Part shown: one piece after another, positions 1 through 64,000 of the stretch | Position numbering within the stretch: position 1 is the stretch's first letter | How the letters are laid out: the number at the start of each line of letters is the position of its first letter | Assembly: GCA_013298775.1 (NCBI GenBank) | Contig: JAAFIV010000012.1 | Coordinates: 62,001 to 126,000 of the forward strand | Reading direction: 5' to 3' | Length of the DNA: 64,000 nucleotides | Origin: Ignavibacteria bacterium | GTDB taxonomy: Bacteria; Bacteroidota; Ignavibacteria; Kapaibacteriales; UBA4661 | Notes under the pieces: generated by a model | Told to the model about the DNA's origin: nothing | Databases searched by the model: none | What the model saw: the letters and a program-made list of their open reading frames with translations, nothing else | Position numbers and translations under genes: made by a program

Positions 1-2876
1 TCGCCTGCGTCTTTGGTTTTCTGACGCGCTTCGGTGATGCGATGTGTACAGAAGGAGCATTTCTCCATCACGCCACGCATACGCACGGTTACATCAGGGT
101 TGTGGACGAATTCTATTGGAGAACGGTCTTTTTTGTGCCAGTTGAGCCAGTTGAAACGACGCACTTTGTACGGGCAGTTGTTTGCGCAATACTTCGTGCC
201 AACGCAACGGTTGTAGGTCATTTCGTTCAAGCCTTCGGGGCTGTGCGTTGTCGCCGCAACAGGGCATACATTCTCGCACGGCGCGTTTTCGCAATGCTGA
301 CACAACATCGGCTGCATCGTAACTTCAGGGTTGTTTTCCATATCCGAACCGCCGTAGTAGCGGTCAATGCGAATCCAGTGCATATCGCGGGCATTTGCGG
401 TGTGTTCTTTGCCGACAACCGCAATGTTGTTTTCCGCCTGACACGCCGTAATACACGCGCCGCAACCGACGCACGCCGACATATCAATCGTCATGCCCCA
501 GCGATGACCATTGTACTGGAAGCTCTTCATAATGCTCTTTGGCAATTCGCTGTTTTTCTCAGTTTCTTTGCCTGGAACTTCTTCTTTATGAAGGAGATGC
601 TCGCTTTTTGATTTCACTTTGTCAAACGTGGTATCAAGCGCGAGTTTGCGACCAATGAGGTCGGAGTAACGTTGCGTCGAAGCAATTTTGTATTTCTTGC
701 CCGTAAGCTCGACCGTTACTGCCACGTAGCCGTTGGACTGCTCTGCGCCCATGAGCGCGTAGGCATTCGCGCCAACGTTATCGGCAACTTGCCCAACGTT
801 TGTGCGTCCCCAGCCTGTTGTTGTCGCAATTACGCCATCTGCCATGCCGTATTGTACCCATGCCGGAAGCTCCACAACGCCATTCGCGCTTTTTACGCGG
901 ATAAGTTCGGTTGGGTAGTGTTCGGAATTGAGTTGCTTTGCGCGTTCAGCACCGAAGAGCTTTTCAGCCGTTTTCGGACTCATAAGCGCGAGGTTGTCCC
1001 ATGTTGTTTTGGTAACAGGGTCGGAGAGTTCCATGAACCAGCTTGTATTCGAGACGCTGCCGTCGTAGTGCGCGTAGGATGGTGTTACAAGGCAGACCAA
1101 ATCTGCTTTTGCCACTTTTGCTTGCGCAATAAGCCCAGAAGCCGCACCAGCATTCACGTTTGCTGCTGGAGACGACGCTGCACCTGCTTTGGCAACACCA
1201 TCGCGGAGGACTTGCGCCCAGTACGCATCGAAGGTTGCGGGTTTTTCACCAGAAACGCTACCGTAGGAAGCAGTCCAGCGAGCGCGTAAATACTCGACAT
1301 ACGCGAATTTCTCACCCAAGCTCGCAAATGCGTCTGCTTTCACTGCTTTTGCCAATTTCATCAGCAAATCTTGCAATGAAAAACTGTTCGGGTTGAGCGG
1401 CGCAACAACGGGCTGCTGAATAGAGACAGAGCCGTCGAACGCCATTGCATCGCCCCACGATTCGAGATAATGTGCCGCCGGAACGTAGGCGGTACACATC
1501 ATGCTGGTTTCTTCTTGATAGAGCGAGAAAGCGTAGCGATGTTCAACTTTTTTCAAAAGTTCTTGTGTTTCCGCATCAGCAGAATACGCAGGATTAACGC
1601 CCGCAAACACAAGCGCACCAACTTTTCCGCCTTTTAATTCTTCGCGGAATGCTGCGATTGCTGCATTCTTGCTATTGCTCATCGGGATTTGATGCGCAGT
1701 GTCAATCGCTTTGCCCGCACCATACGCGCCAAGAGCTGCATTGATAGCGATACCGAGTGCGTGTGCGCCTGCTGGAAGATGGTCGCCAACGCTGACCACT
1801 GCTTTACCAGAAGCGGCTTTGAGTTCCGCAGCTACTTTTTCCGCATCCGCTTTTGCTTCAGCAGAGAGTCCTGCATCATCACCCGAAACGCCCGCGCCTA
1901 CACCTTTTGCAACGGCTGCAAGAAACGCTACAAGTTGGTCGGGAGCAACGCGAATACGCTTGTCCGCGTTCATGCCCGTCAGCGACATCATGCTTTCCGC
2001 AACGATGAGTTTGCTCATGCTTGCATTTTCAAACGACGGCTTGCGTGTTTTTGCAAACGACTTGATATTGTGAACAGCGTTTTTGTCTGTTCCCAAGAAG
2101 TCCGCATCAACGCTCAAGATTACTTCTGCTTTCGAGTAATCCGTTACAAATTCCGTATCCATGCCGAGTACAGCCTTGTTTGCTTCAGCCGTGTTTCCGC
2201 CGTGCAAGGCAGGCATAATCACAACTTTCGCATTCGGCAACATGGGTTCGATTTCCTTCAAGAGCGCGTCAAAGCTGGGAGAAGCGTGTTCGCCAATGAG
2301 AATGTACGTTGCTTTGCCAGACGCAGCAGCAGCTTTGATACCGTCTGCCATTGACGCAATCGCTGTGTCGGGCGACACAAAGCCCGGAGCGACTTTTTTA
2401 ACGGTACTAGGCGTAAAGCCACCTTTGTTCACAAACGGGTTTTTCATGCGGTCTGGGTCGTAGAGAGACAAGAGCGAGCCTTGTATCCATGCCGACGATG
2501 ACCCCATCGAAGCAACGTGCTTTTCGTTTCCTTCCAATTTCACCGGTCGTCCGTCGCGTGTTTTCGCAACAAGACCAACGGCGAGATTTCCATGCGAAAA
2601 GACCGTTGAGTAAAAGGTCGAAAGTCCGGGAGTGAGGTATTCACTCGCTTTGACCACCGGAACAATTTTGTGGTCAGGACGACGGCAACTTGTCGCAGCA
2701 AGAGCCATCGAAGCTGAAAGAAGACCGATAAAACTACGGCGATTCAGCCCGTTTGAGTTCTCAATCATGTCGCCGGCGGTGGAATTAAACTCGGTGTTTA
2801 TTTGCGCCGAGTATTCTTCCGAAAGAGCCGCTTTGGTGGACATTTCATCGAGACGTTTCCAGTATTGACGCTCCAT
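1..2876 (-). CDS. actB: Alternative complex III subunit ActB (iron-sulfur/molybdopterin-like), 3' end beyond window
   Basis: Large peripheral subunit of alternative complex III, which oxidises quinol and passes electrons through Fe-S clusters to cytochrome c. About 958 residues are visible; the C-terminus lies left of base 1. The first ~65 residues hold a twin-arginine signal (NRRSFIG near residue 45) followed by LAATSC, which could be a lipoprotein box. The long middle part is the molybdopterin-oxidoreductase-like domain, which in known ActB proteins carries no Mo cofactor (family knowledge). Near the left edge lie ferredoxin-type motifs: CVGCGACITAC, CQHCENAPCENVC, CVGTKYCANNC and EKCSFCTHRI. 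The start ATG at 2876 is 120 bases after the actA stop, so the two are probably cotranscribed. The frame is open to the edge. Confidence 0.93.
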   Translation of the reverse strand, partial: MERQYWKRLDEMSTKAALSEEYSAQINTEFNSTAGDMIENSNGLNRRSFIGLLSASMALAATSCRRPDHKIVPVVKASEYLTPGLSTFYSTVFSHGNLAVGLVAKTRDGRPVKLEGNEKHVASMGSSSAWIQGSLLSLYDPDRMKNPFVNKGGFTPSTVKKVAPGFVSPDTAIASMADGIKAAAASGKATYILIGEHASPSFDALLKEIEPMLPNAKVVIMPALHGGNTAEANKAVLGMDTEFVTDYSKAEVILSVDADFLGTDKNAVHNIKSFAKTRKPSFENASMSKLIVAESMMSLTGMNADKRIRVAPDQLVAFLAAVAKGVGAGVSGDDAGLSAEAKADAEKVAAELKAASGKAVVSVGDHLPAGAHALGIAINAALGAYGAGKAIDTAHQIPMSNSKNAAIAAFREELKGGKVGALVFAGVNPAYSADAETQELLKKVEHRYAFSLYQEETSMMCTAYVPAAHYLESWGDAMAFDGSVSIQQPVVAPLNPNSFSLQDLLMKLAKAVKADAFASLGEKFAYVEYLRARWTASYGSVSGEKPATFDAYWAQVLRDGVAKAGAASSPAANVNAGAASGLIAQAKVAKADLVCLVTPSYAHYDGSVSNTSWFMELSDPVTKTTWDNLALMSPKTAEKLFGAERAKQLNSEHYPTELIRVKSANGVVELPAWVQYGMADGVIATTTGWGRTNVGQVADNVGANAYALMGAEQSNGYVAVTVELTGKKYKIASTQRYSDLIGRKLALDTTFDKVKSKSEHLLHKEEVPGKETEKNSELPKSIMKSFQYNGHRWGMTIDMSACVGCGACITACQAENNIAVVGKEHTANARDMHWIRIDRYYGGSDMENNPEVTMQPMLCQHCENAPCENVCPVAATTHSPEGLNEMTYNRCVGTKYCANNCPYKVRRFNWLNWHKKDRSPIEFVHNPDVTVRMRGVMEKCSFCTHRITEARQKTKDAG

Positions 2877-2996
2877 AATGTTGGATGATAATGTTTTGGA
2901 GATAATTCGTTTCAATGCTTTATTTCAAGTGAACAGTTCAATCCTCAATGAACGAGAACAAGGGGCATGAAGCCCCTTGCGAACATTTTCGGAAAT

Positions 2997-3833
2997 TTAA
3001 TAGTGGCAAGCCCCGCAATTCTCAGGACCAAGCGCGATTTTTTTCGGCATCACCAAACCTGCAAGGCTGGCTTTTTGTACCGCGTCCATGCCGTCGGTTT
3101 TTACTTTGCCGACAACGTGTTGGTATTCGCCCGATGCTTCGTAGGTACAATTTGAGTTCGGAGCGGGAATCCACTTGCCTTCGCCAACGGTCGGTTTTTC
3201 GTATTTAATCATTTTCGCAACGTCTTCGTTTGATTCAAGACCTGTGAAAATGCCCGAAATTTGACGCGCTGGAACGACGTATTCTTGCGGGTTGCGGTGG
3301 CAATCCAAGCACCAGCCCATAGAAAGCGGCTTTACTTGGGTTACAACGCCCATTTTCTCAACTTCGCCGTGGCACGATGCGCAATCAACGCGAGCGCGGA
3401 TGTGGCGTGCGTGGCTGAAGTTCACGTAATCGGGCAATTTATGAACCTTACGCCATTCGATAGGTTTACCTGTTTCCCAGCTTTCCTTGACTTTTGCAAT
3501 CTTCGGACTTTCTGCTTTTACTGCAATGTGGCAGTTCATACAGGTGCTGGTTGCGGGAACAGACGAATGCTTCGATTTTTCAACAGAGGTATGGCAATAC
3601 ATACACTTGATTTCGAGTTCGCCCGCATGGATTTTATGCGAGAACGGAATCGGCTGTTCGGGACGATACCCGACATCCGTAACGTCGTTGTTGAACCCGA
3701 AATACGAACTCAAACTGACAAAGCCGAGCAATGCCAAGCCCGCCAGAATAGTCGTTTTGGATTTTTGATTTGTCTTTGCTGTAAACATAGCCAAAACATG
3801 AAAAGTAGTTTGTAACGAATAATTATTGTTCAT
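2997..3833 (-). CDS. actA: Alternative complex III subunit ActA, pentaheme cytochrome c
   Basis: 278-residue multiheme cytochrome c with five CXXCH motifs (CMYCH, CMNCH, CASCH, CLDCH, CGACH), the count known for ActA. One hydrophobic N-terminal segment (about residues 30-46, ILAGLALLGFVSLSS) should anchor it in the inner membrane with the hemes in the periplasm. It would relay electrons from ActB to a soluble cytochrome c or directly to the oxidase. It lies between the small CPNC protein gene and actB in one minus-strand series. The start is uncertain: a second Met at residue 16 (base 3788) gives a shorter leader, and neither has a clear ribosome binding site. Confidence 0.93.
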   Translation of the reverse strand: MNNNYSLQTTFHVLAMFTAKTNQKSKTTILAGLALLGFVSLSSYFGFNNDVTDVGYRPEQPIPFSHKIHAGELEIKCMYCHTSVEKSKHSSVPATSTCMNCHIAVKAESPKIAKVKESWETGKPIEWRKVHKLPDYVNFSHARHIRARVDCASCHGEVEKMGVVTQVKPLSMGWCLDCHRNPQEYVVPARQISGIFTGLESNEDVAKMIKYEKPTVGEGKWIPAPNSNCTYEASGEYQHVVGKVKTDGMDAVQKASLAGLVMPKKIALGPENCGACHY

Positions 3834-3906
3834 CGTTGAATACCAAGCTGCTTGCCAAACACCGCGTCATTGCTTGCTTTTGAACAATCGCCCAAAAGTC
3901 AAGTAT

Positions 3907-4179
3907 TTATGCGGCGCGGCGGTACATCTCGGTTTTATCGTTGGCTTGCATTTGCTTCTTTACTCGGAGCGCGAGGGTAACAACAATCACAATCGGCATA
4001 GCAATCAGCAAGTAAATCGTATAACCATACGCCGAGCCGATGCCGCCAGAAGTGGTGTTAAGGTCGAAATTATCCTTGCAATTCGGACACGCCACAAGCA
4101 CAGTATTGACAAGCAAAACCATCGCAAATACGACTGTTGAAAAGCGAACAGAAGATAATTTTTTCATTGTTGTTTCCAA
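3907..4179 (-). CDS. Small membrane protein with CPNC motif in the cox-act cluster
   Basis: 90 residues (86 if the Met at residue 5, base 4167, is used). An N-terminal signal-like hydrophobic segment ends near VLVACPNCKD. A glycine-rich linker and one strong transmembrane helix (about residues 55-73) follow, then a short basic tail. The CxxC pair just outside the first segment could bind a metal or be redox active, but no function is established. Its place between coxD and actA, in the same orientation and with gaps under 90 bases, suggests a role in assembly or stability of the oxidase or alternative complex III. That is inference from position only. Confidence 0.8.
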   Translation of the reverse strand: METTMKKLSSVRFSTVVFAMVLLVNTVLVACPNCKDNFDLNTTSGGIGSAYGYTIYLLIAMPIVIVVTLALRVKKQMQANDKTEMYRRAA

Positions 4180-4261
4180 ATAAACGTTGAGTAAAACCTT
4201 TGAATGATAAAAACTGAGACTTCAAGATTTTCATCCTTCATCCCTCAGATTTCATCCTTTC

Positions 4262-4576
4262 TTACAAGGTCGGTCCGCCAAGAACCGTCAAAGCAAAGAC
4301 CAACACGGCAAAGAGAAAGAGCGGAACGTAGATAAATACACGAATATACGGGTTGTCGAACTTGATGTGCATAAAAACATACACAACCATCCACGCCTTT
4401 GCAACGGCGATAAGTAAACCGATTGTTACGTGCAGAACAGTAGAAAGACTGCCCCAGCTTTCAGGGAAATGGATAAATTTTGCCGCAACAATGGTCAAAA
4501 GAGTAAACACCATAAGCGCGGAGAAAATCTTGATGTATGCTTTCTGCATCTCACCTGCTGAATGCCCTGCTGCCAT
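4262..4576 (-). CDS. coxD: Cytochrome c oxidase subunit IV
   Basis: 104-residue protein with three predicted membrane helices and the prokaryotic COX4 pattern, including AKAWMVVYVFMHIKF in the middle helix. It is a small accessory subunit of heme-copper oxidases that helps hold subunits I and III together (family knowledge). A good ribosome binding site (AAAGGTG) lies 5 bases before the ATG. It follows coxC by 61 bases and precedes the CPNC gene. Confidence 0.9.
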   Translation of the reverse strand: MAAGHSAGEMQKAYIKIFSALMVFTLLTIVAAKFIHFPESWGSLSTVLHVTIGLLIAVAKAWMVVYVFMHIKFDNPYIRVFIYVPLFLFAVLVFALTVLGGPTL

Positions 4577-4637
4577 AAATCACCTTTGGAAAAAATTGTG
4601 AAGTAGGAAAGAATAGTTTCTAAGAAAACACACAGAG

Positions 4638-5222
4638 TTAGAAAATGAGATACAGCACGGGGAAGAGGAAAATCCATACCAAATCCACAAAGTGCCAGTA
4701 CAAGCCCAAAATCTCAACGCGACCTGAGTCGGCATAACCACGCTTGGTAAACGACTTTGCAAGCATCCAGCCAATCGGAATCATGCCCCCGATAACGTGT
4801 ATTGCGTGGAAACCCGTCATGGTGAAATACAAGCCGAAAAAGGAGCTTGTTCCCGGATAAATACCATGGCTGAATTTCGTGGTGTATTCGATGTACTTAA
4901 TCACCAAAAAGCCACACGCACAAAGGAAAGTAATCCCTAAGTACAACTGGAATTTGCCTTTATCGCCGTTTTCGAGCGACAAAATAGACATTGCCATCGT
5001 CAAACTCGAAACGATGAGGTTTACCGTATTCAACGCGGCGAGGGGCCAGTTGAGTTCTGTTGCGCCGTGCGCAAAAACGGAGAGGTTTGCATTACGCAAA
5101 ATGATGAAGGCGGTGAAGAATCCCGAGAAGAACATCACCTCAGAAGCTAGGAAAATCCACATACCGAGCTTCCCGTGGCGAATACCTGTTACCGGCTCAT
5201 GGGCAAGAGAGAGAGCGGACAT
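4638..5222 (-). CDS. coxC: Cytochrome c oxidase subunit III
   Basis: 194 residues with five predicted membrane helices, the short form of subunit III usual in bacterial caa3-type oxidases. Family marks include GKLGMWIFLASEVMFF near residue 19, TGFHAIHVIGG in the middle and a C-terminal WHFVDLVWIFLFP. It packs against subunit I and supports proton uptake. It lies 229 bases after ctaB, with repeat A1 in the gap, and 61 bases before coxD. Confidence 0.95.
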   Translation of the reverse strand: MSALSLAHEPVTGIRHGKLGMWIFLASEVMFFSGFFTAFIILRNANLSVFAHGATELNWPLAALNTVNLIVSSLTMAMSILSLENGDKGKFQLYLGITFLCACGFLVIKYIEYTTKFSHGIYPGTSSFFGLYFTMTGFHAIHVIGGMIPIGWMLAKSFTKRGYADSGRVEILGLYWHFVDLVWIFLFPVLYLIF

Positions 5223-5312
5223 AGTGTTAAACTTTCTGGAAGATGGAACAATGTTTCATTAAAAATTAGTTTAATTTTAGTTCGAGGTTTTTGAAGAATA
5301 ATTCTCTTCAGT

Positions 5313-5389
5313 AGTAGCACAGACATTCCTGTCTGTGAGCGTTGATGCTGGTTTGAAAGGAGAACACAGACAGGAATGTCTGTGCTACT
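5313..5389. repeat. Family A palindromic element, copy A1
   Basis: Two perfect 25-bp inverted arms (5313-5337 and 5365-5389) around a 27-bp spacer. Each arm reads AGTAGCACAGACATTCCTGT plus CTGTG and is itself nearly self-complementary (CAGACA/TGTCTG). It sits between ctaB and coxC. The remaining ~60 bases up to the ctaB stop hold a short ATCCYTCA-rich tract of the kind seen beside other stops in the window. Confidence 0.9.
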
Positions 5390-5451
5390 GGGGGTTTATG
5401 GATTTTTCGTCTTTTGACCTTCATCCCTTATCCCTCAGCCTTCATCCTTTT

Positions 5452-6462
5452 TTAGACTTTATCAATAAAAATCAACACAAACACGCCTAAAAGATACAAA
5501 TACGACGAAAGTAAGACGCGACGGGCATTCTGAACAGAAACGTTGCGGAGAAGCTGCACTCCAAAATAAAGGAAAATTGCACACAACACCGATGTACCCA
5601 TAAGATACACCATTCCTGTTTCCTGAACAAACGTTAAAGCCAGCGTACACGGTATCAGCAAAACAATGTACAAAACCGTCTGCCAAGCCAGTGTTTTTCC
5701 CGTTCCATCGTGAACGGCAAGCATTTCATAGCCGCCGCGCTCGTAGTCTTGTTTGTACATCCACGAAAGCGCGAGGAAGTGCGGGATTTGCCAAAAGAAC
5801 AATACCGCAAACAGAGGAAATGCTTCTAAAGAAACAGAACCCGTTGCTGCCGTCCAACCGCCCAGCGTCGGCAACGCGCCTGGCAAACTTCCTACGAGCA
5901 GCGAAAAGGTTGTTTTGCGCTTCAAAGGCGTGTAAACATTCACGTACAAGACCAACGTTGCAAGCGCGAGAACAACGGTCAAAAGATTGACAAATGCTAA
6001 TGCCGCGCAACCTAGAATTGCCAGTATAATACCGAAAACAAGTGCCTCTTGTGCGCTCACAATGCCAGACGGAATCGGGCGTTGCATGGTGCGCTTCATC
6101 AGTTTGTCGAAGTCGCGCTCAACGTAATTGTTCAGCACACAACTTGCGCCCGAAACCAGCGCAATTCCTAGAATCGTCAAGAAAAAATTCACCACATTCG
6201 CAACCTGCGAGAAATATTCCAATGCAGAGGAAATACCGAGATAGTATCCCGCCGCACCGCTCAAAACGACCATTTTGGTAATGCCCGGCTTTGTGAGTTC
6301 GTAGTATGCGGAGAGCTTTGATACCGACTGCGCTTTTTCCGTTTCTTGTGGAAGCGTTGGAGCGTCGTTGTTGTCAAATGTTGCGGTATGTGAGGGATTG
6401 GGCATAATTGCTGAATCGAATTGAAATCGGATTCTATTGTCAATCTGTTTTAGGGAAGGCAT
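5452..6462 (-). CDS. ctaB: Protoheme IX farnesyltransferase (heme O synthase)
   Basis: 336-residue UbiA-family prenyltransferase that adds a farnesyl group to heme B to make heme O, the precursor of heme A for the oxidase encoded beside it. The prenyl-diphosphate/Mg site is visible as NNYVERDFDKLMKRT followed by QRPIPSG, and YTPLKRKT marks the second conserved loop. About nine membrane helices are expected. The N-terminus is long; Met at residue 20 (base 6405) is a good alternative start. Heme A synthase (ctaA) is not in the window. Confidence 0.94.
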   Translation of the reverse strand: MPSLKQIDNRIRFQFDSAIMPNPSHTATFDNNDAPTLPQETEKAQSVSKLSAYYELTKPGITKMVVLSGAAGYYLGISSALEYFSQVANVVNFFLTILGIALVSGASCVLNNYVERDFDKLMKRTMQRPIPSGIVSAQEALVFGIILAILGCAALAFVNLLTVVLALATLVLYVNVYTPLKRKTTFSLLVGSLPGALPTLGGWTAATGSVSLEAFPLFAVLFFWQIPHFLALSWMYKQDYERGGYEMLAVHDGTGKTLAWQTVLYIVLLIPCTLALTFVQETGMVYLMGTSVLCAIFLYFGVQLLRNVSVQNARRVLLSSYLYLLGVFVLIFIDKV

Positions 6463-6553
6463 TCAAACAATGTGAACACCTTACGCGAAACAGACGAATT
6501 CTAAAAACATTGAGTACAGACAAATCTTTGTAGTAGGCGTAGAATCAGGCTTC

Positions 6554-6636
6554 AGTGGCACAGACATTCTTGTCTGTGTTTCCGTTCCGCCTTAAACTTC
6601 GCATCAATACTCACAGACAAGAATGTCTGTGCCACT
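6554..6636. repeat. Family A palindromic element, copy A2
   Basis: Perfect 25-bp inverted arms at 6554-6578 and 6612-6636 (AGTGGCACAGACATTCTTGT plus CTGTG) with a 33-bp spacer. A run of T follows the right arm on the plus strand, but both neighbouring genes read on the minus strand, so this is not a terminator for them. Confidence 0.9.
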
Positions 6637-6672
6637 ACTTTTTTTTGTAGGGTGCAAAATTTCAAACAAGAA

Positions 6673-6728
6673 GAGTTCCCAAGCGGCAGTTGCAAGAGTG
6701 CCTTGCCCCAAATACCGCTTGGGAACTC
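6673..6728 (-). terminator. Hairpin just after coxA, possible terminator or attenuator
   Basis: A perfect 14-bp inverted repeat (GAGTTCCCAAGCGG, arms 6673-6686 and 6715-6728) begins 8 bases past the coxA stop. A smaller GCAAG/CTTGC stem sits in the loop. On the minus strand it is followed by TTCTTGTTTGAAATTTTG, which is T-rich but not a clean T run. It could end transcription, lower the ctaB level or protect the coxA message 3' end. Confidence 0.5.
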
Positions 6729-6735
6729 ATTCAAA

Positions 6736-8562
6736 TTAGTGCTTTGCTACGGTTTCTTGTTCTACGTGCGCTGGACGAATCCATTGCGGCAAGTAATCAC
6801 GCTTTGATTCGGGCGAAGCATACTCGTATGGTCCGCGATAAACAGTGATGTCGCGGTCGAAGTTGCCGTGTCCCGGATGAGCTGGAGCAGCCCACTCAAG
6901 CGTGTTTGCACGCCAAGGATTGCGCGGTGCAGGGCGACCATATTTCACACTCCAAAGGAGGTTGAAAATAAGAATCAACTGCGAGAAACCAAGAAGAATA
7001 GCGAAAATCGTAATAAACTGGTTAATCGGCTGGAAAGGCTTCAAAAACTCGTACACATATGGGTCGTGAATACGGCGCATATGACCACCAACGCCAATCA
7101 TGTGCATTGGGAAGAAGCAAAGATTGAAGGTGATGAATGTCAAAACGAAGTGGAATTTGCCCATTGATTCGTTGTACATTTTGCCGAACATTTTCGGGAA
7201 CCAGTAGTAAACACCAGCGAAAATGCCGAAGAGCGCACCACCAAAAAGAACGTAGTGAATGTGCGCCACGATGAAGTAGGTATCGTGAATGTACACGTCA
7301 ATCGGACCAATCGCCATGAATACACCGCTCAAGCCACCGCAAACAAACGTGCTGATAAATCCAAGCGCGTTTAAGTTCGGCGTGGTGAAGTGAATATCAC
7401 CTCTCCAAACTGTACCAAGCCAGTTGAAGATTTTGATAGACGACGGAACCGCGATTACAATCGTAGAGAGCATGAAGGTTGTACCAAGAAGCGGACTCAT
7501 ACCAGAAAGGAACATATGATGTCCCCAAACCACGAAGCCCAAGAATGCGATTGCCATGATAGCAAAGACCATCGCTTTGTAACCGTAAATCGGTTTACGA
7601 GCAAAGGTAGCAAGTACGTCGGAAACAACGCCCATCACTGGCAAAATCATAATGTACACAGCAGGGTGCGAATAGAACCAGAAAAGGTGCTGCCAAAGAA
7701 CTGGCTGACCGCCGCCGCCCGTACCAACATTCGCGCCATTCGGGAACAAGCCGCCGCTTGGTGTCAAAAGATTTTCTGGGATGAAGATACCTGCATGGAA
7801 AACTTGGTCCACAAAAAGGAGAACCGCATCAGCCGCAAGCACGGGTGTACCCAATGTTTGAAGGATAGCCGTGATGAACAATGCCCAAACGGTCATCGGC
7901 ATATCGAACATCCGCATACCTTTTGCGCGTTTGTTGAGAACGGTGGTAACGTAGTTCATACCGCCCAAGATGGAGGAGAATCCCACGAGAAAGACACCCA
8001 TTACCCACAGCGTGTGTCCCATGCCAGAGGCAGAGAGCGGTGGATAGTTTGTCCAGCCCGCAGCAGCCGTACCGCCTTCAACAAAAAATCCTGCCATGAT
8101 GGTCAAACCAGCAATCGGAACGAGCCAGAACGACATCATATTTACAATCGGCATCGCCATATCGTCGGTGCCAATCATAAGCGGAATACAGAAGTTGGCG
8201 AATGCCCCCGTTGCCATTGGGATAATCACGAAGAAAATCATTACCGTAGCGTGCATGGTTACAAGCTGCGTATAAAATCCGGGTTGAATTGCGCCATTTG
8301 AAACAAGTGAATCCGGCAACCATGACCCAATAACAGGAATTGGTTCGCCCGGATATGCAAGCTGCCAGCGAATAAACAATGCAAACGCGCCACCAACAAG
8401 CAAGAAAAACATGGATGTTGTGAGGAACTGCTTTGCAATGGTTTTGTGGTCGGTCGAGAATAAATACTTTCTGATAAACGACGGCTCATGGTGTTCATGA
8501 GCGTGGTCTGCTGCGTGTGCCACAGCATGACCGTGTTCATGGGTGAGAACTGCTGCTTCCAT
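6736..8562 (-). CDS. coxA: Cytochrome c oxidase subunit I, A2-type heme-copper oxidase
   Basis: 608-residue catalytic subunit that reduces O2 to water at the heme a3-CuB centre and pumps protons. Twelve or more helices are expected. Visible marks are the heme ligand region HATVMIFF, the CuB ligands in WFYSHPAVYI and WGHHMFLSGM, and the heme ligands in VAHIHYVLFGG. The D-channel glutamate of A1 enzymes (HPEVY) is replaced by the Tyr-Ser motif YSHPAVY, which defines the A2 subfamily known from the Rhodothermus marinus caa3 oxidase. The N-terminus is His-rich (HEHGHAVAHAADHAHEHH), an unusual tail that could bind metal. Confidence 0.97.
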   Translation of the reverse strand: MEAAVLTHEHGHAVAHAADHAHEHHEPSFIRKYLFSTDHKTIAKQFLTTSMFFLLVGGAFALFIRWQLAYPGEPIPVIGSWLPDSLVSNGAIQPGFYTQLVTMHATVMIFFVIIPMATGAFANFCIPLMIGTDDMAMPIVNMMSFWLVPIAGLTIMAGFFVEGGTAAAGWTNYPPLSASGMGHTLWVMGVFLVGFSSILGGMNYVTTVLNKRAKGMRMFDMPMTVWALFITAILQTLGTPVLAADAVLLFVDQVFHAGIFIPENLLTPSGGLFPNGANVGTGGGGQPVLWQHLFWFYSHPAVYIMILPVMGVVSDVLATFARKPIYGYKAMVFAIMAIAFLGFVVWGHHMFLSGMSPLLGTTFMLSTIVIAVPSSIKIFNWLGTVWRGDIHFTTPNLNALGFISTFVCGGLSGVFMAIGPIDVYIHDTYFIVAHIHYVLFGGALFGIFAGVYYWFPKMFGKMYNESMGKFHFVLTFITFNLCFFPMHMIGVGGHMRRIHDPYVYEFLKPFQPINQFITIFAILLGFSQLILIFNLLWSVKYGRPAPRNPWRANTLEWAAPAHPGHGNFDRDITVYRGPYEYASPESKRDYLPQWIRPAHVEQETVAKH

Positions 8563-8609
8563 AGCGGTGAAAAAGTTAGGTGAAAGAAATAGTATTGGTC
8601 AAGGGATTG

Positions 8610-8713
8610 GGAAAGGATGAGGGCTGAATGCTGAGGACTGAAGTTTTTCAAGTCTTACAAGAGCTTCATATTTCATCCCTCTCTGAGCGTTGCGCTCAGA
8701 TTTCATCCTTTCC
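8610..8713. repeat. ATCCTTT-type inverted repeat between coxB and coxA
   Basis: GGAAAGGATGA at 8610-8620 is matched in reverse by TCATCCTTTCC at 8703-8713, directly at the coxB stop. Inside lies CTGAGCG-TTG-CGCTCAG (8683-8699), a small hairpin. Similar GGATGAAATnTGA tracts flank many other gene ends in the window. Confidence 0.7.
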
Positions 8714-9556
8714 TTAGTGGTGTTCGCCTGCGCCATGCGCTGCCGGAGCGGGTGCTGCGGCGGCTTCAACGGGTTTCGGATTCGCAGCTTCAGCATCAAG
8801 AATGATTTTCTTTGCTGCGTTTTTCGCGTCCATCCACTTTGCAAAATCAGCATCGGACTGCATATTCAAGACAGCTCGCATCGCGTAGTGACCGCTTCCG
8901 CAGAGTTCCGCGCAAGCGAGTTCGTATTTGCCTGTCTTTGTACCATTGAACCATACGTCAATCCATGAACCTGGCACAGCATCTTGCTTAATGCGGAAGT
9001 TCGGGAGGAAGTAGCTGTGCAATACGTCCACCGACGAGAGGTGAACAACGACGTTTTTGTTAATTGGCAAGTTAAATTCACCCGTCAAAACGATGTCGTC
9101 TTTACCACGAGCATCGGTGGGGTCAATGCCGAACAAGTTTGTTGCTGTGCGGTAGCGAGCGTGGCGTTTGCCCAAGATACCGTCAGCACCCGGATAGCGA
9201 GCGTTCCAGTTGAATGCTTGACCAACAACGTCAATTTCCACGTCTGGCGTAGGAATGCGTGAAGAGTATTTCATAACCTTCCACATTTCATCGCTGTACA
9301 AACCAAGTCCTGCAAAAAGAATCGTCGGCGCAAGCGTCCACGTAAACTCCACGACATTGTTGCCATGATAGTGGTAGGATTTATGTCCCGGACGGTGGCG
9401 ATATTTGAAAATGAAGGTAACAAGCGTGATTTGCACCAGCATAAAGATACCAACAGAAATCCAGTAAACCAATGCAAACAAGTCGTCATGCGCTTCGCTG
9501 TACGTGCTGATTCCCGGAGGGAAGTACGTCAGCATATTCCATGAGAAGTCGAACAT
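8714..9556 (-). CDS. coxB: Cytochrome c oxidase subunit II
   Basis: 280 residues. Two N-terminal membrane helices (about 25-50 and 68-90) are followed by the periplasmic cupredoxin domain with the dinuclear CuA site CAELCGSGHYAMRA (Cys-x3-Cys-x3-His-x2-Met). A loosely structured Ala/Pro/His tail ends the protein. It accepts electrons from cytochrome c and passes them to heme a. Unlike classic caa3 oxidases it has no fused cytochrome c domain; that role probably falls to the separate cytochrome gene just upstream, 58 bases away. Confidence 0.96.
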   Translation of the reverse strand: MFDFSWNMLTYFPPGISTYSEAHDDLFALVYWISVGIFMLVQITLVTFIFKYRHRPGHKSYHYHGNNVVEFTWTLAPTILFAGLGLYSDEMWKVMKYSSRIPTPDVEIDVVGQAFNWNARYPGADGILGKRHARYRTATNLFGIDPTDARGKDDIVLTGEFNLPINKNVVVHLSSVDVLHSYFLPNFRIKQDAVPGSWIDVWFNGTKTGKYELACAELCGSGHYAMRAVLNMQSDADFAKWMDAKNAAKKIILDAEAANPKPVEAAAAPAPAAHGAGEHH

Positions 9557-9614
9557 AATTGCTCCATGAACAAAATATGGTGAAATAATTCGTTTTTTTG
9601 AGAAGTATCAAGGA

Positions 9615-10169
9615 TTAAAGCGGTTTCAACAATTCCGCTTCATTGTACGATGTGCCGCGTGTTGCAGTCTTAGCACGAATCTCTGCGACATCTTTTGCTT
9701 CAATCGGAGGCGCACTATTGCCCCAACTTGAGCGAACGGTTGTCAAAACCTGTGCAATCTCTTCATCCGAAAGAGCGTCTTTCCAAGGTGTCATTACACC
9801 GTTGTACTCTTTACCTGCGCGTTGAATCTTTCCTTGATAGCCATGGAGAACGATGCGGATGGGGATAGTAATATCTTTGTTTTGTGCAAATTCCGAACCG
9901 ACAAGCGGCGGATAAATGCCGGGCATACCTTTGCCGCTTCCTTGATGGCAAGCAGCACACTTGCTATTGAATACTCCTGCTCCTGCGCCTTGTGCAGCAC
10001 CCGGATTCGCCGCGCCACCACCAGCAGCCTTTGCTGCGGCTGGTTCTACCCAATGCGGGTCATCTTTGTAGCTTTTGAAAAAGCCAGAGAGGTTATTCAC
10101 GAAAATAAAAGCGATACAGCATACGGTAACAACAACGGTTACGCGCATAAATGGGAAAATACTTTTCAT
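9615..10169 (-). CDS. Membrane-anchored monoheme cytochrome c
   Basis: 184 residues: one N-terminal membrane anchor (about residues 9-28), a flexible Ala/Gly-rich linker, then a class I cytochrome c domain with a single CAACH heme site and a likely Met ligand toward MTPWKDALSDEE. Being immediately upstream of coxB, it is probably the electron donor of the oxidase, doing in trans what the C-terminal heme domain of subunit II does in fused caa3 enzymes. It could equally be the ActE-type monoheme subunit of alternative complex III; sequence alone does not decide. Confidence 0.9.
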   Translation of the reverse strand: MKSIFPFMRVTVVVTVCCIAFIFVNNLSGFFKSYKDDPHWVEPAAAKAAGGGAANPGAAQGAGAGVFNSKCAACHQGSGKGMPGIYPPLVGSEFAQNKDITIPIRIVLHGYQGKIQRAGKEYNGVMTPWKDALSDEEIAQVLTTVRSSWGNSAPPIEAKDVAEIRAKTATRGTSYNEAELLKPL

Positions 10170-10358
10170 CTGTACAGCCTCGAACAGTATGATGGTGTGA
10201 AACTTTTGTAGTTATTTTTTCGTAGTAGTAAAGTTATCGTGTGCGCAAAAATCACTTTGCGGACTGCAATGTTACGCAAAAATAGATTCAGAACAAATCG
10301 TATTTTCAAGAAATAATACTTGTTTATACAAGTGTGCGCTTCGCGTCTCCGCAAGTGA
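10170..10358. other. Intergenic gap between nuoB and the cytochrome c gene
   Basis: 189 bases, AT-rich. No repeat family member or clear terminator seen. The gap is larger than others in the cluster, so a promoter for the cytochrome-oxidase genes may lie here, but no convincing promoter element could be picked out. Confidence 0.4.
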
Positions 10359-10862
10359 TTACGCCATTTCCACAGGATGTGCGTCAATGATAATCGGCTT
10401 GGTCGCGCTAATTTTTTCTTGAATTGTAATAAGTCCTTTCAAGAGTGCTTCAGGACGCGGCGGACAGCCACCCACGTACACATCCACAGGCAAAAACTGG
10501 TCAATTCCTTGCACAACGGGATAGCTTCGGAACATTCCGCCCGTCGAAGTACATACGCCCATTGCAATTACCCACTTTGGGTCGGGCATTTGGTCGTAGA
10601 TTTTCCGCACAACCCACGACATTTTGTAGGTTACTGTTCCCGCCACAATCATCAAATCTGCCTGACGTGGTGAAAAGCGGAATACTTCCGAGCCAAACCG
10701 CGCACTGTCGGTACGTGCGCCTGCAAGTGCCATCATTTCGATTGCGCAGCAGGAAATTCCCATCGGCATGGGCCAGACGGAATTACGCTGCGCCCATTTG
10801 GTAATTGCCTCAACGGTGGTGAGGACAAAACCGTCGCGTTCCAATGTTTCGTTTAGTCCCAT
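10359..10862 (-). CDS. nuoB: NADH-quinone oxidoreductase subunit B
   Basis: 167-residue peripheral subunit of respiratory complex I that holds the terminal 4Fe-4S cluster N2 next to the quinone site. The ligands are visible in [19 protein letters not shown] and VGGCPPRPE. Length and sequence are typical of the family. Its start overlaps the end of nuoA by 10 bases, so translation is likely coupled. The next complex I genes (nuoC onward) are absent; cytochrome oxidase genes follow instead. Confidence 0.97.
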
Positions 10863-11209
10863 TTTAAGGCTCCTTTTTTGACAACATAGATAAATCCTGC
10901 AAACAGCAACACCATAAACAGAATCATCGCCACAAGTGCTTGTGCGCCTAGCTGCTTAAATTGTACTGCCCACGGATACATAAACACAATTTCAATATCA
11001 AAGAGAATGAAGAGCATCGCCACAAGGTAAAACTTGACCGTATGACGCTCCTTCACGGAAGTAACAGGCTCCATGCCGCTTTCGTAGGTGCTTAGTTTTT
11101 CTTTGTTTTGTCGGCGGGGTCCGACCCACTCATGCAACTTCATCATTGCTATACCAAACACTATTCCCATGATGATAGTTCCGAGTATGGGGAAGTACGA
11201 TTCAAGCAT
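10853..11209 (-). CDS. nuoA: NADH-quinone oxidoreductase subunit A
   Basis: 118 residues with three membrane helices and the family hallmark YESGMEP in the first cytoplasmic loop, plus [13 protein letters not shown]-like helix 2 (here [15 protein letters not shown]). It is part of the membrane arm of complex I near the quinone channel. It is the first gene of the minus-strand series and overlaps nuoB by 10 bases. Confidence 0.96.
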
Positions 11210-11547
11210 ACAGCATCCTAACTATGTAGTCTGTAAAAGGTTATCGTGATGGTTGTTTATATTTTTCCGCAGTTTCGCGGCACACGCTTCTTTGGTGATG
11301 ATGCAATACATCAAGCAGAAACAGAGCGGAGAAAGAGCAACGTAACATTCTCATTTTGCTAAACTTATGCGCAGCGCGTCGAAAACACTCAGCATAATTT
11401 TTGTATCATACAGCATTAAAAGTCGTCGTATTCAATACCCAAGTTACTCAAGCGAAGGGAAACTTTAAAGCGAGATTTAAAATATTTTCGTCAATCTGTG
11501 AATTTTTGCCCTACTGAGTTTTTGACCTTGCAGAAAACTCCTGCACA
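11210..11547. other. Intergenic region upstream of nuoA
   Basis: 338 bases between the nuoA start and the end of the next minus-strand gene. AT-rich with no family repeat. It should hold the promoter of the respiratory cluster, but I could not identify -10/-35 or Bacteroidota-type elements with confidence. Confidence 0.4.
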
Positions 11548-13542
11548 TTAAAATCCTGCAGGCGGCACTGTACCTTGACTTTGCTGCTGCTCTGCTTTCC
11601 CTTGCTCTTCTAATTTTGCTTGCTGAATGGCGTAAATATATCGCTGCGCAAGCTCGGACTGAGGATTGACGCGGTAGGCAGCCTGAAAATATGCCAACGC
11701 TGAATCTAACTGCTGCTGTTTTCCAAAAATCATACCAAGATTCAAATACGCCGTTTCGCTCTGCGGGTTCAGTTGCAATGCGGCTCGGAGGTCCTGAATG
11801 CCCGCACGGGTGCTATCGGCATTTTCCGCATTGATGCGCCGCGCAGCCCGCGAAACAAAGGCGGAGGCGAGATTATTCCGAAAAATTGGTTTGCGGTGAA
11901 TAGCGCGGCGCGTGGTGGAATCCAGCATCATTGCTCGCTCTTCGGCGGCAAAAGCACGGTCGAAATCCTTGCGTTGCAAAGCGCAGAGAGCTTGCAAATC
12001 GTACAGGGACGCATCGGCAGTGGAATCAATCGCAAGGGCGCGTGAAATCACGATTTCTGCTTCATCAAGCAAAATACTTTGCTCAGTGGGATTTTTCGCG
12101 CGTCCAGCCCGTAAAATAAGCTGCGATGCGTAGTTGCGAGCCGTCATCATGCTTTGTGGCGTAGAGCGGTGGTCGGCGCGGAGAAGTTTTTCGTCCGATG
12201 CCCAATCTGGCAAACGCATCAGCCCACGAAGCGCGTACCCACTTGCGAGCAGGAGAAGTACGCCGAGCGCAATACTTTGACGAAAGCGCGGCGATTCTGC
12301 CCCCAAGAGGACGAAAACACTATATCCCAACCCAAGCACAGCAAACAAACTCGGCGTAAGCAAAAACCGCTCACCCAGCATACTTCCTGCATACACGAAG
12401 AGATTTGAAGCTAAAATCAAGGTGCAAAAAAACGCCAACACCGCACAAGCACACACGCGCTGCCACAAAGGATGCGACCGACCCAAACGCACAATACTCA
12501 CACCTACAAGCCCTACAACCAGTACCATTGCTGCGATTGCGCGAATATCACCAAAGCTAGTAAGTGGAATTTGATTGTACGTGTAGCCTTCCGAAAGAGT
12601 CCAAGGAAAAATGGCTTTTAATGTGTACATTCCCAAGAGCAGAAAGCCTGTTGCAATGCGCTCTTCAAGGCTTGCGCCCGCAAACGGATTGTGCAAAATA
12701 TAGGCAAACAAGCCTTCTTCCACACGCCCAACCACACCAAACCACACCGCAAGAAACACCAGCGTCAAAGCAAGGAATGGTGCGCCTGCGAGAAGAATTT
12801 TCCGCACAGAAACAGTGCTAAACGTGTACGGCAGAAGAAACACAATCACGGGCAATAGCAACACCGCACTTTCTTTGGACAAAAGCGCGAGCGCAAACGC
12901 GGCAAGGCTCACAAGCCAGTGCTGGAGCTTCTCCGAGCGTAGATACTCAAAAAGCCACACCGCAGAAGCAACGCCAAAAAGCAGCGCGAAAAGTTCATCG
13001 CGGCTCTTGATATTGACAACAACCGACGTGTGAACGGGATGCACGGCAAACAGCAACGCAAGCGAAAACGGCAACCATGTGAAATTTTTCTCTGCGAAAT
13101 TTTTCTCAATAATTTGTACAGCAAAAAGCCTCCGAAACAGCATAAACACAAGCAACACAGCACACACATACAACGCCACATTTACAAAATGCCCCATTGC
13201 CGGATTGTTATTCCACAACTGCTTTTCGATGGCAAAGCTCACAAACGACACGGGACGATAGGTTTTGCGCTGGCTGGAGCGGTCGTAAAATTCATCAAAC
13301 CCGAAAAAAGAATCTTTCGTGAGTAGCGTTCCAATGCCCTTCACGCCTTGCTGCACCACGCTGTGGTCGGTGATGACCATGTTGTCGTCCATCACCAAGC
13401 CGAAGCCAAGCGTTTGCGCGTAGAGGAGGAAGGAAATCAGCGCAAGCCCAATCGCTTGCCAGCGTAGTAATGACGCTACTTTCAAGGTATTTTGCTGACG
13501 CTGTTTGCGTTCTTTTTGTTCTTTTTTCGATGGAGTTGCCAT
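11548..13542 (-). CDS. TPR-containing multispanning glycosyltransferase-like protein (TMTC/PMT-like)
   Basis: 664 residues. A basic, Gln/Lys-rich start is followed by about ten membrane helices. The first extracytoplasmic loop has FGLVMDDNMVITDH and TYRPVSFVSF, the pattern of GT-C-fold O-mannosyltransferase-like proteins in which acidic residues bind the sugar donor. The last ~200 residues are tetratricopeptide repeats (for example SETAYLNLGMIFGKQQQLDSA starts one; shown only in part). Such proteins are common in FCB bacteria and may glycosylate or help assemble envelope proteins; the substrate is unknown. Monocistronic by position. Confidence 0.75.
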   Translation of the reverse strand: MATPSKKEQKERKQRQQNTLKVASLLRWQAIGLALISFLLYAQTLGFGLVMDDNMVITDHSVVQQGVKGIGTLLTKDSFFGFDEFYDRSSQRKTYRPVSFVSFAIEKQLWNNNPAMGHFVNVALYVCAVLLVFMLFRRLFAVQIIEKNFAEKNFTWLPFSLALLFAVHPVHTSVVVNIKSRDELFALLFGVASAVWLFEYLRSEKLQHWLVSLAAFALALLSKESAVLLLPVIVFLLPYTFSTVSVRKILLAGAPFLALTLVFLAVWFGVVGRVEEGLFAYILHNPFAGASLEERIATGFLLLGMYTLKAIFPWTLSEGYTYNQIPLTSFGDIRAIAAMVLVVGLVGVSIVRLGRSHPLWQRVCACAVLAFFCTLILASNLFVYAGSMLGERFLLTPSLFAVLGLGYSVFVLLGAESPRFRQSIALGVLLLLASGYALRGLMRLPDWASDEKLLRADHRSTPQSMMTARNYASQLILRAGRAKNPTEQSILLDEAEIVISRALAIDSTADASLYDLQALCALQRKDFDRAFAAEERAMMLDSTTRRAIHRKPIFRNNLASAFVSRAARRINAENADSTRAGIQDLRAALQLNPQSETAYLNLGMIFGKQQQLDSALAYFQAAYRVNPQSELAQRYIYAIQQAKLEEQGKAEQQQSQGTVPPAGF

Positions 13543-13609
13543 GAGAGATGTTCAGTGAGAATGGAGAAAGTCAAACCAAAGAAATACTAGGCACATTGTT
13601 CAATCTTCC

Positions 13610-13651
13610 GTAGCGCAGACACATTGAGGTCAAACCTCGCATCTGCGCTAC
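13610..13651. repeat. Short hairpin related to family A arms
   Basis: GTAGCGCAGA (13610-13619) pairs with TCTGCGCTAC (13642-13651), with an inner GAGGT/ACCTC stem. The arm begins like the GTAGCGC subtype of family A (copy A5). It lies just downstream of the DUF3597 gene and could act as its 3' hairpin. Confidence 0.6.
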
Positions 13652-13676
13652 TTCTGAAGATTTCATTCGCTTGAAA

Positions 13677-14078
13677 TTACAGCAAATCTTGTGGAATATT
13701 TCCACCATTTTCTGCTATTTTCTGAAGCACGGTTTTATGAAGCCACATATTCATTTGTGCAGAATCGCCCATCTTGTCGGCAGGGCATCCCAGCTCGGTT
13801 GCAAGCTCTTTGCGTGCGCCCAAACTGCTGTCTAAACCAAGCAGTTTCATCAAATCAACGATAGACTGTTTCCAGTTCAATTTTTCGCTGTGTGCTGCTG
13901 CTAATCCTTCGAGCTTCGACAGTACATCAACCACAGAAACAGCCGCTACTGCGGGTGCGGTGGGTGCTGCTGGCGCGGCGGGTGCTTGAGCGGCTGGTGC
14001 GGCTTCTGGTGCGGCGGCAGGTGCGGCTTCTTTATTACCGAAGCCGAGTTTGCCAAGGATGTCTCCAAAAATTCCCAT
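13677..14078 (-). CDS. DUF3597 domain protein
   Basis: 133 residues. The N-terminus (MGIFGDILGKLGFG) may be a short amphipathic helix. An Ala/Pro-rich linker (about 20-45) is followed by the DUF3597 domain, recognisable from LNWKQSIVDLMKLLGLDSSL and the end region MNMWLHKTVLQKIAENGG. The function of this family is not known. It lies 66 bases after the ftsX-like gene on the same strand. Confidence 0.85.
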   Translation of the reverse strand: MGIFGDILGKLGFGNKEAAPAAAPEAAPAAQAPAAPAAPTAPAVAAVSVVDVLSKLEGLAAAHSEKLNWKQSIVDLMKLLGLDSSLGARKELATELGCPADKMGDSAQMNMWLHKTVLQKIAENGGNIPQDLL

Positions 14079-14144
14079 AGTGGTTGTATTGAAAAAGATA
14101 AAAAAAATGCGAATCCATCAGTATTCGCAAGGCTTTGACGTAGG

Positions 14145-14978
14145 TTATTCAGAATCTGTTGTCGTGGTTGTCTCATGCGGCGGTGCGGTCATTGCTGGGT
14201 TTGCGGGTGTATTTTTCACCAAAAGCACTGCTCGCACAGCAAGCGCAATTCCACCCAGAGAGCATACGATTGCGCTTCCAGCAAGAAGGCTCACAGGGCG
14301 CATGGAATCAAGGCTGGGAATGGAAGAACGAAGCGCGAAATAGAGGAGAATTGCCACGCCACCGCCCAACGCGGCACCAGCACACACGCCCAGCGCGACA
14401 CGCTGCAAGCCGTGTGCAACAATATCCACCGTTTGAAGCGCATTCCAGAGCATGACGAGCAGCACCAACACCACGACCGCACCCGAAACGCCACGAATAA
14501 TGCCCGCTTCACGGCTTCGCGTTTCCACCAAGTTCACAAATGCGGCGCGGTAGGCAATATCGCTCACGCCACGCAAAGAGCGTACCTCCGCCGCGATAGT
14601 GTCTATGCGGTCTTTCGTGCGGGCATCGGGTTTGAGGCGAAGAATAAGCGCATTTGGAAAAGGATTATCCGCTAAACTCGTGCTGACGCTTGTTGCGAAG
14701 CGGCTTACAAACTCATTTTTCATATCGGCGGCAGCTTTTACCTGTACGGAATCTACACCAGAAATAACAGCAAGTTCCGTCTGCAACGCGCTTATTTCCT
14801 TGCTGGTGGCATTATTCGTACAAAAGACCGTGAGCGAAATCTGCTCTGAAAGCCGCGCCAATTCTCGCTCTTGGGAAAACCAGCCTGCAACAGCAAGTGC
14901 CGCAAGCAAGGTCGCTACAAAAGAGGACGCTGCAAGCTGCATCAATACTGCGTTTGGGGAGGAAGTAGTTGTATTCAT
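14145..14978 (-). CDS. ftsX: FtsX-like cell division ABC transporter membrane protein
   Basis: 277 residues from the ATG at 14978. One N-terminal helix, an extracytoplasmic domain (about 45-165) and three C-terminal helices, the FtsX layout. FtsX with FtsE controls peptidoglycan hydrolases during division. A GTG at 15017, overlapping the hisG stop by 4 bases, would add 13 residues (with a C-x2-C-x-C pattern that is not typical of the family). The loop after the second helix is short and I do not see the usual conserved cytoplasmic motif, so the assignment is somewhat tentative. ftsE is not adjacent. Confidence 0.7.
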   Translation of the reverse strand: MNTTTSSPNAVLMQLAASSFVATLLAALAVAGWFSQERELARLSEQISLTVFCTNNATSKEISALQTELAVISGVDSVQVKAAADMKNEFVSRFATSVSTSLADNPFPNALILRLKPDARTKDRIDTIAAEVRSLRGVSDIAYRAAFVNLVETRSREAGIIRGVSGAVVVLVLLVMLWNALQTVDIVAHGLQRVALGVCAGAALGGGVAILLYFALRSSIPSLDSMRPVSLLAGSAIVCSLGGIALAVRAVLLVKNTPANPAMTAPPHETTTTTDSE

Positions 14979-15013
14979 AGCTGGTGTTTTTTTGCAATGA
15001 CAATGTTCACAAT

Positions 15014-15883
15014 TCACACAATCATCTTTTCAATCGGCACAACCAAAATGCCCTCTGCACCTGCCGCGCGGAGCTTTTCGATGATTTCCCAAAACGTGTC
15101 TTCCTGCACCACCGCATGAATAGAACTCCAGCCAGATTCCGCCAAAGGCAGCACCGTTGGGCTTTTCATGCCTGGAAGCAAGTTCAATATCGCAGACACG
15201 GCTTCATTTCTCGCGTTCAGCAAAATGTATTTGTTGTGCTTTGCGCGATTAACCGATTGAATCCGAAAGCGCAAATTGTCCAGTGTGCGCTGCTTTGCGG
15301 GCGGGAGATTCGGGCGACTGAGCAGTACGGCTTCGGAGCGGAAAATTGTTTCCACTTCCACAAGCCCGTTACTGAGCAGCGTGGAGCCAGAACTGACAAT
15401 ATCGCAAATCGCATCAGCAAGCCCGATGGATGGCGCGATTTCCACCGAACCGCTAATTTCGTGAATCTCAGCATTCACGCCATTTTCCTGCAAAAATCCC
15501 TGTAAGATATTTGGAAACGACGTAGCAATGCGTTTTCCCTGCAAACTTTGTACGCTGCCGTACTCCACACCCCGCGCCACTGCCAGCGACAAGCGGCAAC
15601 GAGAGAATCCCAAGCGTTCAACAATTTCCACAGGCGCGGAAAGTTTTCCGTTCTCTTCGGCAATAACATTTTCGCCGACAATGCCCAAATCTGCTACGCC
15701 GTCGGCAATGTATTCGGGAATGTCGTCGTCGCGGAGGAAGAGGAATTCAAGAGGAAAATTGTAGGCGGATGCTTTGAGTTTTCCACCAGATTTATTGAAG
15801 TCAATCCCGCATTCCTGCATGAGTTCGAGGGATTCTTCGGTGAGGCGACCTGATTTTTGAATAGCGAGACGAAGTAAGGGCAT
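15014..15883 (-). CDS. hisG: ATP phosphoribosyltransferase (long form)
   Basis: 289 residues, catalysing the first step of histidine synthesis: condensation of ATP and PRPP. The catalytic domain starts LRLAIQKSGRL and contains DLGIVGENV and the PRPP-binding loop around DIVSSGSTLLSNGL. The C-terminal ~75 residues are the ACT-like regulatory domain that binds histidine in long-form enzymes (ending in GAEGILVVPIEKM). Other his genes are not nearby. Its stop overlaps a possible GTG start of the ftsX-like gene. Confidence 0.96.
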   Translation of the reverse strand: MPLLRLAIQKSGRLTEESLELMQECGIDFNKSGGKLKASAYNFPLEFLFLRDDDIPEYIADGVADLGIVGENVIAEENGKLSAPVEIVERLGFSRCRLSLAVARGVEYGSVQSLQGKRIATSFPNILQGFLQENGVNAEIHEISGSVEIAPSIGLADAICDIVSSGSTLLSNGLVEVETIFRSEAVLLSRPNLPPAKQRTLDNLRFRIQSVNRAKHNKYILLNARNEAVSAILNLLPGMKSPTVLPLAESGWSSIHAVVQEDTFWEIIEKLRAAGAEGILVVPIEKMIV

Positions 15884-15961
15884 GAGTTCGGAAAAAAGTT
15901 CGGGAAAATTCGGGAAAATTCGGGAAAGTAATGGTAAAATGGTGTTCGGAAACCAATAGTT

Positions 15962-16059
15962 GTGAGGCTCTCGCTTCCATGCAAACGATGAAGCGAGGGT
16001 TTCTCACTTCCACCTAAAGAATTAAAACGAGAGCCTCACGAAGAAGTGAGACCCTCGCA
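15962..16059. repeat. Family C repeat, copy C1
   Basis: GTGAGGCTCTCG at 15962-15973 is matched in reverse by CGAGAGCCTCAC at 16028-16039. The motif GAAGTGAGACCCTCGC follows. A short direct repeat of CGGGAAAATT (about 15901-15925) lies just to its left, next to the hisG start. Confidence 0.85.
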
Positions 16060-16070
16060 GTCAAAATTTG

Positions 16071-16235
16071 TAACTAGTCAGGTCTCCCCGTCGGGCGGCT
16101 GTTATCACAAGCGCAGTAGCCGTCCGGCGGGTTCTTCGGCGCGTACTCAATAAAAGCGTCCCGTGTACACCCGCCGGACGGCTACTGTATCTGTGATAAC
16201 AGCCGCCCGACGGGGGAGAGTACCTGACCAGTTAC
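16071..16235. repeat. Palindromic element D between hisG and serA
   Basis: Nested inverted repeats: outer TAACTAGTCAGGT versus ACCTGACCAGTTA, then CTCCCCGTCGGGCGGCTGTT-type arms (16084-16109 with 16192-16217), then CAGTAGCCGTCCGGCGGG (16114-16131) with its reverse (16170-16187). About 165 bp in all, GC-rich, no coding potential. Only one copy in the window. Confidence 0.85.
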
Positions 16236-16241
16236 CAAAAT

Positions 16242-17450
16242 TTAATACAAAATTCGCACACGAATCGTATTGGAAACCCGCTTCAAATCGTCGCAGAGCG
16301 AGTCGTGGTATTCTTTGTCCACGTCGGCAATCACGTAGCCGATGTTCTCATCGGTGCGCAAAAACTGGGAAATGACGTTCACGGAATTTTGTGCGAATAT
16401 CGTGTTGAGCTGCGAAAGTACGCCTGGCACGTTCTTGTGAATATGCAACAAACGGTGCGTATTTTTCACGGCGGGAAGCTGGATGCGCGGGAAATTCACA
16501 GCGGAAAAGGTGCTGCCAGCAAGCATATACTCGGCAAGTTTGCTGGAAACAAATTCACCGATATTATTTTGCGCTTCCTCCGTGCTACCACCGATATGCG
16601 GCGTGAGAAGGACGTTTGGCATATTTTGGAATGGCGAAGCAAAGGTTTTTTCATTGCCCGCAGGTTCTTTCGGAAATACATCCAGAGCAACACCAGCAAT
16701 TCTGCCTGATTCCACGTGTTTGTGCAATGCGTCCAAATCCACAACATGACCGCGACTGAGATTGATAAACATTGCGCCATCTTTCATTTGGGCAAATTCC
16801 TTTTCGCCCACAAGATTCGCATTCTCAGGGCTGCCGTCCACGTGCAGCGTTACTACATCCGCGATGTTCAAAACTTCCTCCATTGAGGACATTTTCACGG
16901 CATTGCCAATGCTGAGTTTGTCCACGCTGTCGTAGTAATAGACCCGCATTCCAAGCCCTTCCGCCAGCACCGATACTTGCGAGCCGATATTACCAAAGCC
17001 GATAATACCAAGATTTTTCCCACGCACTTCCTTCGCGCCAACAGCAGATTTTATCCACTCGCCCGCATGAAGGCTTGAAATCTTGTTGTACAGTCCGCGC
17101 ATGAGGAAAATAATGTGTCCAATCACCATTTCCGCGACCGAGCGCGTGTTGCTGTATGGCGCGTTGAAGGCAGGAATACCACGCAAGGCAGCCGCGTCGA
17201 GGTCAATTTGATTTGTGCCAATGCAATATGCACCGATTGCCTGCAAGTGCGGCGCATTCTCCAGAACCCTCTCCGTTACGTGCGTCCGAGAGCGAATGCC
17301 GAGCAGCGTCACGCCGTCGAGAGCTTTGATAAGGTCGTCTTCGTCGAGTCCCTGTTTGCGTGTTTCAATTTCAACGGTTTCCCCAAACGGTGTTTTGTGA
17401 AGAACTTCAACGCCAGAAGTGTGAATGTTTTCGAGAAGGAGAATTTTCAT
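16242..17450 (-). CDS. serA: D-3-phosphoglycerate dehydrogenase
   Basis: 402-residue NAD-dependent enzyme that oxidises 3-phosphoglycerate in the first step of serine synthesis. The NAD-binding motif GIIGFGNIGSQ lies near residue 148. The catalytic Arg is in NLSRGHVVD, Glu in DVFPKEP and His in TPHIGGSTEE. The last ~75 residues form an ACT domain (HIHKNVPGVLSQ), which gives serine feedback in related enzymes. It has the E. coli-like medium form without an intervening domain. Divergent from pfkA across a 336-base gap. Confidence 0.96.
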   Translation of the reverse strand: MKILLLENIHTSGVEVLHKTPFGETVEIETRKQGLDEDDLIKALDGVTLLGIRSRTHVTERVLENAPHLQAIGAYCIGTNQIDLDAAALRGIPAFNAPYSNTRSVAEMVIGHIIFLMRGLYNKISSLHAGEWIKSAVGAKEVRGKNLGIIGFGNIGSQVSVLAEGLGMRVYYYDSVDKLSIGNAVKMSSMEEVLNIADVVTLHVDGSPENANLVGEKEFAQMKDGAMFINLSRGHVVDLDALHKHVESGRIAGVALDVFPKEPAGNEKTFASPFQNMPNVLLTPHIGGSTEEAQNNIGEFVSSKLAEYMLAGSTFSAVNFPRIQLPAVKNTHRLLHIHKNVPGVLSQLNTIFAQNSVNVISQFLRTDENIGYVIADVDKEYHDSLCDDLKRVSNTIRVRILY

Positions 17451-17786
17451 GGGAATTGTAATCGTGGATAAAATTCAACGAGCCTCAAAAATACAGCATT
17501 TTTTTCTATTTCCGAAGAATCCTATAAAAGCATAAATTACGAGCTATGCGACGAGGCTTGTCCAGTGGGTGTTTTCTTGATTTGTCCTTTTTCGTCTGCA
17601 ACCAAAATCTTCTGGCTTCGGTAGCACAGACACTCCTGTCTGTGACATTTTGCTCGAAAGAACGGCGCAGACAAGAGTGTTACGCGCTACCAATAACTAA
17701 ACTCTTGGAGCATTGTTGCTTGAATACGTTACCAGCTATTTTTTCATCACCAATTTTATTTTTCAGTCAAACAGGGAGCAATTTTT
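17451..17786. promoter_or_regulatory. Divergent intergenic region between serA and pfkA
   Basis: 336 bases that must hold promoters for both genes, though no clear promoter hexamers were recognised. It contains family A copy A3. A GGGAG ribosome binding site precedes the pfkA ATG by about 9 bases. Confidence 0.4.
17620..17691. repeat. Family A palindromic element, copy A3 (hybrid arms)
   Basis: The left arm GTAGCACAGACACTCCTGTC is the common subtype; the right arm GCGCAGACAAGAGTG then TTACGCGCTACC is the GCGC subtype also seen in copy A5. Arms are therefore only partly complementary, which suggests recombination or degeneration between subtypes. Confidence 0.8.
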
Positions 17787-18899
17787 ATGGCAAATGACAT
17801 CAAACGTATTGCGGTCAGCACGGGCGGTGGCGACGCACCTGGCTTAAATGCTGTTATTCGGGCGGTTGTCCATGCGGCAACGCGGCGTGGTTGGGAAGTC
17901 TATGGCATCCGCGACGGCTACAATGGTATTTTTTTACCAGAAAAATATCCCAATGGTGACGGCGTAATCCCCCTCACACGCGAGAAAGTACGCGGCATCA
18001 CGCACTTGGGCGGCACGATTATCGGCACGACCAATCGCGGGAATCCCTTCAACTATCCCATGCCGCAAGCCGACGGAACGATGAAGGAAGTTGATCGCTC
18101 AGGGGAAATTATTGATGGCTTCAAAAAATACGGTTTCGACGCGCTGATTGCTATCGGCGGCGACGGCTCGCTTTCGATTGCGAATGACCTTGCCAAGCGA
18201 GGAAATTTGCGCGTTGTAGGCGTTCCGAAAACGATTGACAATGACCTTGAAGGCACGGTCGCCACCTTCGGTTTCGATACTGCCGTCAGCTTTGCTACCG
18301 ATGCCATTGACCGCTTGCACTCGACCGCGCAGTCGCATCACCGCGTGATGGTCGTGGAAGTGATGGGGCGCACTGCGGGCTGGATTGCGGTGAATAGTGG
18401 CGTGGCTGGCACTGCCGATGTTATCTTGATTCCCGAAATTCCCTACGACATCAACAAAGTTGCCGAAAAAATCAATGCCCGCGAAAAGGCTGGACGCAGC
18501 TTCTCGATTATCGTCGTAGCAGAAGGCGCGAAAGCGAAAGACGGCACAACGTCCGTTGTAGAGCGCGAGCTGGGCAAAGCCGAGCGTTTTGGTGGCTTGG
18601 GCGAAAAGGTTGCGGCACAAATTCAATCGCTCACAGGCAAGGAAACACGCTGCGTTGTGCTTGGACACTTGCTTCGCGGCGGCACACCGACTGCCTTCGA
18701 CCGCTTACTTTCTCTGCGCTTCGGTGCAGCAGCCGTGCGAGCCTTGGAAGAAGGGCAATCGGGCGTGGTGGTGGTGCTGAATCCGCCGACAGTGAACTAC
18801 ATCCCGATTGAGCAGGTTGCGCACCGCGTCCGCCTTGTGCCTGTGGATAGCGATACGATTTTGACAGCGCGGGATTTAGGCATTAGTTTTGGGGATTAA
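17787..18899 (+). CDS. pfkA: 6-phosphofructokinase
   Basis: 370 residues, phosphorylating fructose 6-phosphate in glycolysis. The nucleotide/phosphate loop STGGGDAPGLNAVIR opens the protein, GGDGSLSIA follows near residue 119 and the catalytic motif PKTIDND near residue 142, then VVEVMGRTAGW for the sugar phosphate. GGDG has Gly as in ATP enzymes, while PKTIDND has Lys where classic ATP enzymes have Gly (PGTIDND). This mixed signature is known in group III PFKs, so ATP versus pyrophosphate use cannot be settled from sequence alone. Repeat C2 lies directly downstream. Confidence 0.94.
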   Translation: MANDIKRIAVSTGGGDAPGLNAVIRAVVHAATRRGWEVYGIRDGYNGIFLPEKYPNGDGVIPLTREKVRGITHLGGTIIGTTNRGNPFNYPMPQADGTMKEVDRSGEIIDGFKKYGFDALIAIGGDGSLSIANDLAKRGNLRVVGVPKTIDNDLEGTVATFGFDTAVSFATDAIDRLHSTAQSHHRVMVVEVMGRTAGWIAVNSGVAGTADVILIPEIPYDINKVAEKINAREKAGRSFSIIVVAEGAKAKDGTTSVVERELGKAERFGGLGEKVAAQIQSLTGKETRCVVLGHLLRGGTPTAFDRLLSLRFGAAAVRALEEGQSGVVVVLNPPTVNYIPIEQVAHRVRLVPVDSDTILTARDLGISFGD

Positions 18900-18911
18900 A
18901 TTTTTGATTGC

Positions 18912-19090
18912 ACGTGAGGCTCTCGCTTCTCAAGCGAGGGTCTCACTTCCGCGCAAACGCACGCTTAATTTTCGGGTAGAAGCGAGACCCTCACGAGGAA
19001 GTGAGAGCCTCGCGTAGCACGTTTCGTGAGTTGCAGCATGAAAAGCGAGACCCTCACTGGGAAGTGAGAGCCTCGCGTAGCACGTTTCGC
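18912..19090. repeat. Family C repeat, copy C2 with internal duplication
   Basis: Starts with GTGAGGCTCTCGCTTC and contains two direct copies of a ~46-base block (about 18980-19025 and 19042-19087), each ending in GAGAGCCTCGCGTAGCACGT. It fills most of the gap between pfkA and the next gene. Confidence 0.85.
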
Positions 19091-19128
19091 GTAGGCAGTA
19101 CAATTTCAACCATTCATCACAAAATTTT

Positions 19129-20082
19129 ATGCGTACAATTCTTCTGCACACCGCATTTTTACTTGCTTTTAGCCTTTCTTTGCTTGCACAAAATTCGCCA
19201 AATTTCTGGCAATTCTGGGGCGACGGCAAAGCAGAAATCGGCTTCTACAAAGGCACACAGGTTCGCTACGGCGAGGTGCGTCCGTGCAAGTCGTTTTTGA
19301 TTTTTGTTACCGAACCCTTCAACGGCGAAAAGCAGGTAAAAGCTGACCGCGCCGATGCCTCAAACCCCGCATATAATGGCGTGTTGAAGCTCAATCACAC
19401 AAAGCGATTTCAAACGGGCATTTACACCTATTCGCTCATGACTTCCGTCTTTACCTCCGCTACGCCTTGCACCATCAAACAGAATGGTGCTGATATTCGC
19501 TATGGCGTTGGTGCGCCGCTTAAAATCACGTTTACGGGGCAGGAGTGGTGCGGAATGACATTTCATCAACTCAATCGCCAAGCCGACAAGAGCATGAAAT
19601 CTCGCTCGCAGAGCTATTTTGAATCCGAAGGCGACCGCGAAGAACTCCTCAAAGCCGACGAACAAACGCTCTTTGCCGATGATGCGTTTATCGCTGTACG
19701 CGAGCTTTTGCGCCCCTTGAACGCTGGAATGATAACGTATTATCCAACGCTCGACCATGCCCGCATTAGCCATATTCCACTTGCTGCCGAGCAAGCAACG
19801 GTCAGCAAAAAGGACGTTTCCACGCGCTTTCGCGGGGCAAATCTGCCTGCAACAGAATGGACAATTTCAGGGCAAAATGCAACCGCTCAAAACGGTGCAT
19901 GGCAATGGACGTTTACGGTTGAAAAGCAGTATCCACGCCGCATTCTGGCATTTCAGTACATGGAAAATGGTCGCCTCATTGAACGCGCTGAGTTGCAAGA
20001 ACTAACGCGGCTTCCGTACTGGAAATTGAATGCGGTCAAAGATGAACATTATTTGTCGGAATTGGATAAATCCTCGAAGTAA
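19129..20082 (+). CDS. Secreted protein of unknown function conserved in Bacteroidota
   Basis: 317 residues with a clear signal peptide (MRTILLHTAFLLAFSLSLLAQ). The body has ARYGEV-like (here VRYGEVRPCKSFLIFVTEPF), GVLKLNHTKRFQTGIYTYS and QEWCGMTFHQLN motifs. I recall a Bacteroidota family with this pattern that is often mislabelled as septum formation inhibitor Maf; it does not resemble true Maf. Function unknown; expected in the periplasm. A tandem ATCGAAGGACATTC duplication (about 20089-20116) follows the stop. Confidence 0.8.
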   Translation: MRTILLHTAFLLAFSLSLLAQNSPNFWQFWGDGKAEIGFYKGTQVRYGEVRPCKSFLIFVTEPFNGEKQVKADRADASNPAYNGVLKLNHTKRFQTGIYTYSLMTSVFTSATPCTIKQNGADIRYGVGAPLKITFTGQEWCGMTFHQLNRQADKSMKSRSQSYFESEGDREELLKADEQTLFADDAFIAVRELLRPLNAGMITYYPTLDHARISHIPLAAEQATVSKKDVSTRFRGANLPATEWTISGQNATAQNGAWQWTFTVEKQYPRRILAFQYMENGRLIERAELQELTRLPYWKLNAVKDEHYLSELDKSSK

Positions 20083-20149
20083 ATTTATCGAAGGACATTC
20101 ATCGAAGGACATTCTCCAAAGTACATTCATTCACCTAAACACCTCATCA

Positions 20150-20626
20150 ATGCTCACTCCTCAAGAACGCTCCGCGTGTATCACTAGCATTAAAGCACTT
20201 CCCAACAACATACGCGCTGCCGTAGAAGGTTTGACCGACGCGCAGCTCGACACGCCTTACCGCGATGGCGGCTGGACAGTGCGCCAAGTGGTGCATCACC
20301 TCGCTGATTCGCACATCAACGCCTACACGCGCATTCGCCTTCTACTTACCGAAACACACCCGACTGTGAAGCCCTACGACCAAGAAGCATGGGCTGTGTT
20401 GCCCGATTCGCGCCTCCCGCTCGCGCCCTCGCTTGCTATGCTGGATGGCACACATGAACGCTGGGGCGTTACACTCGAACACGCCCGCGAGCAAGATTTT
20501 ACGCGCACCCTGAATCATCCTGATAATGGCTTAATGAGTTTTGATGATGTGTTGCAATCCTACGCGAAACATGGAGAAAATCATTGCAAGCAAATCACGG
20601 ATTTGCGGGCGCGAATGGGCTGGTGA
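20150..20626 (+). CDS. DinB/YfiT-family putative metal-dependent hydrolase
   Basis: 158 residues from the ATG at 20150 (upstream in-frame codons are repeat-like and lack a ribosome binding site). The four-helix DinB-like fold is indicated by GGWTVRQVVHHLADSH, which supplies two metal-binding histidines, and HGENHCKQI near the C-terminus, which supplies the third. YfiT-type proteins bind Ni or Zn; many members act in thiol or detoxification chemistry, but the substrate here is unknown. Confidence 0.88.
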   Translation: MLTPQERSACITSIKALPNNIRAAVEGLTDAQLDTPYRDGGWTVRQVVHHLADSHINAYTRIRLLLTETHPTVKPYDQEAWAVLPDSRLPLAPSLAMLDGTHERWGVTLEHAREQDFTRTLNHPDNGLMSFDDVLQSYAKHGENHCKQITDLRARMGW

Positions 20627-20682
20627 GAGAAGGTAAAAAGGTAAGATTTGAAAGTTGAATATTTACTGAAAGGACGGCATCA

Positions 20683-21561
20683 ATGCTTGCACTCGACGTG
20701 ATTTTGATTGATGACGAGCGGCGCGTCCGCAATCACTTGAAAAATGCCTTGTCGGAATGCGGCGGCGTGAACATCGTGGGCGAAGCGGATGATATTCCCT
20801 CGGCTCGTGCGCTTATTGCCGCAAACCCGCATATTGACGGTATTTTCTTGGATATTCAGCTTCCGGGCGGCACAGGATTCGACATTGTGCCAGATATTCC
20901 CGATATGCAAAAAGTGGTGTTTGTAACCGCCTACGACCAATTCGCGCTCCGCGCTTTCGAGGTAAACGCGCTGGACTACGTGATGAAACCTGCCTCGCCA
21001 GAACGTTTGGAGCAATCCTTGAAACGTCTCAGAGCGCATAAACAGTTGCGTTTGGAAGATTCTTCGCTGGATTCTACATCAATACCAATAGCACAATCAA
21101 GCCCTGCAAGCACCACCACATCTCGCCTTGAAGCACATCCAAGCAACAATAGTCTGAGCGAACAACAATCGGGATTGCTCGTCATGGGCGAAGGTTTGAC
21201 GGGAACGCTCTTGCAGGAGCATGACCAACTGTTGCTGAAGTTCGGTGCAAAAAGTAGATTTTGTTCGGTCAAGGATATAGTATTTGTGCGCTCTGCGGAC
21301 AATTATACCGAAGTGTATTGCGCGGACGGCGCGATTGCTCTTATGCGCAAAACCTTAGAAGAATGGGCGGCTTCGCTGCCGAGTGCAGTATTTGTGCGGA
21401 TTCATCGCTCATCGCTGATTAACATTCGCACGATTGCGGAAATGGAGCAGGACGGTGGCGGACGGTTGCGTGTGCGTTTGCGCGAGGTGGAGGAAGAATT
21501 TACGGTGAGCAGGAATTATGCGATTGCGCTGAAAGAAGCATTGGCGGGGCTTGTGGGATAG
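20683..21561 (+). CDS. LytTR-family response regulator
   Basis: 292 residues. An N-terminal receiver domain (1-120) has the acidic pocket IDDERR, the phosphoacceptor Asp in GIFLDIQLPGG, Thr in FVTAYD and Lys in VMKPAS. A low-complexity linker (about 130-165) leads to a C-terminal LytTR DNA-binding domain with DIVFVRSADNYTEVYC and FVRIHRSSLINI. It should switch target genes when phosphorylated. It is convergent with, and 11 bases from, the 7TMR histidine kinase, its likely partner. Confidence 0.93.
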   Translation: MLALDVILIDDERRVRNHLKNALSECGGVNIVGEADDIPSARALIAANPHIDGIFLDIQLPGGTGFDIVPDIPDMQKVVFVTAYDQFALRAFEVNALDYVMKPASPERLEQSLKRLRAHKQLRLEDSSLDSTSIPIAQSSPASTTTSRLEAHPSNNSLSEQQSGLLVMGEGLTGTLLQEHDQLLLKFGAKSRFCSVKDIVFVRSADNYTEVYCADGAIALMRKTLEEWAASLPSAVFVRIHRSSLINIRTIAEMEQDGGGRLRVRLREVEEEFTVSRNYAIALKEALAGLVG

Positions 21562-21572
21562 TTTCCTGCCTT

Positions 21573-23675
21573 TTACTCATGCTCGCTATACGCCGCGCTC
21601 AGTGCTGGCAGCGAGAGCAAAAACGTGGAACCCTTCCCAAACACACTTTCGCAGGAAATATCGCCATTCATTGCTTCGGCGAGCTTTTTTGCAATGGATA
21701 ACCCTAAGCCTGTTGAATGCTCGCCTCCCGTCGGTCGGGCGGAGAGGCGGGCGAATTTTCCGAAGAGTTTTTGTTTGTCTTCTGGCGTTAAGCCTTGTCC
21801 TTCGTCTTCTACCTCGAAACACACGTAGTTATCGTGTTTGCTGAGGCGAATGGTGATGTTTTTTCCATACGGCGAATACTTGATGGCGTTCGAGACAAGA
21901 TTATCCGCGATTTGCAACGTCGAGGATTTATCCGCAAAAACCATCGTGTTTTCGGGCGGCATTTCGAGCAGCATTTTGAGTTGTTTTGCTTCTGCTCGTC
22001 CGCGATAATCATTAGCAACGTGCTGCGCAACTTCGGTCAAATCAAATGGAATCGGCGTAATGCGAACAGCTTTATTTTCAATCGCATTTACATCGAGCAA
22101 ATTTGTAATCAGTTCAAACATCCGTCCCGATGCGGTGCGAATATCTTCAGCAAATTCCTTCACTTCATCCGCCTTCAAAGTTTCGGATTCCTCGCTCAAC
22201 ACCTTGCCCAGCATGGAAATATTCGAGAGCGGATTTTTCAAATCATGCGCGACGATGCCCAAAAACTCGTTCTTTTCGTTGTTCAAGTCCCGCAAAGAAT
22301 CATTCAAACGCGACATTTCCTCATTTTTATGCTCAACGTCGTTGTACGCTTCCGCTAATTCCACGTTCCTGAGGCGATAAATTTCTGCATCTTGCCGCGC
22401 CCGCTCCACTTCGAGGGTCTTCATTTGCGCTTTGACAAGTTGTTGTTGCGATTTGTAATTCTCGCGGCGCATCACATTGAACTTGCCCACAAGCGCGAGC
22501 GAAAGCAGAAGCACCTGCAAGAGCGAACCAATCTGAATCGTGAGATTTGTCAAGGCATTCGAGGGAATCCAGCCAAAGGTTTTGAGCGTGTAGAGAATCA
22601 CGCCGCCGATAAACGCAATCCATGAAATAGCAAAGTATTGTGCGGGTTCGTAGCCATTTTTCCATTCAATAATAGCATTGATAATGAGAAATGGCGAAAC
22701 GACCATTGCCAAAAACGTAGCGATTTTAATACCAAGTGAATACGGCATCACCAGCGACCCCACGCAACTTAGCACCAGCAAAGGCAAAGCAACGCGGTAG
22801 AGTTTCTCAAACTGCGGCGCATTTTCCTTCGACCCCAAAAAGGAACGCGCAAAGAAGACCGCCCAAAACGTTGCAAAGCTCATAAAGCATGGCAAACAGT
22901 TATTCGCCCACCAAATTGCATCCTGCCACACATACTGAAACGCCAAGCCGTTCAGCGTGAATTGATACATAATCTGCCCAGCAATAAAGCAAATATAGTA
23001 CAGATAATTGATGTCGCGAATGCCGATAAACAGGAACAAATTGTAAATCAGCATCACCAACATTGCACCGTAATACAAGCCCACAACAAGCTGCTCGCGG
23101 CTAATAGACTGTGTGAGAGCCGCCGGAGACCACATATACAAGGGAATATTCAGGGAACTTGTTGTACGGAAACGCAGGTAGTACGTGCGCTCAGAAGCAG
23201 CAGCTTCCTTCAAAGACAAAATGCAATTACGATACTCAATTTCGCGCTGATGAAACGGAATATGGTCGCCCACTGTTTTGCTCGTAAACACACCCGATTC
23301 TGGCACGAACAGCGTGATAGAATCAAGCATTGGGTAGGCAATTTCGATAAGCCAATCTATTGGATATTGCTGGCGATTTGCGACGGTAAAGCGTACCCAA
23401 TAGGCGGAGGTGGTAAATCCAAACGACGGCGTAACACCTGAAGATGTCTTCCAGTCGCCGCTTTGCGCACGGGCAACATCTTCAATGCTCATGGAGGCAT
23501 TTTTATCGTGGAGTATATCAAGATGCAGACCAAGCGGTGAGCCAGAAAGCTCGTCGGTACTGAGCTGCATAGTATCAGCACGAAGCGATACTGCTTTTGG
23601 AGCAAAGCAAAATATCCCCGTATGAAGGCACACAAGGGCGGCGCAAAAGCGAAGGATGGGAAGAAAGCGCATCAT
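21573..23675 (-). CDS. 7TMR-DISM sensor histidine kinase
   Basis: 700 residues starting MMRFLPILRF at 23675 with a signal peptide. An extracytoplasmic 7TMR-DISM ligand-binding domain (about 45-190, FTTSAYWVRFTVAN) is followed by seven membrane helices (about 205-410), a coiled coil, the HisKA H-box LGIVAHDLKNPLSN and an HATPase domain (N-box DNLVSNAIKYSP, GLGLSIAKK). The open frame continues upstream on the minus strand, but that stretch is only the reverse of the fumarylacetoacetase-family gene, so the start was placed here. Probably pairs with the LytTR regulator that ends 11 bases away. Confidence 0.92.
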   Translation of the reverse strand: MMRFLPILRFCAALVCLHTGIFCFAPKAVSLRADTMQLSTDELSGSPLGLHLDILHDKNASMSIEDVARAQSGDWKTSSGVTPSFGFTTSAYWVRFTVANRQQYPIDWLIEIAYPMLDSITLFVPESGVFTSKTVGDHIPFHQREIEYRNCILSLKEAAASERTYYLRFRTTSSLNIPLYMWSPAALTQSISREQLVVGLYYGAMLVMLIYNLFLFIGIRDINYLYYICFIAGQIMYQFTLNGLAFQYVWQDAIWWANNCLPCFMSFATFWAVFFARSFLGSKENAPQFEKLYRVALPLLVLSCVGSLVMPYSLGIKIATFLAMVVSPFLIINAIIEWKNGYEPAQYFAISWIAFIGGVILYTLKTFGWIPSNALTNLTIQIGSLLQVLLLSLALVGKFNVMRRENYKSQQQLVKAQMKTLEVERARQDAEIYRLRNVELAEAYNDVEHKNEEMSRLNDSLRDLNNEKNEFLGIVAHDLKNPLSNISMLGKVLSEESETLKADEVKEFAEDIRTASGRMFELITNLLDVNAIENKAVRITPIPFDLTEVAQHVANDYRGRAEAKQLKMLLEMPPENTMVFADKSSTLQIADNLVSNAIKYSPYGKNITIRLSKHDNYVCFEVEDEGQGLTPEDKQKLFGKFARLSARPTGGEHSTGLGLSIAKKLAEAMNGDISCESVFGKGSTFLLSLPALSAAYSEHE

Positions 23676-23909
23676 AATAACGAATGAATCACGGAGAAGC
23701 AATGAACACACAACAAACATGAAAGTCAAACGTAAACAGTGCTGGTAATTTACTGTGCGGAAATACAATTCACTACAAAAAAATGCACGTAAAAAAAGAT
23801 ACCTCAAGGGCGAATCTTTCCGTATCTTTGCGCACGAAAAATACGCATGCTTATCTGAAGCAATCATGCAAACTTTACCGCACATTCTTCTCCAAAACAT
23901 CAAGCAAAT

Positions 23910-24908
23910 ATGCGCCTTGTAAGCTACAAACACCCGAAAACATCCGAAGTGCGCTTCGGTTTTCTCTTCGATGTGCAGGTGCTGGACGCTGCAAAAGGCT
24001 ATGCTGCCGCAAAAGCGAGTATTCATGGGCAGTTGGAGGCTATGCCATCGGATATTCTTGCCTTCTTGCGCATGGGCGAAACCGCGCAGCACGAAGCACA
24101 CAAGCTCTGTGCATGGTTCACGGCGCACCATCACGCACCGATTGGAGCAGATGCCGTATTTCCGCTTGAGGCAGTGCAGTTGTGTTCGCCCATTCCCCGC
24201 CCTGTGTCTATGCGCGATGGTTATGCCTTTCGGCAGCACGTCGAAACGGCGCGGCGCAATCGCGGTGTGGCGTGGTGTGAGGTGTTCGATGAAATTCCAA
24301 TTTTTTATTTTACCAATCACCTCAGCGTGACGGGCGGTGGCGATGTTTTCGTGGAAGACGACCACCTGAAGCAGCTTGATTTCGAGCTAGAATGCGCAAT
24401 TGTGCTAGGAAAATCTGGCAAAAATATTCCCGCCGAACGCGCCGATGAATATATCTACGGCTTGATGGTAATGAACGATTGGAGCGCACGGGTGCTGCAA
24501 ATGCAGGAAATGCAGATGAACCTCGGTCCCGCAAAAGGGAAAGATTTTGCAACCTCGCTCGGTCCGTGCATTGTAACGCTCGACGAACTTCAAGACCGCA
24601 TCATTTCTACACCGAAGGGCAATCACTACGACCTCACCATGACTACACGCATCAACGGCAACGAGGTTTCACGCGGCAATGTGAAAGACATGGCGTGGAC
24701 ATTCGCACAAATCTTGGAGCGCGTCAGCTATGGCGTGGAGGTTCATGCAGGCGAGGTGATTGGAAGCGGTACCTGCGGAACGGGATGTTTGCTGGAATTA
24801 AACGGTAGCAAAGTATTCACGCCCCCGCTCTGGCTCTCGCTCGGCGACACGGTAGAATGCGAAATTGAACATCTCGGCATTTTGAAAAATCGCATTCAGC
24901 ACGCTTGA
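23910..24908 (+). CDS. Fumarylacetoacetate hydrolase family protein
   Basis: 332 residues. The FAH catalytic domain covers the C-terminal two thirds with metal ligands in DFELECAIVLG, the NDWSAR motif, KGKDFATSLGP and the closing GSGTCGTGCLLE. The N-terminal ~90 residues match the small domain of fumarylacetoacetases. FAH enzymes cleave C-C bonds in tyrosine and related aromatic breakdown, but the superfamily also includes hydratases and decarboxylases, so the substrate is open. No tyrosine catabolism neighbours are seen. Confidence 0.9.
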   Translation: MRLVSYKHPKTSEVRFGFLFDVQVLDAAKGYAAAKASIHGQLEAMPSDILAFLRMGETAQHEAHKLCAWFTAHHHAPIGADAVFPLEAVQLCSPIPRPVSMRDGYAFRQHVETARRNRGVAWCEVFDEIPIFYFTNHLSVTGGGDVFVEDDHLKQLDFELECAIVLGKSGKNIPAERADEYIYGLMVMNDWSARVLQMQEMQMNLGPAKGKDFATSLGPCIVTLDELQDRIISTPKGNHYDLTMTTRINGNEVSRGNVKDMAWTFAQILERVSYGVEVHAGEVIGSGTCGTGCLLELNGSKVFTPPLWLSLGDTVECEIEHLGILKNRIQHA

Positions 24909-24965
24909 AGAGAAGGATGAAAAGAAAAGGATGAAATTTGAAATCTGAAGGATGAAGCTGGAGAG
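24907..24965. repeat. GGATGAAAT-type tract after the FAH-family gene
   Basis: AGAAGGATGAAAAGAAAAGG and further GAAGGATGAA units start at the stop codon. The same kind of tract abuts several other gene ends (see findings). Confidence 0.6.
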
Positions 24966-25026
24966 GCTTGGATAGCTGACAAAATCTAGCCTTTTAGCAC
25001 TTCCAACGTAAATACCTGATTCTTAC

Positions 25027-25185
25027 ATTATGCAGTGATAATGAACGTTGTGAGTAAGGAACGCGGATTTGAGGACCGAGAGGATTTGGAAGATGGAGAA
25101 AAGTCCTCAACATCCTGATAGTCTGGGCTTCATCCGCGTTCCAATAATCGTTGCTTATTCTCGTTGCTTATTCCAAGAATCATGG
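25027..25185. repeat. Family G palindromic element, copy G1
   Basis: Core with perfect 11-bp inverted ends GGAACGCGGAT (25059-25069) and ATCCGCGTTCC (25133-25143). Flanks on both sides (GTGATAATGAA on the left, ATAATCGTTGCT and GAATCATG on the right) are shared with copy G2, so the whole ~160 bases behave as one unit. It occupies the 320-base gap upstream of batB. Confidence 0.88.
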
Positions 25186-25228
25186 ACTCAAAACTCAGCA
25201 CATAAAACTCAACACTAGTATTTTTCGC

Positions 25229-26296
25229 ATGATTCGTTTCCAACATATCGAATATTTGTACGCGCTTGCTGTGCTGCCGATATTTTTCATCGTCTATGCG
25301 TGGAGCCGCTCGCAGAGGAAGAAATCGCTTGCAGCCTTTGGCGATGCCGCGCTCGTGCGACAGCTTTTTCCTGACGTTTCCGACCTGAAGCCGACGTGGA
25401 AATTTATGCTCTTCACGAGTGCCTACGCGCTCTTGGTGTTTGGTGCGGCAAATCCGCAAATTGGCACAAAGCTGGAAGAAGTCAAGCGCGAAGGCGTGAA
25501 CATTATGATTGCGCTGGATGTCTCGAATAGTATGCGTGCCGAGGACTTAAAGCCGAACCGCTTAGAGCGTGCAAAGCAAGCAATTACGCGAATGCTGGAC
25601 AAACTCAGCAACGACCGCGTTGGCATTATCATTTTTGCGGGTGAAGCGTATTTGCAGTTGCCGCTCACCAACGACTACGGCTCGGTGAAAATGTTCCTCT
25701 CCGCCATTGACCCCAGCGTGATTCCAACACAAGGAACGGCGGTCGGTGCGGCGGTGAAATTGTCGATGAAATCCTTCAACGCAGAGGAAAAACGCTACAA
25801 AACGCTCGTGATAATGACTGACGGCGAAAACCACGAGGACGACGCGCTGAAAACGGTGAACGAAGCCCGCGAGGAAGGTGTTATCGTGCATACAATCGGC
25901 ATGGGTTCGCCCGAAGGTACGCCGATTCCAACGTACTCAATGGGCTTTCAAACAGGCTTCCGCAAAGACCGCACGGGCAACGTGATTCTCACGAAATTGA
26001 ATGAGCAAATGCTTCAAGAACTTGCCGCAAAAGGCGGCGGCGTGTACGTCCGCGCAACCAATAGTGATGCGGGCTTGAACATTGTGATTGATGAAATTGG
26101 TAAAATGGAAAAAAAGGAATTTGGAACGAAAGTCTTCACGAATTTTGAAGACCGTTTCCAGTATGCTCTCGGAGCCGCATTATTACTGCTCCTCTGGGAA
26201 TTTTTCCTCTCCGACCGCCGCACCGAATGGTGGCGCAAATTGAACCTTTTCGGACACAAACACGCGCAAGCACAACCACCGACGGAAACCGTGTAA
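25229..26296 (+). CDS. batB: BatB-like von Willebrand factor A domain membrane protein
   Basis: 355 residues from the ATG at 25229. Begins MIRFQHIEYLYALAVLPIFF, typical of BatB, with two N-terminal helices, then a VWA domain with an intact MIDAS site (LDVSNSM, DGEN later) and a C-terminal membrane helix near residue 325. Bat proteins were linked to oxygen tolerance in Bacteroides fragilis; their biochemical role is unclear. The TPR gene batC lies about 200 bases downstream with an inverted repeat between. batA, batD, batE and the MoxR ATPase are not in the window. Confidence 0.88.
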   Translation: MIRFQHIEYLYALAVLPIFFIVYAWSRSQRKKSLAAFGDAALVRQLFPDVSDLKPTWKFMLFTSAYALLVFGAANPQIGTKLEEVKREGVNIMIALDVSNSMRAEDLKPNRLERAKQAITRMLDKLSNDRVGIIIFAGEAYLQLPLTNDYGSVKMFLSAIDPSVIPTQGTAVGAAVKLSMKSFNAEEKRYKTLVIMTDGENHEDDALKTVNEAREEGVIVHTIGMGSPEGTPIPTYSMGFQTGFRKDRTGNVILTKLNEQMLQELAAKGGGVYVRATNSDAGLNIVIDEIGKMEKKEFGTKVFTNFEDRFQYALGAALLLLLWEFFLSDRRTEWWRKLNLFGHKHAQAQPPTETV

Positions 26297-26307
26297 ACAC
26301 AGTAATA

Positions 26308-26435
26308 GCTCTTCCCGTCCGACGGCTGAGGAGCGCAGAAACGCTGCCGTCGCACGGGTTTCCCGGTAATGATTTATGAGAATACTTTTCCCGGAAACCC
26401 GTTCTATCGCTCCGAAGCGATAGGACGGGAAGAGC
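26308..26435. repeat. Palindromic element E between batB and batC
   Basis: Outer arms GCTCTTCCCGTCC (26308-26320) and GGACGGGAAGAGC (26423-26435) are a perfect 13-bp inverted repeat. Inner arms ACGGGTTTCCCGG and CCGGAAACCCGT lie at about 26354-26366 and 26391-26402. Single copy in the window; could modulate batB-batC readthrough. Confidence 0.85.
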
Positions 26436-26504
26436 GTACTTACTCACGTACATTGTTCCAGCGTATTTTTTTATCTTCTCAACGTCTCATCAATACGTGC
26501 ATCT

Positions 26505-27236
26505 ATGACTTTTCGCATATTTTTCATTGTTCTCCTTCTGAAGAGCTTGATTGCCACAAGCCCAGCATTGGCGCAGTTTTCCAGCCCTCGCGCAGTGGCG
26601 CGTTCTGGCAATGAAGCATACACCAACGGGCGTTTCAAAGAAGCCGAAACCTCCTACCGCGACGCTCTGAAGCAGGATTCGCGCCTTACCGAAGGCACGT
26701 TTAATCTCGGCGACGCGCTCTACAAACAGAAAAAATATGAGGAATCTGCCGACCAATTCCGCTTGCTTGCCGATAACAGCAAGGCTCCGCGTGATGTGCG
26801 CTCGCAGTCGTATTACAATCTTGGCAATTCCTTTGTGCAAGGGAATAAATTACAAGAAGCAGTGAACGCCTACAAAAGCGCACTCCGCCTGAATCCCAGT
26901 GATGATGAGGCTCGCAGCAATCTCGCCTACGCACAAAAAATGCTTCTTCAGCAACAACAGAAGCAACAGCAAAATCAGCAAAACAACGAAAACAAGCAGG
27001 ACAAACAAGACCAACAGCAAAATCAGCAACAGCAAAATCAACAGCAGAACGACCCCAAGCAAAATCAGCAACAACAAAATCAACAACAGCAGCAGCAATC
27101 ACAAACACAGCCAAAGCTCTCCAAAGCAGATGCAGAGCGCATTCTGGATGCTTTGAATAATGACGAAAAGAATATCCAGAAACGGCTTATCAAGCGCAAG
27201 GCAGCTGGTGGTGTGGTGATTGACAAAGATTGGTAG
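26505..27236 (+). CDS. batC: TPR protein, BatC-like
   Basis: 243 residues with a signal peptide (cleavage probably after ALAQ). Tetratricopeptide repeats span about residues 30-140 (GNEAYTNGRFKEAETSY, NAYKSALRLNPSDDEARSN), followed by a Gln/Asn-rich low-complexity stretch of about 60 residues and a short conserved end with DAERILDALNNDE. This architecture and the position after batB match BatC. It is likely periplasmic or membrane associated and scaffolds the Bat complex (inference). Confidence 0.85.
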   Translation: MTFRIFFIVLLLKSLIATSPALAQFSSPRAVARSGNEAYTNGRFKEAETSYRDALKQDSRLTEGTFNLGDALYKQKKYEESADQFRLLADNSKAPRDVRSQSYYNLGNSFVQGNKLQEAVNAYKSALRLNPSDDEARSNLAYAQKMLLQQQQKQQQNQQNNENKQDKQDQQQNQQQQNQQQNDPKQNQQQQNQQQQQQSQTQPKLSKADAERILDALNNDEKNIQKRLIKRKAAGGVVIDKDW

Positions 27237-27297
27237 ATTTGACACGTTGTTTAGTTTTTCACCAGCATTTCCCCATTTTGATTCCCCGAAACCTCCG

Positions 27298-28059
27298 ATG
27301 AAACCTCGCGTTACCGTTGTTACTATTTGCTTTAATGCGGCTTCGATTATCCAAAAAACACTCGAAAGCGTCTTGCATCAAGATTACCCAAACCTTGAGT
27401 ATTTGGTGATTGACGGCGGCTCGAAGGACGAAACGCCGCAGATTATCAAGCAGTATCAAGAAGAGTATGCAGCGAAACAAAATGCTGGCACGCAGCGTAT
27501 TCACTGGTGGGTGAGCGAAAAAGATAGTGGTGTTTCGGAGGCGTTCAATAAAGGAATTGCCAAAAGTACGGGAGATTTTCTGGGTTTTATGAATGCCGGT
27601 GATTATTTCGCCAGCAACGACGCACTCTCCAAGCTCTTTGCGCAAATTCAATCTCCCACAGATGCAGATTTGGTGTACGGCAAAGCGCGGCTTACTTTTG
27701 AAAATGCGCCAGAGAAAATTGTTGGTGCGCCGAACCGCCCTGCACACAAGCTGCCAAGCGCACATCAGGCAATGTACTACCATCGCGGTGTGTGGGAAAA
27801 ATACGGCACGTTTCGCTTGGATTACCGCTATGCAATGGACTACGAACATTATCACCGATTCCGCACCAATTCTCAGTTCCGCTATGCTTTTTCGGATGTA
27901 ATTGTCGCCGAGCGTCCGCTTACCTCAGCGCGAAATAGCTTTGGCAATCCCTCGCGCACCTACTCCGAATACATCAAAGCCGACCGAGAACACCACAACC
28001 CCGCACTCGTGCTGAATTACGCGAAATATTGGCGCGATAAAATCAAAGAGCGCATTTGA
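27298..28059 (+). CDS. Family 2 glycosyltransferase
   Basis: 253 residues from the ATG at 27298. A GT-A fold is shown by VTVVTICFNAASII, LVIDGGSKDET (nucleotide binding) and MNAGDYF (DxD-like metal site), with a YAMDYEHYHRF acceptor-region motif. Such enzymes resemble WcaA/colanic acid-type transferases. The closest neighbours (batC upstream, an unknown membrane protein downstream) do not reveal the glycan. Confidence 0.9.
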   Translation: MKPRVTVVTICFNAASIIQKTLESVLHQDYPNLEYLVIDGGSKDETPQIIKQYQEEYAAKQNAGTQRIHWWVSEKDSGVSEAFNKGIAKSTGDFLGFMNAGDYFASNDALSKLFAQIQSPTDADLVYGKARLTFENAPEKIVGAPNRPAHKLPSAHQAMYYHRGVWEKYGTFRLDYRYAMDYEHYHRFRTNSQFRYAFSDVIVAERPLTSARNSFGNPSRTYSEYIKADREHHNPALVLNYAKYWRDKIKERI

Positions 28060-28072
28060 TGTTTTCACACAT

Positions 28073-29206
28073 TTGACTTCCTACCATTTTGTGAGAAATT
28101 TTTCAATATTTAGCAACGTGAGCGAAAGGATAGTGAGCTACTCAATACTCCTGTTCTTTTTTGCTGTTTTTCTGGCTCTTGTTTTGCCACCTTCTTTGTT
28201 CAGTCTTGGTGGGTTGAGGACGATCTTTTATCCCATTTCTTTTGATTTTCAAATTGAATATCTATTTGATATCATTGTTGTTACACTTTTTATTCTCTTC
28301 AATATATCGGTCTTTATTGGAACACGTTGCCAGTCATTGCAAGAGGATAAATTCGTTTTTTATAGCTTTATTACTGGGCTTGTCTCTGGGCAATTCATCG
28401 CAATTATTTTCTTATTTAATGCTGCAGATTCTGGAGAGCCTTATGAAGCGTTTGGGAGATTATTTATTGGATATGTTTTCTTTATTTTGGGTGTTTTTCT
28501 AAAAAGCCTATGCATTGGAGCGGTGAGATTTGGGATATTCGTCAGCATTCCATTAAGAAAAACACGAAGTCTCAAGCCATATTTGTTTTCCACCGTTTTT
28601 TTACTTGTTCTCATACCAATCCATTCCATCAGAAACAACGCAAGTAATGCTATGAGAGAGGCAGAACGCCAGAGACCAATCATTGATTCCACGAATAAAG
28701 TAAGAGACTCTACCAACAGGGTGAAGACACGATTAGCCAATATCCAAAAGAGTTTTCAAAAGCAAATCATTCAAAATGATAGCATCTCAGAGTACTCGTA
28801 TAGACTTTTCAATCACAAAAGTGGATACGAGGGAGAATATTTAAAAACAATAAATTCGTTAGGTAAACCTGTGTGCTTACGCCGCAAGATATTCAAGAAT
28901 AAAGTGCTGATTGCTGAGGATACCTTGCGAATGGGCGAAAGTAAACGATTTGCTGTGGACAGCGAACAAGCAAGCGTACAAGTCGTCAATTATTTGTTTG
29001 GATATAATAGACAAGAGGTAAATCGAAAAGATTTGATAAATTATTGCCATGAATTGATATACGCAGCAATATTGCATCCCGAAGATGCAAAAAATATCAT
29101 GTTTATCGCTGCTACCATAGGCTTTTCAGATAGACCAGAATTTACCTTGTCTGAGGATGGATTAAACGAACTTTTCGCCAAATTAGCCATAGCTGCAAGA
29201 CATTGA
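28073..29206 (+). CDS. AT-rich multispanning membrane protein of unknown function
   Basis: 377 residues from a TTG 13 bases after the glycosyltransferase stop; the true start could be further in. Five hydrophobic helices (about residues 20-45, 60-85, 92-118, 128-155, 165-185) are followed by a charged, coiled-coil-like stretch (190-230) and a soluble C-terminal domain. No family was recognised. Base composition is clearly lower in G+C than neighbouring genes (many TTT/ATT/TTA codons), suggesting recent acquisition. Confidence 0.7.
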   Translation: MTSYHFVRNFSIFSNVSERIVSYSILLFFFAVFLALVLPPSLFSLGGLRTIFYPISFDFQIEYLFDIIVVTLFILFNISVFIGTRCQSLQEDKFVFYSFITGLVSGQFIAIIFLFNAADSGEPYEAFGRLFIGYVFFILGVFLKSLCIGAVRFGIFVSIPLRKTRSLKPYLFSTVFLLVLIPIHSIRNNASNAMREAERQRPIIDSTNKVRDSTNRVKTRLANIQKSFQKQIIQNDSISEYSYRLFNHKSGYEGEYLKTINSLGKPVCLRRKIFKNKVLIAEDTLRMGESKRFAVDSEQASVQVVNYLFGYNRQEVNRKDLINYCHELIYAAILHPEDAKNIMFIAATIGFSDRPEFTLSEDGLNELFAKLAIAARH

Positions 29207-29310
29207 ATGCAGTATTGTTAAACACGACACAGAAAATTCCGAAAACTCGTGTATTTTTGTACTTGCAATAATCATTTTTTTCGCAAAACCAATTCGTCGG
29301 AAGTGTGTTT

Positions 29311-29862
29311 ATGGGACAACTCTGGGATAGAATCCGCCGCGTGTCGGAATCGTACATCAACGATGTTACGAAGGATATTGATTTCTCGAAACTCGACCCC
29401 AAAATTTTAGAAGAATTGCGGGCGCGGAAAGATTCATCCAGTTCATCGTCGTCATCGGGTTCGTCTTCGTATCGGCGCGGCTACGAAACAGAGGAAGAAC
29501 GCCTGAAGCGCATGATTGACGAGGCGGCAAATCCACAAGCGCGTACAAATTCGTCATCTTCTTCGCAGGGAAATTCGTCTAATAATTCATCTAACAATTC
29601 GTCCAATCAATCGAAACAACAATCTCGCCATCATAACCCGCACGCAAACGGCGGAATGACGGTCGAGGGCGCGTTGCAGGTGCTTGGTTTGGCGGCAAAT
29701 GCTTCCAACGAGGACATCAAGCGCACGTACAAGAAATTGATGATGCAGTACCATCCAGACCGCGTGTCGCATCTGGACACAACGGCGCAAAATCAAGCCC
29801 GCGACAAGGCACAGCGCATCAATCAGGCGTATCAAATTATCAAGGATGTAAAAGGATTGTAG
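29311..29862 (+). CDS. Protein with C-terminal J-domain
   Basis: 183 residues. ATG at 29311 has GGAAG 7 bases upstream; a GTG two codons earlier is possible. N-terminal ~45 residues are a conserved-looking helix region (WDRIRRVSESYINDV), then a Ser/Asn-rich disordered linker (about 45-110), then a DnaJ J-domain with the catalytic HPD in YHPDRV and helix IV ending in AYQIIKDV. It should stimulate an Hsp70 ATPase, but it lacks the zinc and substrate-binding domains of DnaJ, so it is a dedicated co-chaperone of unknown client. Confidence 0.88.
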   Translation: MGQLWDRIRRVSESYINDVTKDIDFSKLDPKILEELRARKDSSSSSSSSGSSSYRRGYETEEERLKRMIDEAANPQARTNSSSSSQGNSSNNSSNNSSNQSKQQSRHHNPHANGGMTVEGALQVLGLAANASNEDIKRTYKKLMMQYHPDRVSHLDTTAQNQARDKAQRINQAYQIIKDVKGL

Positions 29863-29863
29863 G

Positions 29864-30067
29864 ATGAACAAACTAAGTATTTATGACCTTCTTGGAATAA
29901 TGCTCCACGAAATACGCGAAACTCGACGCGAACAACGCGAAAGTTTTACCGCCATTCGAGCAGATTGGCAACAATGTATTGCTTCGCTCAACCAAGAACA
30001 AGCAAATACTATCGCAGCGATTGAGAAATGCTTAGAACCAATCGTTCATTCAGGGCGGCGCAATTAA
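29864..30067 (+). CDS. Small hypothetical protein after the J-domain gene
   Basis: 67 residues, starting one base after the J-domain gene's stop, with AAAGGA about 7 bases before the ATG. Mostly helical and charged (IRETRREQRESFTAI), no signal peptide or membrane helix. The tight spacing suggests cotranscription, but no family is recognised and it could be non-coding. Confidence 0.5.
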   Translation: MNKLSIYDLLGIMLHEIRETRREQRESFTAIRADWQQCIASLNQEQANTIAAIEKCLEPIVHSGRRN

Positions 30068-30117
30068 CCCCAAATACCGCATATTTCCTTGAACTTCATT
30101 CTTTTTGCTTTTCTACC

Positions 30118-30903
30118 ATGACGACAAAAATTCCTTCTCTTCTCCGCGACAGCGCGATTTTACTCGTCGCATCGGTATTTTGCGCCTTTGCCTACAATGA
30201 GCTTTCCTCAAAACGCCTGCCGTGGGTGCGCGTCGAAAAAGACCGCGTTATGGCTTCGGACTCGCTTATTAACTCGCTTGCAAGCACATCCGCAGGAATA
30301 CCACAGCAAGCAGCAGCAACCGCGCAAACGCTTCCCACGCAAACGCCTCCAACACCAGTAAACACGGCGCTTACGCAGGACGCATCGCAAAAAAACAAGA
30401 AAGATTCGCTGAAAGCCGCACAAAATCTTGCGACGAAGGCTGAAGCGGCAAAATCAGAAGCAGCAAAAAAAGAAGAAGTAAAAGTCAGCAAGACCAGTAC
30501 AGAAGCGGCTTCGGGGCAATCAACCGCACCAGCAAAGACCAATACTCCCGAAGCACAAACAAGCACCGCACCGACAAGCGAGCGAGCAAAAGCACTTGAA
30601 ATTCGCATTGACCAAGTAGAAAAACTGCTCGCAAACCCTGATGTTCTCTTTATTGATGCTCGTAAAGCAAATGAATTTGAGCGTGGACATATCGGCAATG
30701 CCATCAACATTTTCACGCCAGAATTTGAGCAAAACATCCCGCGCATTATCGGGCTTCCCCGCGAAAAACCGATTGTCGTGTATTGCGGAGGCGGCGCGTG
30801 TGAACTGAGCCATGAACTTGCCGCACACCTCGTCGGCTTAGGTTTTACGCGCGTTTTCGTGTACGTCGGTGGCTGGAACGAGTGGGAGAAGAAGAAGGGA
30901 TGA
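30118..30903 (+). CDS. Membrane-anchored rhodanese-domain protein
   Basis: 261 residues from the ATG at 30118. An N-terminal helix (about 10-26) anchors a long Ala/Thr/Lys-rich linker (about 60-155), then a rhodanese domain with LFIDARKANEFERGH and the active loop VYCGGGACELS, whose first Cys is the likely catalytic residue. Expected to act in sulfur transfer or thiol handling outside the membrane; the substrate is unknown. Confidence 0.88.
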   Translation: MTTKIPSLLRDSAILLVASVFCAFAYNELSSKRLPWVRVEKDRVMASDSLINSLASTSAGIPQQAAATAQTLPTQTPPTPVNTALTQDASQKNKKDSLKAAQNLATKAEAAKSEAAKKEEVKVSKTSTEAASGQSTAPAKTNTPEAQTSTAPTSERAKALEIRIDQVEKLLANPDVLFIDARKANEFERGHIGNAINIFTPEFEQNIPRIIGLPREKPIVVYCGGGACELSHELAAHLVGLGFTRVFVYVGGWNEWEKKKG

Positions 30904-30989
30904 AGGTTGAAATATGAGGGCTGAAATATAGCAATGACCAAGAATTAATGACCAATGTACAAATGTACCAATGACTAATAACCAACTCC
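30904..30989. repeat. Low-complexity GACCAAT/GAAATATGA tract
   Basis: Starts at the rhodanese stop with GAAATATGAGGGCTGAAATA and continues with ATGACCAA/ATGTACCAATGAC units. Related GGATGAAATATGA tracts occur beside other genes. Confidence 0.5.
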
Positions 30990-31775
30990 ATGAGCTACTT
31001 AACACTTCTCGTCGAAAAGAAACAAGGCTATGCCATCATTACGCTGAATCGTCCCGATAAACTGAATGCGTTGAATGGTCAGCTTCTCGCCGACCTGCAT
31101 CACGCCTTAGTTTCTGTGCAAAACGATACCGACGTTCACGCTGTCATCCTGACGGGAAGCGGCGTAAAAGCCTTTGCGGCTGGTGCGGATATTGGCGAAT
31201 TACAGCCGCTTACCGCCGAATCGGGTTTGCCGTTTTCGGAGCGCGGACAAGCAGTGGCGAATTTGCTGGAACATCTTGGAAAGCCCACTATTGCTGCTGT
31301 GAACGGCTTTGCATTGGGTGGCGGTTGCGAAATGGCGTTGGCGTGTCATATTCGCTTTGCGTCGGAAAATGCGCAACTTGGTTTGCCAGAAGTTACACTG
31401 GGAACATTGCCCGGATATGGCGGAACACAACGTTTGACGCGCCTTGTCGGGCGAGCAAAAGCGACGGAGCTTATTTTGTCGGGCGAGCGCGTGAATGCTC
31501 AGGAAGCGCATAAAATCGGGCTTGTGAACGATGTTGTTGCGCTGGAAGAGCTTTTGCCCCGCGCAGAAAAATTTGTCCAAACCGTACTTTTGCGCAGCCA
31601 AACCGCCGTGAAAGCTGCTCTCTCAGCCATTCTCGCTGCTGAAGAATTGCCGCACACCGAAGGAATGCGCTTTGAAGCCGAGCAATTTGCTCAACTCTGC
31701 GCAACGGCGGACTTCAAAGAAGGTACAACAGCATTTTTAGAAAAACGGGCAGCGAAATTTCAACATCAAGCGTAA
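30990..31775 (+). CDS. Enoyl-CoA hydratase/isomerase family protein
   Basis: 261 residues with the crotonase fold. The oxyanion-hole motif FAAGADIGEL and NGFALGGGCEMALAC place one catalytic Glu in GGGCEMA, and GLPEVTLGTLPGYGGTQRL supplies the second. Both Glu are present as in true enoyl-CoA hydratases, so it probably hydrates enoyl-CoA in beta-oxidation. No other fatty acid genes adjoin it. Confidence 0.93.
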   Translation: MSYLTLLVEKKQGYAIITLNRPDKLNALNGQLLADLHHALVSVQNDTDVHAVILTGSGVKAFAAGADIGELQPLTAESGLPFSERGQAVANLLEHLGKPTIAAVNGFALGGGCEMALACHIRFASENAQLGLPEVTLGTLPGYGGTQRLTRLVGRAKATELILSGERVNAQEAHKIGLVNDVVALEELLPRAEKFVQTVLLRSQTAVKAALSAILAAEELPHTEGMRFEAEQFAQLCATADFKEGTTAFLEKRAAKFQHQA

Positions 31776-31800
31776 ACACCGCATCAAATAACGAATCTGT

Positions 31801-33174
31801 ATGCAACAATCATTGTTCAAATCACCACTCACATCATCATCCAAAATGCTGTTATCGCGCTGTATGTGCGGCATCGTGTTCATGCTGTCATACGTACAAA
31901 TGCAGGCGCAGAGCGGCTTGACGCTGGAACAGTTGCAGGAAAAATTGCAGCCCTATTTTGCGGAAGAATTAGTGAGTGACCTCAAAGACCAGCTCCCACG
32001 CGGTGCGCAGTATCGCATCTGGGGTTGGGACGTGGGCGATTTCACGGGTGATGGTGCGCCCGACGTGGCAATGTCTGTGCGCCTCAGCAACGACAAAGGA
32101 CGTAACGTGCAGGTGTATCTGTTTGCTGATATTGATGGTTACTTGACGCGCGTCGGGAAATTCCCCTATACTTTTGTTGAAAGCCCGATTGAGGTTGGTG
32201 TGTTGATTAAAGACAAAGGCTGTTTTGTGATTGAAAAATCGCAGGATTTTGATTGGACAATTAGCGGCTACAAACTTGACAACGGCTCGCTCATGGTCTT
32301 GGATTCCTTCAAAACCGAGCGTGTGCGCTCCATGACGCATGAGGCGTATCGCAATTTTCAAAATCTGTCTGGCTACGAAAAATACCGCGACACCCGCACC
32401 AACGACGAACTTTTCACAAGTGAATTTTTGTGTGTGCCGTCCTACCCGCGTGGAAAGTACATTTACAAGGGTTTTACATCCGACGCGCTCAGTAATTCCG
32501 TGAAGTTTATTTCCAAAGGCGCGTTTTACTGGACGGGCGCGGACGATGCCGCCTTCACGGTGCGTTCGGCGCATAACGAGCAGTATCTGTACTTTTTGGT
32601 CAGAGTAACCGATGACCGCGTTATCACCGAAACCAAAGAAGGTGTGCCGTTTGACAAGGTAGAAGTGTGGCTGGATATGTCCAATGTTGCCAATCGCTTC
32701 ATCAAAAAACGCGCAAAAAATGAGAGTTTTCGGACGCGAGCAGAGGGCGGCATTTTCGCCTTTAGCATCAGTCCAGGAAATTTCACCGACAAAAAACCGA
32801 GCGTCCGAGCAAGCGCGGTGGATGTTCTCTCCGACGCACAAAAACAAGCACTTCAGCAAGTAAAAGCCACTGCTACGCTCTGGGACAAAGGCTACATTGT
32901 GAAAATGCGCGTTCCGTTCCAATTACTTGGCTTTGTCGGTGCGCCGATTGAAGAAGGGAAAATCACGGAATACGGGTGTACGGTGGTCGTCCGCGACGTG
33001 GATAATGAATTCCGTCCCGAAGAAGAAACTTTCCTTGCTACCTCGAAATTTGATAATTCCAATCCATCCAGCTACGGCGCACTGATGCTGCTTCCGAACG
33101 CACTTGTGTACGGCGAAGTGCGGAATATCTATGCGGATGCAATTGCTGACCGCTTGCGGGATATTGGGTTTTGA
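31801..33174 (+). CDS. Secreted protein with FG-GAP-like and CBM9-like domains
   Basis: 457 residues with a signal peptide (ending near QMQAQ). The N-terminal part has an FG-GAP/VCBS-like calcium motif DVGDFTGDGAPDVA. The C-terminal half (about 235-440) resembles the carbohydrate-binding CBM9/DOMON-like domain (FYWTGADDAAFTVRS, DKVEVWLDMSN). It probably binds a surface glycan or sugar in the envelope; no catalytic module is seen. Confidence 0.8.
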   Translation: MQQSLFKSPLTSSSKMLLSRCMCGIVFMLSYVQMQAQSGLTLEQLQEKLQPYFAEELVSDLKDQLPRGAQYRIWGWDVGDFTGDGAPDVAMSVRLSNDKGRNVQVYLFADIDGYLTRVGKFPYTFVESPIEVGVLIKDKGCFVIEKSQDFDWTISGYKLDNGSLMVLDSFKTERVRSMTHEAYRNFQNLSGYEKYRDTRTNDELFTSEFLCVPSYPRGKYIYKGFTSDALSNSVKFISKGAFYWTGADDAAFTVRSAHNEQYLYFLVRVTDDRVITETKEGVPFDKVEVWLDMSNVANRFIKKRAKNESFRTRAEGGIFAFSISPGNFTDKKPSVRASAVDVLSDAQKQALQQVKATATLWDKGYIVKMRVPFQLLGFVGAPIEEGKITEYGCTVVVRDVDNEFRPEEETFLATSKFDNSNPSSYGALMLLPNALVYGEVRNIYADAIADRLRDIGF

Positions 33175-33188
33175 TGCTTGGTTTGTAC

Positions 33189-33530
33189 TGGTCAGGTTTT
33201 TGAACGCAGATTTCCATGATTCCCATGATTTTTACGATGAAGACTGACTTTGTTGCATAAATTAAGCTATTTATTTACAACGCTTTACAAATCTAATAAA
33301 ATCATTTGCAAATCAACTATTTTACTATTTCAAGCACTGTACAGGGTTTTTCAATTTTGCAAACTTTCTTTTTGATTTTTACTAAAGCATTGCTCAGTAA
33401 TGTTTTAAAAGAAAAATGATTTATGCAACAAAGCCATGAAGACTGGTAGAGAAAATAAATAGATTATTCCGAAAATCATCTTCATCATGGAAATCATGGC
33501 AATCTGTGTTAAAAAAATCAAGACCTGATT
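33189..33530. repeat. Family H palindrome (H1) split by a MITE
   Basis: The left side GGTCAGGTTTTTGAACGCAG and CCATGATTCCCATGATT are matched in reverse on the right (GGAAATCATGGCAATCTGTG, then CAAGACCTGATT). The 420-base gap to the next gene is almost entirely this element plus the insertion at 33247-33435. Confidence 0.8.
33247..33435. mobile_element. MITE-like element with TIRs and 10-bp target duplication
   Basis: 189 bp, very AT-rich and non-coding. Its left end ACTTTGTTGCATAAAT is matched in reverse by its right end ATTTATGCAACAAAGCC, differing only at the outermost bases. It is flanked by identical 10-bp direct repeats ATGAAGACTG (33237-33246 and 33436-33445), the mark of a transposition target duplication. 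The GCTTTGTTGCATAAAT ends resemble termini of DDE insertion sequences, but no transposase is inside or in the window, so it must be non-autonomous. Confidence 0.9.
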
Positions 33531-33594
33531 CCACCTGCTTTACAGAGCTTTTGTTGTACATCATCTCTACCATCGCTATCATTCTTCACACATC

Positions 33595-35913
33595 ATGGGA
33601 AAAAACGAACCAACACTTTTTGAGAAGCTGGAAACCGAATCTGAAAAAGAGGCTTCCGAAGAGCTGAGTGCGAGCGGCGAAGGCTGGCGGTATTCGCGCT
33701 TGGTGCGTGTTGGTGTCATTGTAGCAACGGTGCTGCTTACAACGCTTTTTTTTCCGATTAGCCGCAGTACCGAAGACCAATTCCGCATTGGCGCGGAATG
33801 GCAGCAAGAGTCCATTATTGCTGAAGCAACCTTCCCGATTTACAAGCCCAAAGACCAGTATTCACGCGAGATGCAGGAGGCGAAAGACCGCGCACTTCCT
33901 GTCTTTCTGCCTGTGCCAGAGGCAGAACAAACGCTGCAAAAACTCCGCACATTTTCCACCACTCTTTCCAATGCCTTTCAAGAGCGCAATGCTGCTGCTG
34001 TTCAGCGCATGACAGGTTTTTCTGCCGAGAATGTTACGCGCCTTGCTCTGCTTACAGAATCGCGCCGAAACGAGATTACACGGCATCTGGCAGAAACGCT
34101 GCTACGCTTCCAAGAACAGGCATACAAGCAAGGTTTTATCAATCTTTCACGTTCTTTTGTGCGCAAAGGTGATATTGCGGTGCAGCTTTCGGTGAATGAA
34201 GAACAGATTCGTCCGCTTGAAAGTATTGTAGATTCAGCAAGCTATAAAGCTCGATTTGATGAGCTATTGCAGCGCAATTTTGATGAATGGGAACGCTCGC
34301 TCGCCAGCGAAATGTTGCCTATGCTCCTACAAGCAAATTTGCAGTATTCGCCCGCAATTACCGACGAAATGCGCTCGCTTGCGGCGGAATCCGTCCCGAA
34401 AACGCTTGGTTTGGTGCGCAAGGGCGAAACGATTGTTGCTAAGGGTGATGTCATCAATGCACAAACATTAGCAAAATTGCAATCGTCCTCGTACACACGT
34501 TTCCTGTATGCGGGACGAAATCAGGGCTTGCGAGCATTTTTTACGAATTTGCTGCATCTCGCGCTTATTTACTCACTTATTTTGGTGTACCTGTACATCA
34601 TTCGGAAGCGGCTCTTTTTCGATAATGCGCAGCTTGCGGGTTTGAGCGCAATGCTGTTTCTCGTTGGCTTCTTTTCTTGGCTCGTCGGCATTTTTGAAAC
34701 CCAACTTCCCTTGCAATATTTTATCTTGATTCCCGCAATTTCAATGCTTGTGGGCATCATTTACGACTCCCGCACCGCCTCAATTACCACAATAGCATTC
34801 GCGCTCTTGGCAGCCGCCATTCGTGGGCGAGATTACGAAATTGCGCTGGCAATGGCTCTGGCTGGCACATTTGCTGGATACACCGTCCGCGACCTCCGCA
34901 GCCGCACTCAGCTTTTTCAATCTATGGGCTTCATCGCGCTTGGCTACACGCTTCCCGCCTTGATGTTTGCGGTGCGATACAGTACGCCGCTTGGCGCGTT
35001 TGGTTTGCAAATTTTATTCGCCTGTATGAGCGCGGTGCTGTGTCCGATTCTCACCTTTGGCGCGTTGTTCCTTGTTGAGCGCATGTTCAATATCACCTCC
35101 GATTTGCGCCTTGTGGAATACGATAATATCAATCACCCATTGCTGACAGAATTAAACGAAAAAGCACCCGGCACCTACCAGCATACCCTGATGGTTGCTC
35201 GCTTGGCGGAAAGTGCAGCATTGGCAATTGAAGCAAATTCGATTTTAGTAAAAGTTGGCGCACTTTTTCACGATATTGGGAAAATGCGCAAAGCAGAGTA
35301 TTTTGTAGAAAATCAAATCAACGTCGGCAATAAGCATGATAAAATTGCGCCCTTAAAAAGTGCTTCTGTTATCAAGCAACACGTAGCCGAAGGTTTGGTG
35401 CTGGCAAAGGCGTACAAACTCCCGTCGCGTATTGTTGATTTTATCCCGATGCATCACGGAACAATGCTTATTCGCTATTTTTACGTGAAGGCATTGGACG
35501 AAGCAAAAGAAAAAGAACGAGAAGCGAAAGATAAGAATATTGAGAAAAGTATTGAAAAAAGTATTGAAAAAAGTATTGAGAAAAGTATTGAGAAAAATGT
35601 GGTTGATGAAGCACAATTCCGCTATCTGGGACCGCGTCCGAACAGCAAAGAGACAGGGATTTTGATGCTCGCCGACGCTGTGGAAGCCGCTTCGCACACC
35701 ATAGATACCAACAATCGCGACGAACTCGACGACGTGATTGATAAAATTTTCGCCGAGCGCATTTTGGATAAACAGCTTGATGAATGCGACCTTTCTATGC
35801 AAGAATTGGTCTTAATTAAAGAATCGTTTGTGAAGAATTTACTTGGCGCGGGGCATCAGCGCGTGAAGTATAAAGCCATTCCGAAAGAAGAAGAGGAAAT
35901 CGCACAGCCGTAG
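33595..35913 (+). CDS. pgpH: 7TM-HD phosphohydrolase, PgpH family
   Basis: 772 residues. Family 7TMR-HDED extracytoplasmic domain (about 60-310), seven membrane helices (about 315-510), then a cytosolic HD domain: YQHTLMVARLAE, the metal HD in GALFHDIGKMRKAEYF, HVAEG, PMHHGTMLIRYFY and the closing MLADAVEAAS. PgpH enzymes hydrolyse cyclic di-AMP to pApA, so it probably lowers this second messenger. A tandem IEKS repeat interrupts the HD domain near residue 650. Confidence 0.93.
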   Translation: MGKNEPTLFEKLETESEKEASEELSASGEGWRYSRLVRVGVIVATVLLTTLFFPISRSTEDQFRIGAEWQQESIIAEATFPIYKPKDQYSREMQEAKDRALPVFLPVPEAEQTLQKLRTFSTTLSNAFQERNAAAVQRMTGFSAENVTRLALLTESRRNEITRHLAETLLRFQEQAYKQGFINLSRSFVRKGDIAVQLSVNEEQIRPLESIVDSASYKARFDELLQRNFDEWERSLASEMLPMLLQANLQYSPAITDEMRSLAAESVPKTLGLVRKGETIVAKGDVINAQTLAKLQSSSYTRFLYAGRNQGLRAFFTNLLHLALIYSLILVYLYIIRKRLFFDNAQLAGLSAMLFLVGFFSWLVGIFETQLPLQYFILIPAISMLVGIIYDSRTASITTIAFALLAAAIRGRDYEIALAMALAGTFAGYTVRDLRSRTQLFQSMGFIALGYTLPALMFAVRYSTPLGAFGLQILFACMSAVLCPILTFGALFLVERMFNITSDLRLVEYDNINHPLLTELNEKAPGTYQHTLMVARLAESAALAIEANSILVKVGALFHDIGKMRKAEYFVENQINVGNKHDKIAPLKSASVIKQHVAEGLVLAKAYKLPSRIVDFIPMHHGTMLIRYFYVKALDEAKEKEREAKDKNIEKSIEKSIEKSIEKSIEKNVVDEAQFRYLGPRPNSKETGILMLADAVEAASHTIDTNNRDELDDVIDKIFAERILDKQLDECDLSMQELVLIKESFVKNLLGAGHQRVKYKAIPKEEEEIAQP
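35539..35598 (+). repeat. 12-bp tandem repeat inside pgpH
   Basis: Five units of ATTGAGAAAAGT-type sequence (some ATTGAAAAAAGT) encode IEKS four times then IEKN. It lies between the YFYVKALDEAKEKE helix and FRYLGPRPNSKE of the HD domain, where relatives have only a short loop. Confidence 0.95.
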
Positions 35914-35967
35914 TTGCACACTGCGTGCATTGCCTATAACATTTACGAAGAAATTACGAAGAATTTC

Positions 35968-37707
35968 ATGGAACAGCATTTAACCGATTTAAAACCAAGC
36001 GCAGAAATACAAGCTGTCGTCATGCAGCTTTGGAATGTTATTCGCGAAACGACGCAGGCTGCAAGCGGCGCAGTTTCGGAGCGCAATGCCATACAAAAAA
36101 AGCACACCGCGCTTGAAAACACCTTGGTCTTGGAACAGCAGAAAACCGCGAAAATGCAGCATTACATTGAGCATTTGGAGCGCGAAGCAAAGGCGAAAGA
36201 AGAGGAGTTTACGAAGTTACAGCAGCAATACCGCGACGGGCAGGAAATAAGCCGCCACCGCGAGGAAAGTGTGCAGGAATTGCGGCGGACGCAAATGGAA
36301 AAAGAGGAGCATCTTTCTCGCTTGAATGCACAGATTCAAGAGCAAGCCCGCATCATTGCTGAACGCGTTGCGGAGATTGTTGCACAAGAAGATGACCTTG
36401 AGCGTTTGCGCGATGAACTAGGTATCAGCAATGACCGCGCAATGCAAGCATCGGAGCGGCTTATAGAGCTTGAGCCATTGTATATCGAATCTCAAGAGGA
36501 AAAAGCATTGTTGGGGGAAGAAGTAGAACGCTTGCGCTGGCAGCTCACCGCCGTCACGGAGCAAACTGCTCAAGAGCGCACCATGCTTGATGCCGAATAC
36601 GAGCGCAAACTCACCGATGCACACGCTGAAAACGGACGCTTGCTGCTTGCGGTGGAAGATTTAAAGCGGGTTCAAGGCGAAAGCCAGCAGCGTATTCGTG
36701 TGCTGGAAGAAGAGCGAGACGTAGAGCGCACCACTGCCCAAGAACAGCTCCAAAAAGCACAACAAGACGCGCAAACATGGCAGCAAATCGCGGAAGAACA
36801 AGAGCAAACCTTTTCGGTAAAAGAACAAGCTCTCCGCGAAGAAACGACGCGCCTTGCAAGCGATTCCAGCAAAACAGTACAATTGCAAGAAGAACTACAA
36901 ACCTTGCAAAATCTCCTTGTTCTGGAAAAAGCTGCCCATGAGCAAGCGGTACAAAGCATCAAAAAATCGCACGAGCAAGCCGTAACACAAGCATTGGACG
37001 ACCTTCGAGAACACCTTACCAGCGAAGTAGAACAAACACGCGCTGAGGTTCACACCGCACGAGAACTCACTCAGCAATATGAACAAGAATTAACCTCGCT
37101 CAAAGATGAGCTAGAGACCGCACAAATGCGTGCCTCTCAGCTTGAAGCGCAACATTCAGCATTACACGCAACAATTACTGCGGAAAAAGAACACGCCCAC
37201 AGCACCGCAACACAAGCTCTGGAGCGTCTTCACGCGCTCGAAGAAGAGTATTCCACTCTGAAAAACACCCACGAAACGATACTTTTCGCGCGGAGCAATG
37301 AGCTGTCTGAACTGCAAGCCCGATTGGAAGAAGAACAACATCGTTCAACGTCCACACTCGACAACGCCAAGCGTGAAGCGCAAATCCGCATGGAAACAGA
37401 ACTAGATGCTACGCGGCAAGTCATGTCCATGAAAGACCGCGAAATAGAACTGCTCCGCGTAAGCGTGGAAACGCTCCAAGCCAACAGCAATCGAGCTGCG
37501 CAGACTGCCGATGAAAAAGAAACACGCATTTCCGAGCTTGAAACATTGCTCACGGAATTAGAAACACAACGCACAAAACTTGAGCAAGAACTGGACACAG
37601 TATCGCACACCGTTTCTATGAATTCAGCAGAACGCGAAGCACTTGCGGGAAAAGTCCGACAAATGCTTTCGCGTGTTGAAGCGGCGTTGGAAGAAGAAGT
37701 CCGATAA
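35968..37707 (+). CDS. Long coiled-coil protein of unknown function
   Basis: 579 residues from the ATG at 35968, 54 bases after pgpH. Nearly the whole length after residue ~40 is Glu/Gln/Leu-rich heptad coiled coil with no signal peptide or membrane helix. It looks like a cytoplasmic filament or scaffold protein. No specific family is recognised; SMC-like resemblance is only compositional, as no nucleotide-binding domains are present. It could be cotranscribed with pgpH. Confidence 0.85.
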   Translation: MEQHLTDLKPSAEIQAVVMQLWNVIRETTQAASGAVSERNAIQKKHTALENTLVLEQQKTAKMQHYIEHLEREAKAKEEEFTKLQQQYRDGQEISRHREESVQELRRTQMEKEEHLSRLNAQIQEQARIIAERVAEIVAQEDDLERLRDELGISNDRAMQASERLIELEPLYIESQEEKALLGEEVERLRWQLTAVTEQTAQERTMLDAEYERKLTDAHAENGRLLLAVEDLKRVQGESQQRIRVLEEERDVERTTAQEQLQKAQQDAQTWQQIAEEQEQTFSVKEQALREETTRLASDSSKTVQLQEELQTLQNLLVLEKAAHEQAVQSIKKSHEQAVTQALDDLREHLTSEVEQTRAEVHTARELTQQYEQELTSLKDELETAQMRASQLEAQHSALHATITAEKEHAHSTATQALERLHALEEEYSTLKNTHETILFARSNELSELQARLEEEQHRSTSTLDNAKREAQIRMETELDATRQVMSMKDREIELLRVSVETLQANSNRAAQTADEKETRISELETLLTELETQRTKLEQELDTVSHTVSMNSAEREALAGKVRQMLSRVEAALEEEVR

Positions 37708-37735
37708 AATCTCTGTACATGACAACATTCTTTTT

Positions 37736-37995
37736 GTAGTGGTACAGATATTCTCGTCTGTGAGTGTTTGTGCGGGGTTCATGTATAATTGAAGTTTAGA
37801 CAAATTCTTGCGCCACCCTCATCCCAACCCTTCTCCCAGAGGGCGAAGGGCAAGATTTTGTGGGCTTTCTGAAGCCCTCTCCCTCTGGGAGAGGGTTGGG
37901 TGAGGGCTTAGTGAGGGGTAAGGTTTTATGCGGCTTCCAGAATTTCATCTCAACTTCAATGTGTAAAACACAGACAAGAGTGTTATCTGTAGTGG
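37736..37995. repeat. Family A element, copy A4, split by a family B element
   Basis: Left arm GTAGTGGTACAGATATTCTC (37736-37755, continuing GTCTGTG) and right arm ACACAGACAAGAGTGTTATC (37968-37987, continuing TGTAGTGG) are degenerate family A arms, but they are 205 bases apart instead of ~30. Family B copy B1 sits between them. Confidence 0.75.
37814..37907. repeat. Family B element, copy B1
   Basis: ACCCTCATCCCAACCCTTCT (37814-37833) continues to CCCAGAGGGCGAAGGG and is matched in reverse by CCCTCTCCCTCTGGGAGAGG then GTTGGGTGAGGG ending at 37907. It lacks the CTCACCTTACGCAC ends of the other copies. Confidence 0.85.
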
Positions 37996-38298
37996 AGTAG
38001 AAGTCATAGAGTTCTTTGACAATCAGAGTTTTGATAGTCCATGGAAAATGGCTTTGCAGCTTGTCGCATTCGCCCCCTTGATAAAGGGGGAACGGGGGAT
38101 TGCTGTTTTGCGCGGTCTCCACCACCCCAAGCTCACGCGAAGGCGACCAAATCCCCCGTTCCCCCTTTATCAAGGGGGCGAAGGATTGATGCGGCTTTCA
38201 CGGCATTGTCGGCAAAAGACCGAACTACCAAAACTTTCGTTGTCAAAGACCATACTGCCGTCTACTCCAGTGCAGGTAACAAGAGTGTCTGTGCCACT
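37989..38298. repeat. Second composite palindrome with element F inserted
   Basis: GTAGTGGAGTAGA (37989-38001) and TTCTTTGACAATCAGAGTTT (about 38012-38031) have reverse partners at about 38230-38270 (CAAAACTTTCGTTGTCAAAG, CTACTCCAGTGCA). Between the arms lies the perfect palindrome F. A family A half arm (AAGAGTGTCTGTGCCACT, ending at 38298) follows. Confidence 0.65.
38071..38180. repeat. Palindromic element F
   Basis: Perfect 31-bp inverted arms at 38071-38101 and 38150-38180, starting CGCCCCCTTGATAAAGGGGG, with a 48-bp spacer. One copy in the window. Together with the neighbouring elements it fills the 779-base gap between the coiled-coil gene and the DUF350 gene. Confidence 0.95.
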
Positions 38299-38429
38299 AA
38301 AGTCAGTGTTTACGACATTTCTAGCATCTCGGAGCTTACATCTGTACTTGAATTCAAGGTATAATTACATGCTTCATTGCACTTACAAAGTTTGTGTTCA
38401 CGCGCCTTTCGCGCTTCTATTTCACCGCT

Positions 38430-38476
38430 CATATTTCACCGTTCATATTTCACCCTTCAGATTTCATCCTTTCTCA
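38430..38476. repeat. TTTCATCC-type tract before the DUF350 gene
   Basis: CATATTTCACCGTTCATATT then TTCAGATTTCATCCTTTC ends 10 bases before the start codon and directly precedes the AGGAG ribosome binding site. It is the reverse form of the GGATGAAATATGA tracts found after stop codons. Confidence 0.6.
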
Positions 38477-38486
38477 GGAGCAAACA

Positions 38487-39347
38487 ATGAATTGGCAAAC
38501 AGTCCTTCAACCCCTTGTGTTTATCAGCCTTGCAACATTGGTTTTACTTGTTGTTGCACGCCTCATCAATCAGTTTGTGATGAGCATTCACCTCACGGAT
38601 GCGCTGGTGCAAAAAGATAATCCTGCGGTTGGTATTCAAATCGCGGGATATGTTTTCGGCGTATTCATCATCATTGGTTCGGTGCTGACGGGCAGTGGCA
38701 CGGGCAAAATCATGACCGATGCAATCCTTGTGATGGTCTATGGTGTAGCGGGAATCATCCTGCTGGGCTTGATTACATCTTCCTCGCTGAATCTTCTTTT
38801 GGAAGTAGGCGCGTCGGAAGCGATTCGCACGGGGAATGTTGCGGCGGGGATTACGGCGGCGGGCAGCTACATTGCCACTGCATGCGTGATTGCTGCTTGT
38901 GTTGCGGGTGATGCCGAAGGCGGAAACGCGCTCACGTCGCTTATTTTCCTGATTCTGGGGCAAGTGTCGCTGTTGCTTATTACCTATCTTTTTCGCTTTC
39001 TGACGGATTACGACGACGTGAAGGAAATCCTGCATGGCAATATCCCCGCGGCACTCAGCTATGCTGGTGTGATGATTGCTGTTGGATTGATTGTTGGTCA
39101 TGCTGCCGAAGGCGATTTTGTTGATTATTCTAAAAGTTTTCTTGCCTTTAGCAAAGCTCTTTTGGCAGTGATTGCGCTCTATCCCATTCGACAATTTCTT
39201 GTTCAAGGAATGCTCTTGGGAAGCGGTTTCAAGCTCTACGGCGGCGAACTGGACAAGGAAATAAGCCGCGACCGCAATATCAATGCAGGCATTATTGAAG
39301 CCGTCAGCTACATTGGCGCAGCATTGCTGATTGTGAGCGTAAGCTAA
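38487..39347 (+). CDS. Double DUF350 membrane protein
   Basis: 286 residues from the ATG at 38487 (AGGAG 8 bases upstream). Eight membrane helices arranged as two DUF350 units (first about 5-135, second about 145-284), the second containing QFLVQGMLLGSGFKLYGGELDKEI. DUF350 proteins are inner-membrane proteins of unknown function, sometimes associated with envelope stress genes; nothing local clarifies the role. Confidence 0.85.
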   Translation: MNWQTVLQPLVFISLATLVLLVVARLINQFVMSIHLTDALVQKDNPAVGIQIAGYVFGVFIIIGSVLTGSGTGKIMTDAILVMVYGVAGIILLGLITSSSLNLLLEVGASEAIRTGNVAAGITAAGSYIATACVIAACVAGDAEGGNALTSLIFLILGQVSLLLITYLFRFLTDYDDVKEILHGNIPAALSYAGVMIAVGLIVGHAAEGDFVDYSKSFLAFSKALLAVIALYPIRQFLVQGMLLGSGFKLYGGELDKEISRDRNINAGIIEAVSYIGAALLIVSVS

Positions 39348-39473
39348 GAAAAGGATGAAATATGAGGGCTAAAGGTTGAAAGCCTTATCAATACACGCCT
39401 CTCGGCATAATCGTTTCGCTATTTTCCAAGTATTTTACCAATTTCTTCGCCATAATTCAATTACGCACGAACT

Positions 39474-40841
39474 ATGAAAACAAGCATTCGCATCGCATCA
39501 GGACAGGGTTTTTGGGGGGATTTGCTCTCCGCGCCGCTTCAACAGGTTACCAAAGGACAGATTGATTATTTGATGATGGATTATCTCGCGGAAGTAACGA
39601 TGTCCATTATGCAAAAGCAGAAATTGAAAAATCCTGCGCTCGGCTACGCGAAAGATTTGGTCGAGGTGTGCGAGGAAATTCTGCCGCATTTGGTGAAGAA
39701 TAATATCAAGCTCATCACCAATGGTGGTGGCGTAAACCCGCTTGCAGCGCGGGATGCAATCTTTGCTGTAGCGCGAAAATTAGGCATTACGAAGCTGAAA
39801 ATTGGCGTGGTGATGGGCGATAATATTTTGCCGAATATTGAGCAACTCGTTGCTGATGGACATGAAATGAAGCAGATGGAAACGGGACAGCCCATTCGCG
39901 AAGTGAAGGATAAACTTCTTAGCGCAAACGTGTATTTAGGCGCGTTTCCGATTGTGGAAGCATTGAAACAAGGCGCGGATATTGTGATTACAGGACGCAC
40001 CACCGACACGGGGCTGACGCTCGCGCCAATGATTCACGAGTTTGGTTGGAGTGCCGACGATTGGGACAAACTCTCGGCAGGAACGGTTGCCGGACACATC
40101 AACGAGTGCGGCGCACAGGCAACGGGCGGGAATTTCCTTGGCGATTGGCGCAGTCTGCCAGACATGGCAAATGTTGGTTTTCCAATTATTGAAGCCTTTC
40201 CGAATGGCGAATTTATTGTCACCAAGCACAACGGCACGGGCGGTCGCGTCAGCCGCGAAACCGTGAGTGAACAGTTGCTCTACGAAATCGGCAACCCCGC
40301 AGAGTACATCACGCCTGACGTTGTGGCAGATTTCACGAGCATCAAATTGGAAGACGTTGGCGAAAATCGCGTGCGCGTTTATGGCATTACGGGCAAGCCT
40401 TCCACGCCATTTCTCAAAGTTTCGGCGAGCTATGCCGATGGCTACATTGCCTTCAGTACGCTCACCTATTCCGCGCCCGACGCGCTCGAAAAAGCTCAGA
40501 TGGGCGATAAAATCTTGCGTACACGCCTTTTGGATAATTTAAAATTGAATTTCGATGAAATCCGCACAGAGTTTATCGGGATGAATGCGTGTCATGGCGG
40601 CATTGCGGCAAATATCGTTCCAAACGAAGTAATGATGCGGGTAGGAGTGCGCTCACGCGATTTCAAATCGGTTGAACGCTTTGGAAAAGAAATTGCACCA
40701 CTTATTTTGACAGGACCGCCCTCCGTTACTGGCTTTGCAGGTGGTCGCCCGAAACCGAGCGAAGTTGTTGCGTACTTTCCAGCACTCATCAAAAAAGAAG
40801 TTATTCACCCAGAAGTGATTGTTGAAGCAGTTAGAAGTTAA
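39474..40841 (+). CDS. Acyclic terpene utilisation AtuA-family protein (DUF1446)
   Basis: 455 residues matching the AtuA/DUF1446 family: start IRIASGQGFWGDL, LITNGGGVNPLAAR, DIVITGRTTDTGLTLAP and ATGGNF. AtuA was named from acyclic terpene degradation in Pseudomonas, but homologues occur widely without that pathway and the biochemical activity is unproven. No atu partner genes are present here. Confidence 0.88.
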   Translation: MKTSIRIASGQGFWGDLLSAPLQQVTKGQIDYLMMDYLAEVTMSIMQKQKLKNPALGYAKDLVEVCEEILPHLVKNNIKLITNGGGVNPLAARDAIFAVARKLGITKLKIGVVMGDNILPNIEQLVADGHEMKQMETGQPIREVKDKLLSANVYLGAFPIVEALKQGADIVITGRTTDTGLTLAPMIHEFGWSADDWDKLSAGTVAGHINECGAQATGGNFLGDWRSLPDMANVGFPIIEAFPNGEFIVTKHNGTGGRVSRETVSEQLLYEIGNPAEYITPDVVADFTSIKLEDVGENRVRVYGITGKPSTPFLKVSASYADGYIAFSTLTYSAPDALEKAQMGDKILRTRLLDNLKLNFDEIRTEFIGMNACHGGIAANIVPNEVMMRVGVRSRDFKSVERFGKEIAPLILTGPPSVTGFAGGRPKPSEVVAYFPALIKKEVIHPEVIVEAVRS

Positions 40842-40903
40842 AATGAGAGGTTCAAATGGAAGGTTAAAATTGCGAGTAGAAATTACGAGCGCGAGTTTTC
40901 ACA

Positions 40904-40980
40904 GGTAGCGCGTAACACGCCTGTCTGCGCCATTTGTAGCCATTGTAAACGTGGCGCAGACAAGCGTGTTACGCGCTACC
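40904..40980. repeat. Family A palindromic element, copy A5 (GCGC subtype)
   Basis: Arms of 29 bp at 40904-40932 and 40952-40980, beginning GGTAGCGCGTAACACGCCTG, with a single mismatch. Spacer 19 bases. Lies between the convergent AtuA-like and lipid kinase genes. Confidence 0.92.
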
Positions 40981-41005
40981 GAAGAGGGAGAAATTGCATT
41001 GCATC

Positions 41006-42007
41006 TCAAATAAACGAGAGCATTTGCGGCAAAAGGTCTATCGTGAGCGGTAGTTTGCCTGGGCCTTCGCCATCGGAATCAATCAACACTGTTTCTTCCG
41101 AATGAGCAATAATGCGGTTTCCACGCACAACGCGCACGGCGGGATCGCCAATATGTTTGCCCGAATAAATAAGCGGAAACTTGCGCAGCGTTTGAATGCG
41201 TGATAAATTCTCGACGGTAACAACATCGAACAAACCATCATTTGGTGCGGCTTCTGGGGCAATCATCATGCTACCACCAAAATACTTTCCATTAGCAATA
41301 GCAACGATGCGGGCTTGGAAAGTATCCTGAAAAACTTCCTCATCATCCCGCAACACCTGCAAACGGACTTTTCTATTTTTATATTCCAGCATCGTCAGTA
41401 ATGATGCGGCAAAGAAGGCAGTTTTGCCGCCGAAGCGTTTTAAAAACGATGCCTGATTCACGCGCTTCACCACATTCCCACCCATACCAAAGCTGAGAAC
41501 ATTGCAGAAATAGTGCGTTGCGGGCGTACCATCAAAGCGGTGATATTCCATTTTCCCGACATCTAGTTTTTGCTGCAAACCCACCGCTTTGTGCTGCGCA
41601 ATGCGCTTGATTGCTTGGCGAATATCCGTCGGCAGACCGAGTGTTCGCGCAATATCGCTGCCCGTACCGCTCGGAATAAAGGAAAGATGCGCTTTCGGGC
41701 TGACAGGATGTGCATTCAGAAAAAAACCATTCACCACTTCGCTCATCGTGCCATCACCACCAACGGCGATAATATGCTCGCAGCCCGCTTGCAGTGCGTC
41801 GTGCGTGAGAATGCTGGCATCGCGAGCAGCGCGGGTGATATGCACTTCTACGTTATCCACAAGCGAGCGAAGGTAGTCCTCATGCGCGTTCCACGCTGCA
41901 CCCGTGCGCCCATTGCCAGAAGCGGGATTGACAATGACGCAGACGTTTCCGTGTGGTGGGATATTGGAGAAAGGAGTATGTACCTGCTGTTCGTGGGATT
42001 GTAGCAT
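41006..42007 (-). CDS. Diacylglycerol/lipid kinase family protein
   Basis: 333 residues from the ATG at 42007. YegS/DagK-type kinase: NPASGNGR near the N-terminus, the nucleotide loop GGDGTMSEVVNGF, PSGTGSDIARTL, and APNDGLFDVV in the C-terminal beta domain. It should phosphorylate a lipid such as diacylglycerol, though YegS-type members also use other lipids or sphingoids. Confidence 0.92.
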   Translation of the reverse strand: MLQSHEQQVHTPFSNIPPHGNVCVIVNPASGNGRTGAAWNAHEDYLRSLVDNVEVHITRAARDASILTHDALQAGCEHIIAVGGDGTMSEVVNGFFLNAHPVSPKAHLSFIPSGTGSDIARTLGLPTDIRQAIKRIAQHKAVGLQQKLDVGKMEYHRFDGTPATHYFCNVLSFGMGGNVVKRVNQASFLKRFGGKTAFFAASLLTMLEYKNRKVRLQVLRDDEEVFQDTFQARIVAIANGKYFGGSMMIAPEAAPNDGLFDVVTVENLSRIQTLRKFPLIYSGKHIGDPAVRVVRGNRIIAHSEETVLIDSDGEGPGKLPLTIDLLPQMLSFI

Positions 42008-42081
42008 AAAGAAAGTGTAAAAATAACGAGAGCATTTTGGCACAGAATAACATCTTCAAACAGTAGGAAGTATCAATCTTT

Positions 42082-42157
42082 AGTGGCACAGACATTCCTG
42101 TCTGTGTTTCTCCTGAAGACCGCACCAACACTCACAGACAAGAATGTCTGTGCCACT
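42082..42157. repeat. Family A palindromic element, copy A6
   Basis: 25-bp arms at 42082-42106 and 42133-42157 (AGTGGCACAGACATTCCTGT type) with one mismatch. Spacer TTTCTCCTGAAGACCGCACC then AACACT, the same conserved spacer type as copies A8 and A9. Confidence 0.92.
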
Positions 42158-42192
42158 CTTGAAAGAATGTTGTTGTGTCCTGAACAAAAAAA

Positions 42193-43254
42193 TCACACAA
42201 CTCGAATAGCATACGAATCTGTGGCATCTGGCGCAAGAAAGCGTCCGATAGGCTGCAAAAAGCCCTGCAAGCCCCGTGAAATCAGGAGTTGTTGCACGTC
42301 GCTCACGGAGTTTTCTTCCACTGCAATCAGCAAACCGCCGCTTGTTTGCGGGTCGGCGAGAATGGCGCGTTGCTCGTCGGAGAGAGGCGCGACGCGGTGT
42401 CCGTAGCTTGCCCAGTTGCGATTTGTGCCGCCCGGAATAGACTTTGCGGCAATGTACTCATTCACATTCGGCAATGTCGGAAGTTTATCAAAAAACAATT
42501 CCGCCCGCAGCCGCGTCCCGTCGCACATTTCGCTGAGGTGTCCGAGCAGACCGAAGCCTGTAACATCGGTCATGGCTCGCACTCCCTTGATTCGCCCCAA
42601 GTCCGCACCAATGCTATTCAGCTGCATCATTTGTGCGGCGGCGCGTCCTTTATCGCTGTCCTTCAAGATGCCGCGTTTTTCTGCCGTTGTGAGAATGCCC
42701 ACGCCGAGAGCTTTGGTCAGAAAGAGCATATTTCCTGCTTCGGCGGTGTTGTTGTGCTTAATGTTTTCGATAGGAACAAGCCCATTGACAGCAAGTCCAA
42801 AAATTGGTTCTGGGCTGTCAATACTATGCCCACCCGCAAGCGGAATGCCCGCCTCAGCGCACAAGGAGCGGCTTCCAGCAATGACTTCACCTGCAATTTC
42901 TGGCGGAAGTTTGTCAATCGTCCAGCCTAGAATTGCGATTGCCAGAATTGGTGTGCCGCCCATTGCGTACACATCGCTGATGGCATTCGCGCTGGCGATA
43001 CGCCCGAAATCACGCGGGTCATCAACAATCGGCATAAAAAAATCAGTCGTGCTGATGAGTGCTTGTCCTGTGCCTAAGTCATAAACAGCCGCATCGTCGC
43101 GGGAATTATTGCCGACAAGCAAGCGTCCAGCATGAAAGGAGCTTGGAAAAACTTCGTTGGAATGGAGAATTTTGTCGAGAATGGCGGGTGAGATTTTACA
43201 GCCACAGCCCGCACCATGACTGTATTGCGTAAGACGAATGGGTTCGGTTTGCAT
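42193..43254 (-). CDS. selD: Selenide, water dikinase
   Basis: 353 residues from the ATG at 43254. Makes selenophosphate from selenide and ATP for selenocysteine or 2-selenouridine synthesis. The N-terminal catalytic motif [11 protein letters not shown] has Cys in the position that is Cys or Sec in the family, with the partner Lys. ATP-binding motifs include [28 protein letters not shown] and [12 protein letters not shown]. Neither selA, selB, a tRNA-Sec nor the 2-selenouridine synthase mnmH is in the window. Confidence 0.95.
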
Positions 43255-43290
43255 GAACAAAAAAGAAAAAACAAGAAAGAAAATGGTAAA

Positions 43291-43421
43291 CTCACCTTAC
43301 GCACATCGCCCGCACCCAGATCTCTCCCAAAGGGAGAGGGCTTCAGAGCTGGTCTCCATCAACCCTCGCCCTCTGGGAGAGGGTCTCGCGCAGCGAGGGG
43401 TGAGGGTGTGCGTAAGGTGAG
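43291..43421. repeat. Family B element, copy B2
   Basis: Perfect 14-bp terminal inverted repeat CTCACCTTACGCAC at 43291-43304 and its reverse at 43408-43421. Inside are CCCAAAGGGAGAGGGCTTCA and CCCTCGCCCTCTGGGAGAGG arms. Sits in the gap before the RRM gene. Confidence 0.92.
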
Positions 43422-43659
43422 TAGTGAAGAATAAAAGCGAAAGGCACATTGAAAAATCAAGGCAGAGCAAGAATACAGAATAATTTGCGAAAAGAAAATA
43501 AATACTTGTAAAGCAGTGGAATAATTGTAATTTGCATCCGTTCACCATCGGTTTTTAGCGCAGCGATGTGAACCGCATGACTTTCGTTTAGTTACGTTCT
43601 TAGGAAGTTCCTGTGTGCAATTTCTGTTTTTCTGTGCTGTAGTATTAAGGTTTTTCGTT

Positions 43660-43995
43660 ATGAATATCTATGTCGGCAACTTGCCGTACTCATATGGTTC
43701 GGAGCAACTCCAAACCTTGTTTTCCGAATACGGCACGGTTGATAACTCTTCCGTCGTAATGGACAAATTTACCGGTCGTTCACGTGGTTTTGGTTTCGTT
43801 GAGATGAACGACGAAGCTCAGGCAAAAGCGGCTACCGATGCTTTGAACGGTATGCAAGTAAATGGTCGTGAACTCGTGGTAAATGAAGCTCGTCCGCGTG
43901 AAGAGCGTCCTCGCCGTGAATTCCGTCCGCGTGGTAATGGCGGCGGCGGCGGCGGTGGCTACCGTCAGCGTGAAGGTCAGCGCGAGCGTTTCTAA
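43660..43995 (+). CDS. Cold-shock-type RRM RNA-binding protein
   Basis: 111 residues from the ATG at 43660. One RNA recognition motif with RNP2 IYVGNL and RNP1 RSRGFGFVEM, followed by an Arg/Gly-rich tail (RGNGGGGGGGYRQRE). This is the small RRM protein typical of cyanobacteria and FCB bacteria, often induced by cold. It should bind single-stranded RNA as a chaperone. A strong terminator follows. Confidence 0.93.
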   Translation: MNIYVGNLPYSYGSEQLQTLFSEYGTVDNSSVVMDKFTGRSRGFGFVEMNDEAQAKAATDALNGMQVNGRELVVNEARPREERPRREFRPRGNGGGGGGGYRQREGQRERF

Positions 43996-44065
43996 TGCAC
44001 GTGTCCTTTTGGGTTTGTTTGTAGATTTTAGCAGTTCGCGGTGATTTACCTCGAACAAAAATAAG

Positions 44066-44105
44066 AAAGCGTATGGTGAACATCAGTAACCATACGCTTT
44101 TTTTG
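44066..44105 (+). terminator. Rho-independent terminator of the RRM gene
   Basis: An 11-bp perfect stem (AAAGCGTATGG at 44066-44076 pairing with CCATACGCTTT at 44090-44100), 13-base loop, then a run of T on the plus strand. It ends about 110 bases after the RRM stop. This is the cleanest terminator in the window. Confidence 0.93.
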
Positions 44106-44135
44106 TATCTTTGCAGCAAAAACAGTATTAGTACT

Positions 44136-44287
44136 TCACCTTACGCACGCCTTACGCACAATCCCCTCACCCAACCCTCTCCCAGAGGGAGAGGGCTTCA
44201 GAATTAGTCCCTGTCCTACCCTCGCCCTCTGGGAGAGGGTCTCGCGTAGCGAGGGGTGAGGGCGGCGCAAGCACCGCGTAAGGTGAG
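44136..44287. repeat. Family B element, copy B3
   Basis: TCACCTTACGC at 44136 and GCGTAAGGTGA near 44287 are inverted ends. Inside lie CCCTCACCCAACCCTCTCCC and CTCTGGGAGAGGGTCTCGCG. It shares the inner CGAGGGGTGAGGG block with copies B2 and B4. Confidence 0.9.
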
Positions 44288-44304
44288 TTAGTACCGTCCG
44301 CAAA

Positions 44305-44386
44305 TGGCGCAGACACGAGTGTCTGCTCTACCTTCAGGATTAGTTCCCATGCGGCTTCGGTAACGCAGTCACTCTTGTCTGCGCCA
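44305..44386. repeat. Family A element, copy A7
   Basis: Degenerate GCGC-subtype arms TGGCGCAGACACGAGTGTCT (44305 on) and its imperfect reverse (44359-44386), directly after B3. Together with the terminator and B3 it fills the gap before the DtxR-family gene. Confidence 0.8.
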
Positions 44387-44426
44387 CCAAGCGTACAGAT
44401 TCACGACTATTGATGATTGATGCGCT

Positions 44427-45074
44427 ATGCTCACACAAGCCATTCAAGATTATTTGAAAGCGATTTACAAACTGAGCGAACACGGCAAAACGGTTACGAC
44501 CAACGACCTTGCCCGTGAACTCAAGGTCGCGCCTGCTTCGGTAACGAATATGCTGAAACGCCTCAGCGAAATGAAACTTGCCGAATACGCCTCGTACAAA
44601 GGCGTAACGCTCTCGGAAGCGGGACAGAAAGCCGCATTGGAGATAATTCGGCATCATCGGCTGCTGGAATTATACTTGCAAGAAGCTCTCGGCTACTCGT
44701 GGGACAAGGTGCATGACGAGGCAGAAACGCTCGAGCATCATATCTCCGAAGAGTTTGAAGACCGCATCAATGCTATGCTTGGCAATCCCACACACGACCC
44801 GCATGGCGACCCCATTCCCACGAAAAATGGTATTGTTCCTCCTACCTCCAAAACGCCTCTTTCTTCGCTCACGGCGGGCGCGAGTGCGGTTGTTTCCCGC
44901 GTTTCCGATGCCGACCCTGAGTTTTTGCGCTATTGCTCTTCTATCGGCATGATTCCTAGTGTTCGCGTGATTCTGGTGGCGCATACGCCTTCTACACAAA
45001 CCATTCGCTTACGCATCGGCACGGACGAACACGTGGTGGGAAGTGCTGTTGCCGAGCAGATTTTTGTGGAATGA
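44427..45074 (+). CDS. DtxR/MntR-family metal-dependent transcriptional regulator
   Basis: 215 residues. N-terminal winged helix (SVTNMLKRLSEMKLAEY), dimerisation/metal domain with HHRLLELYLQE and AETLEHHISEEFEDR, the LGNPTHDPHGDPIP segment, and a C-terminal SH3-like FeoA domain (about 140-215). The metal residue that is Cys in DtxR is Glu here (AETLEHH), as in MntR, so manganese or zinc rather than iron is likely. It should repress uptake genes when metal is plentiful; none are adjacent. Confidence 0.9.
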   Translation: MLTQAIQDYLKAIYKLSEHGKTVTTNDLARELKVAPASVTNMLKRLSEMKLAEYASYKGVTLSEAGQKAALEIIRHHRLLELYLQEALGYSWDKVHDEAETLEHHISEEFEDRINAMLGNPTHDPHGDPIPTKNGIVPPTSKTPLSSLTAGASAVVSRVSDADPEFLRYCSSIGMIPSVRVILVAHTPSTQTIRLRIGTDEHVVGSAVAEQIFVE

Positions 45075-45156
45075 TTTTGTAGAATAACTTTCTGGAAAAT
45101 ATTGCCGCACACCTTCACCAACACCGCACAAAACCGACACTTTATCACAATACATC

Positions 45157-45750
45157 ATGGACATTCTCGACGCACAATTTCTCATCGGCGCGACCGCGCC
45201 CGACCACTTCCCTGAAAAAACAACGCTGCCAGAAGTAGCATTTATCGGGCGTTCCAATGTTGGAAAGTCGTCGCTGATAAATAGTATTGTTCGGCGGAAA
45301 AATCTTGCGCACGTCTCGGCAACGCCCGGAAAGACGCAGCAAATCAACTTCTTTGGGATAAATCACGATTGGATTTTGGTGGATTGTCCGGGCTACGGCT
45401 ATGCGCAAGTTTCGCAAAAAGACCGCGCTGCATGGAAAATCCTTATCAATTCTTATTTGCAAAAACGGGCGCAACTACGGCTTATTTGCTTGCTGTTCGA
45501 CATTCGGCACGACCCCTCCGACCAGGATATGGGCATGATTGAGGAACTCGAAGAATCAGGCAAAAAGTACGTCATCATTCTCACGAAAAAAGATAAAATC
45601 TCCAACAAAGCCAGCGAAGAACGCCGCGCCCAGCTTTTGGAAGCAATCGAATTTTGCAAAGGCTGTGTGGATGTGCTGCCGTATTCCTCCGAAACCAATG
45701 AAGCGCGTCCAAATTTATGGGGAATTATCAAGCGGGAATGCGCCTTGTAG
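45157..45750 (+). CDS. engB: Ribosome biogenesis GTPase YsxC/EngB
   Basis: 197 residues. GTPase motifs: G1 GRSNVGKSSLI, switch region TPGKTQQINFF, G3 VDCPGYGYA, G4 LTKKDKIS, then YSSETNE near the C-terminus. EngB is essential in many bacteria for late 50S subunit assembly. Single gene here, followed by pgk. Confidence 0.95.
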   Translation: MDILDAQFLIGATAPDHFPEKTTLPEVAFIGRSNVGKSSLINSIVRRKNLAHVSATPGKTQQINFFGINHDWILVDCPGYGYAQVSQKDRAAWKILINSYLQKRAQLRLICLLFDIRHDPSDQDMGMIEELEESGKKYVIILTKKDKISNKASEERRAQLLEAIEFCKGCVDVLPYSSETNEARPNLWGIIKRECAL

Positions 45751-45882
45751 GGTAAATATGCTTGTCAAAATATTCGTGCTTTGTGAGATGAAATCCATGC
45801 TTGCAGATTGTAAGAAATGATTATATTATGCCCTGTTCGTTACGAAAATTCAACGCTCTGTTTCATTTTTTTGATGCCTTTT

Positions 45883-47076
45883 ATGATTCATTCGATTGAC
45901 GACCTCAGCAGCCTTTCTGGCAAACGTGTACTTGTCCGTGTTGATTTTAACGTGCCGCAAGACGAGTCTGGTGCTATCACCGACGATATTCGTATTCGTG
46001 AATCACTTCCTACCATTCAAAAAATTATCCAAGCGGGCGGTAAAGCTATTTTGATGTCGCATTTAGGCAGACCCAAAGGCAAAGTGAATGCGAAGTATTC
46101 GCTGAAGCCTGCTGCCACGCGCCTTGCAGAGCTTTTAGGCAAGCCCGTTACGATGGCTCCCGATTGCATTGGCGATGAAGTTGGCAAAATCGTTACGCTC
46201 ATGGAAAATGGCGACGTAACCTTGCTCGAAAACGTCCGCTTTTACGCGCAGGAAGAAGAAAACGAGGAAGAATTTTCCCGCAAACTCGCTGCGCTCGGCG
46301 ATGTGTATGTGAACGATGCCTTTGGCTCTGCACACCGCGCCCATGCGAGTACGCACGGCGTTACGACGTTTATCAATTCCCGTGCGGCGGGCTATTTGAT
46401 GCAAAAAGAATTGAAATATTTGGGCGATGCCGTTGCCAATCCGAAACGCCCTTTCACCGCGATTTTAGGCGGCTCGAAAATTTCTGGCAAAATTGATGTC
46501 ATTACCAGTCTGCTCGACAAATGCGATACTATCATCGTTGGCGGCGGAATGATATTCACTTTTTACAAAGCAATGGGTAAGGAAATTGGCGATTCGCTCG
46601 TCGAAGAGGATAAAATCGCGCTTGCAGAGGAAACGCTTGCGAAAGCAAAAGCGAAAAATGTGAAATTGTTACTTCCCACCGATGCCGTTGTTGCTGATGC
46701 CTTCAGCAATGATGCGGCTCGCAAGACCGTCAGCGTGGATAATATCGAAAAAGGCTGGCGCGGCTTGGATATTGGTCCCGACACTATCAAGCTCTTTAGC
46801 GATGTCATTCTTTCTTCCCAAACGGTCGTTTGGAATGGTCCAATGGGCGTGTTTGAAATGAGCAACTTCGCAGCTGGAACGCAAGCAGTGGCACGGTCTC
46901 TGGCGGACGCAAGCAGTAAGGGCGCAATCACGATTGTCGGCGGCGGCGATTCTGCAGCAGCGATTGAGCAATTTGGTTTTGCGAAGGCTGTCAGCCATGT
47001 TTCCACAGGTGGTGGCGCGTCGCTGGAATTCTTGGAAGGCAAAGAACTCCCTGGTGTTGCGGCGTTGAATGTGTAA
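45883..47076 (+). CDS. pgk: Phosphoglycerate kinase
   Basis: 397 residues from the ATG at 45883 (an in-frame ATG at 45874 is also possible). Transfers phosphate from 1,3-bisphosphoglycerate to ADP in glycolysis. Motifs: [56 protein letters not shown] and the nucleotide loop [13 protein letters not shown] with [14 protein letters not shown]. Full length and intact. Confidence 0.97.
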
Positions 47077-47248
47077 AAATGTGTGAGATTCTGGTCTTGA
47101 TGATTTTGTCGGTATATCTCTGTTTTTATTGTTTTTTCTGTTCGGTATGGTACTGGTTTTCGTTGTATTGCGCATAGCGGCAAGGGTAGGAATTAGCTTC
47201 GTTCCTGCGTCCGCATCACGTCCTTCTTTGTATGACTCTATGCAAGGA

Positions 47249-49294
47249 ATGATGCGGTTTGTGGCATTATTTGTCTTCTGCATTTCAACTGCATTTCCCG
47301 TACTGCTTCAGGCTTCACCAGCGCAAGACCGCATTGACAGTTTGAAAAATCTCCTTCCCACCGCAATTGACACCGAGCGCATCAGCGCACTCAATCAGCT
47401 TTCCCGCGAATATCGCTACATCGCGCTTGATACCTCGTTTCTCTACGCAAAGCAAGCTCTCACACTCTCCGAAAAACTCGGCAATAAACTCGGCACAGCA
47501 AACGCGCTACGCAGTATCGGCATGGTGTATGAGAATCAAGGTAAGTACGATTTTGCCTTGGACAATCTTCTCCGCGCCGTTACACTCTTCGAGGAAATTG
47601 GCGAAAAATCAGGCTTGGCAAGTTCGCTGAATATCATTGGCGAAGCGTATCGCAGTCAGCAAAAGTACGACGAAGCAATCATGTATTATCGCCGTGCGCT
47701 GGCAATTCATACAGCAATGAGCAATCCCGACCGCATTGCAACGGTGATGACAAACATGTGCGCATGCTACCTCAAGCAAGGAAAATATACGAATCTGCTT
47801 GATAGCTTACTCTATGCAGAAAAGCTGTATTTGCAAGTAAACAGCCCGACAATTTTCTTTACATGGCTCGTTATTAGCGATTATTATTTCACGCAAAACG
47901 ATGTCCCGAACGCGCTTAAATACGCCCGTCTTGCACTTGAAAGCTCTGAAAAAAGTAGTAATAAACGCTACATCATTTCTTCGTTGCAGAATATCAGCGA
48001 GGCGTATGACAAGCTCGGCAAAGCTGATTCTACCTTGTTCTACGCGCTCAAAGCCCGCGACGCGGCGCAAACATACGGCTTCCGCGACGAACTCCGCGAA
48101 AGCTATTTGCAAATTTCCGAACTGTATGCCGAGCGAAAGCAAAGCGATAGTGCGCTGCGCTACTTCAAAATGTATGCGTCCTTGAAAGATTCGCTCTTTT
48201 CAATGGAAATACAAAACAATATCATGCACGCCCAGATGGAGCTTGCCACTGCCACGCAGCAGCAAGAAATCAAGCGTCTCGCGCTCTTGCGGAACTCGCT
48301 TATTGTTGGTGTGGTATTGCTTGTTATTCTCGCGTTGGTTATTGCTAATCGGTATCGCCTAAAACGCAATACTGCCAATGAACTACGCCGCAACAATGAT
48401 GAAATCTTGCGTCAGCAGAATATTTTGGAAAAGCAAGCGGCGGAAATCGAGCTTGCCAATACCGAACTGTTGAATACAAATGATTCGCTCAATCAGCGCA
48501 ACGACGACCTTGCAGAACTGAACCGCGAGAAAAACGAGATTCTGGGTATTGTAGCGCATGATTTGAAAAATCCCGTGTCCAATATCCGTATGCTCTCGAA
48601 GCTCCTCCGCGATGATGCCGCAACGCTCACGGAATCAGAAGTGGTCGAGTTTGCGGGCGATATTTACACGGTTTCCGAGCGAATGTTTGAGCTGATTACT
48701 ACGCTTCTGGATGTGAATGCGATTGAAGAAGGTTCGATTCGTTTCAATTTTTCGGTCTTTGAAATTGCGTCCTTCACCGAAAGTTTAGTGCATAATTACC
48801 GCTCTCGTGCAAATGCGAAGGATATAGCGTTGCACTTTGAACAGAATCAAAATAAAGACGGCTCGGAGCGATATTCCGTCGTTGCGTATGCCGACAAGAA
48901 CGCAACCATGCAGGTTTTGGACAATCTCCTGTCCAATGCAATTAAGTATTCGCCCTATAACAAAAACGTCTGGGTACGGGTACTCTGCGATGATTATTCG
49001 GTGTTGAACGATTCCACGCCACCGCAAGGTTTGCTCGCCGAGCCGCAAGAATACGTGCGAATTGAAGTACAGGACGAAGGTCCAGGATTAACTGAAGAAG
49101 ACAAAACAAAACTCTTCGGTAAATTTACGCGCCTCTCAGCAAAACCCACCGCAGGCGAGCATTCAACAGGCTTGGGGCTTTCCATTGTAAAAAAAATGGT
49201 CGAAGGAATGAATGGAAAAGTATGGGTAGAAAGCGAAGTCGGTAAAGGCGCGACGTTTATTGTGATGCTGCCCAAAGGCGAAGCATTGGTCTAA
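47249..49294 (+). CDS. TPR sensor histidine kinase
   Basis: 681 residues from MMRFVALFVF (47249); ATG at 47240 and 47252 are also possible. Signal peptide, then about six tetratricopeptide repeats (about 40-310, such as RSIGMVYENQGKYDFAL), one membrane helix (about 345-365), a coiled coil, HisKA H-box LGIVAHDLKNPVSN and an HATPase domain (DNLLSNAIKYSP, GLGLSIVKK). The sensory part faces the periplasm. No response regulator is adjacent. Its kinase core is closely similar to that of the other two kinases in the window. Confidence 0.92.
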   Translation: MMRFVALFVFCISTAFPVLLQASPAQDRIDSLKNLLPTAIDTERISALNQLSREYRYIALDTSFLYAKQALTLSEKLGNKLGTANALRSIGMVYENQGKYDFALDNLLRAVTLFEEIGEKSGLASSLNIIGEAYRSQQKYDEAIMYYRRALAIHTAMSNPDRIATVMTNMCACYLKQGKYTNLLDSLLYAEKLYLQVNSPTIFFTWLVISDYYFTQNDVPNALKYARLALESSEKSSNKRYIISSLQNISEAYDKLGKADSTLFYALKARDAAQTYGFRDELRESYLQISELYAERKQSDSALRYFKMYASLKDSLFSMEIQNNIMHAQMELATATQQQEIKRLALLRNSLIVGVVLLVILALVIANRYRLKRNTANELRRNNDEILRQQNILEKQAAEIELANTELLNTNDSLNQRNDDLAELNREKNEILGIVAHDLKNPVSNIRMLSKLLRDDAATLTESEVVEFAGDIYTVSERMFELITTLLDVNAIEEGSIRFNFSVFEIASFTESLVHNYRSRANAKDIALHFEQNQNKDGSERYSVVAYADKNATMQVLDNLLSNAIKYSPYNKNVWVRVLCDDYSVLNDSTPPQGLLAEPQEYVRIEVQDEGPGLTEEDKTKLFGKFTRLSAKPTAGEHSTGLGLSIVKKMVEGMNGKVWVESEVGKGATFIVMLPKGEALV

Positions 49295-49345
49295 GAGAAG
49301 GATGGATATGAGCGTAACGCTCAAGAGGGTGGAGGGATAAAGTTT
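49293..49345. repeat. GGATGGATATGAGCGTAACG tract after the TPR kinase
   Basis: AGAAGGATGGATATGAGCGT starts at the stop codon and includes a small TGAGCG-TAA-CGCTCA hairpin (49309-49323), like the one in the tract between coxB and coxA. Confidence 0.55.
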
Positions 49346-49504
49346 TTGCTGAGGAAAGAGACAGTCTGAGGGAATCCCTCAGTTTGTCTGTGCCTCAAGT
49401 ATCAAGAAGCAGTGTGTGTGATTCCCAGAAGGCATGATGCAGCCAAGCGTTCATGCCTTTTCTTCGTTAATTCTTTCGTGATTTTTTCATGATTTCATTA
49501 CACC

Positions 49505-50941
49505 ATGAATCACCAACACAGCAACGCTGAACAACAATCACATACGCCTTCTTCGGACGAAAACTCCGCAAAAGCAAGTTCCGCAGAAGTAAAACCAGTA
49601 ACAGCCTCGCGCCTTTTACAAGTGCTGGGTGTAGGATTTGGTATTGCCGTAACCGTCGGCGCGACCGTGAGTGGCGGTATTTTGCGGTCTCCAGCAGAAG
49701 TAGCCTCGCACCTGCCCACAACGTGGATGTTTGTTGGTATCTGGGTTTTAGGGGCAGTGTACGCGCTTATCTGTTCGCTGTCCTTCGCTGAACTCAGCAC
49801 GATGATACCACATTCAGGCGGCTTCTACGTCTTTGCTCGCCGAGCATTGGGTGAATACGCAGGCTTTGTGGTCGGTTGGGCGGATTGGATAACAAGCTGT
49901 GGCACAGTCAGCGCATCAGCACTGCTCATTAGCGATGTGGCAATGGGTTTAGTGCCGGAATTGAAAGGAAAAGGCTTGCTCCTTTCGTCAATTCTCGTGC
50001 TGATGTTTGGCGTGTTTCAGTGGATGGGCATTCGTCTTTCCAGTATTGTACAAAGCTCCACGAGCTTTTTAAAGTCCACTGCGCTGCTTGTTGTAGCAAT
50101 TGCCGCCTTTGTGCTAGGCGGACATGTTACGGACAACGTAACACTTTTCAACGCCGCGCCACAAGCCGCAGCGACAGGAATTTCGCTCTTTATGGCGACA
50201 ATCCTTGCGTTTCAGGTGGTAATTTATATGTACGATGGCTATTACGGCGTGGTGTATTTTGGCGAGGAAGTGGTGAATCCAGGGCGAGATATTCCGCGCT
50301 CCATGTTTACAAGCGTGCTGATTTCTGGTGCAATTTATCTTCTCCTGAACATCGCCTTTGTTTATGTGATGCCGCTTCAGGGAATTGCGTCGTCGGATTT
50401 TGTCGGTGGAGCCGTAGCAAAACTGACGTTTGGGGTCTATGGCGATGCAATTGTGCGGGTGCTGATAATTATTTGCGAACTTTCCACGATGAATGCGTTT
50501 CTCATGTTTGCCGTGCGCACACTCTTTGCAATGAGCCGCGACGGTATTCTCACCGAGCGAGCTTCGACGGTCAATAAAGGCGGTACACCAACAATCACGC
50601 TGGGTTTGAGCATTATTGTTGCACTAGCATTCCTTCTTTCTGGCACATTTGAGCGGGCATTGGCAATTCTCACCTTTGCAATTGTTATCAATTACGCTAT
50701 TTGCTTTTTGTCGGTCATCGTTTTGCGCTTTCGCGAACCCCACACGCCGCGTCCGTACAAGGCGTTCGCGTATCCGCTTAGTACAGGAATTTCCCTCGCG
50801 GTATCGGTGATGTTTCTCATTGGCTCAACGATTGGCGACACAGAGCGCAGTCTGTACGCGCTTTCCGCGCTTGCGTTGTCATATCCTGTGTACTTGTTGC
50901 AGAAGAAACTTGGCAATAGCACACAAAAGCAAAAAAGCTGA
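49505..50941 (+). CDS. APC-family amino acid permease
   Basis: 478 residues with twelve predicted helices. Family marks are the first helix GIAVTVGATVSGGILRSP, LSFAELSTMIPHSGGFYVFA in helix 3 and the unwound region in helix 6. It has an unusual hydrophilic, Ser/Gln-rich first 35 residues. It moves amino acids or polyamines by proton or ion coupling; the substrate cannot be told from sequence. Confidence 0.9.
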   Translation: MNHQHSNAEQQSHTPSSDENSAKASSAEVKPVTASRLLQVLGVGFGIAVTVGATVSGGILRSPAEVASHLPTTWMFVGIWVLGAVYALICSLSFAELSTMIPHSGGFYVFARRALGEYAGFVVGWADWITSCGTVSASALLISDVAMGLVPELKGKGLLLSSILVLMFGVFQWMGIRLSSIVQSSTSFLKSTALLVVAIAAFVLGGHVTDNVTLFNAAPQAAATGISLFMATILAFQVVIYMYDGYYGVVYFGEEVVNPGRDIPRSMFTSVLISGAIYLLLNIAFVYVMPLQGIASSDFVGGAVAKLTFGVYGDAIVRVLIIICELSTMNAFLMFAVRTLFAMSRDGILTERASTVNKGGTPTITLGLSIIVALAFLLSGTFERALAILTFAIVINYAICFLSVIVLRFREPHTPRPYKAFAYPLSTGISLAVSVMFLIGSTIGDTERSLYALSALALSYPVYLLQKKLGNSTQKQKS

Positions 50942-51002
50942 AACACGAGCTTTCAGGCGATGCTCACGTTTCAGCCTTCATATTTTAGTACGTGACTCTT
51001 GA

Positions 51003-51150
51003 ATTACGTAGTGATAATGAAAGATGTCGGTAAGGAACGCGGATTTGAGGACTGAAGAGGATGTTGAGGATGGAGCAAAGTCCTCAACATCCTGATAGTC
51101 TGGGCTTCATCCGCGTTCCAAATAATCGTTGCTCAATTCGAGAATCATGT
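51003..51150. repeat. Family G palindromic element, copy G2
   Basis: Core with inverted ends GGAACGCGGAT and ATCCGCGTTCC, and the same outer flanks as copy G1 (GTGATAATGAA left, AATAATCGTTGCT and GAATCATG right). It lies between convergent genes: the permease (plus) and the ketoacid dehydrogenase subunit (minus). Confidence 0.9.
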
Positions 51151-51169
51151 ATTTAGCCCTGATATTTTC

Positions 51170-52147
51170 CTAAAACTCCAGCAATGACAGCACTTCGGCA
51201 AGCATTTTTGCTTTGTTCGGCAAGACTTCCTGTTCCAGCGTTGGCGCGAAGGGCGTGGGAGAATCGAAGGCAGCCAAGCGACGCACGGGCGCGTCTAAAA
51301 ACGTGAAGGCTTTATCGGCAATGCGGGCTGCAATTTCACCACCAAAACCGCCTGTCAGCGTGGCTTCATGCGCAATGAGGACGCGGCTCGTGCGCTTGAC
51401 CGAAGCCAGCACCGTTGCTTCATCGAAAGGAATGAGCGTCCGAATATCAACTACTTCCAGTTCAATACCTTCTTTTGTCATATCTTCCGCCAGCGCGAGT
51501 GCTTCATGCACCATTGAGCCGTAGCACACAATCGTTGCATCGCGTCCTTGCCGCACCACTGCTGCTTTTCCGAGCGGTACGATATGCTCCCCTTCTGGCA
51601 CTTCATCCTTAATTTTTCGGTACAATCCTTTGTGTTCATAAAAAACAACGGGGTTGTTATCGCGTATGGAGGCGGTTAGCAAGCCTTTTGCATCAGCAGC
51701 CGTTGCAGGACAAACAACCTTGATGCCGGGCGTATGCGCAAACCACGCTTCGGAATTGCGCGAGTGGAACGGACCACCGCCCACGCCACCACCCGACGGA
51801 CCCCGCACCACGATTGGTACGCCCATTGCCCAGCGATATGCCGTTGTTCCCGCAACGTTAGCAAGTTGATTAAACGCATTCGTGACAAAATCCATAAACT
51901 GCATTTCTACGACGGGACGCATTCCGTTCAAGGACGCACCAATAGCCGCGCCGACAATCGCCGTTTCCGAAATAGGTGCGTTCATCACGCGCTTTGTTCC
52001 AAACTCTTCTTCAAATCCTTTCGTTACCTTGAACGCCCCACCAAAACTGCCGCCAACGTCCTCGCCGATAATAAACACCGATTCATCGCGGCGCATTTCC
52101 TCGCGGAGCGCGTCCGAAATTGCTTGAATGTAGGTTATGACTGCCAT
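51170..52147 (-). CDS. 2-oxo acid dehydrogenase E1 component, beta subunit
   Basis: 325 residues from the ATG at 52147, preceded by a perfect AGGAGG ribosome binding site 6 bases upstream. Transketolase-like pyrimidine domain (EEMRRDESVFIIGEDVGGSFGG, shown in part) and C-terminal transketolase domain (VVDIRTLIPFDEATV). It pairs with an E1 alpha subunit in pyruvate or branched-chain ketoacid dehydrogenase. The alpha subunit, E2 and E3 are not adjacent, so the exact complex is undecided. Confidence 0.93.
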   Translation of the reverse strand: MAVITYIQAISDALREEMRRDESVFIIGEDVGGSFGGAFKVTKGFEEEFGTKRVMNAPISETAIVGAAIGASLNGMRPVVEMQFMDFVTNAFNQLANVAGTTAYRWAMGVPIVVRGPSGGGVGGGPFHSRNSEAWFAHTPGIKVVCPATAADAKGLLTASIRDNNPVVFYEHKGLYRKIKDEVPEGEHIVPLGKAAVVRQGRDATIVCYGSMVHEALALAEDMTKEGIELEVVDIRTLIPFDEATVLASVKRTSRVLIAHEATLTGGFGGEIAARIADKAFTFLDAPVRRLAAFDSPTPFAPTLEQEVLPNKAKMLAEVLSLLEF

Positions 52148-52310
52148 AGTGCCTCCTGATTTCTTTTTGAAGTGGTTGAATGCAAGGTTTAATCTGGTCT
52201 GCGAGCCTATTTTTTGATTTTTACACTTTTCAATGATTACACCTACACACAAGGTATAATCTACTGTTCAGGCGTTTTTTGCCTCAAGGTCGGCAAAGTC
52301 ATGATTTTTT

Positions 52311-52479
52311 GGACGCAGATGAAGATGATTGAATGGATGAAGATGATGAAAGAACAGAGAGAATCAAATGGATAAGCATATTTGCTCTATCATCTTCATC
52401 AATCCAATCATCTTCATCAATCCAATCATCTTCATCAATCCAATCATCTTCATCAATCCAATCATCTTCATCTGCGTCC
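52311..52479. repeat. Family H palindrome (H2) with 18-bp tandem repeats
   Basis: GGACGCAGATGAAGATGATT at 52311 is matched by AATCATCTTCATCTGCGTCC ending at 52479. Four full copies of the 18-base unit CATCTTCATCAATCCAAT (52391-52462) plus a partial one expand the right half. The 371-base gap before the RNase III gene has nothing else. Confidence 0.9.
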
Positions 52480-52518
52480 CCTTATCAAGTTGTTGCAATC
52501 TGAACAGTTTCACAAGAT

Positions 52519-53382
52519 TTATTGCGGTGTTTGAGGCGTTACATCGCGCAGCATGGCTTGTGGCTCGGCTTCATTGCGGATGTTCTCAACGGCAGCTTGC
52601 GCGGCGCGTTGTTCCGCATCTTTTTTGTTGCGCCCATTGCCCACACCGACTTTTTCCTCGCCAATCCATACTTCAATCACAAAGTTTTTGTTGTGGTCGG
52701 GTCCCGATGCTTCGATGATATTGTATCTCGGAACGCCCGTGCCTTCTGCTTGCGAATGCTCCAGCAAGATACTTTTGTAGTTCGTATCGCGCATGAGCGA
52801 GCCTTCATTCATCACGTGGAGCAACACCGAATTGATGATAAATTCTTTTGCCGCTTCCGCACCCGAATCAAGGTAAATTGCCGCAATGATGGCTTCGAGC
52901 GCGTCGGCGAGAATAGAATCATTGCCTTGCTGCAAGGAATGACGCGCACTCAGGCTCACCATGATAAACTCATGCAAACGCAGTTTCCGTGCGCAATACG
53001 CCAGCGATTTTTTATTCACCAGCCACGAGCGCATCTTGGTAAGTTCGCCTTCTTGTACATCGGAACGTAGGTAAAACAGGTATTCCGCAATCACGGAACT
53101 CAAAATTGCATCACCAAAAAACTCCAAGCGTTCATTGGAATAAACATTCGGATTGTGCAGAATTTGCAAGTATGAGCGGTGCGTAAGAGCTTGCTCGAAG
53201 TACGAAACCGTGCTAATCGGCACACGCAGGACATTCTCAAGGTCGTGGACTTTTTCCGGCGACAGAAAACCCACACTCGGAAACATGGAATCATCCAAAA
53301 TGCTGGAACGCAGAAACTTGCTCGGAATGGCGGCAAGTTTCAGAATTTTGGTATGCAGTTGTTGAATAAAACTGTTCAGCAT
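52519..53382 (-). CDS. rnc: Ribonuclease III
   Basis: 287 residues from the ATG at 53382. The RNase III catalytic signature NERLEFFGDAILS and the second acidic motif DALEAIIAAIYLDSG are intact, followed by a double-stranded RNA-binding domain (about 205-280, RNKKDAEQRAAQAAVEN). It processes rRNA and cleaves double-stranded RNA, including hairpins such as those formed by the repeats in this window (inference). The N-terminal ~45 residues are longer than usual. Confidence 0.95.
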   Translation of the reverse strand: MLNSFIQQLHTKILKLAAIPSKFLRSSILDDSMFPSVGFLSPEKVHDLENVLRVPISTVSYFEQALTHRSYLQILHNPNVYSNERLEFFGDAILSSVIAEYLFYLRSDVQEGELTKMRSWLVNKKSLAYCARKLRLHEFIMVSLSARHSLQQGNDSILADALEAIIAAIYLDSGAEAAKEFIINSVLLHVMNEGSLMRDTNYKSILLEHSQAEGTGVPRYNIIEASGPDHNKNFVIEVWIGEEKVGVGNGRNKKDAEQRAAQAAVENIRNEAEPQAMLRDVTPQTPQ

Positions 53383-53494
53383 GGCGAAAACACCATTAGA
53401 GAAAACCGAGCCGCCGGAGCGCACGCATTCAGTGAATTAGGGATAATGCGCGTGGTCTAAAGGCTCAAGAATGAGGAATCATGAGGCTTTGCGC

Positions 53495-53707
53495 TTATTC
53501 GGGCATAGTAAAAGGAATTTCTTGCCGCCCTCGCAAGTATTCTTTGTTTGTTGCCAAATCTGAAACACCCGAAGCGATTGCACCGAGCGCGTCTTTATGC
53601 ACTTCTGCAAATGAATCAGCACGATGTATGGCAGTGATTTTTTTAGCTTTTCGTGATGATACCGATTTTGCTGCTTTTGTACGAGTTTTTGTTGCTGTTG
53701 TTGCCAT
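53495..53707 (-). CDS. Small basic hypothetical protein
   Basis: 70 residues from the ATG at 53707 with AGAGGA 8 bases upstream. N-terminal Lys/Arg/Thr-rich segment (TATKTRTKAAKS) then a Ser/Ala-rich, less charged C-terminal half. No domain recognised. It lies 48 bases downstream of the UDP-sugar dehydrogenase gene on the same strand and could be part of its transcript. Histone-like character is only a guess from composition. Confidence 0.6.
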   Translation of the reverse strand: MATTATKTRTKAAKSVSSRKAKKITAIHRADSFAEVHKDALGAIASGVSDLATNKEYLRGRQEIPFTMPE

Positions 53708-53754
53708 TGTGCTGTTCCTCTGGGTGTTGTGAAACCACATTCAAAAATGATTCT

Positions 53755-55086
53755 CTACGCCTTCCAAATCTGCGCGGGCTTGGCACTGGAAGCAAAGGCA
53801 GCAAGCGCGTTGCGGGTGTCAATCACGGTGTCGCACCATTGCAGAAGTTCAGCGTAATTGACCGCTTTGTGATTGGTAACAATCACGGCAGCATCATACG
53901 ACGAAATCACATCTTCGCGCCATTCCACCGAGCGTTTGCCTGTGTAGGCGGCGTGTTCGCGCGTTGGCGTAATCGTCGGAATGTAGGGGTCGTAGAAATC
54001 CACAATCGCTTTTTCGTTCTGCAATAAATCCATCACTGCAAAGGTTGGCGACTCGCGCATATCGTCCACATCGGGCTTGTAGGCGAGTCCCACGCAGAGA
54101 ATTTTGCTGCCGTTCATACACTTTTTCTTGTCGTTCAATGCCTCAATCGTGCGACGCAACACGAACTGCGGCATGGCAGTATTTACCTCGCCCGCAAGCT
54201 CGATAAAGCGTGTGTTCAAGCCGAATTCCCGTGCTTTCCACGTGAGGTAAAAGGGGTCAATCGGAATGCAATGCCCGCCTAAGCCCGGACCTGGATAAAA
54301 CGGCATAAAACCAAAGGGTTTCGTCTTCGCAGCTTCGATAACTTCGTGAATATCAATGCCCATTTCATGAAAAACGAGTTTGAGTTCGTTCACAAGCGCG
54401 ATATTGACCGAGCGGAAGATATTTTCGAGCAGTTTCACCGCTTCCGCCGTTTTCGGATTGGAAACGCTCACCGTGCGCACAATCGCTGCCGAATAGAGCT
54501 TTTCTGCGATTTCCAGCGCGTCCGCACCATCGCCGCCGATAACTTTCGGAATTGTTGCCGTGCCGTAGTTCGGATTTCCTGGGTCTTCGCGCTCAGGGCT
54601 GAAGGCGAAATACAAGCCTTCGCCAGACTTCAACCCAGAAGCCTTTTCGCAAATCGGACGAATAATTTCATCGGTTGTGCCAGGATAGGTCGTGGATTCA
54701 AGGATGATGATTTGTCCAGCGCGGAGATGCGGCGCAATCGCGTGGCTGGTGTTCACAATATAGCTCATATCTGGCTCGCGGTGCTTGGTGAGCGGCGTTG
54801 GGACGCACAAAATCACGGCATCTGCCTCGCGGACGAGCGCGAAATCTTTGGTGGCGCGAACCCGCTCCGAGCGGCTTAATTCCTGCATTTCTTCGGCAGG
54901 AAAATGCTTGATGTAGCTTGTTCCCGTGCGGAATGCCTCCATTTTTTGCTCGTCAATGTCGAATCCAATCACACGAAAACCTTGTTTGTAAAAAGCTGCC
55001 AAAAGTGGCAAGCCTACATAACCCAGTCCAACAATGCCAATCGTGTAATCACGTGTTTCTATGCGCTTCAGAAGTGCATCTTTCAT
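53755..55086 (-). CDS. UDP-sugar (N-acetylglucosamine-type) 6-dehydrogenase
   Basis: 443 residues from the ATG at 55086. NAD-dependent four-electron oxidation of a UDP-sugar to the uronate: GIVGLGYVGLPL Rossmann loop, SPEREDPGNPNY, and the catalytic Cys in GLGGHCIPIDPFYL. The GHCIPIDP form resembles WbpA/TuaD-like UDP-N-acetyl sugar dehydrogenases involved in surface polysaccharide synthesis. No other polysaccharide genes are adjacent. Confidence 0.93.
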   Translation of the reverse strand: MKDALLKRIETRDYTIGIVGLGYVGLPLLAAFYKQGFRVIGFDIDEQKMEAFRTGTSYIKHFPAEEMQELSRSERVRATKDFALVREADAVILCVPTPLTKHREPDMSYIVNTSHAIAPHLRAGQIIILESTTYPGTTDEIIRPICEKASGLKSGEGLYFAFSPEREDPGNPNYGTATIPKVIGGDGADALEIAEKLYSAAIVRTVSVSNPKTAEAVKLLENIFRSVNIALVNELKLVFHEMGIDIHEVIEAAKTKPFGFMPFYPGPGLGGHCIPIDPFYLTWKAREFGLNTRFIELAGEVNTAMPQFVLRRTIEALNDKKKCMNGSKILCVGLAYKPDVDDMRESPTFAVMDLLQNEKAIVDFYDPYIPTITPTREHAAYTGKRSVEWREDVISSYDAAVIVTNHKAVNYAELLQWCDTVIDTRNALAAFASSAKPAQIWKA

Positions 55087-55177
55087 GGTGCAACGCTTTA
55101 TTTCAGAGAAATTTTTGTAGTTATTTTTTTGTATCTTGAGCATCTAAGGAACGGTAAAAATAAGTGTCCAAAGTCAA

Positions 55178-55257
55178 TAGTGGCACAGACATTCTTGTCT
55201 GTGTTTATCGCCTGAATCTCGCGCTAACACTCACAGACAAGAATGTCTGTGCCACTA
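55178..55257. repeat. Family A palindromic element, copy A8
   Basis: Perfect 26-bp arms at 55178-55203 and 55232-55257 (TAGTGGCACAGACATTCTTG type). Spacer 28 bases of the conserved CGCCTGAAT...GCGCTAACACT kind. Lies in the 329-base divergent gap before the rhodanese gene; nothing else recognised there. Confidence 0.95.
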
Positions 55258-55415
55258 AAAACTTATGAAAGTTTATCAACTTAATTTTTAAGCCTTCCTA
55301 ATGCTAGTGCGTCGTTGCATAGACGTGCCGTAACGCGCATGCGAACGCAAAGCCAACAAATATACCACGTTTTTCACACGCTATAAAGAACAAAGAAAGA
55401 AGCGCGAGAAATCTC

Positions 55416-55985
55416 ATGCAGAAAACATCTTGGGGAATTATGTTCGTAAGCGTTGCTCTTCTGGCGATAAGTGCGCTTGTTGTATTGTTTGTACCATCAG
55501 GAATGCTGAAAAATGCGGGCTTGCGCGTGGTGGAATTGCTTATTCGTAGCACACTTCCGCGCTCGGCAGGAAGCAATACTGCTGTGAAAGAAATCAGCGT
55601 GGAAGAGCTTTCCGAGCAGCTTCAGCAACATTCTTCGCAGATTCTCCTCTTCGATGTTCGAGAAGAACAAGAATATGCCGTCAGCCACATACAAGGCGCA
55701 GTGCGGCTTTCGCCCGAAATCAAGAGCGAAGAATTTCGCCACATACTAAAAAAAACGGCTCACACCAAAAAGATAGTTTTGTACTGCTCCGTTGGAAAGC
55801 GCAGTGGTGATGCGGCTTATAGGCTGGAACGTATTGCAACAGAATCGGGTGCGGAAGCGGTGTACAATCTCACGGGCGGTATTTTTCGCTGGCATAATAG
55901 CGGCTTTCCTGTTATGAACGAGCAAGGCGTGGTGCGGCGTGTACATCCTTTTAATCGTTTTTGGCAAATGTTTGTGGATGGATAA
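55416..55985 (+). CDS. Membrane-anchored single-domain rhodanese
   Basis: 189 residues. One N-terminal helix (about 8-26), then a rhodanese domain with LLFDVREEQEYAVSHI and the active loop LYCSVGKRSGDAA, whose Cys is the likely catalytic residue. A conserved-looking tail (VRRVHPFNRFWQMF) is typical of small rhodanese-like proteins. Probable sulfur carrier or thiosulfate-type transferase. The HupE/UreJ gene starts 29 bases after its stop. Confidence 0.88.
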   Translation: MQKTSWGIMFVSVALLAISALVVLFVPSGMLKNAGLRVVELLIRSTLPRSAGSNTAVKEISVEELSEQLQQHSSQILLFDVREEQEYAVSHIQGAVRLSPEIKSEEFRHILKKTAHTKKIVLYCSVGKRSGDAAYRLERIATESGAEAVYNLTGGIFRWHNSGFPVMNEQGVVRRVHPFNRFWQMFVDG

Positions 55986-56014
55986 ATTTTCAAAAAGTTC
56001 TTCATTCAATATCT

Positions 56015-56626
56015 ATGTTTCAAACCGAATTTTTTTCGTATCTTCAATTAGGGCTTACGCATATCGCCGATGTGCAAGGTTACGACCACATTTTGTTTGT
56101 AACGGCGTTGGCGGCAATGTATCAATGGCACGACTGGAAGCGGCTTCTCTGGCTCATTACGGCATTCACGCTCGGACACTCTCTCACGCTCGCGCTCGCG
56201 ACGCTCAATCTCGTTTCCTTTTCATCCGAACTTGTTGAGTTTTGTATTCCTCTCACAATTTTCTGTACAGCGTGTGTGAATATCGCCACACTTCGCACAG
56301 AATCTAGCGTGCAGGCTTTTTCGCTGACACCACTTCAGGAGCGAAGCAAATATGCTATGGCACTCGTTTTTGGCTTTATTCACGGTATGGGTTTTTCAAC
56401 GTTTTTGAAAAGTTTGCTTGGTAAGGAAATCAATATTTTTTTGCCGTTGTTTGCGTTTAATATTGGCTTGGAAATAGGACAAATACTCATTGTTACGGCA
56501 GTTTTGCTCCTGACCGTGCTGATGGTCAATGTTGTACGCTTGCGCCCTCGCGATTGGTCGCTTGTACTCTCTGGTGCTGCTCTCGGCGTTGCTTTGACCT
56601 TAATGCTGAAGACCTTTCCCAGCTAG
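56015..56626 (+). CDS. HupE/UreJ-family membrane protein
   Basis: 203 residues with about six helices. Motifs: DVQGYDHILFVTAL, LITAFTLGHSLTLALA and FGFIHGMGFSTF, with conserved His/Asp residues that bind Ni in family members. HupE/UreJ proteins were described as nickel permeases for hydrogenase or urease, but homologues are common in Bacteroidota lacking both enzymes. Possible nickel or cobalt transporter; substrate not settled. Confidence 0.87.
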   Translation: MFQTEFFSYLQLGLTHIADVQGYDHILFVTALAAMYQWHDWKRLLWLITAFTLGHSLTLALATLNLVSFSSELVEFCIPLTIFCTACVNIATLRTESSVQAFSLTPLQERSKYAMALVFGFIHGMGFSTFLKSLLGKEINIFLPLFAFNIGLEIGQILIVTAVLLLTVLMVNVVRLRPRDWSLVLSGAALGVALTLMLKTFPS

Positions 56627-56703
56627 AGTTTCAGCCAAGAAATCTCGTAATTTGTACCTCAACCTCGATTCACTTTCTCCCGATGATTTTCAGGATGCTT
56701 TTT

Positions 56704-59700
56704 ATGTCTCACGCCTCACGTGCCGCATCGTGTCGTATGCTTTGTCTGTTGTTTGTGTGTATTCTTTGCGCTGCCAGCACGACGGCGCACGCTCAATTCG
56801 ATATGCAAGCTATCAGCTATAATTTGAGTAACGTGCTGCCCACCGACCTCATCAAAACAACCGTTCAAGACAAGCGGGGCTTTGTGTGGGCTGCCTCCGA
56901 TGCAGGTTTGGTGCGCTTCGATGGGCGGCATTCTACCTTGCACCGCAATTTACCTAGCCCTTACGTGAAAGCTCTTTTGCAAACAAGCGCGGGAGAAACA
57001 CTGGTCTTGACGGATATGGGCTTGGTGAAAATTCGTGAAGATAAAGATTCTATCCGCTTTCCCATCGTAATTCCGGGAGCTTCCAGTAAAAGCGATTCTA
57101 CCATTTTTTACGCAAAGTCTCTCTTTGAAGCCTCCAATGGCGATATTTGGATTGGCGAACCCGATGCCGTTCTGCGTCTCCGCAAAAGTGCTGGAAAGCT
57201 CGTAATAAAGCGGTTTCCCTTCGATGTTCGCTACACCGCCGACAGCTTCAACCGCACCTTTTCCTTTGCGGAAGAAGCCGACGGCACAATCATTGTTCTC
57301 ACGCAGCGCGGTCAGGGCTTGTTTCGCTTCGATGAAGCCTTGCAGCAGTTCGAGCAGATTCCCGTAAAAGGGCAAGCGTTTATTGCTGCCAGCGCGATTT
57401 TACTTACCGACTCAAAACAAGGTTTACTCTGGGTTGCAACCAATAATGGTGTTTTTGAAACACGTTTGCGCGACCGCGATTCCGAGCGTGCCTGGAAGCA
57501 AATCCTCGCCGTGCGCGATGCAAGCTGTCTTGGACGCGACCAAGCGGGTAATATCTACATCGGCACGTGGTATCTGGGTTTGCATTGCTATTTCGCCGAA
57601 AGCAAGCAAATACGCGCTTTGGCGTACATTGACTCCAAAACCATCAACGACGTGCGCATGAGCAATGACGGCAATGTCTGGATTAGCGCGGACGACGGAA
57701 TCACGCTTCTGCACCCCTACACCTTCTTCAAACCCGCATTACCCTTCGACCGCCCCTTTATTCAACAAACCATTCGCACGCAAAATGGCGATATTTTGGT
57801 GAGCGATGGCGCGTCGCTTCTACGCATCAATCCCTATGCGCCCACAATGCCCGCAACAGAAATTCTTTCGCTCCGAAACCGCGACGTTGGTAATCTCACC
57901 ACCTTTGCAGAACACTCCGACGGCAGTATTTATGCCGCTTCGTCGGGTGGATTTCTTTTGCAAATTTTGCCAAATGGAACAGAAAAAGTTGTACGCCGCG
58001 AAAGTAGTGCCGATAATTTTTACTTCGCACTTTTTAGCAGCAAGCAAGGAATCATCTGGGGTTGCCATAATCCAAACGGACGCTTAACGGCAATTAGCCC
58101 GAATGGTAGCGTGAAGGACTACGATTCCACGCTTGGCATTACAAGTGGAGTTTTTGTGGTGCGCGAATCCGCAAAGCAAGATATGTACGCGGGCGGCGGC
58201 GGCAGTATGGGCTATCTTTTTCGCTATAATGCGGGTCGTGATGCTTTCGAGAATATCAGTGCAAAACTTCCTTTTTCTGTTACCGAACCTTTTTCGGTCA
58301 ATGACCTCGTGGTGGAGTCCGATACGAGCATTTGGCTCGCAACGACCTACGGCATGGTGTATTACCACAACGGCAAGGCAGATACCATCCCGCTTTCGGG
58401 TGAAATTGCTCGCCGAAACGCGCTCTCGGTAACGCTTGCCCCGCAAGGCGGCTTGATTTTCGCCACCGACCACGGCGTGTATATGTACGTGCGCGGCGAA
58501 ATTGTTGCGGTGGATTTGCGCTTGGAAAAAATGGTAATGTCGCCGAGCTACCGCAGTATCGTGGTGGATAAAGCCACGCAGCTCTGGCTGGGAACACGCT
58601 CTGGTCTTTTACTCTCGAAACAATTCGCTAAACTTGTTCCGCAAACGCAAACGCCAAGCATTGTCGCGCTTCGGGCAAATGGTGCGCCGATTACCCGCGA
58701 CCAACGCGAGCATATAAGCGGTTTGTACCTGCAAGCAGAATTTACTGCGCTGTGCTATCCTGCCGAAAAAGTGCGCTACCAGACCCGTATGGTGCGGGTT
58801 CGGGGCAATGGCGATATTATTGATACCGACACACTCTGGCGTGAAGCCCGCTACGATGCGGAAGAAATTTTCCCCTCCGTACCAAGTGGTGAGTACATGT
58901 TGCAAATTCGCGCCCAGCAAGAAGGTTTCCTTTGGAGCGCACCCGTCAATTATCGCTTTTCCGTGCAGCCCGCATGGTACATACGTTGGTGGGCAATTCT
59001 TCTCTATCTTGCTGCTATTATCGGCTTGATGTTTTTAGCGGCGCGGCTTTGGGCATACCGTTTGGCACGGAAAAATCGCGCATTGAAAAAAATTGTGGAA
59101 GAGCGGACGCAGGAAATCCAACGACAAGTAACGATTTTGGACGAACAAGCGCGTGAAATCGAGCTTGCGAATACCCGTTTGCAAGAACAAAACGTGCAGC
59201 TTATTGACCTGAACCGCGAGAAAAACGACTTCTTGGGCATTGCAGCGCACGACCTCAAAAATCCACTGACGGGAATTATGATGACCGTCTCGACGATGCG
59301 CAATTACTACGACCGCATGAGCCGCGACGACGTACAAAACCAGCTTTTGCGCGTCGAGCAGACCTCGAAGCGCATGCACGGCATTATCACGGAATTGCTG
59401 GATGTGAATGCGATTGAAACAGGAACGCTACCATTGCATTTGTCGGATTTCGATATTGCGCCCATTTTACGCCAAGTAACGGAGGATTTTCAAGCCCGCG
59501 CATCGGCAAAAGATATTGCACTGCATCTTGATATTGACCCCGAAACACCAAGCATTCATGCGGATTCTAGTGCTGTTGTCCAGGTATTGGAAAATATCGT
59601 TTCTAATGCCATCAAGTATTCACCGAATGGAAAAAATGTCTTTGTTAGCCTTGCTCCAAGTAGTATTCATGCGGTACGCATTGCTGTTCGCGACGAAGGA

Positions 59701-59907
59701 CCAGGACTTTCTGAGGAAGACAAAGGACGTTTGTTTGAAAAATTTGCAAAACTTTCTGCCCGCCCAACTGCTGGAGAAAGCTCGACAGGACTAGGCTTGA
59801 GCATTGTAAAGCGCATGATGGAAGGAATGAAAGGACAAGTGCGCTGCGAAAGTACGATAGGCGAAGGCGCGACCTTTATTTTGGAGTTTGCCGCAAGCCG
59901 AAATTGA
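56704..59907 (+). CDS. Ligand-sensor propeller histidine kinase
   Basis: 1067 residues; ATG at 56704 with AGGA 8 bases upstream was preferred over two in-frame ATGs shortly before. Signal peptide (ending AHAQ), two-component propeller repeats (about 35-640; units such as DKRGFVWAASDAGLVRFDG and SNDGNVWISADDGITLL), a Y_Y_Y-like domain (about 660-760), one membrane helix near 770, then a coiled coil, HisKA LGIAAHDLKNPLTG and HATPase (ENIVSNAIKYSP, GLGLSIVKR). No regulator domain at the C-terminus. Such sensors detect glycans or other ligands in the periplasm. Confidence 0.93.
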   Translation: MSHASRAASCRMLCLLFVCILCAASTTAHAQFDMQAISYNLSNVLPTDLIKTTVQDKRGFVWAASDAGLVRFDGRHSTLHRNLPSPYVKALLQTSAGETLVLTDMGLVKIREDKDSIRFPIVIPGASSKSDSTIFYAKSLFEASNGDIWIGEPDAVLRLRKSAGKLVIKRFPFDVRYTADSFNRTFSFAEEADGTIIVLTQRGQGLFRFDEALQQFEQIPVKGQAFIAASAILLTDSKQGLLWVATNNGVFETRLRDRDSERAWKQILAVRDASCLGRDQAGNIYIGTWYLGLHCYFAESKQIRALAYIDSKTINDVRMSNDGNVWISADDGITLLHPYTFFKPALPFDRPFIQQTIRTQNGDILVSDGASLLRINPYAPTMPATEILSLRNRDVGNLTTFAEHSDGSIYAASSGGFLLQILPNGTEKVVRRESSADNFYFALFSSKQGIIWGCHNPNGRLTAISPNGSVKDYDSTLGITSGVFVVRESAKQDMYAGGGGSMGYLFRYNAGRDAFENISAKLPFSVTEPFSVNDLVVESDTSIWLATTYGMVYYHNGKADTIPLSGEIARRNALSVTLAPQGGLIFATDHGVYMYVRGEIVAVDLRLEKMVMSPSYRSIVVDKATQLWLGTRSGLLLSKQFAKLVPQTQTPSIVALRANGAPITRDQREHISGLYLQAEFTALCYPAEKVRYQTRMVRVRGNGDIIDTDTLWREARYDAEEIFPSVPSGEYMLQIRAQQEGFLWSAPVNYRFSVQPAWYIRWWAILLYLAAIIGLMFLAARLWAYRLARKNRALKKIVEERTQEIQRQVTILDEQAREIELANTRLQEQNVQLIDLNREKNDFLGIAAHDLKNPLTGIMMTVSTMRNYYDRMSRDDVQNQLLRVEQTSKRMHGIITELLDVNAIETGTLPLHLSDFDIAPILRQVTEDFQARASAKDIALHLDIDPETPSIHADSSAVVQVLENIVSNAIKYSPNGKNVFVSLAPSSIHAVRIAVRDEGPGLSEEDKGRLFEKFAKLSARPTAGESSTGLGLSIVKRMMEGMKGQVRCESTIGEGATFILEFAASRN

Positions 59908-60180
59908 TGTAATGATGCTTGGGAGCGGCATTTTTGTGCAAATTTTTTACTTCTCATCCTGTTTTTGCAACTTCCCGCTTGCATTTACGCCATGAATGCG
60001 CTATGTTGCGCTTCATTAAGCATTTGCCGCGCAGCCTTGATTTCGTCCTCAACTCGAAATAGCGCATCAATACTAGCATCAATACTAGCATCAACACTAT
60101 TGTTCTTGATATTTTCTTTCCTCTTTTTCCATGAATACAGAGCGCACATACAGCGTAGAAAAGAAGCACACATGGCAAAG

Positions 60181-60225
60181 TAGAGTGCTTCAAAGTAGAG
60201 TGCTTCAAAGTAGAGTGCTTCAAAG
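60181..60225 (+). repeat. 15-bp tandem repeat upstream of the lipoprotein gene
   Basis: Three perfect copies of TAGAGTGCTTCAAAG end 10 bases before the lipoprotein start. A second short tandem (ATCAATACTAGC units at about 60066-60095) lies further upstream. The 328-base gap after the propeller kinase holds no gene. Confidence 0.9.
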
Positions 60226-60235
60226 CAAAGCATTC

Positions 60236-60685
60236 ATGCGGCTTCAGGCTGTTTTGCTCTTGGGAGTATTGTTGATACTTTCTTCGTGTGAAGATGGCGG
60301 AAGTATTTTTGACCCACCACCCCAAAATATCCCGACGGGGGAATATCGCGGTCAGTACACGCTTTTGCGCTCTAACCCAAGCGATACCAGCATTCGACGC
60401 GGCGTGTACACGGAAGTTTCGATGGCATTTGTTGTCAATTCTACTACCCGCACGTACCGTATTACGCCGACTGACACGAGCTTTCTTCCAGCGAGCGAAG
60501 GCGCATACACGCTTCGTTACGGGCGTATTACCCTTCGAGACCGCTCGCAGCGCACCTTCCGCGACCCCTCGCTCGTCCTCAACGGCGAATTTATCTACAC
60601 CTTCGACGGTAATAGCTTGGTGTTAAGCCAAAAAGACAGTGTACGCCGCCGCGAGTACGGCTTAATTATGATGCGCGTCTTTTGA
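60236..60685 (+). CDS. Putative lipoprotein of unknown function
   Basis: 149 residues from the ATG at 60236. A lipobox LILSSC with Cys near residue 18 indicates lipid attachment in the envelope. The mature part has a beta-rich pattern (YRGQYTLLRSNPSDTS, EFIYTFDGNSLVLSQ) and resembles small beta-barrel or lipocalin-like lipoproteins of the phylum, but no family is assigned. Confidence 0.75.
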   Translation: MRLQAVLLLGVLLILSSCEDGGSIFDPPPQNIPTGEYRGQYTLLRSNPSDTSIRRGVYTEVSMAFVVNSTTRTYRITPTDTSFLPASEGAYTLRYGRITLRDRSQRTFRDPSLVLNGEFIYTFDGNSLVLSQKDSVRRREYGLIMMRVF

Positions 60686-60824
60686 CGAAACGGAATTGGT
60701 CGGGTCATTCGTCAAGAAACGCGGATGAAGCCCAGACTTTCAGGATTTTGAGGACTTTTTTCGGTGCTACATGATTTCAGTTGGAAATCAAGCGCAGTAT
60801 TGGATTGAAAAGGTAATAAAATAA

Positions 60825-60966
60825 CTCACCTTACGCACACCCTCACATTTGCCCTCACCCCTCGCTGCGCGAGACCCTCTCCCAGAGGGCGAGGGTTGAT
60901 GAGAACTAGGTCTGAAGCCCTCTCCCCCTGGGAGAGGGTTGGGTGAGGGTGGTATGCGTAAGGTGA
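60825..60966. repeat. Family B element, copy B4
   Basis: CTCACCTTACGCAC at 60825 and GCGTAAGGTGA ending 60966 are the inverted ends; the inside has CCCTCACCCCTCGCTGCGCG and CTCCCCCTGGGAGAGGGTTG. Same layout as B2 and B3. Confidence 0.92.
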
Positions 60967-60978
60967 AAAAATGACACT

Positions 60979-61057
60979 AGTGGCTTGAGACTTCTTGTCT
61001 GTGTTGTTCGCCTGAACCCCGCACCAACACGCACAGACAAGAATGTCTGTGCCACTA
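60979..61057. repeat. Family A palindromic element, copy A9
   Basis: Right arm CACAGACAAGAATGTCTGTG plus CCACTA (61032-61057) is intact; left arm TAGTGGCTTGAGACTTCTTG is degenerate. Conserved spacer with CGCCTGAACCCCGCACCAAC. It directly follows B4. Confidence 0.85.
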
Positions 61058-61216
61058 ATGGGGTCAAGGACTCTTTCCAACTACAATCATTTCGTACCTT
61101 TTTTTCTTTGTTTTTTTTATCCTCAACATTCTCTGAATCCTCAAATCCGCGTTCCCAAATCAAGACCTCACCAACTACGATACAACATTTAAAACACAAC
61201 TTTTTCAATTTTCTAA

Positions 61217-62530
<1,314 letters not shown>

Positions 62531-62546
62531 GACTCTTTTTTTGGGG

Positions 62547-62654
62547 TGTGAGGGTCTCACTTGCCACGTCTTCGTGGCGTGAGGCTCTCACTTTACCTCC
62601 TTGCAGCATCCATACACCCAAAGTGAGACCCTCACTAGGAAGTGAGAGCCTCAC
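62547..62654. repeat. Family C repeat, copy C3
   Basis: GTGAGGGTCTCACTTGCCAC at 62547 with GTGAGGCTCTCACTTTACC, matched on the right by AAAGTGAGACCCTCACTAGG and GTGAGAGCCTCAC ending at 62654. It fills the gap between eno and the phosphohexomutase gene. Confidence 0.88.
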
Positions 62655-62729
62655 CAATCTTCCCCCTCCACATTTTTTGTGTGTTCGTGAATTTAATCAT
62701 CTATGTCTCATCTTTAATTGGTTAGAGCT

Positions 62730-64000
62730 ATGATAGTTTTTGGTACCGACGGCTGGCGCGGCGTGATTGCCCGCGATTTTACCTTCGACAACGTGCAGAT
62801 TGTCGCATTAGCAACGGCGCAGTATGCCATTAAACTCGACAAGAAAAAGGCGAGTGTCGTGATTGGCTACGATGCGCGATTTTTATCCAGAGAATTTGCC
62901 GAGGAAGCAGCGTGCGTGATGGCTTCAAAGGGAGTTGTGGTGCATATCACCGATAGCATTGCCTCCACACCACAAGTTTCCTTTGCAACCAAGCAGAAAA
63001 AAGCGAGTGTGGGCGTTGTGATTACAGCGAGCCATAATCCCGCCGAGTACAATGGCTACAAACTCAAGGCAAATACAGGTGGTCCAGCATTTCCTGAGCA
63101 AATCAAGGAATTGGAAACCGAGCTTGCTGCGATTGAGAAAAAACGCCCCGTAATAAAGTTCAAAACCTACGACGAGTATGTGAAAGAGAAGCTCATTCGC
63201 CCATTTGGTGCAAAAGAGTCCTATTTACGCTATGTCAAGCGCAAAGTGGATATGCCCGCCATTCAAAAAGCTGGCTTGAAAGTTCTCTTCGACCCCATGC
63301 ACGGCGCGGGAATCCACACCATTAAAGACCTTTTGCCAAAAGCGGATGAAATTCACGGCGACTACAATCCGTCCTTTGGTGAAATTGACCATCCCGAACC
63401 AATGGCGGAATATCTGCCTGTTCTCATGGAAAAAGTGAAGGAAGGCAAGTACGATGTGGGTTTGGCAACTGACGGCGACGCAGACCGCTTGGGTGCTGTG
63501 GATGAGCAGGGCAATTTCGTGGATTCGCACCGTGTGTTTATGCTGCTGATGAAGTATTTGTACGAAGACAAGAAAAAGCGCGGCGCGGTCGCAAAAACGA
63601 TTGCACTCACTTCGATGGTGAACAAATATTGCGAAAAGCATGGAATCAAGCTGCATGAGCTTCCGATTGGCTTCAAGCACGTGAGCAAACTCATGGCAAC
63701 CGATAAAATTTTGATTGGCGGCGAGGAATCAGGCGGCTTGGGAACAATCGTTCACATCCCTGAGCGCGACGGCGTGTTCAATGGAATGTTGCTGCTTGAA
63801 ATGATGGTAAAACGCAAAAAGAAACTCAGCCAACTTGTGGATGAGCTTGATGCGGAGTTCGGACCGCACCGCTACCGCCGCCGCGACGTGCGCATGACCG
63901 AAAAACAAAAACAGGACATTCTGAAAGCCTGCGCTCGCAAACCAAAACAACTTGGTCGCTTCAAAGTAACCTCCATTGACACAACCGACGGCTACAAATT
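62730..64000 (+). CDS. Phosphoglucomutase/phosphomannomutase family protein, 3' end beyond window
   Basis: At least 423 residues, cut by the right edge. Alpha-D-phosphohexomutase: N-terminal VFGTDGWRG, the active-site phosphoserine in TASHNPAEYNG, the Mg-binding loop TDGDADRLG and the sugar-binding GGEESGG in the third domain. It interconverts hexose 1- and 6-phosphates (glucose or mannose), linking glycolysis to polysaccharide precursors. The start ATG at 62730 is followed by a clear frame to the end. Confidence 0.94.
   Translation, partial: MIVFGTDGWRGVIARDFTFDNVQIVALATAQYAIKLDKKKASVVIGYDARFLSREFAEEAACVMASKGVVVHITDSIASTPQVSFATKQKKASVGVVITASHNPAEYNGYKLKANTGGPAFPEQIKELETELAAIEKKRPVIKFKTYDEYVKEKLIRPFGAKESYLRYVKRKVDMPAIQKAGLKVLFDPMHGAGIHTIKDLLPKADEIHGDYNPSFGEIDHPEPMAEYLPVLMEKVKEGKYDVGLATDGDADRLGAVDEQGNFVDSHRVFMLLMKYLYEDKKKRGAVAKTIALTSMVNKYCEKHGIKLHELPIGFKHVSKLMATDKILIGGEESGGLGTIVHIPERDGVFNGMLLLEMMVKRKKKLSQLVDELDAEFGPHRYRRRDVRMTEKQKQDILKACARKPKQLGRFKVTSIDTTDGYK

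Follow-up and report, generated by a model that had tools for sequence, protein, structure and literature searches.

Three small mobile elements, one inside another, upstream of eno in an Ignavibacteria genome

What fills the 546-bp spacer between a small ORF (ending at 60685) and eno (61232)? Positions refer to the window, the whole 64,000-nucleotide stretch of Ignavibacteria DNA that was analysed. The initial annotation saw here a palindrome of repeat family G, also present as copies G1 and G2, whose centre was replaced by an element of family B (B4) and one of family A (A9). We find that the site upstream of eno is three small mobile elements, one inside another: M-G, H-A and B. Window positions 60692-61178 are very probably the products of three successive transpositions.

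Layers of the composite

The features of the locus, and the two further copies of the G core, are as follows.

60692..61178, no strand assigned: outer element M-G, a miniature inverted-repeat element, interrupted; joined flanks match intact M-G; absent in relative G005
60684..60691, no strand assigned: presumed 8-bp duplication of the target site of M, left-hand copy GACGAAAC
61179-61186: right-hand copy of this presumed duplication, GATACAAC
60716..60762, no strand assigned: left half of the G core, reaching the H border
61107..61155, no strand assigned: right half of the G core, starting after the second copy of the H duplication
60763..61098, plus strand: H-A, an ISL3-type miniature element that sits centrally in M-G and is itself split by B; 19 copies aligned
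60979..61056, plus strand: hairpin A (A9), internal cargo of H
60825..60967, plus strand: element B (B4), lying next to A in the AT-rich linker of H
50989..51151, minus strand: G2, a K-G element in which other ends enclose the same core; flanked on each side by the 5-bp duplication TTTAG
25013..25186, minus strand: G1, likewise a K-G element, its core enclosed by K ends; no duplication is evident

Both ends of the G core had been placed at 60718-61155 in reverse orientation. This holds; 60718-60758 (95%) and 61119-61155 (89%) match G2, and the inverted repeats are I8-I10. B4 and A9 do lie between them, at the coordinates first given (60825-60967 and 60979-61056). However, the centre was not replaced. 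The core is complete, with hardly any lost, and is split at its T-rich centre; a further 62 and 42 bp are arms of element H. Removal of the insert and one duplication copy leaves an M-G of 143 bp, with a continuous 137-bp match to intact M-G (84.7%, E 6e-39). This joined-flank match is far beyond chance. Hence, the two G halves are one interrupted element.

M-G elements have the ends GTAACTGGTCAGGTC...GACCTGACCAGTTAC flanking the G core. At the composite, the end sequences are GGAATTGGTCGGGTC (60692) and GACCTCACCAACTAC (61178). With the left 79 bases as query, 18 other places in the source assembly (G000, 5.19 Mb) reached the outer arm (40 scored of 113 candidates). Duplications of 8 bp, with at most one mismatch, flank 6 of 17 M-G copies compared with 0 of 272 mismatched-flank controls. 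For this count, 4 of 21 copies were dropped because their ends were too diverged (the composite itself, L161, L163 and L167). The duplication is weak at the composite, where 5 of 8 bases are alike. Hence, insertion of M at this site is argued from the family pattern and one relative. The same vehicle occurs elsewhere in the window around another core.

16070..16235, no strand assigned: another M element, with a different hairpin core, CGTCGGGCGG...; inverted repeat I7; perfect 8-bp duplication CAAAATTT (16062-16069 / 16236-16243)

The relative is G005, the closest that we compared. Its enolase is 99% identical to that of G000, and the same two genes are only 57 bp apart. This is the empty site that the initial annotation had suggested seeking. 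The G005 spacer can be aligned as far as the outer borders of M. G005 was the sole relative aligning on both sides of the spacer. A search with a gene adjoining the locus led to RDXM01000125.1, from a metagenome-assembled Candidatus Kapaibacterium sp. (PH2015_12D_48_15). At 8 other loci compared by BLAST (L003-L010), the inserted spacer was unmatched except for A-like hairpins in L004 and stretches of at most 17 bases. A Pfam search of the ORF ending at 60685 gave no match.

The middle element, H-A, is a 336-bp unit at the locus with arms of its own (60763-60824 and 61057-61098), which belong to neither B nor A. It is bordered by CTTTTTTC (60755-60762) and TTTTTTTC (61099-61106), alike at 7 of 8 positions. 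Across 23 loci examined, 19 H elements had both ends recognised (18 in G000, composite included, and 1 in G005). In every one of the 19, A occupies the same position, which contradicts A9 as a separate insertion; that assignment arose because H had been missed. With four loci dropped (L174, L181, L185, L189), 8-bp duplications with at most one mismatch were found at 12 of 19 H-A copies but only 1 of 342 mismatched-flank controls. A B-free H-A lies in G005 (C102:120180-120377) within a perfect duplication, CTTTCACG.

The innermost element, B4, is flanked by AAAATAA (60818-60824) and AAAATGA (60968-60974), 6 of 7 bases alike. Of the short target duplications that the initial annotation had proposed to look for at the B4 and A9 borders, one is thus present at B4 and another at the borders of H, which holds A9. 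Once B4 is cut out, the sequence on its two sides aligns with intact H-A for 151 bp (89.4%). B elements end in the inverted repeats CTCACCTTACGCA...TGCGTAAGGTGAG. Duplications of 7 bp, with at most one mismatch, occur at 25 of 30 copies compared with 31 of 870 mismatched-flank controls; these are the best 30 of 40 loci scored, from 224 candidates in G000, and none was dropped. By its inverted-repeat ends and fixed-length target duplication, B is classed as a putative MITE. A second B-bearing H-A occurs at G000:C18:30600-31700 (L187, L208). There, B has another insertion point, the opposite orientation and the duplication GTTAAAAA.

Affinities of H, M and hairpin A

H elements are short (about 183 bp), and the 18 G000 copies with both ends contain no transposase gene. 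The H ends, GGTACTAAATGATTTCAGTTGGAAA, are nearly identical to those of a 1175-bp element, GGTTCTAAATGATTTCAGTTGGAAA, in G001, another species of the genus. The latter encodes an ISL3 transposase (PF01610, 1.2e-41; NF033550, 1.9e-65, 221 bits against a cut-off of 180). In a search of six genomes, matches to this transposase were confined to G001 and, as stop-broken pieces, G007; none was found in G000, G005, G004 or G006. An ISL3-type transposon with an 8-bp target duplication has been described (PMC9782665). Judged by shared ends, 8-bp duplications, short length, many copies and lack of a transposase gene, H is classed as an ISL3-derived MITE.

M is probably of IS66 type. Its ends start GTAA (GTAACTGGTCAGGTC) and it has 8-bp duplications. 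IS66 is described as having GTAAGCG ends and an 8-bp duplication (PMC11946415). Hence, duplication length agrees, but only the first four end bases do. G002 contigs starting about 125 bases inside such an M-type element encode a fragment. For a 35-residue piece, 28 plasmid records gave matches, and 6 of the 10 listed carry an IS66 transposase annotation there; these matches are weak (E 0.09 to 2), and the best one (E 0.02) has no annotated feature. HMM searches of the short IS66-like fragments against Pfam and NCBIfam gave no match. The assignment thus draws on the GTAA ends, the 8-bp duplications and the weakly matching fragment.

Hairpin A consists of two small hairpins, CACAGACATTCTTGTCTGTG and CACAGACAAGAATGTCTGTG, that form an inverted doublet, and it is present in high copy number. 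In these respects it is like REPINs (PMC3116915). REP hairpins have a conserved GTAG-type tag alongside (PMC3733652). Beside A, most of the copies listed have AGTGGCACAG and only some have GGTAGCACAG, so a conserved GTAG-type tag is not general. In G005, a RAYT-like gene is bracketed by A copies, an arrangement that resembles REPIN-RAYT pairs. It scores over the cut-off for Y1_Tnp, and 74.9 bits against a cut-off of 80 for REP_Tyr_transpos. Two Y1_Tnp genes in G000, L202 (G000:C1:198447-198791) and L204 (G000:C8:8052-8396), are flanked by other hairpins, not A. Because of these genes and the tag, we describe A as resembling REPINs and do not claim membership; it may work like one. A also differs from the described REPINs in lying inside ISL3-type ends in all 19 H-A copies, and any role of a RAYT is putative.

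Three further observations concern these hairpins. At L203 (G005:C139, ~7101-7331, minus), a RAYT-like Y1 domain (residues 501-577) lies in frame within a 950-residue RecG ORF. The A hairpins bracketing it are read in frame as AQTFLSV, and RecG models match both sides. The hairpins beside L204 resemble a family at window positions 18980, 19043 and 62621. A wide spread of core A, supposed to extend over many phyla, was rejected for this phylum; the exact 22-mer occurred in only 2 of the 296 phylum genomes sampled, both of this genus.

Order of insertion and alternative readings

Joined flanks restore both an intact M-G and an intact H-A. Hence, successive insertion of palindromic elements with G first, as originally proposed, stands. 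The remainder of that order, B and A after G, is revised: A came within H, giving M-G, H-A, B. In the explanation that we favour, M, with the G hairpin core as its interior, would have entered the spacer between the small ORF and eno. H, already carrying hairpin A, would then have entered the T-rich centre of M-G, generating an 8-bp duplication. Finally, B would have landed next to A, in the AT-rich linker of H, and duplicated 7 bp of target. None of M-G, H-A or B encodes a transposase. Each would have been moved in trans by an end-recognising transposase, and such enzymes probably made the insertions. We hold the three-step explanation with high confidence. Identity to consensus drops outwards, from 98% for B (within its own six-member subfamily) to 91% for H-A and 87% for M-G, with B cut out by exact coordinates. 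Measured against the consensus of the 30 best copies, B reaches only 90.8%, since its subfamily, which is young, differs from the other copies. Possibly, H already contained B when it entered M-G.

The nesting might instead have formed elsewhere and been imported, with M-G[H-A] or M-G[H-A[B]] moving as one composite. Consistent with this, H-A also sits centrally in another M-G, at G000:C18:5701-6012, the G with a single insert that the initial annotation had hoped to find in relatives; with H-A taken out, 140 bp align with M-G (83%). However, this copy is without B, and its local duplications and insertion point differ from those at the composite (the two points being 0.44-0.50 and 0.50-0.56 of M). 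The two H-A copies also fall in different clades. The group of the C18 copy excludes the composite copy with an ultrafast bootstrap of 95, in a tree where automatic B removal left B remnants in two rows (composite and L187). As its H belongs to another clade, the C18 nesting arose independently. On clade and insertion point we rejected movement of M-G[H-A] as a unit, and import of the composite as a whole is very unlikely. Could the long spacer be ancestral, its layers old, and G005 the genome that lost it? One relative alone aligns on both sides and the outer duplication is poor, as such a loss would allow. Yet the outer borders fall at the ends of a repeat family that shows clean 8-bp duplications in its other copies, and G005 aligns right up to these borders. 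We consider loss in G005 improbable; the nesting order is unaffected either way.

That the segment is one long functional hairpin, a regulatory RNA or cruciform whose parts co-evolved, would fit its predicted DNA folding (z -8.5, more stable than all 100 shuffles). Such folding is accounted for by the palindromic parts. Every layer belongs to an independent repeat family, with copies elsewhere that lack the other layers, and the whole composite is not seen upstream of eno in G005. Two Rfam matches over A were both far below the gathering score, and no family reached it. A promoter or terminator role was rejected, as the composite contained no such pattern; a terminator-like site at 60635-60650 lies outside it and is no better than shuffles. 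We give the functional hairpin hardly any credence. The same applies to mis-assembly, in which short repeats joined unrelated pieces. The assembly does consist of 95 contigs with many short repeats. However, the locus is interior to a 132,642-bp contig. Exact ends with near-matching duplications at two nested levels are unexpected from mis-joining, and the same genome holds two comparable nestings (C18 and C2).

At the C2 nesting (L173, C2:87653-88004), H-A again lies between M ends, which here enclose another hairpin; the M duplication agrees at 6 of 8 bases. This case falls outside our joined-flank library, which contained only G-core M elements. Other joined-flank cases spanning library elements numbered 2 of 33 for K-G and 0 of 17 for M-G. 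Across the three nestings, H inserted at 0.44-0.50, 0.50-0.56 and 0.55-0.60 of M length. By chance, 0.3 of 19 H insertions would be expected in M (P ~0.004), a post hoc estimate with an incomplete H census, since the H search omitted the composite itself from its matches. The estimate assumes 74 M elements (forward matches), each 145 bp long, and takes 12% of the genome as non-coding on the basis of ORFs. Likewise, 2 of 30 B copies lie in H (P ~0.013, post hoc). With only 3 of the 18 G000 H-A copies found in M elements, H has at most a preference for M. These figures are suggestive only that centres of hairpin elements attract insertions.

Other nestings were encountered. At L087 (G000:C11:88800-90400), a K-G element lies within another K-G-like element; L058 is a weaker case. 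At L246 (G005:C84:32100-32540), an M element is interrupted by an A-like hairpin unit with TAGGACTTTCGCAAA-type ends and CATTT on both sides.

Hairpin cores and element ends

The initial annotation treated G1, G2 and the composite as one family, G. Only the core is shared. K-G elements have ends like TACATGATTCTTG and 5-bp duplications, rather than the 8 bp of M-G. These were found at 20 of 33 copies compared with 204 of 1056 mismatched-flank controls, one copy being taken per locus and 4 of 37 dropped (L073, L080, L081, L083); the G search of G000 scored 40 of 127 candidates. The K-G and M-G consensus cores differ at 3 of 85 aligned bases (96% identical), and their T-rich centre has 11 gap positions. 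The shared core has the exact edges GGAACGCGG and CCGCGTTCC. Similarity is high in the core (z 16.3) and stops at the flanks (z -1.3 and -1.0); hence, the ends are unrelated. Because the core in the composite rides another vehicle than in G1 and G2, 'family G' is a shared core and not a single mobile unit.

Conversely, M ends frame several cores. In a biased sample of 12 M loci in G000, five contain the G core, five the CGTCGGGCGG hairpin and one each two others, with duplications of at least 7/8 at 11 of the 12. M elements of G005, G002 and G009 have such duplications in 19 of 20 cases. Their interiors include a GGACGCAGATGAAGATG hairpin common to the G005 copies and at least two other hairpins among the G002 copies. 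In G004, G006 and G007, H ends frame other interiors; 3 of these 8 elements have perfect duplications and 5 have at most 4/8. Different hairpins thus occur within the same ends and the same hairpin within different ends. Hairpin cores and the transposon ends that frame them thus resemble modules that can be exchanged. The M end 14-mer occurs in 8 of 296 phylum genomes, six of which have a single match, as a reversed control also gives. The G-core 21-mer, with one mismatch allowed, occurs in 1 of 296, G000.

We also observed A within yet another end-set. This element (G005:C102:12500-12690) has TACCATACAAAA-type ends and an 11-bp duplication, AGGAATGATGC, and G000:C4:129252-129292 is a clean empty site.

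The elements described here are like bacterial MITEs (PMC10969869) in being short, lacking a transposase gene and having inverted-repeat ends, duplications and many copies. Bacterial MITEs share ends with full-length insertion sequences, as found here for H. The present case differs in having at least four hairpin cores between one end-set in one genome, one core between two unrelated end-sets, and three elements nested at one site. REP dimers regularly lie within longer palindromes in three bacteria, A. variabilis, T. roseum and H. neapolitanus (PMC3733652); unlike here, section 7 of that account gives no source insertion sequence, target duplications or core exchange. Insertion sequences are known to target REP elements, for example IS1111 into QMITE2 (PMC3733652, PMC10969869). 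Insertion into palindromic repeats is common to both situations, but here the inserted elements are themselves miniature. The consulted portion of the MITE review (PMC10969869) contains neither 'nested' nor 'ISL3'. Titles and abstract openings in the open-licence literature mention no nested MITEs in the phylum and no hairpin-core exchange between bacterial MITE ends, which is not proof of novelty.

The locus is a well-resolved example of a known process. Nesting of this kind is a known event; the interchange of cores and ends is the part worth following. Tentatively, and with some doubt, we suggest that the A and G cores could be discrete modules passing between end-sets of different insertion sequence families, with the centres of hairpin elements as landing sites. 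REPIN-like hairpins might then spread both by their own route and as cargo of several insertion sequence transposases. As the locus shows, several distinct transposons can be concealed in a repeat 'family' that is recognised by its common hairpin core. Should this hold generally, ordinary insertion sequences may carry many intergenic palindrome families as exchangeable cargo, and how REP-like hairpins spread could be tested by counting core and end combinations.
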